A program made the translations under genes and the position numbers. A stretch of DNA of 64,000 nucleotides from Apostichopus japonicus (taxonomy: Eukaryota; Echinodermata; Holothuroidea; Aspidochirotida; Stichopodidae): NCBI RefSeq assembly GCF_037975245.1, contig NC_092567.1:25224876-25288875 (forward strand), given 5' to 3'. The notes beneath the pieces are model-generated. The model had not been told where the DNA came from, searched no databases, and worked only from the letters and a program-made list of their open reading frames with translations. The first letter of the stretch is position 1. Each line of letters starts with the position of its first letter. This document shows, piece after piece, positions 1-64,000 of this stretch.

Positions 1-731
1 AACACTGCCAAAGAAGGGAAGTGAAGGATCAGGGGGGGGGGGTGGGCGATATGTTGTAGGAAATAACTTAAATGACAAACTTGCGTGGGCTCTACGTCAT
101 CCCAATGATTGTTACACCATTAGTAGTTTATTTATTTCTATTCAGCACGTACACAAGCTTGATAAAGAAATAATGATGGTGTCTCTACACATGCTCAAGT
201 AGTCACTTCATAGTGTAGGGTCTTTTCCGAAAATGGATAAACTATATAGCGATGGGATGTACATTATCCTAGCGGTGTAATGAACCCAAAACCATATTAA
301 CGACAAATTGTAATATATGTATAGCCCTGCTAAAACACGTCCCCTTTAAGAAGCTTTTAATATGGATTATCGACCTACGATATTAATATACCTGTGTTGA
401 TATTGCAGCCAGGGAATATCTATATATAAATATTTATATCACGTCTTTGGTTTAACCCTTTGTACGGTTGATTAGTGCCCGATTATTAGTCGAGATTCCT
501 AATGCAATAGGCCTAAGTACGGCTGGCCTAGGTCATTCCGCCTCGTGTAGAGAATCAATTATAAGGTTACTTTATCACACAATCTTTCATACATAAATAG
601 TTTATATCTTCATACAGGATATCACCGTTTGTACTTAATAATGAATTCTATTTATAGCACGATTACATCGTTATTCATTAATAATCATCTTGAATACCGT
701 ATCTGTCATTAAACCAAAGTACGTTCCATGC
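1..731. other. Non-coding flank, nothing recognised
   Basis: AT-rich sequence with no long open frame and no recognised repeat or RNA gene. A G homopolymer lies near position 40. It probably holds the upstream region of the TMEM86-like gene that follows, but no promoter element could be supported. Confidence 0.5.
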
Positions 732-740
732 ATGGTAAGT
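732..740 (+). promoter_or_regulatory. Candidate start codon and first donor site of the TMEM86-like gene
   Basis: An ATG at 732-734 is followed directly by a consensus donor GTAAGT at 735-740. The next exon begins at 1306 in phase 0, so joining gives Met directly before the conserved Val-Lys-Ser-x-Gly-Pro start of the family. Vertebrate TMEM86A also has only a few residues before this point. This is inference: another ATG at 728 is out of phase, and the true first exon could lie left of the window. Confidence 0.4.
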
Positions 741-1305
741 CCTTCCTGTTTGAATTTGTTACTGTGCGCTCAGCGTACCTATCAATACGCCCTGCAATCT
801 CCGTACCCTTCACCGAGTCTAAATGGCAGGCGCTTCAAGATTACAGCAGTTACGATGAATTTGATTTAGTAGGTTGGTAGAATTATAGATTACAAACTTG
901 GAAGGGGCAACGCTAACAAGTAAAACGGTTCTTTGACCTGAACAAGGGTACATGGGTTAGTTTGGGCAATTGTTTGAGCATATGGTGCGTCCACCACTAA
1001 TTGTTATGTTCAGAACGTTTCTACTATAAAGATGTACAGAAATACGGGTACGAAGTTGATTTGACAATGTTGCGCCTGACTTGAGACTGCTACTGAGAAC
1101 AACCCTCACATTAACACAAATCCTATAACTTGCCCCCTTTCGTCATTTTGTTTGCCTTGGACAATGGAGGAGGGGAATGGGGAGGGGAGGGGGGGGGGGG
1201 CGGGTAAGAGAGAGGGATGGTTTGGAGGTGTATACACAGTAGGCCAATACATCTTTGTACAGCATTTATTAAACGTGATTTGATTTATTTTTTTTTTCTT
1301 TGCAG

Positions 1306-2007
1306 GTCAAGTCGGTGGGACCACGTCTTCTACCTTTCTTTAAAACCAGTTTCTTGTTCTTCTTGTTGAAGCCGTATGAGAGCGGCCCGTCTGTCTATAG
1401 CGTGGTGGTTAAGTGTCTCCCTGTCATATGTCTATGCGGTTTTGTCATTACCTACATCCGGGGTGTTTCCATGCGCCAAAGATACTCACTTTGCATTTTG
1501 GCTGGATTGATCCTCTCCTGTTTTGGCGATGCGTGTTTAGTATTCTACAAACAGTATTTCATCCACGGACTACTTTTTTTCGCTCTAGCACATGTCCTCT
1601 ACATTGTCGCCTTTGGTGCACAACCATTGAAACTACCAGTAGCAATCATTTGTGGATTCTTCGCTGCTGGACTCTATGCGTTTCTTGTTCCTGGATTTAA
1701 AAATGAAATGGTTTGGCTATGTCTTATTTACGTTATATTGATATTCACTATGTTTTGGCGGGCCGTGGCTCGTATTCATCCGTTCGGTAATATGTGGACT
1801 TGGACGAAGATGTGCGCATGCATTGGCGCCCTCTTATTTCTTATATCAGACTTCTTCCTCGCTGTGGATAAGTTCCGTTTCGCTATTCCGTATCGCCATC
1901 AAATCGTCATGTCGACTTACTACTCAGCGCAACTTGGTATTGCTTTATCTGTGGTGGATATGTCACCGAAGCCGCAGAAATCCCTGGAAGATGACAAAAC
2001 GAAGTAG
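1306..2007 (+). CDS. TMEM86: TMEM86 / YhhN family membrane protein (lysoplasmalogenase-like), main and last exon
   Basis: The exon starts after a pyrimidine-rich acceptor ending in CAG at 1303-1305 and runs open for 233 codons to TAG at 2005-2007. It opens with VKSVGPRLLPFFKTS, the family N-terminus, and continues with about eight hydrophobic segments. Two family signatures are visible, Gly-Asp-Ala (CFGDACLVF, about a third of the way in) and SDFFLAVDKF near the C-terminus, followed by the conserved MSTYYSAQLGIAL. TMEM86 proteins are ER-type multispanning enzymes that cleave the vinyl-ether bond of lysoplasmalogens; that activity is known for the family and only inferred here. The length matches TMEM86A/B (about 230-240 aa). 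A short charged tail (KSLEDDKTK) ends the protein. Whether it is the A or B type was not resolved. Confidence 0.88.
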   Translation, partial: VKSVGPRLLPFFKTSFLFFLLKPYESGPSVYSVVVKCLPVICLCGFVITYIRGVSMRQRYSLCILAGLILSCFGDACLVFYKQYFIHGLLFFALAHVLYIVAFGAQPLKLPVAIICGFFAAGLYAFLVPGFKNEMVWLCLIYVILIFTMFWRAVARIHPFGNMWTWTKMCACIGALLFLISDFFLAVDKFRFAIPYRHQIVMSTYYSAQLGIALSVVDMSPKPQKSLEDDKTK

Positions 2008-2033
2008 ACTAAAAATTAATACATCGAAAGAGA

Positions 2034-2039
2034 AATAAA
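2034..2039 (+). terminator. Polyadenylation signal AATAAA of the TMEM86-like gene
   Basis: A canonical AATAAA lies 27 bases after the stop codon, followed by AT-rich sequence. It is the first signal downstream of the ORF and is a plausible end of the transcript. Confidence 0.55.
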
Positions 2040-3869
2040 ATCTACAAAATTGATGTAATATTTAATTGAGATATTTATTTTTGTCAGTAGTTATACATAC
2101 AAGGTATTTATAAAACTTGGATGCATTATTAAGTATTTTACCTTTGACGTAATGATGATCTCATAATGTACAGGGTAAAAAACGGGAGTCTTTGTAGTCG
2201 AGAATAACGTTTAGTAATAGTTCGGAGGTATTATTAAGTACTATTTGATACGGCAGCTGTTCAGAATAGGTTATAGGTTATAACAAGAGGAAGCTATGTC
2301 ATCATTGATGAGATTATATACAGTAATGTGAATATTTATTATGCAGACGATACAATGGAGAGTAATTTGTAGACAATAAATATTAATCTAATAGTTTGGG
2401 CCACAAAATATTCATTTCACCAATAATATTAACTTCATTTTTATTTCGTGGTTATATGAATAAGCTTATACAAATCGAAACGAAGATTGTTGGTATTTGG
2501 TTGTTCTTTGTATAGCCTAGGCTTATAAATCGCGCATGTAATATAAATGCTTGGTACTCTATATATTTATTAATAATAATAATAATTAATTATTAATTAA
2601 TAATAACCTGCTGGAAAGCGATGTAATGTAGGAAACTTTCAAATTATTTGCACCCTCTTCAAGAAAAAAAGTAAAATATTTGTCAATTTAGTTTGTTTGC
2701 ATACCGTACATCATGTGCTACGGTTTGTGCAATGTAAAAGGAAAGTTCACATGAAAATTTACTTTAGACGAAAATAAATTAAAATAAAATGGTTGCAAGC
2801 ATCGTGGTAAAATACATTGCAATTCCTACACAGCATTATCGAGAGTTTGATAATTACAATTGTTGCACCCTGTACCGTATAAGTTAACTTGCTGTTAAAC
2901 AGGTGTTATTCAAGTAAATGAGCACATGTACGTAACACTTCCCATATCAGCTTAAAGACCCTGTTTTATAATTTGCTGTTTATGAGCTAAAACTGTTTCT
3001 AATCGAAACTAGTCAACTTTCTGTGTTTTGTTTTTTTAGAAGAAAGCTCTCGATCTTCAACATGAACATGAGAACAGTAAGTCCCGTGTGGTGCTTTCTG
3101 CGCCTGCGTGCAAAGCTCAACTTACCTACCTCTGATCGTAGTATAGTATTTGGCTTTGGGATTTACGTACTGTTTTGTTCTTTGTATATCATAATAATAA
3201 CGTACTGTCGCTTAGATTCATTGTTATTCAAAACAAATATTGGAATTTGAAGCTTTCAATACCGGTTATAGGTCATAAGTATATTGCCGCCAACTACAGT
3301 ATATATGCAGTCGTAAAAATGACGAAATCTGATTTGAAGTATTTTTTTTTTCTGATCCTTCAAATGATCCATTTATAAATGATGGTTTGTGCGAGGGGAC
3401 AAGTAAATGTCCTAGTAAGCATAGGAGAATTTTTTTGGGATTGACGGTAACACGCCTGCTTTAAGTTGACTCATGGCTGACCATTATGTGACATTCTATC
3501 GGCCAGTCAGAAGGCTAAATTTAAACATGCTCAGCTATATACTGCAGCTTTAATATGTAACGAAACAACATTGCCAAAGACAGCAAACGCGTTCAATTAA
3601 ATTTTCAAAATACAAATCGTATTGACAATAGACAACAAGAAGATATAATGGTGACCATATTTGTAGTTTTAGCCTATTTTGAATGACATTTGCTTTGTCT
3701 TTATCTTGTAGTTAATCTTTGTTTTTGTTTGGTTATTTGATTTTGTAATCTACTATCATCATAATTTTCATAAGTTTTGTTTTTGATATTATTCAGGTAA
3801 TATTCTGCATTTTAACAGATATGAAGTGATTTTTCCTTAAAATGTCTCTATTCATCTCTAACCTCATGC
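2040..3869. other. AT-rich intergenic region without a recognised gene
   Basis: It contains a run of TAATAATAAT/TTAATTATTAATTAA near 2570-2605 and no coding signature on either strand. Open frames here are short and show no domain. Confidence 0.5.
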
Positions 3870-3960
3870 ACTTAGTTATGTGTAAAAGTTAGTTGGCCTG
3901 ACGTTTCGATCCTAGCAGGATCTTCTTCAGAGGCTCAGTTAGTTATGGCAGTAAGATGAC
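3870..3960 (-). mobile_element. 3' end fragment of a Penelope-like retroelement with hammerhead-like core
   Basis: On the minus strand this stretch matches the 3' end found at 15205-15270 (plus strand), including an identical block running through CTGAAGA, a GATCC/GGATC stem and GAAACGTC. In this copy the outer GCCT (complement of 3931-3934) pairs with AGGC (complement of 3896-3899), which completes a stem I for a hammerhead fold. No coding part of the element was recognised next to it, so it is a truncated copy. Confidence 0.55.
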
Positions 3961-4530
3961 TCGAGGTGTTCTTCAGCTGCAGTGCATATTGTGTTATCTT
4001 CTTTAAATCCTCATAGTTATTGATTGATTGGTTAATTAAGTAATACAGCCTTCCTCTCATTACACTTAATTTGCTGCTGTTTGTTGGGTATCGCTGTTTC
4101 TTATTGGTTGTGTATCGGCTTTGCTTCTCATAGCCGACGTCTCATTTTAATTTGTAAACTTCTTTTTTTAATTTTCAATTTTTTTTTTTGTCTTTGGTGT
4201 GTTGGCGCATATGTGTTTGTGAGCGGTTGGGTTATGTGTGATTAGGATTATGGGATAATGCCCCTTTTCACTACTATTTAGTATACAGAGATGGATTTCC
4301 AGTGACGTACGGTAGGTCGGGGATGCTTAGAGAGTGTAAACAAATCACTCGTCCCCGTCCCTACTCCCTACCCATGCATGGTAAATTAGTATATTCGTGA
4401 AGTTCAAAATCTACCAAAAAATAACGTCACCATTCTGTCTAAGACTGGCCACATAATTTGATGATGGCGCTGTTCTGCCACATACGACCTTTCTTTATTG
4501 TTGATGAGGTGATTTTCTCTGGTTCGTGTG

Positions 4531-4541
4531 TGTGTGTGTGT
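4531..4541. repeat. (TG)n microsatellite
   Basis: A short TG dinucleotide run just left of the hAT-like element that begins at 4660. Confidence 0.6.
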
Positions 4542-4659
4542 TATATTGGAGGAGATGCTTTTGGTTAATGCGATAAAAATAAATGGAAAAAGGAAACTCT
4601 TCTTGTCTTTATTTTTATGAGTTGAATTTGGTATTGTGTCCTTAATACTGTATATCGTT

Positions 4660-5928
4660 CAGGGACGTAGCTAAGGCCTGATGATTGGGGGGGTGTAGTG
4701 TCTGAAATTCCAACTGGATGGGTTTTGGAGCAAGAAAATTCCGACTGCTGCCTTGTACCCATCCCCCCACCACCCCCCCCCCCCCCCCGTACTACTCGTC
4801 AACATTAACATGTCGAACGCGCGCGTAGCGCGCGGAAAATTTTTTCGATACATTTGTACACAGGCCCTCACTTCACAAACTTATTAATCACTCTGGCTAA
4901 GCAAGTTAGCAACTGAGTAAAGTTATCTGCTTCTAGGCTACATAGACTACTAACTACAAAAGCTTAATGTAACAAAGGGGAAATTGTTTTGCAACAAATT
5001 ATATTCGACGACATAGTGAATTACCAAAAAATACAGTGCTTTTTACTAGCACGCTTAATATTGTTTTCTTGGGGGGGAGGGGGGCTATTTATCACTCACA
5101 TGAAAAACTTTCAATTGTGCGCTTCATTCCAACTGAGCATTCAGAATGAAGTGAACAATTAAACATTTTGCAGAAAAATGTTGAGTTGACGAGATATGAT
5201 AAGTTGTCAATTAAACATTTTGCAGAAAAATGTCCAATTGACGAGATAGGCTATGATAAGTAATTGACAATTAAACATTTTCAGAAATTTTTCAATTGCT
5301 CAGTTAAAGCAACTGAGCAATCCAACATTTTTCTGATTTTGATAAGATTTTATCTTGTTATCTAAACAATTTACTGAAAAATGTCAACTTATGGGGCAAA
5401 GTTTTTCTTATTGATGGCATTTTTAAGCTTCCGTAGATTAACATTGCGCGTTTTAATCGTATACCATACAATGTATATCCTGAACTTATTTGAAGCTAGC
5501 GCACAGGGTCAACCCAGCAAATAGCAAAATTAATACATGAATTAACCGAATTGAAGCTGGCGAACTTTGTACAGTAGTTCTATTAGAATTTTTTTTTTTT
5601 TTTAGAGTATTCAAAATCATACGAAGTTTTGTATGGTGGAGTATAAGGATCGCGAGATACAATTTCTCAATGTGACAAGGAAAACGTGGTAAATATCACT
5701 GATCAAAGGTCAATTTTGACCAAAAATTTTAGGTCAATCAAAAATTACAAGAATATGTGAAAATGAGAGTGCGACAGTCGGAAAATTAGAATGCGACAGT
5801 TGGAAAATTTAGAGTGCGACAGTCGGAAATTCCGACTGTGGCACTGAAATTTTCCAACTATCGTCAGTTTTACCAAGATTGGGGGGGTGAGACACCCCCC
5901 CCACACCCCCCCTCTAGCGACGTCCCTG
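4660..5928. mobile_element. Non-autonomous hAT-like DNA transposon (1269 bp), TSD ATATCGTT
   Basis: The ends are near-perfect inverted repeats: CAGGGACGTAGCTA at the left and the complement CAGGGACGTCGCTA at the right, one mismatch in 14. An exact 8-bp direct repeat ATATCGTT flanks the element at 4652-4659 and 5929-5936, the length typical of hAT insertions. No transposase frame is present. The interior carries degenerate tandem repeats: about 62-bp units around AATTAAACATTTTGCAGAAA at 5155-5300, and short units with GCGACAGTCGGAAA at 5770-5830. The right end has a G-run, then GACACCC and a C-run, a hairpin shared with the element at 7050-7719. Confidence 0.88.
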
Positions 5929-5936
5929 ATATCGTT

Positions 5937-7041
5937 GCATGGATTTGTTACAATCTGATAGTACCTTGCTGGGCATGAAAAGTATCCGAACTTTCCGACG
6001 AACTATGATCCACAAGGAACGACGGAATTAAGCATGATAACTGAAATATGGGAACTTACAGCTAGATAGGACGTGTTTTTTTTGGTTACTGTACTGGGCT
6101 TCACGGTTTATAATGAGCAGTCTATCGGTTACATTACCACACAAAATGCATGTTTCAAGATGTTCCTAACGGTCTAAGCTGGGTTTAAGGAGATGTGGGG
6201 AGGGGGGTGGTGGCGTTGGGAGCTAGGGACGCTACTGCGCTGTTATATAGCTCTGATCAGAATTAATCTACCGCGCGCTGTAAGCAGTTAGCCGCGCAAT
6301 ATATGCGCTTTCAAATACCACCGCACGTAACAGCGCGTGACCCGATAACTGCATAACCGTGTGAATTTTTACAAAAACCTCCAACGCTTTAGGTATCGGC
6401 GAGTTTCCCAATTCTGTGTAATCTAAACATACGTACTGTACGTAAACTCTCATTTCAAAAACTTGGTGCGTGGAGCCGGTCAACTTCTTTGGAAACTCGT
6501 AACATCACCGAGACCAAGGAAAATGGCGGTCACGTCAGTTAATACACAATAACAGAACCGTACTAAACGATAGGAGGATCCGTCACACACAAGAACAGAA
6601 CAACTCTTAGAACAGTAAGTTAACTTTATCTGACAGCCTTTTAAAAATGGTGAACAGCATAAGCCTAGACTAGGTCTCGCTTGCTTAAGTTCGCCAAGCA
6701 ATATTGCCCGTGTAACTCGGCTCTGTGTTAATAGTATACAGTACGAGAAAATACAGTAATCTCCCTACGTCAACTGAAAGTAACGGAAGTAAAGTATAAA
6801 AGGGGTTATAGGCAATGATGTAACTAACTATAAGCTAGTCTTAAACTTTGTTCAAATCGGCTTGTGCTGGTTTTTGTTATTTTGTGAAGTTTTGACATGA
6901 TATGACGTCAAAACTATGACTTATCTTTCATTTACCCGGCAATTAAAATACATAACATTAATTTTAAACGTTGGGTTTTCTGTATACATACCGTTGCTTT
7001 TCATGTTTTCTTCTTTTTAGTTTTACTTCTTACTATTTTAT
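5937..7041. other. Spacer between two hAT-like elements, no gene recognised
   Basis: No exon, repeat family or RNA gene was recognised. The small open frames on the minus strand (about 6268-6701) have no domain and no splice context. Confidence 0.45.
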
Positions 7042-7049
7042 GTTGTATT

Positions 7050-7719
7050 CAGGGGCGTAGCGAAGGTTTTTTTGTTGGGGGGGTGTGGAGAATTTGATTT
7101 GCCGACGGATCTGGAAGTGGTGACTGAAATGGGGAAGGGGTCTAAGGGGAGGGGGTGTCCCCCTCCCCTTTGGAAAATTTTTAGTTTTGAAACGTCCTTA
7201 GATGCAATCTGGTGCATATTTTAAGTCAAATTTGATTTGCCGACGGATCTGGAAGTGGTGACTGAAATGGGGGAGGGGTCTAAGGGTAGGGGGTGTCCCC
7301 CTCCCCTTTGGAAAATTTTTAGTTTTGAAAATTCCTTAGATGCAATCTGGTGCATATTTTAAGTCAAATTTGATTTGCCGACGGATCTGGAAGTGGTGAC
7401 TGAAATGGAGGAGGGGTCTAAGGGGAGGGGGTGTCCCCCTCCCTTTTGGAAAATTTTTAGTTTTGAAACGTCCTTAGATGCAATCTGGTGCATATTTTAA
7501 GTCAAATTTGATTTGCCGACGGATCTGGAAGTGGTGACTGAAATGGGGGAGGGGTCTCCTTTTCCTTCTCCTTTTCTCTATTCAGCTTTCCTTCTTTCTT
7601 CCCCTTCCGCTCTCTTCACCTTTTCTCATTTTGCCGACAGACCCAAAATTTGCCGACAGCGACCAAATTATTGGGGGGGTGTGACACCCCCCCCACACCC
7701 CCCGCTCGCTACGCCCCTG
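7050..7719. mobile_element. Non-autonomous hAT-like DNA transposon (670 bp), TSD GTTGTATT
   Basis: The left terminus CAGGGGCGTAGCGA and the right terminus TCGCTACGCCCCTG are exact inverted repeats over 14 bp. An exact 8-bp duplication GTTGTATT lies at 7042-7049 and 7720-7727. Most of the interior is a 138-bp tandem array. The right end has G-run, GTGTGACAC and C-run forming a hairpin like that of the 4660-5928 element, so the two belong to related families. No coding capacity was seen. Confidence 0.9.
7096..7555. repeat. 138-bp tandem repeat inside a hAT-like element
   Basis: Units begin with GATTTGCCGACGGATCTGG at 7096, 7234, 7372 and 7510, an exact 138-bp spacing. There are three full units and a partial fourth that breaks off into a T/C-rich stretch. 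Each unit contains GAGGGGTCTAAGG, a GGGGG...CCCCC hairpin and TTAGATGCAATCTGGTGCA. The last two motifs recur in the elements at 56728 and 57486. Confidence 0.9.
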
Positions 7720-7751
7720 GTTGTATTGCCCTGCGAGCACTGTAGTTTGAT

Positions 7752-8961
7752 CATGGGCGGCGATCCGTACTTCCGAGTGGGGGGGATATGACCTTGTTGA
7801 CTATCTAAGCGTAGCGCCACCATGAGTTGGCGCGAAGCGTACAAGAAAATTTTGGGATTTACAAACCCTCTAGATGGCCGGAAACGGCACTTGCCGAGGT
7901 TTCCAAGCGGCATATACCCAACTTTAAAATAGGGATTTCATGTCCGAAATATCTCATAATCAGGATCCAAAATACTTTTTTTTTAATTTCGGGTGTTATT
8001 TTGGGAAAATTGCCCCTGTCAATCTTGTTTCAGGCGCTACGTTAGAATGTTCGAGAGCTCTTTATATTATTCGATGAAGAAAATGGCCTCATGCTGGCTA
8101 TTATAGGCCTATACACATGCAATACACAATTACACATAGTTACATTCCTAGGTACCGATTGCTAGGGCATCCAGGTGAAACGTACGTGTATTAACAGGGG
8201 CGTCGGAAGCTATTTGGGATTGGTACGGAAGATCAGAGTGTGGCCATCTACCATAATTATCGGGGGGTGGGGGACGTTTGGAAGGTCAAACTACGCTACG
8301 CGCCACCATTGGTTGGCGCGTAGCGTAATGGAGAAAATTTTGAAAAAATGCCTCCCAGATTGCAGGAAATGGCACTTCCCGAGCTTTTCTTCTGTGCATT
8401 CTCCCTTGTCTGTTTTTGTACCCGATTAATCTTCTGAAACACATTTTGAAGTATGTTTTCATTTTGGTTCTTTATTTTTTGCCTTTTTTTCTTCTTAGTG
8501 CTACTTTTTTCTCCTTTTTTTTTGCGCCGTGAATATTGGTCCGGCGAACCGCTCCGACGCCCCTAATTAAGCATTACCCTGGTAACATGAGATTCTCAGC
8601 TGTTCGAGGGAACATGTACGTGTGTAGGCCTACTATAGGGCCTATATGAATACTATGAGGGTGCATATATGTACTATATCAATACCGTGGGCGCAATAAT
8701 ACATTTTGTTGTTATAGGGCCAATGAAGCCTACAGTCAACTATTCTTGCTTTATAAAGACTGTTTATTTGAAAAGATCGCACTGCGTTTATGGTATAGGC
8801 GAGAAATGAAGCTAAAAAGAGCCGTACATTCACGATGATGCATAAATGAAGGCATGAAAATATTCTTATTCCTGGCATTTGGTGGGGGGGGATATGGTGT
8901 ATTACATCCCCTCCACCCATTTTCATGGGGGGGATATATCCCCCCAGGATCGCCGCCCATG
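7752..8961. mobile_element. Non-autonomous hAT-like transposon copy A (1210 bp with a nested insertion), TSD AGTTTGAT
   Basis: The left end CATGGGCGGCGATCC is matched by GGATCGCCGCCCATG at the right end, 15 bp exact. The 8-bp duplication AGTTTGAT is exact at 7744-7751 and 8962-8969. A second copy of the same element lies inverted at 31837-32678. Comparing them shows that copy A carries a 371-bp extra element at 8195-8565. One copy of the shared hairpin module is at 7802-7902. No transposase is encoded. Confidence 0.9.
8195..8565. mobile_element. Small DNA transposon (371 bp) nested in the hAT-like element, 5-bp TSD ATTAA
   Basis: The left end is CAGGGGCGTCGG and the complement of the right end is TAGGGGCGTCGG, differing only at the outermost base. 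ATTAA flanks it at 8190-8194 and 8566-8570. The inverted sister copy at 31837-32678 has a single TTAAT (32234-32238 on the plus strand) at the same place, so it is a natural empty site. A long hairpin sits at 8291-8322: CGCTACGCGCCA pairs exactly with TGGCGCGTAGCG around an 8-base loop. The superfamily is unsettled: CAG...CTG-type ends suggest hAT, while TTAA could also suit other groups. Confidence 0.85.
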
Positions 8962-9246
8962 AGTTTGATCAAGTTAATAAAGTTATTCTTACTCTTATTT
9001 AAACCTCATAACCTACTGTATTTAAACTTGGTTTGTCCCAATGAATTTCCATTAAAAAAATGAAAATATAAAAGAATACTGTTATGCTTTTTGACATGTG
9101 ATTGAAAGTAATCAACTATAGTTGACTGGTAGGTAGCGAATGCGCGGTAGGCTAATAAAGCCTATACCCAGCTATTTCAGTAGATTCACTTGTCAAATGC
9201 GTTTCTCTTTTGTCGAATACTCGTTAGCTTTAACATTCAATCCAAC

Positions 9247-12200
9247 ATGCCGGTTAATACAAGACCAACCACGAGCGACCCCGAGACGGATCCAAACCTT
9301 GACAGAGGATGGGCGTGGTTAATACTACTCTCCGCTCTCTTAACTCATATTTTGACATTTGGTCTTGCATATGCATCGATCGGTGCCTTCTATGTGGAGC
9401 TTTTGCATGAATTTGGACAAAGCGAGTCGGCTACCGCATGGACGGGGTCAATTCTCCTAGGAGTAATGTTGTGTTCAGGTGAGAACTTATTTGATGGTCC
9501 ATTGACGAATCTTTTCAATCAAGCAATCAATCAGTAAACATTTATATAGCGCCAATATCAACAACAGTTGTTCTAAGGCGCTAAAAGACAGTTACATGAA
9601 ATTAATTGTAATACTCTTAAATGAATGAGACACCGGGAAAGGGTGGGGGGGGGGGGGGCTTTGGTTTGGATGGCTCCCAAATGATTTTAAAGCAACGATG
9701 TTGACACGGTCATGGTGGCAGTTTTAAAACAACTGGACAAGTTGATCTGCTTCCTTGTACCCCCCCCCCCCCCACCTATCACACCCTTAATCTGAAACCT
9801 GCATCGGGGTCACTGCATACAAATTCCTCGAATTCCCTTTTCCTTGTGAAAGTTGCATAAGACTTTTGGAAATTGAAGTGTATGACGATTTTGTTACATC
9901 GAGAGCGCAATGCACTCGCACATTAGCCGTGTACGGCTATGAAACTGTTGTGAGTTTTTGCTGCCAATATACAATGCTAGCATAGACTAGAATTCCCACG
10001 AAATGGGAAGATGATATTGAGGACGGTAGTGGGGGGGGGGGGGGACGGGGAGTGGAACACCGTGTAATAGTATGTACTATTCATTATACTTGATGATTGT
10101 TCTCAATCAATGTTCCTTAAAAGGCACAGAGGAGGGTTTTCGCGGAGGGGAGAGGGCGAGGGGGGGGGGGTACCATTGATTGAACTTATTTATCCACATT
10201 TGAGCGATATGTTGACCATTTATTTGCCTTAAGTTGATTCTGTTATCACTCTTACATAATAGGCCCACTTTCAAGCGTCTTCGTGGCCAAGTGCGGTACC
10301 ATGGTAACTGCGATTACTGGGGGCGCACTCGCTTCCGGTGGTTTGGCTCTCAGTGCTCTAGCTCCGAAGTTGACCTATCTCTACTTCACATTTGGCGTTA
10401 TAACTGGTAAATGATGTTTGAGGAACAAATAACACACAGAAATGGTTAAAAAATACTAAGTCAACTAACCATGCAATAGACTATTAAATTCCGATTGAAT
10501 TGTTCTATAGTATTTGTGTGTTATGAGTATCGTATTCATAAACTATTCGGATAGGCCGTATTTGTGTTACATTTAACCCCCAGCTTTCCCTCCCTCTCTA
10601 CTACACCCCACCACAAACAAAGAGACGAAAATTGGCAAAAACTGCGGTTAATGAAATAATTTTTAAAACAGATATATCATGTGACATTTTTAAATTATGA
10701 AAATAAGTGATTTTCAAGATCCTCGTTTTTGCACCCTTCACTCGCACCTGATGGAATACTTTCTATTAAGAGCATTAAACTTGTTCTTTACAATAAACTA
10801 TAATAATCGACAGTCTGATAATCCCATTAAGAGGGACGGAAGGGGAACGCGGGGAGGGGGGCGTTATACAACGAATGATTTGTGGCCATGCACACTTATA
10901 CTTCATTTGGTTTCATTTCCACAGGATTAGGATTTGGATTCTCATATCTTCCTTCCATCGTCATGTTGGGCAAGTTTTTTGAACAACGCCGCTCGATGGC
11001 TTGTGGACTTGCTGTTTCCGGGTCCGGAGTCGGTACTTTCATTTTCGCGCCACTGACCCAACATTGTATGAAAGCTTTTGGATGGAGGGCGACATTCCTC
11101 ATTCTCGGTGGTTGTTGTCTGATACTGTGTTGTTGTGGCGCCACCTATCAGACCCGTAAGTTACCAAAGAAGTTTCAACACGCAGAAGGTAAGCTAGCCA
11201 TTCATGCCAGTAGCTCTTCCGTGTTAATGTTCTTCTCTGATGTGACGTCAGTTACTGCAGAACCACCGGAACCAGCATTTAAACCGAGTTCGGTCGACCA
11301 GTGCAGCGAGAAAGATGCGGAAACACAAACAGTCATAACCTGCGTGGCTGATCAACGAAGTCCGTTAGGCTTGTCTGACGGAACACAATACAATACTTCC
11401 AATAACGCCATCTGCGAAGGTTATCACTGTCAACCAGCTGTCTACAATGTTGACGGCACACTACGTGATACTGACGTAAACCATTCGAATCTCGTGCCTT
11501 TCGGATCGCCGGTACAAACTGATACAAGTAAAATATACAGAGCGTCTTCACCAACTACGTCTGCTTTTGATATGCAAATTAGTCATCATCAGCAACAGCC
11601 AATTATTATTACTGAAAATGAAGAGCCAGCCAGATTGGAGGAGGGTTCGTCTACATCTGAACTTGTCGACCAATCAGGGCCGTCCAGACGTTTCCAACTC
11701 GGACGGTATCTTGGACAGTGTCCCACGTTTTCTCATCTTCTCAAGAATCACTTTTTTATTCTCTTTTGTCTATCAAACTTCGTCATGTGCATCGGTTATC
11801 AGCTGCCATACATGTACTTCAAGGCGTTCGCATTATCTCTAAACGTCTCAGAAAACGACTGGTCCTACATTCTATCCATTATGGGGATCACAGACATGAT
11901 AGGACGGATCATCGTCGGCTGTATATTCGACAAAATCACCAGTGGTTACGGCCGCCTCTTTGGCTTCATGTGCGCCTCAATTCTCTCGGGCATCTTTCTC
12001 TTCCTGTTATCCTTCTCCACGGAGTTCAACTCTCTGACTATTCTAGCTTCCTGTTACTCACTTCTAGCAGGCTCAACTGATTCCCTCGTGCCGGCACTTC
12101 TTGCTCACTTTGTCGGCATCGACACCCTTGCCTACTCTTTCGGAATGGTCATAGAAATGCAGGGATCTGGATTCTTGATCGGACCACCGATTGCTGGTAA

Positions 12201-12838
12201 GGAATACCGAAATGTCACAAAAAGTGCTAGAAAAGTCAAATAATGGTCACCGCAACCAACAATTTTCACAAAATATTTTACTGCCAGCGTAGATGAAAAT
12301 TTGCATTCACTGTGGCATCGATCTTAATTTACAGGTGGAGAACCTCCATGAAAAGGAGCCTTTAATTGGTTAAATAAGCAAAAAATGTAAAACGGGAGAA
12401 AGTGCTTCTGTTCACCACCTCAAAGCGAAGAAGTGGAGATGAAAACTTTGAAATTATTTTAGTTATACAACTGGTTGAAATGTACTTACTCAACAAGTGA
12501 ACATATTTTATTGTGACGTACCTGTGAAGTAACCCTCTCGCCCTCACCTCCCCCCCCCCCAACCCATCCCATCCATTCCCGTCACAAAAATTGTCCTGAC
12601 TTCGTCCCAAGCAATAAACGACATACTGATCATTTTATGGTAGCTTTGCAACTGACAATTTATCATCTTTCATTTTCTTTTCCAAGGTGCGTTGTATAGA
12701 ATGTTGGGAGAGCAATACCAAGTGGTATTCTTTACTGGTGGAATATCGTTCATCTTGGCGGGATGCATACTTTTGCTTCAACCAGTTCTTGCTAGAGTCA
12801 AAACCGTCGGAGGTGTATGTAATCGTTGTAGACATTGA
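9247..12838 (+). CDS. SLC16-type monocarboxylate transporter, four exons, 599 aa
   Basis: Exons are 9247-9478, 10263-10406, 10925-12196 and 12687-12838, all with GT-AG borders and phase-1 junctions; the sum is 1800 nt with a TGA stop. The protein is a major facilitator with two six-helix halves. The N-terminal family signature appears as D19-R-G-W-A-W24, where the usual second residue is Gly rather than Arg. The second signature, FFEQRRSMACGLAVSGSG, is at about residues 143-160 after TM4. A long hydrophilic central loop occupies about residues 203-393, at the upper end of SLC16 loops. Such proteins move lactate, pyruvate, ketone bodies or, for MCT8/10 types, amino-acid-like substrates across the plasma membrane; the substrate cannot be told from sequence. 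An in-frame ATG at 9190 would add 19 residues; 9247 is preferred because it places the signature near the N-terminus. Confidence 0.92.
9541..9590. mobile_element. Possible tail of an L2-like LINE/SINE in MCT intron 1
   Basis: TTTATATAGCGCC followed some 30 bases on by AAGGCGCT resembles the 3' tails of L2-clade retrotransposons and derived SINEs, and the tail of the LINE fragment at about 49430-49460. Only this short piece is visible. Confidence 0.3.
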
Positions 12839-12992
12839 GAAGAATATGATAAAAATTTCACGTGGATTCAAATAATTGGTCAGTGGTATCAACAATTTAG
12901 GAAGCCACGTTAATGGTAGGCATGTGCAATTTTAGTTTCTGTTTGTTTGTGAATATAATTTCAACTTTGGTATTGTTTATATACGTTGTTTA

Positions 12993-13011
12993 AATAAATT
13001 GTAATAATAAA
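12993..13011 (+). terminator. Polyadenylation signals of the MCT gene
   Basis: Two AATAAA hexamers at 12993-12998 and 13006-13011 lie about 155 bases after the stop codon, consistent with a short 3' UTR. Confidence 0.55.
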
Positions 13012-13122
13012 TCGTTACCATTTTGAAGACTCATTTACGGTTTGTTTTGTTCTAAGCAAATTTCGTCGATTTTTGGGCAGGGACCATTATACTGGTCATA
13101 TGGTTATGGGAATTGTTGTTTG

Positions 13123-13151
13123 TTAGTAGGCCTACGTAGGCCTATATATCT
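13123..13151. repeat. Palindromic AGGCCTACGTAGGCCTA cluster
   Basis: Two TAGGCCTA-type octamers fused as a palindrome. The octamer recurs across the window, for example near 8106, 20518, 32312, 35766, 56607 and 62718. Confidence 0.5.
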
Positions 13152-13154
13152 GTT

Positions 13155-14270
13155 CAGACGCCCGCGAAGCCATACGAACTCGCTGCATGTATACGCGTAC
13201 AGACGCGCATGTGTACTGGGTTTAGTTTTCATTTTGTGTAAGAAGTGTAAGCGTGATGAATCTATAGCGCCGAAAATCTTCGATTCTACCGAACACGAAT
13301 ACTGTTGACAAACACATGACATAAAAACCCAAGGACGAGGAAATTATGGAACAATGTTAATGTTTACACTGAGAAGCGATAACAACACTAGGGTGGAGAG
13401 ACAAACTGAGGTAAATTACCATAATTCTTTGAATAAAATCACATCTTTTCTGAAATAGTTACCGTACCGGTAATCCTTTAAAATGTACAACTATCCTTTT
13501 ACATGTCCTTCCACAATGAATGTCCACAACAAATGAAAACGAAAAGATGTCATGATGTGAATTAAAGGAAACACCCTCTATAGTTCCTGGCTGTCTTTAT
13601 TGTACCATTCTACAGAACAGTTATCCTCGATAATTTGCCATTTTAAGAGAACCAGAGAACTATTGTTGCAAGATGTTGGGCTGAGTCGGTTCTTTTCGAG
13701 ACCCGGATTGAAATCTCTCGTGGGTTGGATTTGTCCCGTGGGCCGTCTATTGAGAGCTCTATGATACCGCAGACTTGATAATACATATACGAATATTCTA
13801 CAGTTGCAGTTCGAGTTAAAAGCAGCGATATCCTCAAATATTGTCGTGCTAATGCCCCACCCCCAGGCCTTCCCCTAGATCGTCAGTCGATAAACCCTAT
13901 CCCACTAATATATCTGCTTTACTCGCTTGACAAGTCGGATTGCTTCCCTGGCTGTGTACCCTATGCAGGGGCTCACATATCAACTTTAACCAACATGCAA
14001 GATGTAACCATAAACAATGCACATTTTAAGTTTATTTTATCCGCGTTTATACGGTCCATAGTGGCGTACTAGGCTTATGTGAAAGGTCGTGAGTTGATTG
14101 CATGATAAAGTATAGAGCTATATTCATGATTGTATGATACTATAACATATAGTATGAGTCTACACTCGCTGTTAGCATTGCACTCAATCACATCAAACTC
14201 AGGCTGCAAACACCATTCTTCGTCAAACCCACAGAAACAGTATTTACTCGGTTTAGCCCTAATTTAAGTA
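13155..14270. other. Intergenic sequence, nothing recognised
   Basis: No gene or dispersed repeat was recognised. A small direct repeat of GTAAGTATCATA follows at about 14271-14330. Confidence 0.4.
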
Positions 14271-14332
14271 TCATATGTAAGTATAATGTAAGTATCATAA
14301 TGTAAGTATCATATGTAAGTATCATATCATGC
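14271..14332. repeat. Short tandem repeat of ATGTAAGTATCAT units
   Basis: Four to five degenerate copies of a 13-17 base unit built on GTAAGTATCATATG. Confidence 0.6.
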
Positions 14333-14540
14333 TATTGTAACAATTAATGATTCAAAGCAATTCAATCTCATTATCATTATTTCGTTTTTTTTCTGAACGA
14401 TTGAATAGACTCCGGGTAGTATCCCATTCAGGAGTCCATCATTTTAGCGACTTCTCCCAGGAATGACGTCATGCTACGGCTGGAACCAATGTCATATTAA
14501 CGTATACGCGAACGTTGGCTAGAGGGACGGTGGGGGAGAA

Positions 14541-15270
14541 GCGCCATTTGCCGACATTCAATTACAACTCACACACAAGACTAAGGGTCACATGACTTGC
14601 ACAACCTCTACTGTCATCTATATCTGATCTCTTGTAGAGTTTGCGAGATCCAGTATGTTGGTGAAACCAAAACCACCCTCAAGAAGCGGTTCTATGGTCA
14701 CAGATCCATAGTAAACACCATGAAGATTGAGACCCCGTTTGTAGAACACTTGAACATTCCCAACCATACCATTAATGACATGTCCCTACAGGGGATTGAA
14801 TCCTTAGTACGAATCAGCAGAGAGAGACTGTGGATGCAATGCCTTCGAACCATTCAACCTCATGGGCTCAACATTCAGGACATGACTAACCTATCTTCTG
14901 CTTCCCCCCTGTTCCCCCTCTGTCACCCCTCTTCTCCCTGCTCTCTTCCATCTCTTTTCTCCATACTTTCCTGTCTTTGTCCTGCATGCAGTTTATTCCC
15001 TACCCTCTTCCGTTAATCTTATCTTTGTCCCTCTACAGTTGATCTCCTACCTCTCCTCATTACCCTGTTGGTTTCTTTCTTCTGACAAATAATCTTTCTC
15101 GTCAACTAATCATTTACATCAATCGATTTGTGTTCACCCTGCTCATTATAACCTATCAGTATTCTGTGCTTGTATTTTTTCCCTTGTAGTTTCTGTTACT
15201 TGTCATTCAGCCTCTGAAGAAGATCCTGCTAGGATCGAAACGTCACTCCCACTTACTTTTACACTTACAT
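14541..15270 (+). pseudogene. Penelope-like retroelement fragment with GIY-YIG endonuclease domain, frameshifted
   Basis: In the frame of 14592 the sequence reads the conserved Cys-Thr-Thr-Ser-Thr-Val-Ile-Tyr stretch, then hits TGA; an apparent 2-base insertion (AT) near 14620 moves the reading into the frame of 14597. There it continues through a Cys-x2-Cys pair and IQYVGETKTTLKKRFYGHR, the GIY-YIG core of Penelope-like elements, and on to about 14890. The reverse transcriptase that should precede it is absent, so this is a 5'-truncated, inactive copy. A pyrimidine-rich 3' region leads to a hammerhead-like motif at 15211-15248. It is the nuclease half of the element, which would cut target DNA in an intact copy. 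Confidence 0.75.
15211..15248 (+). ncRNA. Hammerhead-ribozyme-like core at the Penelope-like element 3' end
   Basis: CTGAAGA at 15214-15220, a GATCC/GGATC stem and GAAACGTC fit the hammerhead pattern CUGANGA - stem II - GAAA - stem III - GUC. Stem III is reduced to the self-complementary ACGT, as in dimeric minimal hammerheads of Penelope-like elements. One extra A sits before stem II, and stem I is broken in this copy (it is intact at 3895-3936). Activity is therefore doubtful here. Confidence 0.45.
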
Positions 15271-16489
15271 TATTGCTAACATGATCACGCATAATAACAC
15301 CGCGGATATGAATATATAGTGAGTTTTCAGGATGGGGTTGGGGGGCGGGGTGGGGAGGCCTAGCCATCCTCACCCTCGTGTTGTTATTTCAACAATTGGT
15401 GTTGGAGTCTCACTTGACATATGTATCGTATCAAGACAGCCACCGAATCTGTGTGATTGTTTACCACAAATATCACCCAGGATAAGGAATGTGTCTTTTA
15501 TGACGGAAGCTGAAAGCCCTTAGTACGAATTTAAATAAAGCGATTACCACTCCAGTTTTACAATTCGTGTTCGGCGTTTTGTTGTACGCCCTGTACACGC
15601 ATTCTGACTCACAAGTACCTTCTCTGACGGATGGCGTCTTTGTCTATACCATAAAACCATTGAACCGTATAATCTCTCCCACAGTATAGATAGGCTTATT
15701 CAGGCTATAACCCATGCATTTTGCCGTACACAGAATCAGGACGAATTTTGTATGGATTTACTTTACTAGCAAAACCCAACACAGGTCATAGGCGTCTGCA
15801 ATTGTTCTCCACTCAAGCGTCGCCACGAATAGCCGCACCAACCCCATGTAGGTGTCATCACTGCACAATATCACCAACTGTCGAAGACACTCCCTTTCGC
15901 CCCTTTAATGTCACAGAATCTACGGCATAGTGCTTAAATCTAACAGGCCGAATCAATTTGCTTGTCATTTGAATCAAGTTTTTGAGGCATAACTTCCATC
16001 TTTGTTAACACAACTAGTACACGGTAAGTTGTTTTCTATTTCTCCAAGTAATATATCGTAAAAGACATCAAACTGACGGTATGTATTTAGTACATACTAA
16101 ACAAGTAATCGCGAACGTGTATCATGGTTGTATATAGGTACGGTGTTACTGAAAGTTTATTATACTATATACTAGTAGTTTAGCACGTTATTACGGAGAT
16201 GTATATATGGAAAAGGGGTAACGTTATGGTTTTACAAGATTGTGTGTGATCGTTTTTTGTGGCTCTCATATAAGTGACTTTGGTCCCTCTTTGCTACAAT
16301 CGTATCTTTGTTACATCTACAAGAGGTTTTCTAAAATCAACTTTCTATACTGTCAAGTTATTACCGTCTGATGTGGTCGGCCTAACCAGCTTTCAAGCAG
16401 CTTCTGGAGTTAATGTTGATATGTTTATCGATGCTCTTTGATACTGTAATCATACAAGACACAATCCTTAGTATACTGCTCGATAGTAT
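15271..16489. other. Intergenic sequence, nothing recognised
   Basis: No gene was recognised. The short open frames at 15332 and 15721 have no domain. Confidence 0.4.
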
Positions 16490-16496
16490 AAACATA

Positions 16497-17600
16497 TTGC
16501 ATATGATATAGTGGGCTATTCGATAGGCTACCACATGTGTTATGTTCCCTTTCGAGGGGAATGGTGATGCACACCCGACGATGATCACACAGTCACAGTC
16601 CCGATGCAAGGGGACTGGGGTTGAGAGAGGATCAGTCGTTCGGTAGTTTGGTTTTCTTGCCCAGGTTCTTTCCTGGGCGACTTGTCCTTAATGAAAAATG
16701 CTATTTGGTATCTTATTCACATAGCATATAATATGGTAGGCTATTCAATAGGCTACCTTAATTATATAACATATAATCTAGTATGCTATTTGGTACTTTA
16801 ATCATATAATATATAATATTGTGGTTTATTCGACAGGCTACCGAACTCATATAACATACAATCTAGTATCTGCTATTTGGTAGTTTAATCACATAACATA
16901 TAATATAGTGGGCTATTCGATAGGCTACCTTAATCATATAACATATAATCTAGTATGCTATTTGGTACTTTAATCATATAATATATAATATAGTGGGCTA
17001 TTCGATAGGCTATAACTCATATCACATATAATATAGTATGCTATTTGGTACTTAAATCATATAATATATAATATAGTGGGCTATTCGATAGGCTACCTTA
17101 ATCATATAACATATAATCAAGTATGCTATTTGGTACTTTAATCGCATATATAATATAGTGGGCTATTAGGCTACCTTAATCATATAACATATAATCTAGT
17201 ATGCTATTTGGTACCTAATCACATAACATATAATAAAGTGGGCTATTCGACAGGCTACCTTATCACATATAATCTAGTATGCTATTTGGTATCTTATTCA
17301 CATAACATATAATATAGTGCGCTATTCGATAGACTACCTTAATCATATAACATTTAATCTAGTATGCAATTTGGTACTTTAATCACATAACATATAATAT
17401 AGTGGGCTATTCGATAGGCTACATTAATCACATAACATATAATATAGTGGGCTATTCGATAGGCTACCTTAATCATATAACATATAATGTAGTATGCTAT
17501 TTGGTACCTTAATCATATAACATGTAATATAGTGGGCTATTCGATAGGCTACCTTAATCATATAACATATAATCTAGTATGCTATTGGATACTATAATTA
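16497..17600. repeat. AT-rich satellite, ~83-bp dimeric unit, about 11 copies
   Basis: GGGCTATTCGATAGGCTACC recurs at about 16511, 16911, 16996, 17079, 17161, 17241, 17320, 17405, 17450 and 17535, mostly 79-85 bases apart. Each unit has two related ~42-bp halves, one ending in CTAGTATGCTATTTGGTA and the other in ATAGTGGGCTATTCGATAGG, both preceded by ATCATATAACATATAAT. One spacing of 45 shows a lost half-unit. An isolated first unit at 16497 is separated from the main array (16690 onward) by unrelated sequence. Confidence 0.9.
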
Positions 17601-20600
17601 CATATAGCATACAGTTTAGATCTATATCATATACTATCCAATACTATTATCATATGCATTGAGTATAATATGACATTAACAATCATACAACATACGATGC
17701 AGTCCCTTCAGTAGCTTGGAAATTCAGCATTTGTGAATTATTCATTTGATTTAGCACACTACATTGCACAAATCATTGGTTACGTCATTCGTGCCATCCA
17801 ATGAAGTGAACGAAGTTTCAACATTTATCCCAACAACGGAACAGACACGGTATATAGGTGGAAGTTGGATCTTATTTACTAATGAAGTCTGACAAAGCAT
17901 TTATAAGGTTACGTCACTCAAGTGACGTCATATACCTATTCAATATTACCTTCAGTCTGTGGAATACTCCTCTATACATTGTGCGGGTGCCTCGTTTGAA
18001 TAGCAGATTTCACAATAGCAACAAAATTGCAAAGTTGGTGGGTTCTTCGCATACTGTATTATTGTTTCGGAAAATCTTAAGCCAGTAAAAAGTGGTACAC
18101 CATTGTTGCTCTAGACTTCAAATACTTCAACGATTCTGGTTATATGAAGTGTTATAGACCAATGATTATAACATACTTCTATGGTATATTGCAACGCACA
18201 TAGGGCTAGCCGACATTGTATATTTTCATGGAGGACTCACACGCTACGAAATAATGGTTAACTGCAGCGCGGACAAATGCCAGTGGTGTCAACATGCATA
18301 GCCTATATATGCTAGTACCGTACCTTCATTTGTAAACATGCATAAACTGCTCACTCTTACCCTAAATCTTTGAACTGACAAATTGGCGCAAAAGTATAGT
18401 CCCCAGGATTTGCCCGTATTCACCTGTTAAGTGGGAGGTCATAGATAAATTCCTCGGGCTATTGATATCAAAATATTAAAAGGTTAATCCTTTGCCTGGT
18501 GATATCATATTATGATGTCAGAGGTCAGTGTGCGGTAAGCTGTGTCTTGCTCTATCAGGATTTCACTGTGGTGCTGCATATTTGGGATGGTAGCTGTATA
18601 TATGGCATATGTATGGTACACATTGTGTACACCCGTGTAAATACTTATGTTTTCTTGCTGTGGCGTGAGAGGCTATCAAAATGTGAGGGGACGGGGAGGG
18701 GAGGAGGGAAGAACACGTTGGGATTTGCGGTTGTTTACCAGACGAATTTCATTTTGAAGTTTCTACCGTTGCTCAAATGGGTCATTGAAAATTTCAGTGC
18801 AAATTTCTACTTCCTCTTAAACTGTTCGAACTTCAGTATTTCCACATCTACATTGTTCATGTACAACCTCAATATACATTACGTCAGATTCATGAAGAAA
18901 ACTGCCCATGTTACATCATCGAAACCACAATGCAATTTTGCATTCTGGTTACTTTTCACGTCAACATTTCGAAAAAGAAATTCGAGCCTTAGACTATTAA
19001 AAGTTATACGAAACGAAAGGATGATCCCTTCTTAGAATCTTTCATGCCTTTATCGCGGGAGTGCTATCATAAAATGATCCATCTAAACATACTCCTCCTC
19101 CACTTGAAAAGTGGGACGGAGGGGTGTGGGGGGGGGGGGAGAGAGAATGTCCCATCTGCCGTCTTATTCATATACCTAAATACTTGTTAGGAAGTACCGT
19201 ACCACTTGTACGGTGGTCATCATTCATTGCATTTGGCTTCTATACCCACTCGTACGCTATGAACCTTGCGTTAGATTCTTAAGTACGACTTGTACAATAT
19301 TTGTATAAGCAATGCGGGTCCAGCTGATGTGGAGTACGAGGGTATACATTCAACTTTGATTAAACGATTAATTGTAATTTTATAACCACTTTTATGGCTT
19401 AGCATTTCTAACCCTTTCGGGTTATAAAAGTCAAGGAAAACCAGTGACCACAACGAAAGCTAATACTATACTGTAGGTAAAGGTATAGTATCTTTTATGG
19501 TCTTCCTGTAATGGTGGACCTTGCAATATAGTTGTCATTCCGGGAAGAGATCAGATGGGGTTATAGACTAGTGGTTTATTTCATACCAAACTAGAGACAA
19601 AATACACATTTCAGACCATAGGAACATTTATAGTTACGACGTATCAAGAGAAGTGGAATGGTAAAATGATTGATGTTTTGTGAAGAGAAACAAAGAACAA
19701 TGGATTGTTAATTTCACCCGGCATAGTTTACTTGTCTACAGTCTGTACTTGTGAATCTTTCTCATTTATCTTATTTATAACTAACCGTTACCAAGAGGGA
19801 AAGGGGATACCCATGTTTTTACATCAAGAATCATGGTAAAAGGAGTATAGATAAAATAAACTTGAAGGACACGAAACGATCAACAACTCGAATTATCAAT
19901 ATACCATATGACCACAGAGACAAAGTATGTGATGAATGTCCATGTTATGAACATGTTGAATGTACAGATGAATGGCCACTGAGATTCAAGTAACGAGGCT
20001 GGAATCCTATCTCAATTAGATATGTTAGGATATATTCACACCAGTCAAAGGGAAATGACAAAAATGTTTGTATTCTATCTTTATTAGCATAGTTTATTGT
20101 TGTATATTATGCATTGTTGTATGAGGAACAAACATGTTGATAGAAGGCTGTTGTCGGCCAGTCCTATATTATGTACCTATATATGTGTACCACAGTGTAT
20201 CACGTATTGAAAAAGGGTAAGCTGAATATACTGTGCAGACTATAGTAACATACTTCCTTGTTACGAATTATTACCCCTTTCGAGTTTAGCTTTAGTTTTT
20301 CCAGCCCAATTCAAAAACAAGTTGAAAAAAATATGAGTCACTTTGTATAGTTTGGTGTAGGAAGGGTGATGCAGCACATTCAACAATAACAAAAAACCAA
20401 ACGTTTTGTTTACTTTCTGAAAAAAAAGAAAAAAAAGAAAACTATTGAATACTTTACAGTTCTTTCACAGCAAACATGAGCTATATATATATATATATAA
20501 ATTTGTTCTGTTGTATATAGGCCTGTACATGGTAGATTTGCGAGGAAGAGGAAGTGTATACAGTAACATCGTTCAGTGGTATAGTCATAATATTATAATA

Positions 20601-22500
20601 TATGAACACTAGTCAAGGGATTCAATGTAATCTTCTTATCGAGTTTGTTTAAACTAGTAAGTAGCCTACTTTATGTTATTGTGTGCAATAGTACCGAACA
20701 AACAAAAGCTGACTTCCACAAATAAAAATGATGCATAGCCTATGGCCCTTTTCAAAGCAACGTGGCAGTAAACTGATAGATTTGCTTCTGTGAATCGACG
20801 ACGAACTTTGTAAACACCGACGCTGCATTTATGGAACATACACGTATCGATTACGTCTGTTTCCTTCAACTTGAACTTACTTTATATAGTATTCAGTACG
20901 TAACCAGATCACGCATGAGAATAAATTGTCAAAGAACACCCTTCAATTTGTGTAAATATTAGAAGGTAAAGGAGCAACGGCCTATATAGTCCTTGAAAAT
21001 GTAATGAGAAATGAGGCATGCATAGGTTATTGTTCCTGTTGTTACCGGTAGTACACTGTATAGGTGCACAGCATATGAACTGATAAAGGCAGCTATACTA
21101 ACGATCTACGTGGTTTCGTTGTTGATATTTTCAGGTTCGCTATGAACTTAATTAAGTAACATTGAAAGGTCTCCTATGGATGAGAAATAATTATGTCTGT
21201 TTTGCATGTAATAAGTATTAATTAATGATACAAAAAAGAATTTCTATGCAACGTAATTAGTCGGCTTAATTGTGATCAACTAATTATAAAACAAATTAAT
21301 AATGCGTTCATTCGGTGTAGAGGATAAAACACATGTATCTTAAGTTGACTTTTAATCGGAAGCAAACTATAGATAATAGTTGGTAGCTAGGTTTGATAAA
21401 TTTACCGAGAAATGGACATCAAGTATACATGCTCACAACTACGATAAGGTCAAGTGTGTGTACAATAAGCTTATGAGTATACCTATATGTCTATGCAAAT
21501 TCCTATTGTGAAATGAGTCATAGGGGTTGAAGCACCACAATCTTTAATAAATACTTTAGGCATGCGTCACTTTGCATTTACGTATTGTATCCATTGTAAA
21601 CTGAATAGTGTTAGAAAATAACAGATATTATCTGCTACTTTTGCAGCAATACAACTTAAAAAAAAAAAAACACCCCCCACATTCCCCACAATAAGATTAT
21701 TCAGAGCACCATGACCACTTGTTTAGACAAGTTGAGTATAATGTCTGTGCAATACAGCTTACAGTTTGGGTGCGGACTATTAAAATTCAATGCTGAAGAA
21801 AAAAATATATAAAAGGAAAAAAAGAAGGAAGGAAGAACCGGGTTCCTGTTAATAAACTATGGTGCTATCTAGCTATAATGAACTTATTAACTGCGTATTG
21901 CTATTTATTTGTGTCATAAAAAATTAAAGAACAAATAATGTTACCACGATAACTACCGCCAGCTAGTGTTAGTTGTCACCGCCAGTGTTACTGTCAGGCG
22001 GTATCCGCCGTAACTGGTAGTACTTTTGGCGTTCCGTACAGCGCTGATCGTAACTGGCCACAATAACCGTTGCCAATTATAGCGATGACGTGTGACCGTC
22101 TTAAGATTGCCTTTTGTTATATTTTGAAAATGCATGTTTGATATACGGTATGATGTAAGGATAACATACTGTTATATGTGTATGTTGTTATTAAACAATT
22201 GGCACATTTAGCCAGCCCGTTGTTAACTTTTGTATCACACTACGTATACTGTGGGTAGGCATGTACGTATGCCACATCTTTAGTGAACGCACCGTAGATA
22301 GTACTGGGTACGGACATTCAGATTGAGTCGTATAGGGAACAGATGCTTCCATGGTAACCACCGTGGTTGGGGGGGGGGGTGGAGGAGGGGGCAGTCTCGT
22401 TACCCTAGAGAATGGAATTAAGAAGTATCTATTCACATGAGCTCTTTAAGACCACATAAGCGTATCAAATCAACTAACGTATTTTTTTCTTTCTTTCTTA
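17601..22500. other. Gene-poor AT-rich stretch
   Basis: No supported gene. A 178-codon frame at 18499-19035 has no recognisable domain. The stretch contains an (AT)n run at about 20483-20500, an A-run at 21660 and a G-run at 22369. Promoter elements of the tetraspanin gene may lie at its right end but none is clear. Confidence 0.45.
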
Positions 22501-22518
22501 AAGAGGTGGTATTTCAAG

Positions 22519-25500
22519 ATGGTTTCCTGTGCCCCTATAGCTCGGTTCGTCCTTGTTCTCCTGAACTTGTTACTTTTTGTGAGTATGAACATTGTTGAGG
22601 TTGCATTAAATGTGACATCAGATTTAATCATGTTTTCGGTTCATATATGCTCTCCTGTTGTATCTAACATAGTGCCGAACACTGTACTTTTCCCGTATAA
22701 ACAACAGAGCACATTTGTATAATATCCAACATCATTTTGTTCTTCACAAATTCGAAAGACATCGTTAACTTATTTGAAACCATGGACTGTTGTGATGCAT
22801 TTGAGGAAGTGACGTGGAAGTCTGCGTGTTAGGCTATGTATTCCAGTCACTTTCATTGATTTGCCTCTGATATTTAATGGGCATAGTATTATTATTATTT
22901 TTTCAAAAACAAAAAGAGGATGTGGCGTTGAAACACAACCTTGACAGACAACAGTTCCGGCACAATCTTTAACATCCCAAATTTATTTATTTTTTGGGCC
23001 TAAATTTATCAATCCAAGCGTTATTGTTCAGAACTCTATAGGAGGGCTGCGAATCTGTCGTGGGAAAACTTCAATAACAGCTTTTACCTTCTACAAAGGA
23101 GTACCGTATGGGTTAAACGACGCTGAGAGGGGTGTTTTCTGTTGAGTTTTTAAAATTGGATGGATTAATCAACTGCCTATACCGTGTGTTTCTAGCAAGT
23201 AGTGCACGGACTGTGTTATAACACATGCGACACAGGAGGCAGTTGATATATCACTGATGTGTACTTAGTATCAATTGGGGGGGGGGGGATACGCGTTACC
23301 CTGTGCCCTTGCCCAGCCGCCCCTTGTGAAAGAAGTTGTTTCTTTAGAGATGCATCTTGCGTTACAGTAGGTATGAGCAAACGAATATATATATATTTTT
23401 TGCAAGGTTGGCTCTATAAATACAGCCAATTTTGAATGCAAATTTCATGTGGTGGTTTAATTTGTCTTTGTCGACCTCACAAGTTTGTTGTCTTAATTTG
23501 ATCTTTTCTACCCGATAATTTGGTGGATTAATTAAAGTAACAGACTATAGTCTGAATTCCACATTATCTTTTTTTTACCCAGACACAATAGCTTGATCCC
23601 ATTGTTTAATTAAATTGATCACATGACTTATGTTTTTATGTTTGTTTTTTTGGCAGGTCATTGGCGCTCTGATGATGGTAGCTGGTATCCTGGTTATCTT
23701 CGTCCCAGACACTGTCATCACCATTGACATCCTCTCCAACGTTGATGACCTTCGTATAATATTTGATGCCACGTACCTGATGGTCGCTGCCTGGGTCGTC
23801 GTCGGGCTCGGTGTCGTTATCGTTGTGGTGTCACTCTGTGGCTGTCTCGGCAGTGCGTGTATGAGCAAAGTCCTTCTTGGAATCGTAAGTTCATGATTAC
23901 GGCGGATTGAAAAACGTCACTGGATCCGCATGCGACGGCTTCACTGTGAGGGTTGTGGTTGTGCGGGTGTGGGTGGGGGGGGGGGGTAGCGATATGAAGG
24001 TGGCAGCTTGGGGATGTCGGTTTACTCCAACTTAATGAGTACAATAATAATCTTGTCTTTCGTTGAGGTCGAATGAGATTTTATAGTCAGAAGAGGTTGA
24101 CAAATATGAAAGTCTGTAAGCCTTATTGAGAAGATAACTACAAATTCCAAACTTGGATAAATGTCATGTTAAGTCAGTATATATCTTTGTGATATTTATA
24201 ATGTCATTGCCAACGTGGCAAGGAATCTTATAAGCATATTATATTATCAAATGCTGAATTTACTCTTATTATCGTCTCTTGTACATAAGCACTTCGATAT
24301 TAACTTACCTTTAATGAACAACCTATGCTGCGTTGGAACAAACATGGTAACATTGTTGCATTTTGCCCCTCATAAGATGTCAGCTTAGGCCCAATGCAAA
24401 CATGTTACTGTTAGCTTTAAACTTAGTAGAGTATATTGAGTAGAGTATATAGAGCATGTACTAAGTAGAGTACTAAGTAGTAAAAGTACTAAGTAGTTAA
24501 GTACTAAGTTAAAGTACTAAGTAGTTAAACTAAGTAGAGTATATAGAGCATGTACTAAGTAGAGTACTAAGTAGTAAAAGTACTAAGTAGTTAAGTACTA
24601 AGTTAAAGTACTAAGTAGTTAAACTAAGTAGAGTATATAGAGCATGCATTTCAGGAGTCGGGAAAGTATTGTCCTTAGTAAAAAAACAAACCCAGTAGGC
24701 TGTTGGGTATTCAGTTGCAACTAATCCATGCTACTATATTTTGGCCGTTATCTCCTCCTCTGTTCTGTCTAGCCGCAAAGTCTCTTACAACCCTACACAT
24801 GGTGACACATGGGGAACGCCAGTCTCTCACTTTAGTGTATTCTTTGTTTGAATATTCATTGTTCTCATTATATATTTAGTGGCGCTCTTTTTGTTCTCTA
24901 CAGTACATTTTTGTGGTGATACAGATTATACTTGTCCAAGCCGGTGTTGGTGTTTTGATCATCTTGTCTCCTGCATGGGTAAGTATGGCAAACATTTCAG
25001 ATAATTAATTATCGTCTGATTCACGGACGTAGCCAGAAATTTAAAAGGGGGGGGGGGGAGGAGAATTTCAAAAGGGGAACTTCTCACAAAGGGAGCATTA
25101 TTACACTTAACGGAGTGCCATTAATACAAAGAAAAGTTTCGCCCAAATGCCCACCTACGTTGTAGGAATAAACAATAATAAGAGTATTGTATTACGTAGC
25201 AGACGAACTTTCAGAGGAAAGATTGAGAAGGGTCGCTTAGCTTTCCCCTAAAAGAGGGCTTTAATGATATTTCCTGCTTTTAGTTAAAGCAGGGAGTTCC
25301 ATAACAACTCCCTGGTTAAAGTCTATTTGTCGGGGTACTCAAATGGGGGGGGGGGAGAGGGGGGGCGATCGCTCTCCCATTGTTCCCCCTGGCTACGTCC
25401 CTGGTCTGATTAGGCAACTAACTTGCGGGACTAGGGTTATCATTGGGAAAATGGGATTGGGTCCAGGGCCGCTTATTTTTAGGGCCTATCAAATGTTAAG

Positions 25501-28500
25501 ACAGGAAGAAAGGTAACAAGCCTGGAAAGGGAAATAGTGGCCTTTTTGAATAATGAAATGAAATTTAAATAACATTGATTAAATAAGCCCTGCAGTGGGA
25601 CCTTCAAGATGGTAAATCCGGACCTTATTAAATTAATGTAAATTAATAACTGAGGAATGGTTAATACAATGGGTATCTATTGTTATCTAAATGGTTTGCT
25701 ATCACTTGTTGTATATTATTGATTTCTAGTTTGAAAGCAGTGCTCAATCAACCCTGGATACGTATATCAGTTCATACACTGGACCTACAGATCCACAAAA
25801 TCCACCACCCCCCGTTCCAACAACCCCCGAATCAACGGGATGGAATTTCTTACAGTATGCGGTAAGTTGTACATATTTCCTGGTTTTCACCTCATCGAGT
25901 ATTAGAGAGATGTAGAAACCACTGTTCACTATGTACATTATGCTGTAGGAAACCAGGACGATTGTGTGTTTGAGTGAGATGATATAATCTAAGATTATAT
26001 GCATGAACCTGCCATTTGGACGAATTGTTAGTTGAACTAAATAATGATTCTCTCGTTTACACTGACTGTACGTATACTGCTTTTCGTACTTTATTTTAAC
26101 TTTCTTGCTTTGATTTTCATATGGTCGCTAGCTCGATAAATTTTCCTTGTTTTTCTAGTGTCCTCTTTATACTAGTTTACATTGGTATTGTAAGCATGTA
26201 TTGACGAAATAAATTAAATGAAAATGAACTTGAACATCGGAGACACATTTAGTAATCAATGACCGCATTCAGAAAGTTTACAATCTATATACTCAAGTGA
26301 ATATATTGTCATCTGCAACTATTCTTCCATTTTACAGGTTGGCTGCTGCGGTATCAATGGTATCCAGGATTATGAAAATGTAACCGGCAACGAAAACTTC
26401 TTTTTATCCTGTTGTGAGGTAAAGTTAAAAAGCAACAGTTGTTGTAGATTTAAAAGAAGCAAGAAGTAAGGTATTGCCTTTCAAAGACGCGCATGCCCAG
26501 TATCACTGTTAAATGAAATACAAAAGGAATCTACACTTAAGTCACTTCTCCTATGTCTCCATGCAACAGACGTAATATACTGTACCTATCCTACAAACGT
26601 TGGTTAAAATTTTAGTACTGCGCCAGCACTGTCCCCACTTAAGGTTTAACGCCCCCCCCCCCCCAATGTATATCATTTATAACGCTTACAACCAAAAAAG
26701 TTCAATTTCATCCGTTGCTATTTCGTTGGTTTTGCCAGGCTGTCTGAAGTTCTACAAGGCAATAAATTTAAGATCTGTGTTTTTCTCTGATAAAACGGCC
26801 CAAAATGGCATCCTCTGACAATTTTCTGTAGAAAAGTTGATATGATCATTTAATTCTTGCTTTTGTATTATCTCGTCACGTATATGTATTAGATGTTACG
26901 GTACGTTTTTACCTTTTAAAACTTCTCATTTTAAGGTGCAAGACAAATCCGAAGCAGCCTTATTATTCCTCGACGAAGATCAAGATATGAAAAATTACAA
27001 TTACACCAATGAAGACCAATGCGTAATGAATATTAAAGCTATGGATCCGGTGGAATTCGTAAACGTAAGTTAATCTAGTAGCTCGGAAGATTTAGACAAT
27101 TACCCCGACTGCTAAGTCATACAGAATGGAGGTCACATAAATGTGTTTCTTCTCCAAACAATAAATTAAACGGTCCCTGCAGATAATCCCCTTAATCATC
27201 AATCCATTTCTAGTATTCCTTTGTCTGCAAAGACATATGCATCGTGATCCACTCATTCATAGTCGAAACTGTTTTGATTCCTTGCTGAAGATCAGAGGAC
27301 TCCATACAATATACATAAATGGTTAATAGAATAACATAATTGTTTTCGATGGATCTTGGAGGTCACTTGAGGTCACCAGTCAACTCGTAACGTACAATGT
27401 TTATCAACTTCATATGTGGTATGTGGATACCATGTTGTGAGATGAAGATTCCCTGTTTCCGAAAAACGTGAAACTTCAATGAACACAAGTACCTAATATG
27501 TTTTGTAGAGGTTAGTGATCATGTAAGATCGCCAAACGCTTTATAACCTGGGAACTTGTCAAGTAATGAATGTGTGCATATATGGATGAATTCATCATAT
27601 CATTTTTTAATTAGATTCGTCATTTTAGATTCCCAGATGTCAAAATCTGCCAAACTTGAACGGATCACGTGTTGTTCCACAGTGATATTAATAATTAATA
27701 TGTATTTCATCAATAGTAGTGAGTAGTACCTATTATCTTGCGATGATCAATGGCCATCTAAAGTCAGAACTTGAAACTCTTGTTTATAGTCTTCCCTTGA
27801 ATGTTCTCATTAAAAGACGGTAAGGTATTGTAAAGCCTGTTTGCTTTCGGTTTGTATATAGTCACCCGTGCACCCGATACACATAGAGAACACGGTAACT
27901 ACTGTAAATCTTACAGTTTTGTACCACAGTTAAAACTGGATCGTGCTATAAATCGGTAGCATGTGCTATAAGGATTGCAGTAAGAACTGAGGATATGCGT
28001 AATTCAAACAAATCCAGTTGTTTGGGATTTGTTGGAATTACAAATATCCTCAGTTCTTACTGTAAACTTAATAGCACGTGTTACCGATTTATCAGATTTG
28101 TCAGCACGATCCAGTATTTACTGTGGTACAAAACTTAAGATTTACAGTAGTCACTGTAATCTCTGTGTGAATCGGCTGAAATAATAGGTCCAACCATCGT
28201 TTCATTTTACTCATTCGCTTTGGTCATTATCACTTATAATTATGCAGTTCTTTGTTTTTATACAGCATGATTGATTTTTCTTTTATATTTTGCTACTCCA
28301 GGATGTCGGGTGTATTGACCAGTTATATTCCTCTCTGATGGTTTATGGAATCGCCGCTATTGCTGTTGTGTCTATTGAGGTTTGTCAATTAATAATTAAT
28401 AATCAATAATCCATGCAAAATGATCTTTATTGGTTTGGAAATTGATCGAAGAATAGTTTGTTACTACAGGATTTAGAATGAGGGATTTGTTATGTTATGG

Positions 28501-29031
28501 CGAAATGTTCACTGCATTTGACTTTCCTTGATGTTTTGTTGTTGTTAGCTTGTAATGATATGTTCACTTTATGTCTGTCTAGGAATGAATGCAAGGCTTC
28601 ATAAACAAAAAGAAAGTGAACATATTCAGTATCTTGCCTCGTAGGTAACACATAAAGTAGTTTTAAACGGTTAACAGGTATTTTCAGTATAAATTACCCT
28701 AATAATGTTAAGCACCCATTATTTCCTATTGCCATATACATTCATTAAATATCGCAAATCTTTACATATTGCTGACGTCACGATAAACCCACCATAATTT
28801 ATTGTTCAACAACCAACTTGTTTATAAACTATATCATTGAATTGTCTGCTGCCACTCATGTTAGTCTTATTATACTAACGACCAAACGCCCCCATTTTAC
28901 TAACCTTATGACGTACTATATACATGAAATCCTTTATCGTCTGTTCCCATTTATCTCCTTGGTAGATTTTCATCGTCATCATCGCTCTTATTGTCTGTTG
29001 CAACGCTGACAGCGAAGAAAAACCGATCTAA
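22519..29031 (+). CDS. Tetraspanin, eight exons, 282 aa
   Basis: Exons are 22519-22578, 23657-23884, 24904-24978, 25730-25861, 26338-26418, 26936-27064, 28302-28379 and 28966-29031. All junctions are GT-AG and phase 0, totalling 849 nt and ending at TAA. The order is TM1 across exons 1-2, a small loop, TM2, the cytoplasmic CGCLGSACMSK segment, TM3 in exon 3, a large extracellular loop in exons 4-7 and TM4 in exons 7-8. The loop has the diagnostic WNFLQYAVGCCG, then LSCC and DVGC, so the conserved disulfide cysteines are present, plus an extra Cys in exon 6. N-glycosylation sites NVT and NYT are visible. A proline-rich insert (NPPPPVPTTPE) before the CCG motif is unusual. Tetraspanins organise membrane microdomains with integrins and other partners; the partner here is unknown. 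A possible acceptor at 22503-22504 suggests a non-coding first exon upstream. Confidence 0.93.
24430..24648. repeat. 94-bp tandem repeat made of ACTAAGTAG submotifs (tetraspanin intron 2)
   Basis: AGAGCATG recurs at 24451, 24545 and 24639, exactly 94 bases apart, giving two full units. Each is built from seven or so copies of a 9-15 base TACTAAGTAG motif, so it is a higher-order repeat. Confidence 0.88.
25022..25403. mobile_element. Non-autonomous hAT-like transposon (382 bp) in tetraspanin intron 3, TSD GTCTGATT
   Basis: The left end CACGGACGTAGCCAG and the complement of the right end CAGGGACGTAGCCAG differ at one base. The 8-bp duplication GTCTGATT is exact at 25014-25021 and 25404-25411. 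G-runs follow the left end and precede the right end. It lies wholly in the intron and leaves the flanking splice sites untouched. Confidence 0.9.
27895..28154. mobile_element. Palindromic MITE/foldback element (about 260 bp) in tetraspanin intron 6
   Basis: The two halves are near-complete inverted repeats. The left begins with ACTACTGTAAATCTTA and the right ends with its complement. Matching blocks continue inward through TTTTGTACCACAGT, CTGGATCGTGCT, and CAGTAAGAACTGAGGATAT to a short central spacer at about 28015-28030. Target duplications are not clear, so the superfamily is unknown. The transcript of this gene would carry a long hairpin before splicing. Confidence 0.8.
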
Positions 29032-30205
29032 GAAATCCTCTGCAACTCTATGTGAAAGGTCGAAATTTTTTCGAGGGACAAACGAGATATTTTATTTCTA
29101 AGATGATTCTTCAATCACTTCATGTGTATCATTATTATTTTTATTCTTACTTTGACTTAACTTCATTAATTCTCTAATCAGCTCTCTTTGTGAACAATGT
29201 GAACAGAGAAATATCTTCGATCTTATTCTTGTATATTTATGATCATGGCTAAGATAGACCTACAGCAACGTTTAAATGGGATCTTGGCTCTAAAAAGGCT
29301 GAAAGTCGGCTCCATCAAAATTAAAGAAAATTTGTAAATTACAAATTGCAAGAAAATTGTGTATGTATATCTTATTACTAAAAACAAATTATGCAATTAC
29401 ACCTTTCTTCGGTACTATAATTATAACTCGAATACGATTTCTCTGCATTTCTGTACTGTAACATAGTCATATTATTCGCTATTTTCTTTTTATGCATCCC
29501 GATAAAACAAAAGCGAAAAAGAAAAAATTGCACCGTATTCATATCTCAAAGGTGTAAATGATTCAATTTCGGGACAACACATTTAGTGTTTCCAACTTAG
29601 TCATTAACTTTTGTCACTAAATAATGGAGACTCATCATTCATGTTTTTATCTCCATTTTATCTCGATTACGTAACAGCACGTTGCCAAGATATCTGCTTT
29701 TGCATATACAAGCCTTATATTGTTTAACTTTCACTTCTTAAAATAAAAATACAATTTTCATTACAAGTTTCATAATTTTTACAATATTCCAGTATATATT
29801 TTCTACAAGATCAAAATTGTTTCTTATTATAATTTCTTGAATTTTATATAATGTTAAATTAGCGTGTAAACAAATGATGAAAAGAACTTTTTGTTAACTC
29901 ACATAATTGCTTGATATATATATATTTTTATAAAATAGGGTTCAATTTGACTGTATCGATGTTTCCGCCGCCATTGTGAATACATAAGCCAATGCACTGT
30001 TTAAATATATAACCTGCTGTAATTAGTGACACCTATCACCGGCAGATCAAACTGTTTAGAGAACACTGCTATTTCGTATTTGGTTATGGCTTTCCTTGAT
30101 ATATAGGTTATAACTTGCTTAAAGGTAACATGCCACTTATATAGGCCAAAAATCATTTGTATCTAAGACTTTCACTTTTCAAAATATCGTAGTATTATAG
30201 AAACA
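29032..30205. other. Tetraspanin 3' UTR and AT-rich flank
   Basis: No coding sequence. The region directly after the stop is presumably 3' UTR; a possible AATAAA lies at 29742-29747, but the end of the transcript cannot be fixed from sequence. Confidence 0.4.
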
Positions 30206-30299
30206 CACTCAAGAGTCAATTGATTGATCGTATACGGTCTCTTCCAAAATGGAGCTGATGGTCACACTACAAAGAGAGCCATGGTCCCGTATATATTGT

Positions 30300-30590
30300 T
30301 GTGATGAGGGCGGACTTTTCATGGAGGAAATTTGAAACACCCGAGGGCCCAGCCTCCATAGGCATAGTCCTAAACAAAAGTGCAGGTGTTTAGTACGCTT
30401 TCTCGGTTTTGTGGGTCTTACCCATGTAAAAGAGTGTGTACTTAGGAAGGCGATAACCTCGACAGAATGACTACAGATAATTATCTGGGAACGAGACCCT
30501 CCAACTTGGTTTATTCTGGCTAATTTATAGAGGGCGTTATGATCCTTTTTGGCCGGGTCCCATATCTCGGTAGTCCGCACCTATTTTGAG
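30300..30590 (-). pseudogene. Possible decayed tail of a non-LTR retrotransposon
   Basis: The minus-strand frame contains TEIWDPAKKDHNALYKL, which resembles the WDP-x3-K-D-x2-x-LE motif found after the reverse transcriptase in CR1/L2-type LINEs. The following residues do not match in one frame, which fits frameshift decay. The match is short, so the call is tentative. Confidence 0.3.
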
Positions 30591-31477
30591 ACTTGTGATC
30601 ATCTTCTTTTTTATAAACCTGTGTGTATGTAACCATGTAAAATTTTACTCCATAGGACAGTGGACTTGGCTATATCTGAACGGGAATTTATTAGCGTGTT
30701 AATGACTTGTAGGCAGGCCTACAGTTAACACCCTTTACATCTGGTTCTTTGTTTTACTTTGGCAAGCACACGGTCAATTGTTAAATTGGCTTTTCGTTTA
30801 TAAATTTTTAAAAAGTTAAGTTGCAGAGATGTTAAGCATGATTGTACTTGGTAACGTTTATCACCCAATGTACATGGCTTGATCAGTTTACATGCACTGT
30901 GAATAAGAGACAACCGTTAATTAGTGTAAACTGAAGTGTGTTTTAACACCGTTACACATGTTAGACCTGTCAGCAGATGCTATTGTGGAAAAATTACTCA
31001 AAGGCCGTTTCAACTCATGACTAGTTCGAATTCTAAACAAATTTCGCTATTTTATGTTCTAGTAAAGTATACACTGTAAAGATGGTTCAAATTGCAGATT
31101 TTAAAGCGTTTTGCAGTAAAGTGTCATCCATTTTCTGTTGAAATGTGGACGAAATTCTTGGCGAAATTTTTAAGTATATAGTGTGGTTTGTTCAGTCAAT
31201 TATTATGCATAGGATTGTGTGTTTAGTATTTTCTGTTTGTAAGTCCTTCTGAATAGCAAGTGGTCATAAATGTAACACATGTTAAGAAATGATAACACAC
31301 ATCAGTTTTTTAACTGATTAACGGGTCCTCACCTTTACCAGTTTTAACTGATTAAGCCATAAGAATCTGCTGAATTTGTACAAAAGTATCTCATGTTATG
31401 TCTATACGTAATATTTGGAAGTTTAATAATGGTTCTTACAATATGAGCACTAGCCTTTGTATATTTGAATTACTAAC
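30591..31477. other. Intergenic sequence, nothing recognised
   Basis: No gene, RNA or repeat was recognised between the possible LINE tail and the transposon that begins at 31478. Confidence 0.4.
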
Positions 31478-32815
31478 CAGGGGCGTATCCAGGGGGGGGG
31501 GCGCAACAGGCGCGCGCCCCCCCTATTGGCCGTCACAAAAAAAAAAAAAAAGTTTAGCAAAAAAAAAAAAAAAAATTGATGACGACCTTTATGTGAGATG
31601 TCGGTGATCGCTCAACCCCCCCCCCCTCCCGTATGCTTTATTTTTTGTTTGCCAAAAAAAAAGGTTCTGGCGAAGTTCGGCGGCATAATAGTTTTAGAAA
31701 CATAGATGGTAATTGTGTTTGTATTATCACTATAAACACTAAATGACATGCCAGCCATACTAAATTGTGCATTTTGTGTCCATATTTACTGGAAATGTCG
31801 CTTATTATTAAGGTCGAAAAATGGATCACATATGGCCATGGGCGGCGATCCTGGGTGGAGGGGGGATATATCCCCCCATGAAAATGGGTGGAGAGGTTGA
31901 ATGCACCATACCCCCCCCCCCCACCAAATGCCAGGGATAAGAATATTTTCATGCCTACATTTATGCATCTTCGTTAATGTACGGCTCTTTTTTAGCTTCA
32001 TTTCTCGCCTACCATAAACGCAGTGCGATCTTTTCAAATAAAGCGTCTTTATAAAGCAAAAATAGTTGACTGTAGGCTTCATTGGCCCTATAACAACAAA
32101 ATGTATTATTGCGCCCACGGTATTGATATAGTACATATATGCACCCTCATAGTATTCATATAGGCCCTATAGTAGGCCTACACACGTACATGTTCCCTCG
32201 AACAGCTGAGAATCTCATGTAACCAGGGAATGCTTAATACACGTTTCACCTGGATGCCCTAGCAATCGGTACCTAGGAATGTAACTATGCGTAATTGTGT
32301 ATTGCATGTGTATAGGCCTATAATAGCCTGCATGAGGCCATTTTCTTCATCGAATAATATAACAGAGCTCTCGAACATTCTAACGTTGCGCCTGAAACAA
32401 GATTGACAGGGGCAATTTTCCCAAAATAACACCCGAAATTAAAAAAAAAAGTATTTTGGATCCTGATTATGAGATATTTCGGACATGACATCCCTATTTT
32501 AAAGTTGGGTATATGCCGCTTGGAAACCTCGGGAAGTGCCGTTTCCGGCCATCTAGAGGGTTTGTTAATCCCAAAATTTTCTTGTACGCTTCGCGCCAAC
32601 TCATGGTGGCGCTACGCTTAGATAGTCAACAAGGTCATATCCCCCCCCCCCACTCAGAAGTACAGATCGCCGCCCATGCATATGACACCATTTGGCATTT
32701 CAGCCCTTCTTTGAAAGCAAAAATTGTACACCCCCTCCCCTTAGACCCATCCCCCAGGACGGCGATCATTCATGCCTGGCGCCCCCCCTATTGGAATATC
32801 CTGGATACGCCCCTG
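31478..32815. mobile_element. Non-autonomous DNA transposon hosting a nested hAT-like copy, 5-bp TSD CTAAC
   Basis: The left end CAGGGGCGTATCCAGG has an exact 16-bp inverted partner at 32800-32815. CTAAC flanks both sides (31473-31477 and 32816-32820). Removing the nested element at 31837-32678 and its duplication leaves about 490 bp. The interior has A-runs near 31540-31575 and C/G-runs, and no open frame. The 5-bp duplication matches that of the 8195-8565 element, which has similar CAGGGGCG ends. Confidence 0.82.
31837..32678. mobile_element. Non-autonomous hAT-like transposon copy B (842 bp), nested and inverted relative to copy A
   Basis: The ends CATGGGCGGCGATC and GATCGCCGCCCATG are inverted repeats. 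The flanks CATATGGC (31829-31836) and CATATGAC (32679-32686) match at 7 of 8 bases. The whole interior matches copy A (7752-8961) in reverse orientation, except for the 371-bp insertion present only in copy A. It also carries the hairpin module, on the minus strand at about 32530-32635. Confidence 0.9.
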
Positions 32816-32820
32816 CTAAC

Positions 32821-35800
32821 GGTCAGATGAATCGAGTACCACTCACATGTAGCGACGACGAAGCGACACATTATTCTTACGTAATATTGTCACGTGGTTA
32901 CATTAGCCTTTTTGACTTGACGATAAAATAAGCTCACTCAGATAATATAACAAAATTGCGTCTTTTAATGTGAATTTAGTTTACTGGATAACTAGATGAG
33001 ATTAAAGCCAAGCAGTTTACAATTTGTATTTAGTTAATTTCTTTTTGCCGTCACTTGTTTTGTCTTCTGAATATTGTTTCATTCCTTGGTGTGATGCTAT
33101 GTTTAATCATTCGACCTGCATATATTAAAGAGGAAGTTTAAAGGCGTGGCTGATCGTTGGATAATTAGCCATTTTGCTGGCGAAACGGAATAACGAATAT
33201 AGCGGAGTCGATTATATAAGATAATAATGTATAAGTCGATACAAGCCGATAATATATTGTCGCTGTATCGTGTAGGCTTATAGCATTCCAACATCTCACG
33301 TCTTTGATGAAGAATGACATAGATTAAGAAAGACACAACATTCTTACCTACGGTTTATTATTTCATGTGGCTTGATTATTCATGTTACTCGTTTCAACAT
33401 ATCCCACATGATATCCGCAAGCCACTACACCCTTCTTAATTCCGATTCGGCCTCCTATTTCATTAGCTGACAAAGACGTTACAACCACAACAGGGAAGCT
33501 TAACAGACGTTGATATAACCATTTCTGCTTTGTTATTAGCGTACACCAGCTCTCTCACACGCCTCGCCTCGACCAAACTATACTTGGAAACAATGAAACG
33601 ATAAAACGAAACCACCCGTATCCCAGCGAAGGGTTTTTTCCCCAGACGGTGGTGACCCCCCCCCCTCCTCTTCGCCATTGCACACGCCATAGTTCAAAAC
33701 GCGAGCGATAGTTGACTGACAGACCTATTAAGCATCGGCGAATTAAAATCACGAACGATCTCATGGTTTTTCCACTATACGAATTAAAATTGTTTCCTAA
33801 GTGGTCAATCGATTTACTTCCTATAAATTTGTTGGTTTCATTCTGCAACAAGCTGTCTGAAAGTATTTTAACATAGTCTGTGCTAAAGTTGTGAGCAATC
33901 CTTTTACCGGTCGCTACTGTCACTTTTAACGTGACTTTCAAATATGGTCGGTCAATGTGCTAAATCGTAAAGTTAGGACATATTTCTATTAGCATAAAGT
34001 TGTGAACGTTTTGGGAATGACAACCTACCCATTGCCAGTTCCAAGTACATATTGCATTTCGAATACACTCTTTTAGTTTCTGGAGATGGAAAAGTGTACA
34101 CGTGCTTAAATTGAAGTAGAATATTCTGGGATTCCGTGAGTGAAATAATTTGAGCTGCCATTTACAGCCATAGCCCTTGGTGGGTGATCACTGGCAGTCA
34201 GGAGTCCAAAAGTTGTTTAGGGAGATATTTGTTTCAAACTTATGTCAACCATGGAGCTATAAACAGACTCCATGGGTCAACAACACACGTTGGTATGATG
34301 CTTTGAAAAGTAAATGCACTTGGCATATAATTTGATGTAGTCCAGATTTTTACAATAAGACAATGGCTGACACAACCATGGCGTGAAGGAAGAACACACA
34401 AACATTTCAGTTACAACGTGTCAGACTCACATGCGTGGCTCAACATGACCACGGTGAAAACTAGAAAGTAAAGACATCAAAACATCAATATATATACAAA
34501 CATTATTGAAACAAACATGCGAATTTGCACATATCAATAATAACATATTAATGCATTATATTTCTCCTTATAAACAATGCACAAAAGGAAGAAGTATAAC
34601 AAATAATATTTGGTAACATGAAACAAAACACAGAGTAAGATTGACAGCAATTACATTCTTGATAATCATAACTTAACTTACAATCGTTACCGGGCAAACC
34701 AACCGCACGACAAACTGCGGTGTGTAGGGGTTTACAGCGGCTTTCTGGGGTTTACGGCTTTCTGGAGAATGTATAGAATACCAACAAAAGTAATAACCTC
34801 TGGAGAGATACTCTACGCAGATAATACTTTAACTCCAGATACTCTTACAAATAAACAAACAGCAAATACACGAATAAGACAATCAAAATAACAGGCACAA
34901 GCATACTGCAAAATCACATTGAAAGCAACTATCTCTATAATGCGATATTAAAAGAGGTATACAATTATGATATCTAGCCCCTTAATACCTACATAGAACA
35001 TATATGATACTTACTTACCAAGGGTCTGCTTTAGTAGCACATGCGACGCCTATCTGAACCAGGAGAGGAATCAAGCATATGTACCTCATATAATGCGTAA
35101 GTATGCATCGATTACGTAAGTGTGCATCGATTACGTAAGTATGCAAATCGAGGAGGTGGGTATAAAAGGTCACACCCTACAAAACATTGGGCGAGGGCAG
35201 CGTTGACCTTTGCCCGACCTCGACCAAGCAAGTTTAGGTGCAACTGCAAGGAATGTGAGCCATAGTGGGCTTTGCTATCCCATTGCTGTGCATGCCTCAT
35301 GAGTCAAAACATGAGACAAACCATTAAGGGAGGCATCAATATTAATTGAGAAAACAACATCAAAGGAGACAACAACATGATAACAAAACAGCATAGAAGT
35401 AAACAACATTATACCTCCCTTTCGGCGTTCCATAGTATCGTAGTAGCAGGCAGAAAACGCGGAAGTGAGGGATAGAGGCGACAGATGTTGACACATGAAA
35501 GTACTTCCGCAGGTCACTCTTGTCTCTTGTCTCAAAAAGAAGTTAAAGTTTTGGCACCACATAGGCCAGGCTTATTTATTGTTTCTGTCCTTAAAATTTC
35601 GGGCCTAACCGTTAGGATGACTGCTGGTGTCATCGAATTGAAAATGACCGCCGATGACTATTGTAGGCTACCCTATCATAGGGGCCAGTTCAGCGAGATG
35701 TGGAGGCCCTATACAGTACTGCGGTACCGTATCGTACATAGGCAAGGTATAGGCGCAATCAGTTTGTAGGCCTATTTAAATATAAAGCTTAGACCGGATA

Positions 35801-36985
35801 GGTGTGATTATCTTCACAGCAGCTAGGTGATATTGCAGAAGCTCATCTGGCTGCTGGGGAAGTAAACTGACAAATGTTCTTAAGTTTTCAGCAGCCTTAG
35901 AAATTAGTGATAGTGAGGTCTGTGTGCCAAGCAACGTACTAGGAGTAGAACTTAGAAGTAAAACTTACTAGACAGTAATTCTAAGTTAAAGTGAAGGTCA
36001 AGGCCTTAGTGAGTACTTGTAACTTTGTTATGCACAAGTACTGGTACAGTAGCCTAGGCTAATTTAAGTAGGTTTAGCATGTTAAGCCCGGAAAACCGGC
36101 ATACTGAACCTTCTACTAGTGTAGCCCTATACGGTACATGAATATTTGAGCAAGCACTTTAGTTGTAATGAAATTAATTTGACAGATTAACACCACCAGA
36201 TTTGCTAAAATCCAATCTACAGATTGCTATCAAAGTGTCCAAGTTTAGTCAAGACTGTGAAGACTGTGAGCAAATCTAGGAGGCATTTTCACCACCATAA
36301 CGTTATAACTTCTTAAATTTGGTGGCCCCAGGATAAAGTTGACAAAAAAATTAGAACTTCAGTACCATAATTGTTTCTAACTTAAGAAATGGATAATTGA
36401 ATGTAAATTGGAGTGGCTAAACCCTAGAGTTTTCCAGGGAATGGAACACAATAATTGGTTTGTGATGTCATACTGTAGCAGTAGGTATTGTACAAAATCT
36501 TTATTTTCCTCTTACAATTTTCTTGATTCATCCTGAAACTGTGATACCATTGGAATGCTTGCTATTAAAGCTGGCAATTTCCTCTGTGTTAATGAATTCC
36601 CTTCAAAATCCAATAAAAAGATAAGAAAAAAAAGAATTATCTTCCGATCTGTGGATCAGTGAGTGCAAAACTGTTTTCAATTGAATTGCTTTGATAAAAT
36701 CATTCACATGAATTTTGCTAGATGCATTCACAAAATATCAATTAATTTAAAAATTCATAGCTTTGCCATACAAATGCTTTGAGGATGTGGTTTTAACTCT
36801 CAGATGTAGACAATATCTAGCATAAATGTTGATTATTAATCAACTTCAGTCAAATGGAATATCTGTTAAACAAGCCATACTGGTGAGGTAGACTAAGCAC
36901 AGTAGTGGTACAGTAAGATTCTTTTCCCTTTGGCTTTCACTTTGTAATCACAAGAATGATTTATTTCTCTTTTAATCAATCATCT
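32821..36985. other. Long stretch without a recognised gene
   Basis: Open frames on the minus strand at 33463-33941 and 33973-34161 have no recognisable domain. The second starts with a plausible ATG and has a possible donor near 34027 but no partner exon. A C-run lies at about 33657. Upstream non-coding exons of the DUSP3-like gene may lie near the right end. Confidence 0.4.
35100..35148. repeat. 20-bp tandem repeat
   Basis: About two and a half copies of a unit containing GTATGCATCGATTACGTAA. Confidence 0.75.
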
Positions 36986-37014
36986 TAATCTGCAGACAGA
37001 GTTCAATTTGAAGA

Positions 37015-40000
37015 ATGGCTACAAAAGCAGACAATGAAGTTCCTCTTTGCACAGAGAAGGAATTGTCAGGTATTCTTGTAGAAGAGACGGGATTATATGC
37101 AATGCCATCAAGAACATATGATGAAATCACAAAGGGCCTCTTCATAGGATGCAGGTAAACATATTTTCTTTTGTAACTTTTATCTGTACCCTAGTACCCT
37201 AGTATGATTTCTGGACTCCAGAAATCATACTAGGGTACTAGTATTAATTATTCCATGGTATTGAATACAATGGAATAATTTTTACTGATATGTTTCTTAC
37301 ATATTTTCGAGTACAATGAGGTAGCAGTCGCTTTGTTTTAATTCATTCAGACTTAGTATTTAATTTTCATGCTTGGAGAAATGATTGTGTTGTTGGTTCT
37401 CTCTGTTCACAATATATCAAAATATTGAATAAATTGAAATATGTTACCTGAGCCATGAAAACATTTTACTGATGGTTTATACTATAATTTTGTTGTGTGA
37501 CCTTGCATGGGTCTTTTTTCACTCTAGCCCTCTGTGTTGACAGTTTCAGTCCACATTTATAAGGTGAATCAGCAATTGATGTTTTCCTATGATAGGTAAA
37601 ACATTGCTAGTCCTTGTCATGTACAATACCATAAAATCTCGTCTTGCCGTAAACTTTGTGGACCATAATGCTAAGTACTGCTGGATCTTACCATAATGAA
37701 ATGTACAGTAGAACTAAAGTTCATGTCTAATATTATTTACCCAGCTTTGATGGTAAAACTGAATGTTCATGAATAAAGAGTTCCCCTAGGCAAATATCTC
37801 TTTGTCAAGGTAGTACTTCTATGATAGTACTTATAGTAGCAATAGGAACTAACTGTACATATCTGATGATGAGAATAATAAACAACTTGAAAGAGCCATG
37901 AAGTGTTACCAAAAATTTAGAGGGTGACAAGAAAAGTGATTGACATCATAAAATGTTAAACGTTATAGAATTTATCTTGAAATCTAGCATAACACTATCA
38001 AGTTGAAAACTTCTATGGAATTTCCTAACTCTAGCCAAAGTGACTTTATTATCCCTAAACAGCAAAAATTGATCTCAATCATTGATCTTTGGAAAACTTT
38101 GTGCCTCTAGTTCTGACATAATAATAATTGTTATACATAGAAGGTCCACCTGCACTGATTAATTGCAATTACTAGTCTATGAACAACAGTATTGTGGGCC
38201 TAATTTAATAAAGATGCTCCATATCCTTGCAGTATATTGCTACAGTACTGACATAATATCTTTTTGTCATTCTTGTTTATCCATATTTCTCTGGCACAGG
38301 TCACCAGCTCTTAACAAATCACTTTTGAAGAAGCTTGGAATCACACATATTCTGAATGCTGCTCAGGGGAAGAAATTTATGCATGTTGACACAGATGCAG
38401 ATTATTACAAGGTTACTATTTACAACATTTCTGAATTATCACTTTTCCTTCTACTATTAAGGACCATTCTTGTTGTGTGTAATTGACTTGATGTATGCAC
38501 AATACTGCAATATTTCTGCTCTTACATGTGATATTTTTATATTGGCCCATTACTCCATTGATCATGTGGAGTACAGTATCTGTATACTTCACATAGGATG
38601 TTGAACATGGTACACACAATAATGGTAAAAATCCTGATTACCCTGTAACTTTTGATAATCTGTTTTGTCATTACTTTTCTTGGTTCGCAGTAGAAGTTTA
38701 GTCATGATATTGTCATAGTCCAAGAAAACAAATTGATTTCTTAAATTGCTTCTATATCTGTTTCAGGTTCCAAGCACTCTTGAAGCTTTAAAGCGTGTTA
38801 AATCTCACAAATTGTTAATGAGATAACCTAACTATTACATGCTCAAAAGTCTTGTCTATGCAGGGGAGGGGGCTGCGGGGGGGGGGGGGGAGGTTAGCAA
38901 TGTCTTTGAAGGCTAATTTGGTGCAGACATCGGCTCCTCATTGCTGGCCTTTAATTTTAATCAAATGTTTATAAATTCTAATAACTCAGAAAATTTGTTT
39001 TCTAACTTCACATAACACCAGGGCACACCTTGGATAACATTCAATTCCATTTGTCCTTGATGTGTTTTCAACAATTGTTCAACATAAACAATATATGGAA
39101 ATGTATTTTCTAGTTTTAATTTATGTAATTTATCTGTAAATTTGTGATAAATCAATAATTAGTCGAAACAAACAGTAATATATAAGGGTATTATTTTATA
39201 GATTGTGTGGCCTGTTCTCTTTTCTATTGCTCTGTTGGCTTTGATGGAAATAGTAGATAATAATTATTAATCACGGATGATCATAAAACTTAAGCATTTT
39301 CTTCTGATGAAAACATATCCATAATGCATCACGAGCTTTGTCTTAATGTCAATTATACTGGTTAATAGCCTTAAGAGTCTTACAATGACCACCTTACATA
39401 GTTGTAGATCTTTTAAAATGCTCTCTGTCATATATCAAATGAAGTGAAAAGGATGTTAATTATCCAACTTGTTATCTGGTACCAAGGTCAGCCCTGACCA
39501 AGGATTAACTTTCACACATTTTGCTGCAGACTGTACCGAATGTAGTCTTGTTCAAGACACTGGCATTCTGTCGTTACTTTCCCTGTTACAACTAAAATGA
39601 GTGCGCCCTCACTTCCTCTTTTGAACATCTGTCAAAACCAGATAAGGCATATTCCCATGACAAGCAGCTTTATGGAAGGGCGCCCTCAGTTAGTTTATAA
39701 TTCAAGAACGTCTTGACCAAGACTAGACAACATGTGGCAGTGATACCAAAAGCTTTCAGCTACTGACAGACTTCTAACAGGTCTGCAAAAGATTAGATGG
39801 GTCTGCAAAAGATTTGATGGGTCTAGACATCTTGGAGGTGAACAATTTAGTTCATGACATGTTCGCTTTCATTTTTGTTGTTTCTTCCACAGGATCTGAA
39901 TATTAAGTATTTGGGGTTGACTTGCAGTGATTTTGAAAGTACCAACATATCCAAACATTTTGACACGGCCGCAGATTTTATAGCAGATGGTCTTAATGGA

Positions 40001-42618
40001 GATCGTGAGTATGGGTAGATTATATAACCAATCTGTGGTGAATTCTAGCTGTAAAGGAAACTCCTGTTAGTATCATAGTGTATCTTGCATAGCATACATG
40101 ACTTGCATTTTCCAGTTGAAGTTGTCACATTGTGTACCAAAGGGGAACTTGAAGCAGTAGGGTGTGATGACCAAAGGAAGGTTATGTGGTATTTGCACTC
40201 ACCTTATTTAGTAGAAGAACCATATTGTTTCCTGTGGAGGTCAAAGGTCATATGAGGTCAAAATCAGTCAAAATTTTGTAGACAATATAATTCAAAACTT
40301 AATGCTTGGATGAACTTTATACTTAATTCGTAGATACTAGATCCATCATATTGAGTACAATGGGCCTATTTTGTCTGTGGAGGTAAAAAGTCATTGAGGT
40401 CAACAGAGATCAAAGTTTGAAACCTTGTTGAGCTGATAATTCAAAAACTGTGTTATGGGTGAACTTTATATGTTGTATGTAGAAGCACCTTACTAAGTAG
40501 AAGAACCATGATTTTTTGGGAGGTCACAGGTCAGCAGAGGTCAAAGTCAAAAGCTTTGTTAATACAAATAACTGAAAAATAAAGCCTTGATGAAAATTAA
40601 ATGTTTTCATATTTACTGTAAAACGTGGCAGAGAACCACAAAGCCTATTGCTTTTTGGTCTCTCTATTTTTCAAAGTTTTTTTTGACCTTGTGTCCACAT
40701 TTAAGGCAGAACAATGAATAAAAATTCTGAAGAGCATATCTGAAATACAGAGAGTAGGCATTCACCAAGATCATTAGATTAATATTCCTTACATGTCAAT
40801 TAAAAACTTGCCTCTGAACTGTCCAAATAAAGTGTAGTTCTACATAAACCCTGAGTTTAGATAAGTGTCTTATTAGTTCTTTGTGGAAATGGTTTGTCAA
40901 AACTGTGTTAGGGTTAAAGTCATGGTTGAAATTGCATTTATTTTATAGGAATAATGGAGTCCGACATGCAAAGCAAAAGGAAGTTTAGAAGTGCTTCGGA
41001 AATGAAGCATAATAATCCATCTCTCTTGTAGACTCTTTCTGTTCTTTAGGAATAAAGTATTGAAGCTTATTCATTTTAGTTGGAATACTTCATTGCACAA
41101 TAATCTGTGATGACATAAATGACCTACATTAACGACTGAGTTTTTCTTCTTTAAAATTACTGAAACAAATATATAACTTGTTAAGGTATGATCACATGAG
41201 ATTACAACAATATTAACCAGAAAGCCAGTTGGCTTTGTCATTCCTTGCCATACAATTTGCTCAAAATTCCAAATAACTGTCTCTGACCAATGGAGAGCAT
41301 TGTGAGTTAAAAATTTGTCCAAGAATTAGGTGAGAACCAGAATAGATCAGCTAGGACATTTTCTGTTACCAATTTTGAGATAGCAAATCAGCTATGCCAC
41401 CTTGCAACCATCCCTTTAACAATTGTTATCATTAAATGAGAGTTCGAGGATATTGTTTATACTCTGTGAAATATTTTCACAATTTACTGCAAAAGTCATC
41501 TTGTATAAATCATAGAGAAAAATGACCAATTTCCCCACCATTTGAGATAACCTGTTGACCCCTTGAAGCTCAGAGGGTTAAAACTTGTAAGGGCCCTTAG
41601 TGTGTTCAGCAAGACTTTCAACTCTTTGAAGCAGATTTCAGTTCCTGGATGACTGTATGTTTTGTTGAAGACTTATAGAGCCGCTTCACAAAACTGAGCT
41701 GAATTTGGCAAAACTATGTTCCCCAAAAGAAAATCATAGCATTGGCGAATTCAACATTCCCTGCTGACCTCAATTGACCTTTTACCTCTACCAATTTCAA
41801 TAGGGTCTTGCACTCACCAAGCTTGATCTACATACTAAGTATGAAGTTCCACAAAGGTGTACTTTTTGAGTTATCATGTTTACAAGATTTTCAAACTTTG
41901 ACTTAAAGTTGACTGCAAATGACCTTTGCCCTCCACCAATTTCAATAGGTCTCTTGTACTCACCAAGGTGGACCTACAAACTAAGTATTTTAACCTCCGT
42001 TGACCCCAAATTATCATGGAACTCCACAGAAAGAATAGGGTCATAGTTCTTAATAAGTTAATCCACCGTGAACTTTGTGACTTACGGTGTTTACAAGCAA
42101 ATGTCACATACTCACACACACACCATCACCATCGCATAGATTCCTTCTGCCTCCAGCGGGGAATCAAAAAGGTGTCATCATGTCAGTTGTGGAGGGATTC
42201 TAAAAGAAGAATTTTAACATCTGAAGAGTTTGATGTGACATCCATGAATCATATCACAAATTATTACACAATGTACATAAATGTGAATAAAATTGATAGA
42301 TTCAGTAGAAATAACACAGATCTATGTAACAAGTTTTGTAGTAATTTGTCTACCATCCTTTTCTGATTTTGTCTAGATAAAGTTCTGGTCCATTGTGTGG
42401 AAGGCTTCAGTCGATCAGCTACATTGGTAATTGCCTACTTCATGATCAAGAGAGGGATGACTGCACAGGCTGCTGTCGGTTTCGTTCGAGCAAGTAGAGA
42501 AATTGGACCCAATGATGGATTCTTAAGGCAGATTTGCGAATTGAACAAAAAGCTTCACAGGCAAAAAGGAATGGAAAATTTCGAGGAAAATATTAAATTG
42601 GAAGCAGCAGTCGATTGA
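37015..42618 (+). CDS. DUSP3-like: Atypical dual-specificity phosphatase, DUSP3 (VHR)-like, four exons, 201 aa
   Basis: Coding exons are 37015-37154, 38300-38411, 39893-40004 and 42377-42618, with consistent phases (2, 0, 1) and a TGA stop; the total is 606 nt. The first coding exon follows an acceptor at 36994-36995, so a 5' non-coding exon lies upstream. The catalytic CX5R loop reads HCVEGFSRSAT, with Cys128 and Arg134. The general acid is probably Asp97 in TCSDFES, and REIGPNDGFLRQICELN is the characteristic DUSP3-group C-terminal helix region. The family dephosphorylates Tyr and Ser/Thr, in vertebrates on ERK/JNK and other substrates, in nucleus and cytosol. It lacks the N-terminal MAPK-binding domain of typical MKPs. 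The acidic/amphipathic tail after residue 180 is a little longer than in the 185-aa human protein. The donor of exon 2 (AAG/GTTACT) is weak. Confidence 0.92.
37191..37241. repeat. Perfect 51-bp palindrome in DUSP3-like intron 1
   Basis: The 25-base arm 37191-37215 (beginning CTAGTACCCTAG) is exactly complementary to 37217-37241 (ending CTAGGGTACTAG). A single C at 37216 separates the arms. Confidence 0.92.
39786..39835. repeat. 23-bp tandem repeat in DUSP3-like intron 2
   Basis: Two copies of GTCTGCAAAAGATTAGATGG with one substitution, then a partial GTCT copy. Confidence 0.7.
40190..40600. repeat. Diverged ~135-bp repeats with AGGTCA motifs (DUSP3-like intron 3)
   Basis: About three related units share GTAGAAGAACCAT, GGAGGTCAAAGGTCA-like and AATTCAAAA segments followed by TTGGATGAACTTTAT. 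The first contains a perfect direct repeat AGGTCA-A-AGGTCA at 40238-40250 and a third AGGTCA at 40255-40260. Confidence 0.65.
41755..42020. repeat. Second cluster of the AGGTCA-containing repeat, in opposite orientation
   Basis: Two units about 170 bp apart share TTGACCTTT or TGACCTTTGCC, CTACCAATTTCAATAGG, CTCACCAAG and CTACAAACTAAGTAT. In reverse complement these resemble the 40190-40600 units, so the two clusters face each other within one intron. Confidence 0.55.
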
Positions 42619-45463
42619 TCTACTGTAACCACAGCTTGTCTGTGTTTTCTTTTAGTCATTATATACAATTGTCCACTAGTTCACATCCTTCTTTAAAAGT
42701 GTCTTTAGAGAGAAGCGTATTCTTGATATGGTATTTCAACACCATTTGTCTTTGAACATTTTATTGTGTGCAGTGTAAACATGTCATTTGAGGTCCTAAA
42801 AGTCTTTGGTTTTTACAATTGCATTTTGTGCTTTTTCTAAGGAACGAAAGAAATGTTCTATGTATTATACTAAGTATTTAGTCATTTTTAATTGATGAGA
42901 AAATTCCTACATTGGAGTCAGCTTTCAGCTGGTCTCCAGGGTCTCACCCTTGCCCTTGAAAATACTGGATCCACCCCTGGTACATAGAAGTATGAAGCCA
43001 TGGTATTGTTTTCCAATTCCTGTCAATAACCAGTAATTGCAAAAATATAATATGATTTGTGGAGGCTGATAAGTATGTGTGAAATCGTCTTCAAGCCATG
43101 GTTGTCAATTTGCCTCTCAATGTGGGAGAGAGTGGAGGGGGTGGGTGAGGGTAGAAGGGTAAATTGTAAGTAACAATAACTATGAGTGCCATCGTATGCA
43201 GTGGGTCCAATGCACAGGTTGCAAATGGTAAAAGACCTGGCCCAGAGAGGGCACATCTTTCTACCCCCTCTCACCCCTTTGCCAGGAGGCTTTTTAAAGC
43301 CCTTTCAATGTTAATCGAAAAAAGAGTTACCCCTTGTGTTGCTGTTGTTCTTGTGGCTTACAGAAAAGACATGTAATCGACCGAATCAAAGGGCAAAGTT
43401 CTTTTAGTGACACACAGGTAAGGTATTCAAATCACACTAAGTTGGGGTTGGGAGGGGGTGGGGAGAGAATTGAATTAGTGCCCCCCCCCGCCCTCCTAAG
43501 TCTTCGCTCATGATTCAGGCCACAGTGCTAACAAGTTATTGAATTTATGTTCAATGCTGACCATGAACAGTTTTCGTACGTGTTGTGTGTTTCCTCCTGT
43601 GAAGAAAGTTCTTAGATAATGAGAGTGAAAGAGGTCTATTAATTCTATTTATTTTAACTTTTCTTCTCCCCCTACTCTTACATATTGGAGAAATGACAAG
43701 AGTTGGGATAACCTGTTAAGTCTCAATATCGTTAGTGTAAATACAGAATACTCCTCTATGAGGTGTTTATGATTTGCTTTTTTCCATGACTTAAAGATTG
43801 TAAATACTATACTTTGAGTGTTACAGTTTGTAAAAGATGCTTCATACAATTATATTTAATCATCTTACTCATAGTTAACGTCTTTCTTGGATCATGTTTC
43901 GCTGTGTGAAATATTCGGAGGAAATATATAAACACTGTTTATTAGTCTTAAACATAAGTCAAATCAGATAGTTTTCATTCGTTGTGTACCCCCTAACCTA
44001 ACCCGTGTCCTATGTAATGGGAAAAACTAGACGTATATGGTGCATTCTTAGGCATAGTTAAACTATGTCTCAGGTTTATATAACTAGCCCTAAAAGCAAG
44101 ATTTTTCTAATAAATGCTTTGTGCGAGGTTTAAAATATTCAGAGGAGTCGTCTCCCGTAGTAAAAGACCAATTCCTTCCCGGCTGAATGCAAAATAACCT
44201 CGAGTGAACCATTTTTCACCCGTCTGACAGTCCTATAGGTGGGGGACCCCTGCCCCTTCCTTTTTCGCACCCACTAATTACCAATCAATATGCCAACTCT
44301 CGTGCGGAATCTTCATGCTCATGCACCAAAACATTGCTAGAAAGTCTTTGAACACCTTCAGTCATTCTGATATTTGTCGTTGAAAATTGTTGTTTTGCAC
44401 ACTTAGTAGAACTTTCCAAAACGCTGAAAATTGTCGTTTTGCTCTCTCACTTATTTACTTGTCAAAACTCTGGAAAGTTGCACACTAAGTAGGCTCTTCA
44501 AACCTCATTACTGCACGAACTTATAACTGATCAACACACTATGCTATCATAGAACAACCTTCCAGAGTGACCATCATTTAGTTGATATCTCTGGATAAAC
44601 TGCAAACAAATGTCTTAGGCATATGTGTTTGATTGGGGAAATTTTACTTACTGCATTATAGTAATTCACAAAGACATGAAGGTTACAGTCACCGGTTGTA
44701 ACGAGAGGTCAATTTAAAGGGAATGCAGTTTGCAAGAATGAGATGGCCAATGCTAGAAGGGTTCGAGGGTATTGGATGCTCTGGAAGATAGTGGAGAAAT
44801 AGGTGGTTGCCCTTTAAAATGAATGAAATGGACAAGGAAGTAATGTGATCTTTATGTATATTTTAACACCATGCAAATTTGACTTGTATTTTGTCTGTTT
44901 TCTTCCCTTTGTTTTTGTAACATCACAAATTGACACAAAGACATCAGAAAGAAAGTGACAAATTACCAGCTAGGTTGTTATTGGTAAACTTTTTATTCAA
45001 AGGTGGGAAATTTGGAATAATGCGAAATTTCATGAAAGAAAATTACAAAATAATAATAGAACAATCAACTTCGGATGACAATTAATGACAACGGATGACA
45101 ACTATATCATGAATAGTAATAGCAGATATGGTATATATCACTTTAAACAAAGACCAATATATCACTTTAACAACTGCAATGTATTGGAGAACACACAACT
45201 ATACTGATTTAAGATTCTAGCATTCACAGAATAGATATATTTTCAAGTTTTTAAGCGTCTTCGATGACTTTCTCTAAAACGTCTTCAAAACATTTTTATG
45301 TTTGTAGAAAATATTTTATAAAAACTATCAGGACATTGTTATTAAAACGTTTTTATGTTTGAATATGATATCTAAAAAATGTTATAATACGTTTTACAAT
45401 AACATTTTTTTATAACATTTCTATGCACTATGCCCTTCTCAAAATGTTTTAAAAACGTTATGT
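42619..45463. other. DUSP3-like 3' UTR and intergenic sequence
   Basis: No further gene was recognised. CTGGATCCACCCCTG at 42965-42979 looks like one terminus of a DNA transposon whose other end is missing. G- and C-rich runs occur at 43130-43150 and 43440-43495. Confidence 0.4.
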
Positions 45464-45675
45464 GTTTGATGCAGTGGCGGAGATTTCTTGTCAGAAGTGG
45501 GGGGGGGGGGGGGGTTGCAGGCCATTGATGAAATAAAAAGTCATAACTGCTGGCGCACTATCTAAGTGGAGCGCCACCATAAGTTGGCGCGAAGTGCACA
45601 AGAATTTTTTGGCAAATATTGCCTCCCAGATTGCAGTAAATGGCACTGCCCAGGCCTTGAAAAGCTGCATTTAAC

Positions 45676-45830
45676 CAGTGGCGTATGCAGGATTTTCTAA
45701 CCCGGGGGGGGGGGGCGCGTATTACTATCTAAGCGGAGCGCCACCATTGGTTGGCGCGCAGCGTAAAAGCAAATTTGTGGTTTTGGTACCCCCAGATAAC
45801 CGGAAATGGCACTTCTCGGGCTTGAAACTG
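45676..45830. mobile_element. Left end of a further transposon, truncated
   Basis: CAGTGGCGTATGCAGG followed by a G-run looks like a separate terminus from that at 45472. The hairpin module follows within 50 bases, at 45725. No matching right end was found, so its extent is unknown. Confidence 0.5.
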
Positions 45831-46283
45831 ACCAACCATATGTACACTTTTGCCTGAGAACCAAGTTTTTTCCAAATACCTTTTTTCTCATCTATAACTT
45901 CGTCACCAGTCACACATCATGTTCGACTTCATCACATATCCTGTGGATCATTGCTTTTGTAGGTGATTCTTCATCGCGGCCCACAATATCCGTCAGCCCC
46001 ACTGTTCAGAATTTGAAAATTCACAATTCTCGTGAATAAATTCACTTCAAAACATACCCATAATGTTGCACAAAATATCATCTATGGACAACCGATATAG
46101 AAAAACCTCCTTCAAACCCTAACAGACGGGTCAAAATTGCACGAGTATGATGAAGTATGATGAAGAATGTTGGTTAGGGAATTTTCGAAAATTCAGACGG
46201 CTATTACAAAATTTCGTTGAAGGAAATAAAAAATATACCAGATATTTCCGAAACCGAACACTACACACATCGACAGTTTTGAG

Positions 46284-46840
46284 CATGGGCGCAGATCAGT
46301 CTTGGATAATGGTGAGGACGCGTGTCTGTTCTATGACACTATCTAAGCGGAGCGCGACCATGGGTTCGCGCCTAGCGTACGATTTTTTGGGGCAATATAC
46401 CTCCCAGATCGCCGGAAATAACACTTCCCAGACCTAATGATGCTCCTAAACCTCCTTAAGTTTTAGATCTCATGGCTTAGAAATTTAGTTTGGAGAAATA
46501 CATGGGCGTCTGCAGAAAGAAAATCAGGGGACAAATAATCCAAGTAGACTTTTGTATATACGATGGGTCTGGGGTCCTCTCCCAGAAAACAAATATAGAC
46601 TGCCGCAAATGCGATTTCCGTCCTATATTTAACAACTGTGGATAAAATACAATAAAATGAGAACTGCTGCATGTCATTTGCACAATGCTGGATCAAACTG
46701 CGCCAAAGTTCAATACAGGGGAACTTGAAATGCAGCTATTGGTCAAGACAAATTGGTGGGGACACGGTATATCATGTCCCCACTACTGAAAAAGTTGGTG
46801 GGGACGCGTCCCGCTGTCCTCACCAGGATCTGTGCCCATG
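46284..46840. mobile_element. Non-autonomous hAT-like transposon, CATGGGCGCAGATC family copy 1 (557 bp)
   Basis: The left end CATGGGCGCAGATC and the complement of the right end CATGGGCACAGATC form inverted repeats. GTTTTGAG (46276-46283) and GTTTGGAG (46841-46848) match at 7 of 8. The interior matches 60499-61072 over its whole length. It sits inside the 45472-47422 element. Confidence 0.88.
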
Positions 46841-47430
46841 GTTTGGAGGCTGTTTATCGTGGAACGCCATTTTCATGCTCAATGATATGATGTGATATCT
46901 GCTGTTTGCTTTACAAATTCGAATAATTTTGTCACTGTTCCTCTTTCTCTTCCCGTTTTCTTGCCGTATTTTCTACTCCGTCCTTTTCTCTCTTTCTTCT
47001 TTTTCTTTTCCTTCCTTCACCTCGTTGAAGTTGGCAAGTGTATACAGTTCCAAAGCTATTCAACAGCAACAAAACGTTATTTTGTGTATGTCTGTTGTGG
47101 GGTGAAGTTAGCGCTATGAGCTACAAGTTCCAATGCGCAAGGTGGGTGAAAGGGGCTAGAAATAATGTGTGGGTCAATTCTAACTCGGTTTTCGGTCGTT
47201 AATTGTTGATGTAGCCTACCAGGTAAAAGGTTGAAATGACTTTAACAATTTCAAATTTAATAATTTGATTTATTACGCCATTTGGAGCACATAACATAGG
47301 CTATAACAGAACATTACTGGCAAAAAGTAGGGGGGGGGGGGTTGATTGTGTGGGCCAACCCCCCCTCTTCAAAAAGTGGGGGGGGGTTAAAACCCCCAAC
47401 CCCCCCTGTTTCTCCGCCACTGGTTTGATG

Positions 47431-49039
47431 GGACAGCAATGAGTAATATGTGGAAAGAGTCGAAGGATTGCCAATACTACACAACCTTGCATTTTACTGG
47501 TTAAAACAACAAAGATGTAACCATTTTCACTATTCAAATCATAAGGGAATATAAATATGGGCAGAAAATACAATTAAACTATCAACTGATTTGGAAATCT
47601 TAATGTCAGATCACAGCATGTATGTTAATGGTCCCATGCAGCAGAGAAATAAATTTATACCAAAAGATTGCATGAACTTCTAACCCCTAATATGAAATAT
47701 CTGAAGAGTCTTAAGAGACCCTACACACAGTGTATGGACATAGCAAATAAGACAAGCTCAAAAGTAAGCACAAGATTCAACTACTTTAAGATCGGCTACC
47801 AGCTGTGATGTAAAGTAACTATACCCCCCCCCCCCCTTATCGATACAAATCTCCAAAGGGAATGGGCAGCCATCCCTAAGAACCCTTCCCAAAGGTAATT
47901 CAACGAATTCTCTGATCTTTAAAATAGGGACAAAAGTTAGGCTCGCCCCGTCACAGTACGAGGGCTGACTCATGCCTGACACTATGGCAGTGTTCACATC
48001 TTCACAATAATGTCCAGTCATTTTATTCGATATTTTATAGTACTTATTATACTACTTGAAATTCGGTGTGCCATAACAGTAATTTTAAGCATGGCTATTC
48101 GTATATATCATGTATTGCGTGAGTTTTATTTATAAAGGAAAAGCAGAACGTTTGGAAGGAACACAGACATAATAAATACAACAATACTTGTTTCTATAAA
48201 AGATCAGAAATAGCAATTATATTGTCGTAGTCATGCATAGCAACTTTCTCAATCGCTCCAATGCATGGGTACAAAAGTTGCTGAATATGAAAGAAATATT
48301 TTTTGGGTTAAATGGAGGCCAGTTGTACTCTTTATGTGCTACGGCCCATAAAACGTAATAACTGTAAAGTCAAACTTAAGCACGCCGTTTACGTTTGAAG
48401 TGCATACTTCCAGCTATAGCGTTTTACAGTAACTGGTATAGATGGACACATGTCTGGCTAACTTAAGCCTTAGAGACATAAATTATAGTTGCAGTACTCT
48501 AGTATCAATGGAAAGACGGAAGTGAAGGCAAAAAAATTGCAAATAAAAATGGCAAAAATATCAAATTTCGTTGCATGTAAACACATTCAGTTTTTATTAA
48601 ACAGTAAACAGTTGGTAAATTATTAGTGTAATGCATTTTTACACATATAAATCTCTGTTTAAGTATTGTTGTTTTAGCTTTCCTGTTAGTGAAAAGAATG
48701 ATAAACTATAGAATACAACTCCGACACCAAACATAGCCTTGGTAATTTCACTCTCTTGCCAAATACAAACACTGTAATGCACTTTTAGAAAGAAAACCAA
48801 ACCAAAATGAAAACACGACAGATGTGATTTTTACACTATGTAATACGGTTAATTAAATGGTTAAAATAATAGTTTGATATACTTATTATGAACTTTTATC
48901 GTAAACTATGATTAGTCATAGGCTACTCGGTGCCAATCATTTACCATGAAATTGAAAACCTCAACAATTACACGTGTTAATGTTTAGGAAGACACAAGGA
49001 AAAACATCTCAATCCATATTGATACCAAAAAGCTGATAT
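47431..49039. other. Intergenic sequence, nothing recognised
   Basis: No gene was recognised. A C-run lies at 47824-47837. Confidence 0.4.
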
Positions 49040-49099
49040 TTGAGACCCAGCATATATAGTGCTCGAAAATATCGATTTGTTAGGAGTCAAGAGTGGGAG

Positions 49100-49475
49100 G
49101 AGAAGAAAACAACGTGTTTACGGCAGCTATGTTGTGAGGTATCACATGTGATACCGCCTCTTTGTCCCGCCTATTTGTCGGACGATCTGTCCTTCCAGGT
49201 CAATACTCGTTATACCTTGCGTTCTAGCAATACTCTCACTGTTCCCAGAACTAAACTGAAAACCAATGGCGACCGTGCCTTTCCACCAGCCGGGCCCAAG
49301 CTCTGGAATGGTTTGCCCATATCTGTTCCGAGTTCTCCCACTCTCAGTCAGTTCAAGTCTTGCTTGAAGACTCATTTTTTCAAGTTGGCTCTAGTATTAG
49401 GGTTGTACAGCGCTATTGAATACTTCGTAGATTTTAGCGCTTTATAAGTTCATTTATTATTATCTATGATTAATG
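49100..49475 (+). pseudogene. 3' tail of a CR1/L2-type non-LTR retrotransposon, 5'-truncated
   Basis: The frame reads PAYLSDDL, then YTLRSSNTLTVPRTKLKTNGDRAF, PKLWNGLP and a final FKSCLKTHFFKLAL, the usual C-terminus after the reverse transcriptase in these LINEs, followed by TAG-type sequence and a TTTATTATTATC tail near 49450-49470. The endonuclease and polymerase parts are missing, as expected for a 5'-truncated insertion. It ends next to the tail of the zinc-finger ORF on the other strand. Confidence 0.75.
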
Positions 49476-49493
49476 TCTTCTCTCATGTCTCTT

Positions 49494-50987
49494 CTAGTTT
49501 TCCACTCTGGTAAAAGCTGTCACTGTTGCACATGATTGAGGCTTTTCTCTGGTATGTGTTCTTTCGTGACGTTTTAATGTACCAGGTTGTGCGAACCCGC
49601 TGTCGCAGTGGTTACATCGGTAAGGCTTCTCTCCTGTATGTATTCTTTCATGGCGTTTTAATGAGACAGCATGGGCTAACGCTTTGTCACAGTAGCTGCA
49701 TTGGTATTTTTTCTCACCCGTGTGGATTCGTTTGTGACTTTTCAACGTCGAAGATAATGAAAACGCTTTATCACAATAGCTACACTGATAAGGCCTCTCT
49801 CCTGTATGTATTCGTTCGTGTTGTTTCAACATCTGTGTTGTAGACCATGCTGTTTCACAGTAGCTGCATTGATAAGGTTTCTCTCCTGTGTGTGTTCGTT
49901 CATGGCTTTTTAAGCTTGCAGAGTTAGAAAACAGCTTGCCACAGTAGCAACATAGATATTGTTTCTCTCCTAGATGTGTTCGTTCATGTTGTTTCATAAT
50001 TTGGACAGTAGCAAATACGTTGCAACAATAACTACATTGATAAGGTTTATCTCCAGTATGAATTCTCTCATGTTCTTTAAACTTTTGGCATTTTGGAAAG
50101 ACTTTGTCGCAGTAGCTGCATTGATAAGGCTTCATTCCTGTATGTGTTCTTTCATGGTGTTTCGAATTCTGGTGTGTTGAAAATACTTTATCACAGTAGC
50201 TGCATTGATAAGGCTTCTCTCCTGTGTGTGTTCTTTCATGTTGTCTCAAGTTCTGTTTTGTTGAAAATACTTTTTCACAGTAGCTGCATTGATAAGGCTT
50301 CTCTCCTGTATGTGTTCTTTCATGTTCTTTCTTACCCCTTTTTGTTGAGAATTCTTTATCACAGTAGCTACATTTATAAGGTTTCTCTCCTGTATGTGTT
50401 CTTTCATGTTGTCTCAAGTTCTGTTGTGTTGAAAACACTTTTTCACAATAGCTGCATTGATAAGGCTTCTCTCCTGTGTGTGTTCTTTCATGTTCATTCT
50501 TACCTCTTTTTGTGGAAAATACTTTATCACAGTAGCTACATTGATAAGGCTTCTCTCCTGTATGTGTTTTTTCATGTTGTCTCAAGATGTGTTTTGTTGA
50601 AAATACTTTGTCACAGTAGCTACATTTATAAGGTTTCTCTCCTGTATGTGTTCGTTCATGTTGTTTCAAGTTCTGTTGTGTTGAAAATACTTTTTCACAG
50701 TAACTGCATTGATAAGGCTTATCTCCTGTACGTGTTCTTTCATGTTGTTTCTTTCCTGACGTTGTAGAGAAAACTTTATCACAGTAGCTACATTTATAAG
50801 GTTTCTCTCCTGTACGTGTTCGTTCATGTTGTTTCAAGTTCTGTTGTGTTAAGAACACCTTTTCACAGTAACTGCATTGATATGGCTGATCTCCAGTATG
50901 TGGTCGTTCATGTTGTTTAATAATTTGAACTGTCGAAAATACAGTAGCTTCATCGAGAAGGCGTCCCTCCTGTTTGGGCGCATTCAT
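49494..50987 (-). CDS. C2H2 zinc-finger protein, 16 tandem fingers (ends decayed)
   Basis: A single open frame of 497 codons holds 16 consecutive 28-residue fingers joined by TGEKP-type linkers, the pattern of DNA-binding KZNF/ZNF proteins of the nucleus. Fingers 3-16 in the frame have both Cys; the first two (HERTRTGEKP, HERTRTGDKP) have Arg in place of the final His. Several fingers (for example VFSTKRGKKEH) have Lys in place of the core Leu. The start is uncertain: the frame is open for 30 more codons to a stop at 51075-51077, and that part and the first 40 residues read as damaged fingers. The C-terminus also ends in a finger cut by a frameshift. No KRAB, SCAN or BTB domain is present. 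It may be the last exon of a gene whose N-terminal exon lies above 51 kb, or a recent pseudogene. Confidence 0.72.
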   Translation of the reverse strand: MNAPKQEGRLLDEATVFSTVQIIKQHERPHTGDQPYQCSYCEKVFLTQQNLKQHERTRTGEKPYKCSYCDKVFSTTSGKKQHERTRTGDKPYQCSYCEKVFSTQQNLKQHERTHTGEKPYKCSYCDKVFSTKHILRQHEKTHTGEKPYQCSYCDKVFSTKRGKNEHERTHTGEKPYQCSYCEKVFSTQQNLRQHERTHTGEKPYKCSYCDKEFSTKRGKKEHERTHTGEKPYQCSYCEKVFSTKQNLRQHERTHTGEKPYQCSYCDKVFSTHQNSKHHERTHTGMKPYQCSYCDKVFPKCQKFKEHERIHTGDKPYQCSYCCNVFATVQIMKQHERTHLGEKQYLCCYCGKLFSNSASLKSHERTHTGEKPYQCSYCETAWSTTQMLKQHERIHTGERPYQCSYCDKAFSLSSTLKSHKRIHTGEKKYQCSYCDKALAHAVSLKRHERIHTGEKPYRCNHCDSGFAQPGTLKRHERTHTREKPQSCATVTAFTRVEN

Positions 50988-51350
50988 GTTTTCTTCTTTG
51001 CTGTTGTTATGTAAAATACAGTAGTTACATTGAAAGTTTACACTCCTGAATGTTTTCGTTCTTAGGCTACTGCCTTAAATTACGTTCTAGTTTGTATTAT
51101 GCTTTGTAACTGTAGCGACGTTGATAAATCTTCTCTCCGTTATGTGTTTCTTGATGAAATTTTGCCGCAGTAATACATCGATAGTGTTCTTCAAAACCTC
51201 GTCTTTGACAGTTAAACTCCTTCACGATGCAGTTGCATGGTCCGGGATGTACAATGTTTCATATCTCCTGGATGTATTATTTCGGGGTCGTCTTGCCTTG
51301 TTTTGCAAACTAAATGATTCTGATGACAATAACAATAGCTAAACTTTCAA
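50988..51350 (-). pseudogene. Decayed zinc-finger units upstream of the finger ORF
   Basis: Reading the minus strand upstream of the ORF gives FQCNYC after a broken linker, then further up ETHNGEKIYQRRYSYKA and KMHREGV-like pieces in shifting frames with stops. They are spaced as the 84-bp finger unit would require, so the array was once longer. Confidence 0.55.
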
Positions 51351-51534
51351 ACGACTTTTTGGTAAGTTTTGTCTCGAATGGCAGATATAATTGATCATTT
51401 CTGTTAAACGTGAACACAAAAACGGCTAGTTTCATCCAGAGTACAGTCTCCGCTCTTTAATGACATCTTGTCGCATTCTAGTTCTGAAATTGAGCCAAAA
51501 AGAAGACAAATATTAATGAGGTGACTTTATCCTC

Positions 51535-51632
51535 CAAGTAATAATTAGTAATAATTAGAATATAATTAGAAATAGAATTAGCAATAGAATTAGAATTAGA
51601 AATAGAAGTAATAATTAGAATATTAATTAAAT
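51535..51632. repeat. Low-complexity AATTAGAAATAGAATTAG repeat
   Basis: Degenerate 6-12 base units of ATTAGAAATAG/TAATAATTAGAA. Confidence 0.65.
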
Positions 51633-51690
51633 ACGCACAAGACACGTACAATGGAGCCCTTGGCCATAAGCTATTCAGATGGAAGACCAC

Positions 51691-52385
51691 TCAAGTATTA
51701 TAGACGAAACTATTCAACTATACTATTGTAGTTGAAGCCCCCTTCTCAATATTATGCCGCTAATTGAAGATATGGTAAATCGAATGTAACTTATTTTGAC
51801 TAGCTAAACCCTCCTTTACACCAGATAGTGGATTACAGTGTGGTGGTTTGTGATGTCACAATGACAGCGATGTTCTTCAAAAGCTTTTCTTTGCTACTAT
51901 AATCTCCTCGATGATTAATCATAGAATCCTAGTACATTTAGAATGTTTCCTTGGCTGCCAATGTTCTCTGAGGTAGCTTCATCAAAAATGGAACGCCTTC
52001 GTAGAAATATGATAATCCTATCTACATAAACGATTGAATTGTTTAAATGCAAAAGAAATTATGTTTCGGTTGATTACATCCTTTCTCTCGTCTGTTGTGG
52101 ACAGATGCATTTAAAAAATATAAACAACTTTCTTAAAGATAGACAATGCTATGAGAAAGTGGTGTTGATCTTAAACCGCAGAACCTGTTTATTAGTTTGT
52201 TAAGCAATGGACTTTAGCCGCCAGACAATCCGTTTAAACGTCATCAGTGTTATACTCCCTAATAGATCTTTGTAATGTCTAGAATGTCAAATAACGATGA
52301 CGCTTTCTCAAACCTCAGCCAAGCATATTACTGCCATCCTCATAGCAATTACCTCACTTATACTATGTATTGGCTGATGTAAAGT
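51691..52385. other. Intergenic sequence left of the satellite, nothing recognised
   Basis: No gene or repeat unit was recognised. Confidence 0.4.
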
Positions 52386-53712
52386 AGGTTGTTCCTGTAA
52401 CTATTTCACAGTATGTATTACATAATACAAGCCTAACAATCATTCTAAAGTAAAGTATCGGTTGTTAATGTCACTATTCCATAGCATGTAATACAGAATT
52501 CAGGCCAAAGAAGCAATCTTAAATAAAGTAACGTTTGGTTGTTAATGTAACTATTCCACAGTTGGTATTACAGAATACAAGCCTAACAAGCATTTTTAAG
52601 TAAAGTAACGTTTGGTTGTTAATGTAACTATTCCACAGTATGTAATACAGAATTCAAGCCTAAGAAGCATTCTTAAGTAAAGTAACGTTTGGTTGTTAAT
52701 GTAACTATATTCCACAGTTTGTATTACGGAACACAAACCTATAAGAGGCATTCTTAAGTAAAGTAACGTTTGGTTGTTAATGTAACTATTCCACAGTTTG
52801 TATTACGGAACAAAAGCCTATAAGAAGCATTCTTAAGTAATGTAACGTTTGGTTGTTAATGTAACTATTCCACAGTTGGTATTACGGAACACAAGCCTAT
52901 AAGAATCATTCTTAAGTAATGTAACGTTTGGTTGTTAATGTAACTATTCCACAGTTGGTATTACGGAACACAAGCCTATAAGAATCATTCTTAAGTAAAG
53001 TAACGTTTGGTTGTTGATGTAACTATTCCACAGTTTGTATTACGTAACACAAGCCTAAGAAGCATTCTTAAGTAATGTAACGTTTGGTTGTTGATGTAAC
53101 TATTCCACAGTTTGTATTACGGAACACAAGCCTATAAGAATCATTCGTAAGTAATGTAACGTTTGGTTGTTAATGTAACTATTCCACAGTTGGTATTACG
53201 GAACACAAGCCTATAAGAATCATTCTTAAGTAATGTAACGTTTGGTTGTTAATGTAACTATTCCACAGTTGGTATTACGGAACACAAGCCTATAAGAATC
53301 ATTCTTAAGTAAAGTAACGTTTGGTTGTTAATGTAACTATTCCACAGTTTGTATTACGGAACACAAGCCTATAAGAATCATTCTTAAGTAAAGTAACGTT
53401 TGGTTGTTAATGTAACTATTCCACAGTTTGTATTACGGAACACAAGCCTATAAGAATCATTCTTAAGTAAAGTAACGTTTGGTTGTTGATGTAACTATTC
53501 CACAGTTTGTATTACGTAACACAAGCCTAAGAAGCATTCTTAAGTAAAGTAACGTTTGGTTGTTAATGTAACTATTCCACAGTTTGTATTACGGAACACA
53601 AGCCTATAAGAAGCATTCTTAAGTAATGTAACGTTTGGTTGTTAATGTAGCTCTAACACAGAATGTATTACAGAACGAAAGCCTAACAAACATTATAAAG
53701 TAAAGTATCGTA
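52386..53712. repeat. Satellite array, ~79-bp unit, about 16-17 copies with higher-order structure
   Basis: Each unit contains GTAACGTTTGGTTGTTAATG, TAACTATTCCACAG, TTGGTATTACGGAACACAAG and CCTATAAGAATCATTCTTAAG. Spacing is 77-79 bases in the central, most similar copies. Copies at both edges are more diverged, as expected for an array homogenised from the centre. A variant with GTTGATG and TACGTAACAC occurs near 53041 and again near 53513, 472 bases (six units) apart, which suggests a six-unit block duplication. Confidence 0.93.
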
Positions 53713-56700
53713 TGTAAATAGATGGTGACTGTGTAAGGTACTACAAACACTATCAATTTGATATAAACATGCAATCATGGAGGCACATCCGAAGCTGTAA
53801 CAATTATACAAACTTTAAATACATAAATTTATATAGGATATGCCAAATAATCTTGTGTGAGTCATATGGGAGACTTTATATAGACAATTCATATTAATAC
53901 TGATACAAATAGTTATTTCTAGAACACTGAATAAGCCTACAACTAATTATATTGACTGTATCGATATAAACTATCGGTTAAGCAGAATGGTGTCTTTAGT
54001 AATTAGACGTGATGACACGTAATATGTCTCAAGACGAACATTTGAAGCACTCTTTTAATCATTACGTTTAAGAATATAGTATTATTTATTAATCTCCTTA
54101 CCGTAATTACCTTTAATCGCAAGTAGGGACTTCAGTTCAGGAACACCGTACTGTCGATATTCACTTTGTTCCTTTATTCCCTTAATCTACACTGCAAATT
54201 AGCTCAACTGGCAAAGTACAGCATCAACGTTACTCTATATTAAACTTTCCAAACGATAAGGCTTGCGGTCAATAACGAACAGGAAAGGAAATGCAAGCAA
54301 GCAAACCAATCATACAATAAAGGTCGGCCTATTGAATAATTCGGGGAAGAGCTTGAATTGCTTTATGACAATGGGCAGAATCCAGTCAGTCCCCAGCGGT
54401 GCGAAAAATGTTTTCTTTTGTTGTAGAATATGCACGTCGTTACATGACGTCACTTCTAACTAATATTTAATTAGGTAAAAGTTGTTATTTTCGAAGGTCA
54501 ATGTTTAAGTCATTAACCAATTCATAGGCCTAGAAATAGTTCAATTTGATGAAGAAAAGGTGTTTAATGCAACGTTATTTAAAACAGACACATAATAGGA
54601 GTGGAAAGGGGATTTTGGCCGTATTTTCGGAACGTAAATTAATCACTTTCGAACTGCTTAGAAAAGTTGTTTTTTGGCATGAATGTCACTCCAAGTTTGA
54701 AAACTGGTATATTCGCTGAAAAAAATCCTTAACCACAAATTTATATCCATTTCTCTTCAAATCATCCTGAAACTAAGTCAAGTTAACGGCAAATATATAT
54801 GCACACGAATACAATTTACGAATACAGGTTACGAGTAAAGTGGTCACTGTCCCGTTCCTCGTTACTACGTATTGCGCGAAGTAATATAACTAAGACATTA
54901 TCCAACAATGGAATTAAATTGCTCGTGTAACTAACGTAGCTCCTGTTATCCAAATTATCTAGGTCGAGGGCGCCCGACACTAGCGTGACATGTGATACCC
55001 ATATAGACGCCCGTGCATCTTGCGCGTCACTGATAATGTGCCTCGTGTTAAACAAACGGTCAGTACACATATAGACTAGAACAAGTATAGACGCTGGTAG
55101 ACCGAGGTCCTAACTCTTGGTTAAAGAGATGTCAATTACTGGTGACATTTCTGTTTCTTTGTCTGCTTAGTAACTTAGTAACCGATTCCGTGGTAGTGCT
55201 AATTATATTAACCTTGATGTTATCACCGTATTACCGTTATCACCGGTGTGGACCAGAAATATAGGGCAATAATAACGTTTTCCCTGTTTGCTCACCTTCT
55301 AAATGGATTCGACCCTTATTTTAAGTGAATAATTGCAGGATTCCCAGTACGAGGAAGTATAAGGCGGCTCCGGGCCCACAAAATCTGTCATCTTGCTGTA
55401 AAATAGGCTAAAGAACACTTGTAGTTTTTAGGATTCGTAAGAAGCAACCGGTGATATAAGCCTGCGTGCGTGTGTGTGTAACGTGTTGAAATTAGGACCC
55501 CACCAAAATGTCATATTTAATGCTCATACCGCGGTCCACAGCGTGGAACACCCATATATGCAGAGACTGTTGCATTATTGCCAATGTTTAACGTTACATC
55601 AAGTTTTCCTTCTTCTCTCTTCCCTAGGTAAGATCGTCTTTAAATTCTACCTTTTGTTAAATTAAGTATTACCAAGCCGGTCATAAATGTTTTCAGATCT
55701 TAAATATGTTGATCTTATGCGTAGATGACCGCTTGTTAGGTAGCAAATCAGTGGGGGATAAATGGTTCACTTGTAATGTTTGTGAAAGTAATAACCACGT
55801 GTTGTAGTGCATAAGTAGGTGAATACGCTTTAGGTCGTTAATGTACCATACTGTGTGTATGCTTGAGTGGCGTAATAACTACGGTAGAGACATGGAATGT
55901 TCAGCAAGGGCATAGGAACCGGTACAGCTATAGGGTAAAACTGGTTAATCAGGGTAAAACTATGGTAATGCCATAGTACACATAAGGGAAATTTGAGATA
56001 AAATCATGGTAAAGATGATATAGAAAGTGTTAAAAGCCATGGTAAAGTTATGGTACTATTGTAAAACTGTTAAACTGCATCCATAGAACCAAAATACCCC
56101 AGTCAAATCGTGGTATGGTATATATATATAAGCATTTATTTATTTATTATATATTTTATATTTCAAGTTCCACTATGAAATATGATCATACCATAGTTAA
56201 TAAATTGGAACCCAAGCAATCGAAATCCACAATAATGTTTAGCCTCAAGATGATTACCATAGTCCCACCCAAAGTAAACTAAGTGTCATGCAAGTCAAGG
56301 GCTTGTTCTAGAATTTTCAAACGACCTATGTATGCACTTTTTACAGTCGAACTCTGTCACACTCTGTCACAGTCTTACAATTAAGTTGTTTATAAGATGG
56401 TTAGGCTACTATTTATTGAATCAATGCGTTAATCTAACAAAACCGGCAAGATATGATTGAGATAATACTGGAGTGAATCTTTTATTGGCATACCACTTGC
56501 TGTTGTCAGAATACTGTTCTGGTTCAGCGATTTTGGGTTGCCCTGTGTATAACATTATTAGAAATGCAGGACAAAAGCGTCTGGCATTTGAATATAACGA
56601 TCTATAGGCCTATAATGAAAAGAACAATGGTACCGTAACTAACTTTTGAAAAGCTCTCAGATCACAAGAGAGTGTCAAATAAAGGTGCTTGAAAGGTAAA

Positions 56701-56719
56701 TTCCCACCTAAGTGTTATT
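53713..56719. other. Gene-poor stretch
   Basis: No exon was recognised. A degenerate CATGGTAAA/TATGGTAA-type repetition occupies about 55930-56110, next to a TATATATATA run at 56120-56130. Confidence 0.4.
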
Positions 56720-56727
56720 GTGGGAAC

Positions 56728-57045
56728 CAGTGGCTTAGGAAGTACTTTTGAGTGGGGTGAGGGGGTCTGAAGACTGATGGCCGGCGTGGGGGAGGGGTCT
56801 AAGGGGAGGGGAATTTTTTGGCATTTCCAGGTGGCTTCAGATGCAATTTGGTGCAATGTAGCACACTTCAACACCCACTCCATTTTGTAAAAACTTTGCA
56901 TTTTCACCTTGCCTTAGATGCAATTTGGTGCTCCAAATGAGATTTTTTTCTCATTTGGAAATGAGAGAGGGATTTTCTGACTTTCGAAGCGGGGGGCGGA
57001 ATGATACTTCTGCCCCTCCATATTTTTCACTGGGGGGCTGGCTGG
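56728..57045. mobile_element. hAT-like element, inverted partner of 57486-57817, right end lost
   Basis: It starts with CAGTGGCTTAGGAAG and matches the 57486-57817 element in reverse over nearly its whole length, through TTTTGAGTGGGG, TTAGATGCAATTTGGTGC and TTTTTCACTGGGG. The expected right terminus is missing or badly diverged and no clear target duplication was found. Confidence 0.65.
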
Positions 57046-57239
57046 GAACCTTTGATGCATTCTCTTATTTTCTTTCTATATCTTTTCGCGTAAAACACAT
57101 GCACATCACAATGTGAACACTTTACATATTATTTCTTTATCGTCATGAAATTACGGTGGACCGGCAGAAGGACATTGCAAAAAAAAAAAATAAAAATAGA
57201 TTGCTTAGTCAAAAGATTGACTACTGTCTTTTTTTAAAT

Positions 57240-57264
57240 TTTCTCTCTCCGCCTCTCTCTCCAC

Positions 57265-57292
<28 letters not shown>
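57240..57292. repeat. (CT)n microsatellite
   Basis: Imperfect then perfect CT dinucleotide run between the two inverted hAT-like copies. Confidence 0.9.
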
Positions 57293-57296
<4 letters not shown>

Positions 57297-57485
57297 CAAC
57301 TTTTCATATCAAAAATTTTACTTTTCATCTCAACATTTACAAGGCCGAGTCTAAACGGTTCTATCTATAGACGTCAGTCCTATACTGAAGTTAACATCGT
57401 CCTCACAGGTGTTCCTCTTCGCGCCAGTATAGTTAGCATGAGCTAGAGAGATAACAGTTTGATGCTGGCTGTATATAACGCTTAT

Positions 57486-57817
57486 CAAGGGCGTAGGAAC
57501 CGGGGGGGGGGCTGGGCGCCTGCCACCCCAGTGAAAAATACTTCGCAAGTCAGAAAACACCTTTTCATTTCCAAATGAGAACAAAATCTCATTTGGGGCA
57601 CCAAATCTAAGGCCATGTGAAATGCAAAATTATTTACAAAATGGAGTGGGTGTTGAAGTGTGCTATATTGCACCAAATTGCATCTGAGGCCACCTGGAAA
57701 TGCAAAACAAATTCAAAGGGGAGGGGGAAACCCCCTCCCCTAAGACCCCTCCCCCAGGCCGGCCGTCAGTCTTCAGCCCCCCCCCCCCCCACTCAAAAGT
57801 ATCTTCCTAAACCACTG
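57486..57817. mobile_element. Non-autonomous hAT-like transposon (332 bp), TSD ACGCTTAT
   Basis: The left end CAAGGGCGTAGGAACC and the complement of the right end CAGTGGTTTAGGAAG are imperfect inverted repeats. ACGCTTAT is exactly duplicated at 57478-57485 and 57818-57825. With the inverted copy at 56728 it could fold into a hairpin of about 300 bp. Its CCCCTAAGACCCCTCC block is also found in the 7050-7719 element. Confidence 0.86.
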
Positions 57818-57934
57818 ACGCTTATTGAAGTTCATACTGGAAGCTTATCATGAACAATTTCAAATATGTAACAAGCGGTATGAACCCCCCCCTCCAAAAA
57901 AAAAAAACCCACAAAAACCACGCTATAACATTAC

Positions 57935-57978
57935 ACTTGAAAGTAAAACACTTGAAAGTAAACACTTGAAAGTATTTC
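57935..57978. repeat. CACTTGAAAGTAAAA tandem repeat
   Basis: Three copies of a 14-15 base unit. Confidence 0.7.
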
Positions 57979-60490
57979 ACATGTCACAGCAGCTTGTGAG
58001 ACTACAGGGAAGGTTAATTAATGGATGGTGATTCAGAAATATAATAACATGCTTGCTGCACATGGGAAAGACATGCTAGAGCCATGTGTTGCACATGAAA
58101 AATGTAGTCATCATTTCTGAAAACACGGTTAGACTGACTTAGAGCATATTTGTGTTCCTCTTTACCATTTATAATGCTACATGGTTTCTTCATCATTCGT
58201 CATTTTGGATGTTGTTATCTGGATTTTGGTAATTGTATATTGCACACGCAGTATAGCATGGACACTGCAAAGTTTTGACACCTAAGCCTTAAAACACACC
58301 AACACATGTTACTTCCTTTTATTGACAAATATGTAAGTACTTACTTGCACACAGGTAACTTTGGAGAGAAAATAACTGTAGCTTTGTATAGTTTTTTTCG
58401 TGAAATTGGCTCTTGTTGTAGGTTGTCATGGTGAAATCGTGTATTTCTTAGGGGTATCCGAACTTGGCAGTGTTCCGAACTTATACTGACTATACATGTT
58501 TGCACAAATTATAAGGGAATCCTCATTTTTTTCTTTCTTCTACGTGCAAGTTCATTTGGATAATTCCTACAAGCACTTAATCCTGATTGCCCTCAATTGT
58601 TCCAGTCAGGCTAGCTGTGCAAGAAGTGGAATTCCTGTTCATGGGTCAATTTACTTTCTCTCACAATTGCATCATTTCAAGGAAAGCGGGAAGTATTGCA
58701 ATTGCTGAACTGTTTTTTTTTTTATCCAAGCTTGTAGTGGCTCTTCTTATTGATTTAATAAACTTATTTTAATGAATGTTTTTGTGTTATTTTTCTTATT
58801 TTCGGTGTTATTTTTGCCTCTGTCCTTTTTCCTTGATAGCTGTCATTTCCTTGCACTGTTGCAATGGTTTGATTGGAAAAGTAATTTTAATTGGGGTTCA
58901 TCATATACAACTGCAATCATGACAATCTAATATTTTTCGAAATAGAATATGATGTTGAAATCATAGGTCAACTTTATAATGCAGGTGTATGCTACGTATT
59001 AAATCATATTCTATCTGGATGAACTTCTCTCTCATAAATTATGGGAATTTTTTTCATTTTATCTTAATGTACCATATGGAATTAACAATTCAGTGATCAG
59101 ACATATGTTGTACCACATCTTTTCAGTGACATAGCCAGCGAGGGTGGGGGCAGGGGAAAGAGTACCCCTCCCTCCACACACAGACATTTTTGGGGACTCG
59201 ATGGCCGACGGTGAAAAATCAAAGGCAGCAACAACAACAGAAGAAATTGATAGCACCATTTTGCGTCGAAGCCCTTTTCGAATGGTTCAAGTTCCCCTCC
59301 CCTTATAAACCTTCCCCGACAACGGCGATCCACCGTTATGTGCCTGAAACACCAAACACCCGACAGGGTATCTTTAAAGTTAAACCATACTGCTGGGAGA
59401 AAAGTCTGCCTTTATGTGACTTAAGCGGCCCCCAGGAGTTCTTTGAACCCGATAATGAATTTTCACCTGGCAATGATCTCGATATAAATGATATTCGATG
59501 CAAACTTGCATTAAGTTATCTTAATAATGATCGACTTATGATAATCTCTGATATGATGACTACAACATTTTCCAAGTTAACAATCGGAGTCTTATTAGCA
59601 ACTTCGACAGTGTTGATGATAATCTCTATCTTCGTAGTAGTGCGCCCCCCCCCCATGTTCAACTTCGTAGTAGTGCGCCCCCCATGTTCAACTTCGTAGT
59701 AGTGCGCCCCCATATTCACGTAGACCTGCTATTACTTGATATCAATTCTTCTCTCGATCACGTAGAAGGGTACCGGCTTGTTGATCACTATCCGTCGTGC
59801 AGTTAATAAGAGAAGAGGTATTTGCCTCTTCGTAAGGAAAGATTTTGTGTTTGAAGTTAGACATGATATTTTTTTCTTTAATCATGATATAGGAGGCTTT
59901 TTACATTGTTTTCCGCATACCAAATGTCACTATAGAAGGATGGTTATTGGAGTAATTTATTGACCACCCATCGGTTATCTGGAAACCTTTAAAAAATCCA
60001 TTTATTACATACGACGTGACATATCAACAAAGAATTAAGAATGATTTTGTAATTTAAAATAATCCCATCTCGTGTGGTTTCAGTCCCACCATCAGTAAAC
60101 CCACTAGAGTTACCAATAGCTATTTTGATTGACAACATCCTTACCAATATAAGCTGAATCGATGAGTTGACAGGTCTGGTATTTAAACTGACCATTTTCC
60201 AAGTTTTATTCAGACATCCATATATATCCAACAATGTAGAAGCCTTACCAACAACGTACTCTAGGAATTATTCAACTTGAAATGTTCAAAGTTTTATTCC
60301 ATCTATTTCCAATGTCAATTCGGATCATGTTTATAAGGAGAATAATACATTTTTTTACTGTGTATTGACATTTACACCGATAGCTTTACTCTGAGAAAGA
60401 AGAAAAGTCAACCCTGGAAAAGGGAGTGTTACAGTCAATCAAGTGTTAAATAAGCTATATAGACATTATCTTTAACAACCAACACAGACG
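57979..60490. other. Intergenic sequence with remnants
   Basis: No supported gene. CAGTGACATAGCCAGCGAGG at about 59124 resembles a hAT-like left end, but no right end was found. The 169-codon frame across 59190-59699 has no domain and its end is made of the tandem repeat at 59628. Confidence 0.4.
59628..59712. repeat. ~33-bp tandem repeat with C-runs
   Basis: Three copies of a unit containing CTTCGTAGTAGTGCGCCCCC and CATGTTCAA, differing mainly in C-run length. Confidence 0.85.
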
Positions 60491-60498
60491 AACAAAGC

Positions 60499-61072
60499 CA
60501 TGGGCGCAGATCAGTCTTGGATAATGGTACGGACGTGTGTCTGTTCTCTGATACTATCTAAGCGGAGCGCGACCATGGGTTCGCGCGTAGCGTCCAAGAT
60601 TTTTTTTGGCAAATATACCTCTTAAATCGCCGGAAATAACACTACTCAGACCCAATGATGCTCCAAACCTCGTTCAGTTTTTAAATCTCATGGCTCAGAA
60701 ATTTAGTTTGGGGAAAAACATGGGCGTCTGCAGAAAACAAATCAGGGAAAAAAATAATCCAAGTAGACTTTGTAAACGATGGTTCTGGGACCCTCTCCCA
60801 GAAAACAATTATAGACTGCCGCAAATGATTGAATGTGTTAATGCCTCAGCGGAGAAGCCACGCCTAATAGTGTCAATAGTAATAATTCTCGTCTTCTATA
60901 GCATGTCATTTGCACAATGCTGGATCCAACTGCGCCAAAGTTCAATATAGGGGAATTTGAAATGCAGCGTTTGGTCAGGAAAAATTCGTGGGGACACGGT
61001 ATATCATGTCCTCACCACTTAAAAAGTTGGTAGGGACGCGTCCTGCTGTCCCCACCAGGATCTGCGCCCATG
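60499..61072. mobile_element. Non-autonomous hAT-like transposon, CATGGGCGCAGATC family copy 2 (574 bp)
   Basis: The ends CATGGGCGCAGATC and GATCTGCGCCCATG are exact inverted repeats. AACAAAGC (60491-60498) and CACAAAGC (61073-61080) match at 7 of 8. The interior matches 46284-46840, including the hairpin module at 60554-60652, but has a block near 60825-60900 that copy 1 lacks. Confidence 0.9.
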
Positions 61073-61080
61073 CACAAAGC

Positions 61081-63036
61081 TCATTATAACAGGTAGGACC
61101 TATTGGAAAATTGCAATAAACTGAATACTATAAATATATTTACTACAGTGACCATGTTTGGTATGAATATTCAGTCATCTGAAAACGCTGGTAATATTTC
61201 TCTTTTGTCTTGTTTCTTTGATATGAAAATGTTATAAATTATCCGCTACAAACTTTTGTCCCGCATGTTGATACAGTTCTTGGAAACATTGCTGTGCATT
61301 TATATGAACATTTCTCTTGAAAGCTATTTTACAGAAATTGTTGGCTACCCGGACGTTATCTCAGGGACAACCTCTGCGCTTCTTCATATGTCTGAAAATG
61401 AATGACAAAGAAGATATATAATATTTTATAAATGATAAACAATGCATTCAGTGGCACGTGGTACCGTACCTATAGTTATGTATTAGAAGTGCGATTATTT
61501 GTTCCAGAAAAGTCACATTTTTTCTCTTGTTTGGAATGAAAAGGTGACCTTTTGTTGACAAAATTTGGTCCCTCTCAGTGAACAGATATTTTCCGATCTA
61601 ATAGTGCCACAAAATATTTAAGTAAGCAAAAGGTAAATATGGGACCTTTTTAGTGAAATGTAATAGAAATGCAGCTTCGTTGAAAAATATTCGACCAATG
61701 GGTGTTGAATAAATTGTTATGCAAATATATCATGGTCCTAACCAATGGGACCACAAAGGATGTACCAATATGGATGTCTCCTATATACGTATCCACTTAT
61801 CGCACGAAAGGTTGCCTTTATATATATATATATTTCCCCAAAAAAGTGTTGTAAACAAATACGAGACGATTATATTTCAAAAAAAGTGTTGTATACAAAA
61901 ACGAGACAAATGGCTTTTGATAAAAGCTAATTACATATGTTAAGACAAAGATGACACGAAACGTTTTGGACATAAGGACAGCATCAGCCTTGGTTACCTT
62001 GCGAACATTTGATGACAATGTCTTTGTATGTTTAGCCCCCCCCCCCCCCCTCCCCGAGGTTAATCCCGCTCTGGACGAATCTGGTGCTGCTTTAATTGAA
62101 TTTAATGTATAATTCAACATGAAGTATATTGGAATCGTGTGCAAAATTGTCGCAACTTGTATGTGTTACCATGGCAACGATCTGATTCTCCTTATCACAA
62201 ATACATGTATCTGTTAAATATGCAAAAGTCAATATTATAATGTTTTATTCATTATTTCATTTTGCCCATGCTTATACTTTCATAACTCATATTTGAACAT
62301 CATGTAATTATTTGCTGTTGATTTGACAATTATGAAACATAACTGCTGGCAAGTGTACTGTATTGTAATCTGCCTCGCCACATAGTTGTAGTAGGTCTAT
62401 GCTTATAAAGAGCCCAAACTCAACCCATTTCCCCTTGTTTCAATCTCAGGGGTACCCCCCCCCCCCTAGTACGTGTGCTAACATATAGGACTAACAACAG
62501 TTACACCTGAATACAAAAATAATTGTTGCCCTAGCCTATATATAGTCATATCACTATATACGAGCGAAATATTTCGACTTGGACTCTCTTATATTCATTT
62601 CTTCAATCTAGCTCACTAACTGTCACAGTATAATATTCGCATTGAACCAAGTTGAATTCATTGTTGTATTGGATGCTATCGTCGAGTTGGTACAAACAGA
62701 CAAATACACTCTCCATATAGGCCTATACGCCACATGTTGTGTTCCTTGTACTATTTCCGGTCTCATTCCCTTGGATACCACACTCACGGTAAACTAACTA
62801 TAGACTCACCATACTTAGTATACGTACACTGACGTAATACGTGACATCAACAGTAGTCACGTAGGACTCCGAGGACAACTATGTCATCTGACCTCTTTCT
62901 GCCGTCGGCATTCGTCTTTAAATACATTATGAAATCGAGAATATGACCTACTGCATTCCATTTCTTTTTCTCGGGACCCCTAATTGACCACGCCGGGGAC
63001 GAAGCCCCATCCGTGACCACTCCTCCTCACGTCAAA
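61081..63036. other. Intergenic or intronic sequence, nothing recognised
   Basis: If the TPR exon at 63101-63236 continues to further exons, they should lie here on the minus strand, but none could be supported. It contains two ~46-bp direct repeats with AAAAAAGTGTTGTA at 61845-61905, a TA run at 61818 and C-runs at 62037 and 62456. Confidence 0.4.
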
Positions 63037-63083
63037 CCTGTACTTGACCTGTACGTGACCTGTACTTAACCTGTACTTGACCT
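63037..63083. repeat. 11-bp tandem repeat CCTGTACTTGA
   Basis: Four to five copies with small changes, 12-60 bases downstream of the TPR exon donor on the minus strand. Confidence 0.8.
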
Positions 63084-63100
63084 AGCCATCGTCTCCTTAC

Positions 63101-63236
63101 CTTCACTTGTTGTATTTTCTTTCAGATGTTCTAAAGAAGTTTTCGCCTGTGTAAATGCTGGGTCGAGCTGCAAACATTTTTCAAACCATTGTATTGCTTT
63201 TTGCTTGTTCTTTCGATTGAATTCAACGACCCCCAT
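63101..63236 (-). CDS. Exon of a tetratricopeptide-repeat (TPR) protein, partial gene
   Basis: On the minus strand the exon follows an acceptor TTTATTTACAG and ends at a consensus donor GTAAGG (complement of 63095-63100). It encodes 45 codons plus one base. NRKNKQKAIQWFEKCLQLDP fits the second helix of a TPR motif, with Ala, Phe and Pro at consensus positions, preceded by a Gly at the first-helix site. It continues with AKTSLEHLKEN. TPR units form protein-binding superhelices; which protein this is could not be decided. Upstream exons would be at higher coordinates, perhaps beyond the window. Confidence 0.62.
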
Positions 63237-63259
63237 CTGTAAATAAACGATATACAAAA

Positions 63260-64000
63260 AACAGTACTTTCCACTACTCTCACCCCTAGCAATTGAAACA
63301 AACTTCGTACCTCCTTTACCAGCTGTGACCTAACTCTTGCAACAAGCTTGCTGTTTATGATTCAACCACTACACGGAGAATTGCTTCGCACTCCCAGGGG
63401 GAGGGGGAGTGCACTACAGGTTTAGAAACGGCTCTGTATTGTATGACAACAGTATCACTTAATAATTGGATGATAAACACAGGAAGAGTATACGTAGAGT
63501 AAAGGCATCCTCATTGAATAAACAGATCTGTTAAACATATTATTGTTCATGATTCTTGGTCAGATCTGAATTTCGTGTTTTTCGAATAACATATAATTTT
63601 GCCGTAAACATCCACAGTTATATAATTGCATAAACACGATTTAAATTAAGAGAGATCTTTGTAGTTCGTGTGAAATCTTTCAATTTTTTATCAACAAGCA
63701 GGTTTTCCGGTTTAAACTCTTAGAATCAATGATGTAGGCAAGTAAGTCTGTGATTTTTCCAGTCATTTCTATCTGGACGAGCGAGAGAGGGTGAGAGGGG
63801 GGGGGGGGTTGGTGGCGGGGGTGGGGGTTGATGAAAAGAAGAGTATGACAGAAGGCATGTTAGAGCAAATTTGAAATGAAATTCTACCATTTTACGAAAA
63901 GAACAATGTGCGTGGTGGCTTACGTAAGTGTGACATTTTGGTTAACGGTATGAAAGCAGACTGATTATTCTTACATTGTATATTCCACGGACATTGTTTG
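63260..64000. other. Right flank, nothing recognised
   Basis: No further exon was supported. A G-run with GGTGGCGGGGGTGGGGG lies at 63798-63830. Confidence 0.4.

Follow-up and report, generated by a model that had tools for sequence, protein, structure and literature searches.

A subterminal palindromic block behind different tips of hAT-type transposons: a candidate exchangeable 3′-end site

The block and its host elements in the window

The window, by which we mean the whole stretch of 64,000 nt that was analysed, contains seven copies of a block of approximately 99 bp (the module). These copies had been listed in an earlier note on this DNA, and all seven are indeed present, as they can be aligned over 99 bp with a mean column identity of 83%. 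Taking the A of ACTATC, or its equivalent, as the first base, the modules start at 7800, 8286, 45557, 45724, 46338 and 60553 on the plus strand and at 32626 on the minus strand. In each host the module is subterminal, lying just inside one end. The features are as follows:

7752 to 8961, plus strand (module direction): E1, non-autonomous hAT element with tip CATGGGCGGCGATCC, TSD agtttgat (8/8), derived from the F829 transposon
7800 to 7898, plus strand: module of E1 (alignment, covariance model)
8195 to 8565, plus strand: E2, nested in E1, with tip CAGGGGCGTCGGA and the 5-bp TSD attaa; the E1 sister copy (31837 to 32678) has the empty site
8286 to 8384, plus strand: module of E2, with a variant outer part (alignment, covariance model)
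8292 to 8327, no strand assigned: longest palindrome among the copies, with arms at 8292-8305 and 8314-8327 (14/14 complementary)
31837 to 32678, minus strand: sister copy of E1, TSD 7/8
32528 to 32626, minus strand: module of the E1 sister copy (alignment, covariance model)
45472 to 47422, plus strand: E3, non-autonomous hAT element with tip CAGTGGCGGAGA, TSD gtttgatg (8/8), derived from the F503 transposon
45557 to 45655, plus strand: module of E3 (alignment, covariance model)
45676 to 45820, plus strand: E4, a second tip, CAGTGGCGTATGC, inside E3, with its module at 45724-45820; no right end found
46284 to 46840, plus strand: E5, hAT MITE nested in E3, with tip CATGGGCGCAGATC, TSD 7/8
46338 to 46433, plus strand: module of E5, palindrome arms GCGCGA/TCGCGC
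60499 to 61072, plus strand: E6, hAT MITE of the same family as E5, TSD 7/8
60553 to 60651, plus strand: module of E6, palindrome arms GCGCGA/TCGCGC

Six host elements could be delimited in the window, five with an 8-bp TSD and one with a 5-bp TSD, and their tips differ, as the earlier note had pointed out. The copy that the note lists at 45725 has a left tip, at 45676, but its own right end was not found. E3 is 94% identical to F503 over 407 bp at the far end and 80% identical over 130 bp at the module end, while E1 and two elements at other loci (L006, L015) are F829 derivatives, 92-95% identical near both ends and with intact modules. Beside E1, a module-free hAT-like MITE (CAGGGGCGTAGCG...CGCTACGCCCCTG; TSD gttgtatt, 8/8) with internal tandem repeats occupies 7051-7719, and an open stretch at approximately 9250-9480 resembles, by eye, the start of a monocarboxylate-transporter-type protein.

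The module consists, in order, of ACTATCTAAGCG, the palindrome GCGCCACCATnnGTTGGCGC, nAGCGTACAAGAAAATTTT, an AT-rich middle and a distal part similar to CCCAGATnnCnGGAAATGGCACT. Unlike in the earlier note's description, the copy at 8286 (8288 in that note) does not begin with CTATCTAAGCG; it reads CAAACTACGCT and has a longer perfect palindrome. In the modules of E5 and E6, the arms GCGCCA/TGGCGC have become GCGCGA/TCGCGC, a paired change that fits two half-sites.

A covariance model was built from the seven window copies and recovers those seven by construction. Searching the window with it gave no eighth full copy (the next match had E = 1.2), once the reverse-strand matches to palindromes of the same seven copies were set aside. 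The genome was searched over 671,581,487 bases in 35 contigs. The core pattern AAGCGNNGCGCSACCATNNGTTSGCGCNNAGCG, with up to two mismatches, had 9,298 + 9,407 = 18,705 matches, and the pattern for the distal part, with up to one mismatch, had 6,020 + 6,058 = 12,078. As the reversed-pattern control gave 0 in both cases, the module copies are not due to chance.

Placement in autonomous and non-autonomous elements

The same block stands behind additional tips in 20 further loci, which were picked for an exact match to the core. hAT elements are described as usually having 8-bp TSDs, and those with 5 bp are named hAT5 (PMC12730594). Among the A-type elements (tip CAGGCGCGTATCC or close), an exact 5-bp TSD was found in five of the six copies with both ends located and a 6-bp TSD in the other; the right end of a seventh A-type copy, in L012, was not found. 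Families of other types have, where a TSD was found, one of 8 bp, exact or with one mismatch; the search yielded none for L011, the tip at 45676 and the inner C-type tips. Module-bearing MITEs delimited by an 8-bp TSD (one mismatch at most) are E1, its sister, E3, E5, E6 and those in L001, L003, L006, L014-L017, L007, L012, L019, L023 and L055, with those in L007, L012 and L017 being nested. The A-type elements and E2 have 5-bp TSDs in place of 8-bp ones and are likened to hAT5 by TSD length only (PMC12730594). The search for an autonomous partner transposase of these 5-bp-TSD families found none. A second E2-type insertion lies at L011:1363-1747, within a MITE derived from F796; its TSD matches at 4/5 positions and the site is unoccupied in F796.

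Autonomous relatives were looked for with Pfam, which gave at least 150 matches to the hAT dimerisation domain (150 of 633 candidates scored) and 60 to DUF4371. Three of the autonomous elements that could be delimited carry the module, in each case at the 3′ end and antisense to a DUF4371 transposase. F835 (C3) has 4373 bp, the TSD cacccgga (8/8) and the module 70 nt from its 3′ tip. F796 (C17), from which L011 is derived, has 5519 bp, the TSD tatccgat (8/8) and the module 48 nt from its 3′ tip. F503 (C17) has 6405 bp, TIRs with one mismatch in 12, a TSD of 5/8 and the module 49 nt from the tip. The outer tip beyond the module is the element's own TIR in both F835 and F796. The module is thus not an independent insertion, as it lies inside TIRs with perfect TSDs in these two elements. 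A related element, F866, is complete (4485 bp; TSD cacacacc, 8/8) and lacks the module; it is the only one shown to be both complete and module-free.

These partners place the module-bearing elements in the hAT superfamily, as their transposases have hAT domains: F796 and F829 match DUF4371 and Dimer_Tnp_hAT, F503 matches DUF4371 with Dimer_Tnp_hAT at C17:27787505, and F835 matches DUF4371 only, in the first 516 residues sent to Pfam. Near F835, no dimerisation-domain match was found among the 150 scored of the 633 candidates. By domains and TSD they can be likened to the Tip group (BuT2), which has DUF4371, a dimerisation region and 8-bp TSDs, although no shared module is mentioned for that group in the accessible portion of the source (PMC3942097). 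Upstream of F835, L034 (C3:6757900-6761700) contains a 140-residue frame that resembles, by eye, a fragment of a Ty3-type reverse transcriptase.

Upstream windows of approximately 2-3 kb at 23 transposase loci contained no full module except two in one nested MITE (L023), and the module was rejected as a 5′ or promoter element on this basis. Of 13 downstream flanks (35 kb), six contain a module, antisense to the transposase in all six, whereas approximately one copy, on either strand, would be expected in those 35 kb from the genome density. Some of these modules belong to other elements. The one downstream of F829 was rejected as its own because it is that of a nested 288-bp MITE (TSD gaaatcgc, 8/8); the module of F829 itself is partial (L055 2257-2317, 31.5 bits), and this family is counted as module-bearing through its MITEs. 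Similarly, the module downstream of F951 was dropped, as it lies in a segment that has an F866-type end and is also present in L013. At the F802 locus, a 5′ TIR was looked for and not found.

The position downstream of, and antisense to, the transposase frame in the three delimited autonomous elements is what one would expect if the module were an antisense promoter, a terminator or a 3′ processing signal of the transposase unit. Nevertheless, the module is retained in thousands of copies that have no transposase frame, including MITEs as short as the 288-bp element in L055 and the 388-bp element in L019, and we regard such a role in transcription as decidedly unlikely.

The distance from the start of the module to the tip ranges from 40 to 92 nt across families, so that a fixed spacing of the Hermes type is not observed, and within the E1 family this distance also varies through a G run. 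Other motifs keep their distance. In all four delimited autonomous elements (F835, F796, F503 and F866), the start of a G7 tract is exactly 28 nt away from the 3′ tip. At the 5′ ends of F835 (L034, L051), F796 (L104, L047), F503 (L038, L053) and F866 (L036, L052), a G7 is found at 16-17 nt, a second tract of G5-G7 at 26-28 nt and a C7 at 38-39 nt.

Low variability of the palindrome and apparent exchange between families

The transposases of F835, F796 and F503 share only 23.4, 25.1 and 37.3% identity in pairwise comparisons (F503 by its first 495 residues), whereas their modules share 80.8, 74.7 and 76.8%. When six 3′ ends were compared (those of F835, F796, F503 and F802, the nested MITE at F829 and the inserted segment at F951), the main match covered 46-100 bp in 14 of the 15 pairs and 139 bp in the other; E1 and F796 match over 159 bp at 82%. 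A comparison of seven ends, two of them from 5-bp-TSD families, gave matches better than shuffled sequences in all 21 pairs for the palindromic 40 bp (mean identity 0.89) and in all 21 for the distal part. The middle exceeded shuffles in 14 of 21, corresponding to 14 of 15 pairs without E2 and none of the six with it. Outside the block, 0/21 pairs exceeded shuffles over the outer 40 nt, and 3/21 and 2/21 did so over the two 40-nt stretches that follow on the inner side. The earlier note's description of a module kept between families with different termini is supported, the module being better conserved than its surroundings; this agrees with the binding site that the note had among its suggestions, and these families do not behave as derivatives in which the module is kept no better than its neighbourhood.

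Conservation of this kind could simply reflect recent common origin, and rates of change were compared within and between families, the within-family sets being made up of copies chosen through element sequence that lies outside the block. Within the C-type set, which holds more than one sub-family and for which 17 of 20 copies were used (L118, a partial copy, L121, a tandem duplication, and L124, a copy of L123, were left out), 59/678 palindromic sites (8.7%) and 23/441 middle sites (5.2%) differ from the majority. Within the E1-type set (19 of 20 copies, L145 being left out), the figures are 14/757 (1.9%) and 11/513 (2.1%), so that few changes carry this result. Among 17 family representatives, by contrast, 43/680 palindromic sites (6.3%) and 113/453 middle sites (24.9%) differ, with Fisher p values for the between- versus within-family comparison of 4.8e-11 (C-type) and 0.009 (E1-type). 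The same was observed for the ten representatives not found through the palindrome pattern (26/400 vs 67/267; p 5.8e-9, C-type, and 0.016, E1-type) and for the four linked to transposases (6/160 vs 24/108; p 1e-6, C-type, and 0.011, E1-type). For the distal part, the same test against the middle gave no significant excess of constraint (p 0.58 and 0.11). These p values apply to blocks (H, M and T) that were set after viewing the alignment, following the earlier note's description, and to families that are non-independent rows. Forty loci chosen for having no exact core match were kept out of the rates, with L082 and L088 serving as family representatives.

Between families, the palindromic half thus varies approximately four times less than the middle, whereas in the two families compared internally it does not vary less, a difference that suggests that it is kept by selection in the lineages that spread. 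The result bears on the possibility that the module has no function and is only a patch of homology, carried about when elements recombine or insert into one another. Such a patch would account for the composites with two or three modules, which are common in the loci fetched, and for the tip swaps at the edge of the module; a difference in constraint that appears between but not within families would not follow from it, and we give this explanation a low probability.

A palindrome may also be preserved as a hairpin, and the earlier note had included a small structured RNA among its suggestions. Across the 17 representatives there are ten pairs; 97.6% of the cells are paired, and a double-sided change occurs once. 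A second double change is present in L099, a single decayed copy, and the copy at 8286 folds with a z of -4.60 (DNA parameters). However, seven of the ten pairs are invariant and another two change on a single side, each measure is matched in 26 of 500 shuffles, and the folding z is between -1.84 and +0.19 in five of six copies (DNA parameters). In the folding of the A3 alignment, double changes occur in 2 of 16 pairs and the covariation term is slightly unfavourable. Moreover, a palindromic site in duplex DNA predicts the same paired changes, the change in L099 could be two CpG mutations, and no Rfam match at gathering score was found in the window. Consequently, this suggestion of the note finds little support, and there is only a very slight chance that the module works as a structured RNA.

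How the module came to be common to these families was addressed with an 11-row tree of transposases. A single clade of F835, F796, F503, F829 and F802 was rejected (p 0.0037; trivially more strongly when F802, the sister of F829, was dropped), although F835 is a long branch (2.59), few families are covered, and without F835 the clade of F796, F503, F829 and F802 was not rejected (p 0.117). Taken together with a middle that can still be aligned across families and with the occurrence of the module in families with 5-bp and 8-bp TSDs, the rejection of the clade favours, short of proof, the module having passed laterally between families rather than by descent alone.

Apparent exchange is also seen at the tips. 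The elements in L001, L008 and L013 are 89-90% identical to F503 over 514-730 bp from the outer edge of the module and have different tips, while in L003 and L016 an A-like module and interior stand behind a CAGGGGCGGCGATC tip, with 8-bp TSDs. Such swaps begin at the outer edge of the module, and template switching inside the shared block would produce them. Composites in which two or three modules have one orientation and each follows the tip of another family were observed in L005, L007, L009, L010, L012 and L017 and at 45472-47422 of the window. In L070 (AGAGCCGTATATAGAGACGGCTCT), and in related form in L089, L090 and L099, a short insert is located at the outer edge of the module, between direct repeats ending in ACTATC.

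A possible protein-binding site at the 3′ end

A subterminal site is usually taken to be specific to a single transposase. The module could be such a site if the transposase of each family bound the palindrome through an N-terminal zinc finger, as proposed by analogy with Hermes. The Hermes transposase binds a quasi-palindrome at the left end only, through two BED domains, and requires exact phasing to the tip (PMC10368747). The module is likewise palindromic and one-sided, as are the Hermes STR1-STR2 sites near one hAT end, the short MITEs of 288 and 388 bp keep it, and the N-terminal regions of module-bearing transposases are related (F835 and F796 are identical at 23/65 positions, z 10.1). 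Nevertheless, this similarity extends to F752 and F801, families not shown to carry the module, and thus does not set the module-bearing transposases apart, nor was any special domain found in the pieces sent to Pfam (F835 and F503 in part only). Additionally, identity between module-bearing transposases falls to 23%. The Hermes sites are AAGT/AAGC motifs that belong to a single family, keep a rigid distance from the tip and are recognised by the BED domains of Hermes itself, whereas here many families have a block of approximately 99 bp in common, starting 40-92 nt inside the tip. Finally, the G tracts, strictly phased at both ends and present also in the module-free F866, are better candidates for the core site of the transposase than the module. 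Binding by each family's own transposase consequently seems rather unlikely; the G7/C7 tracts may form the core site for the transposase in these hAT elements, with the module as a candidate accessory site, most simply for a host protein.

We tentatively prefer, at slightly less than an even chance, the reading in which the module is an exchangeable cis-acting site of the 3′ end whose palindrome is bound by a protein, more likely a host factor than the cognate transposases. On this sequence-based proposal, the module would act 40-92 nt inside the 3′ end of hAT-type transposons, reading inward, and its working core would be the palindrome GCGCCACCATnnGTTGGCGC with the flanks CTATCTAAGCG and AGCG. 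A protein would bind the palindrome as duplex DNA through two half-sites, and its binding may assist recognition or synapsis of the 3′ end, or keep that end accessible. A common host protein would be the likelier binder because the module is shared by diverged transposases, by families with 5-bp and 8-bp TSDs and at variable distances from the tip. By recombining or switching templates inside the block, families would acquire or exchange it, and this would explain why one interior is found with different tips. A bolder form of this proposal is conceivable if doubtful: the module would be a transferable end cassette that spreads laterally between lineages differing in transposase and in integration geometry (5- and 8-bp duplications), because it recruits a host protein improving any hAT-like end, and a single host factor would shape the ends of a whole transposon community.

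Subterminal transposase sites are already known; the present block, which appears to be under selection, extends across diverged hAT transposases and TSD lengths. In maize Ac/Ds, the interiors of non-autonomous elements differ, although these elements have their ends and some subterminal repeats in common (PMC3260210). Those repeats belong to one transposase system, whereas the present block spans diverged transposases. A search of the open-licence literature found no description of this module or of a comparable selected block across families.

If a selected site is indeed shared in this way, transposon ends would be modular and tradeable across diverged transposases and TSD lengths, which would explain the continual rise of non-autonomous families with new tips. 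The 40-bp palindromic part could then serve as bait for its protein, which thousands of copies may need.
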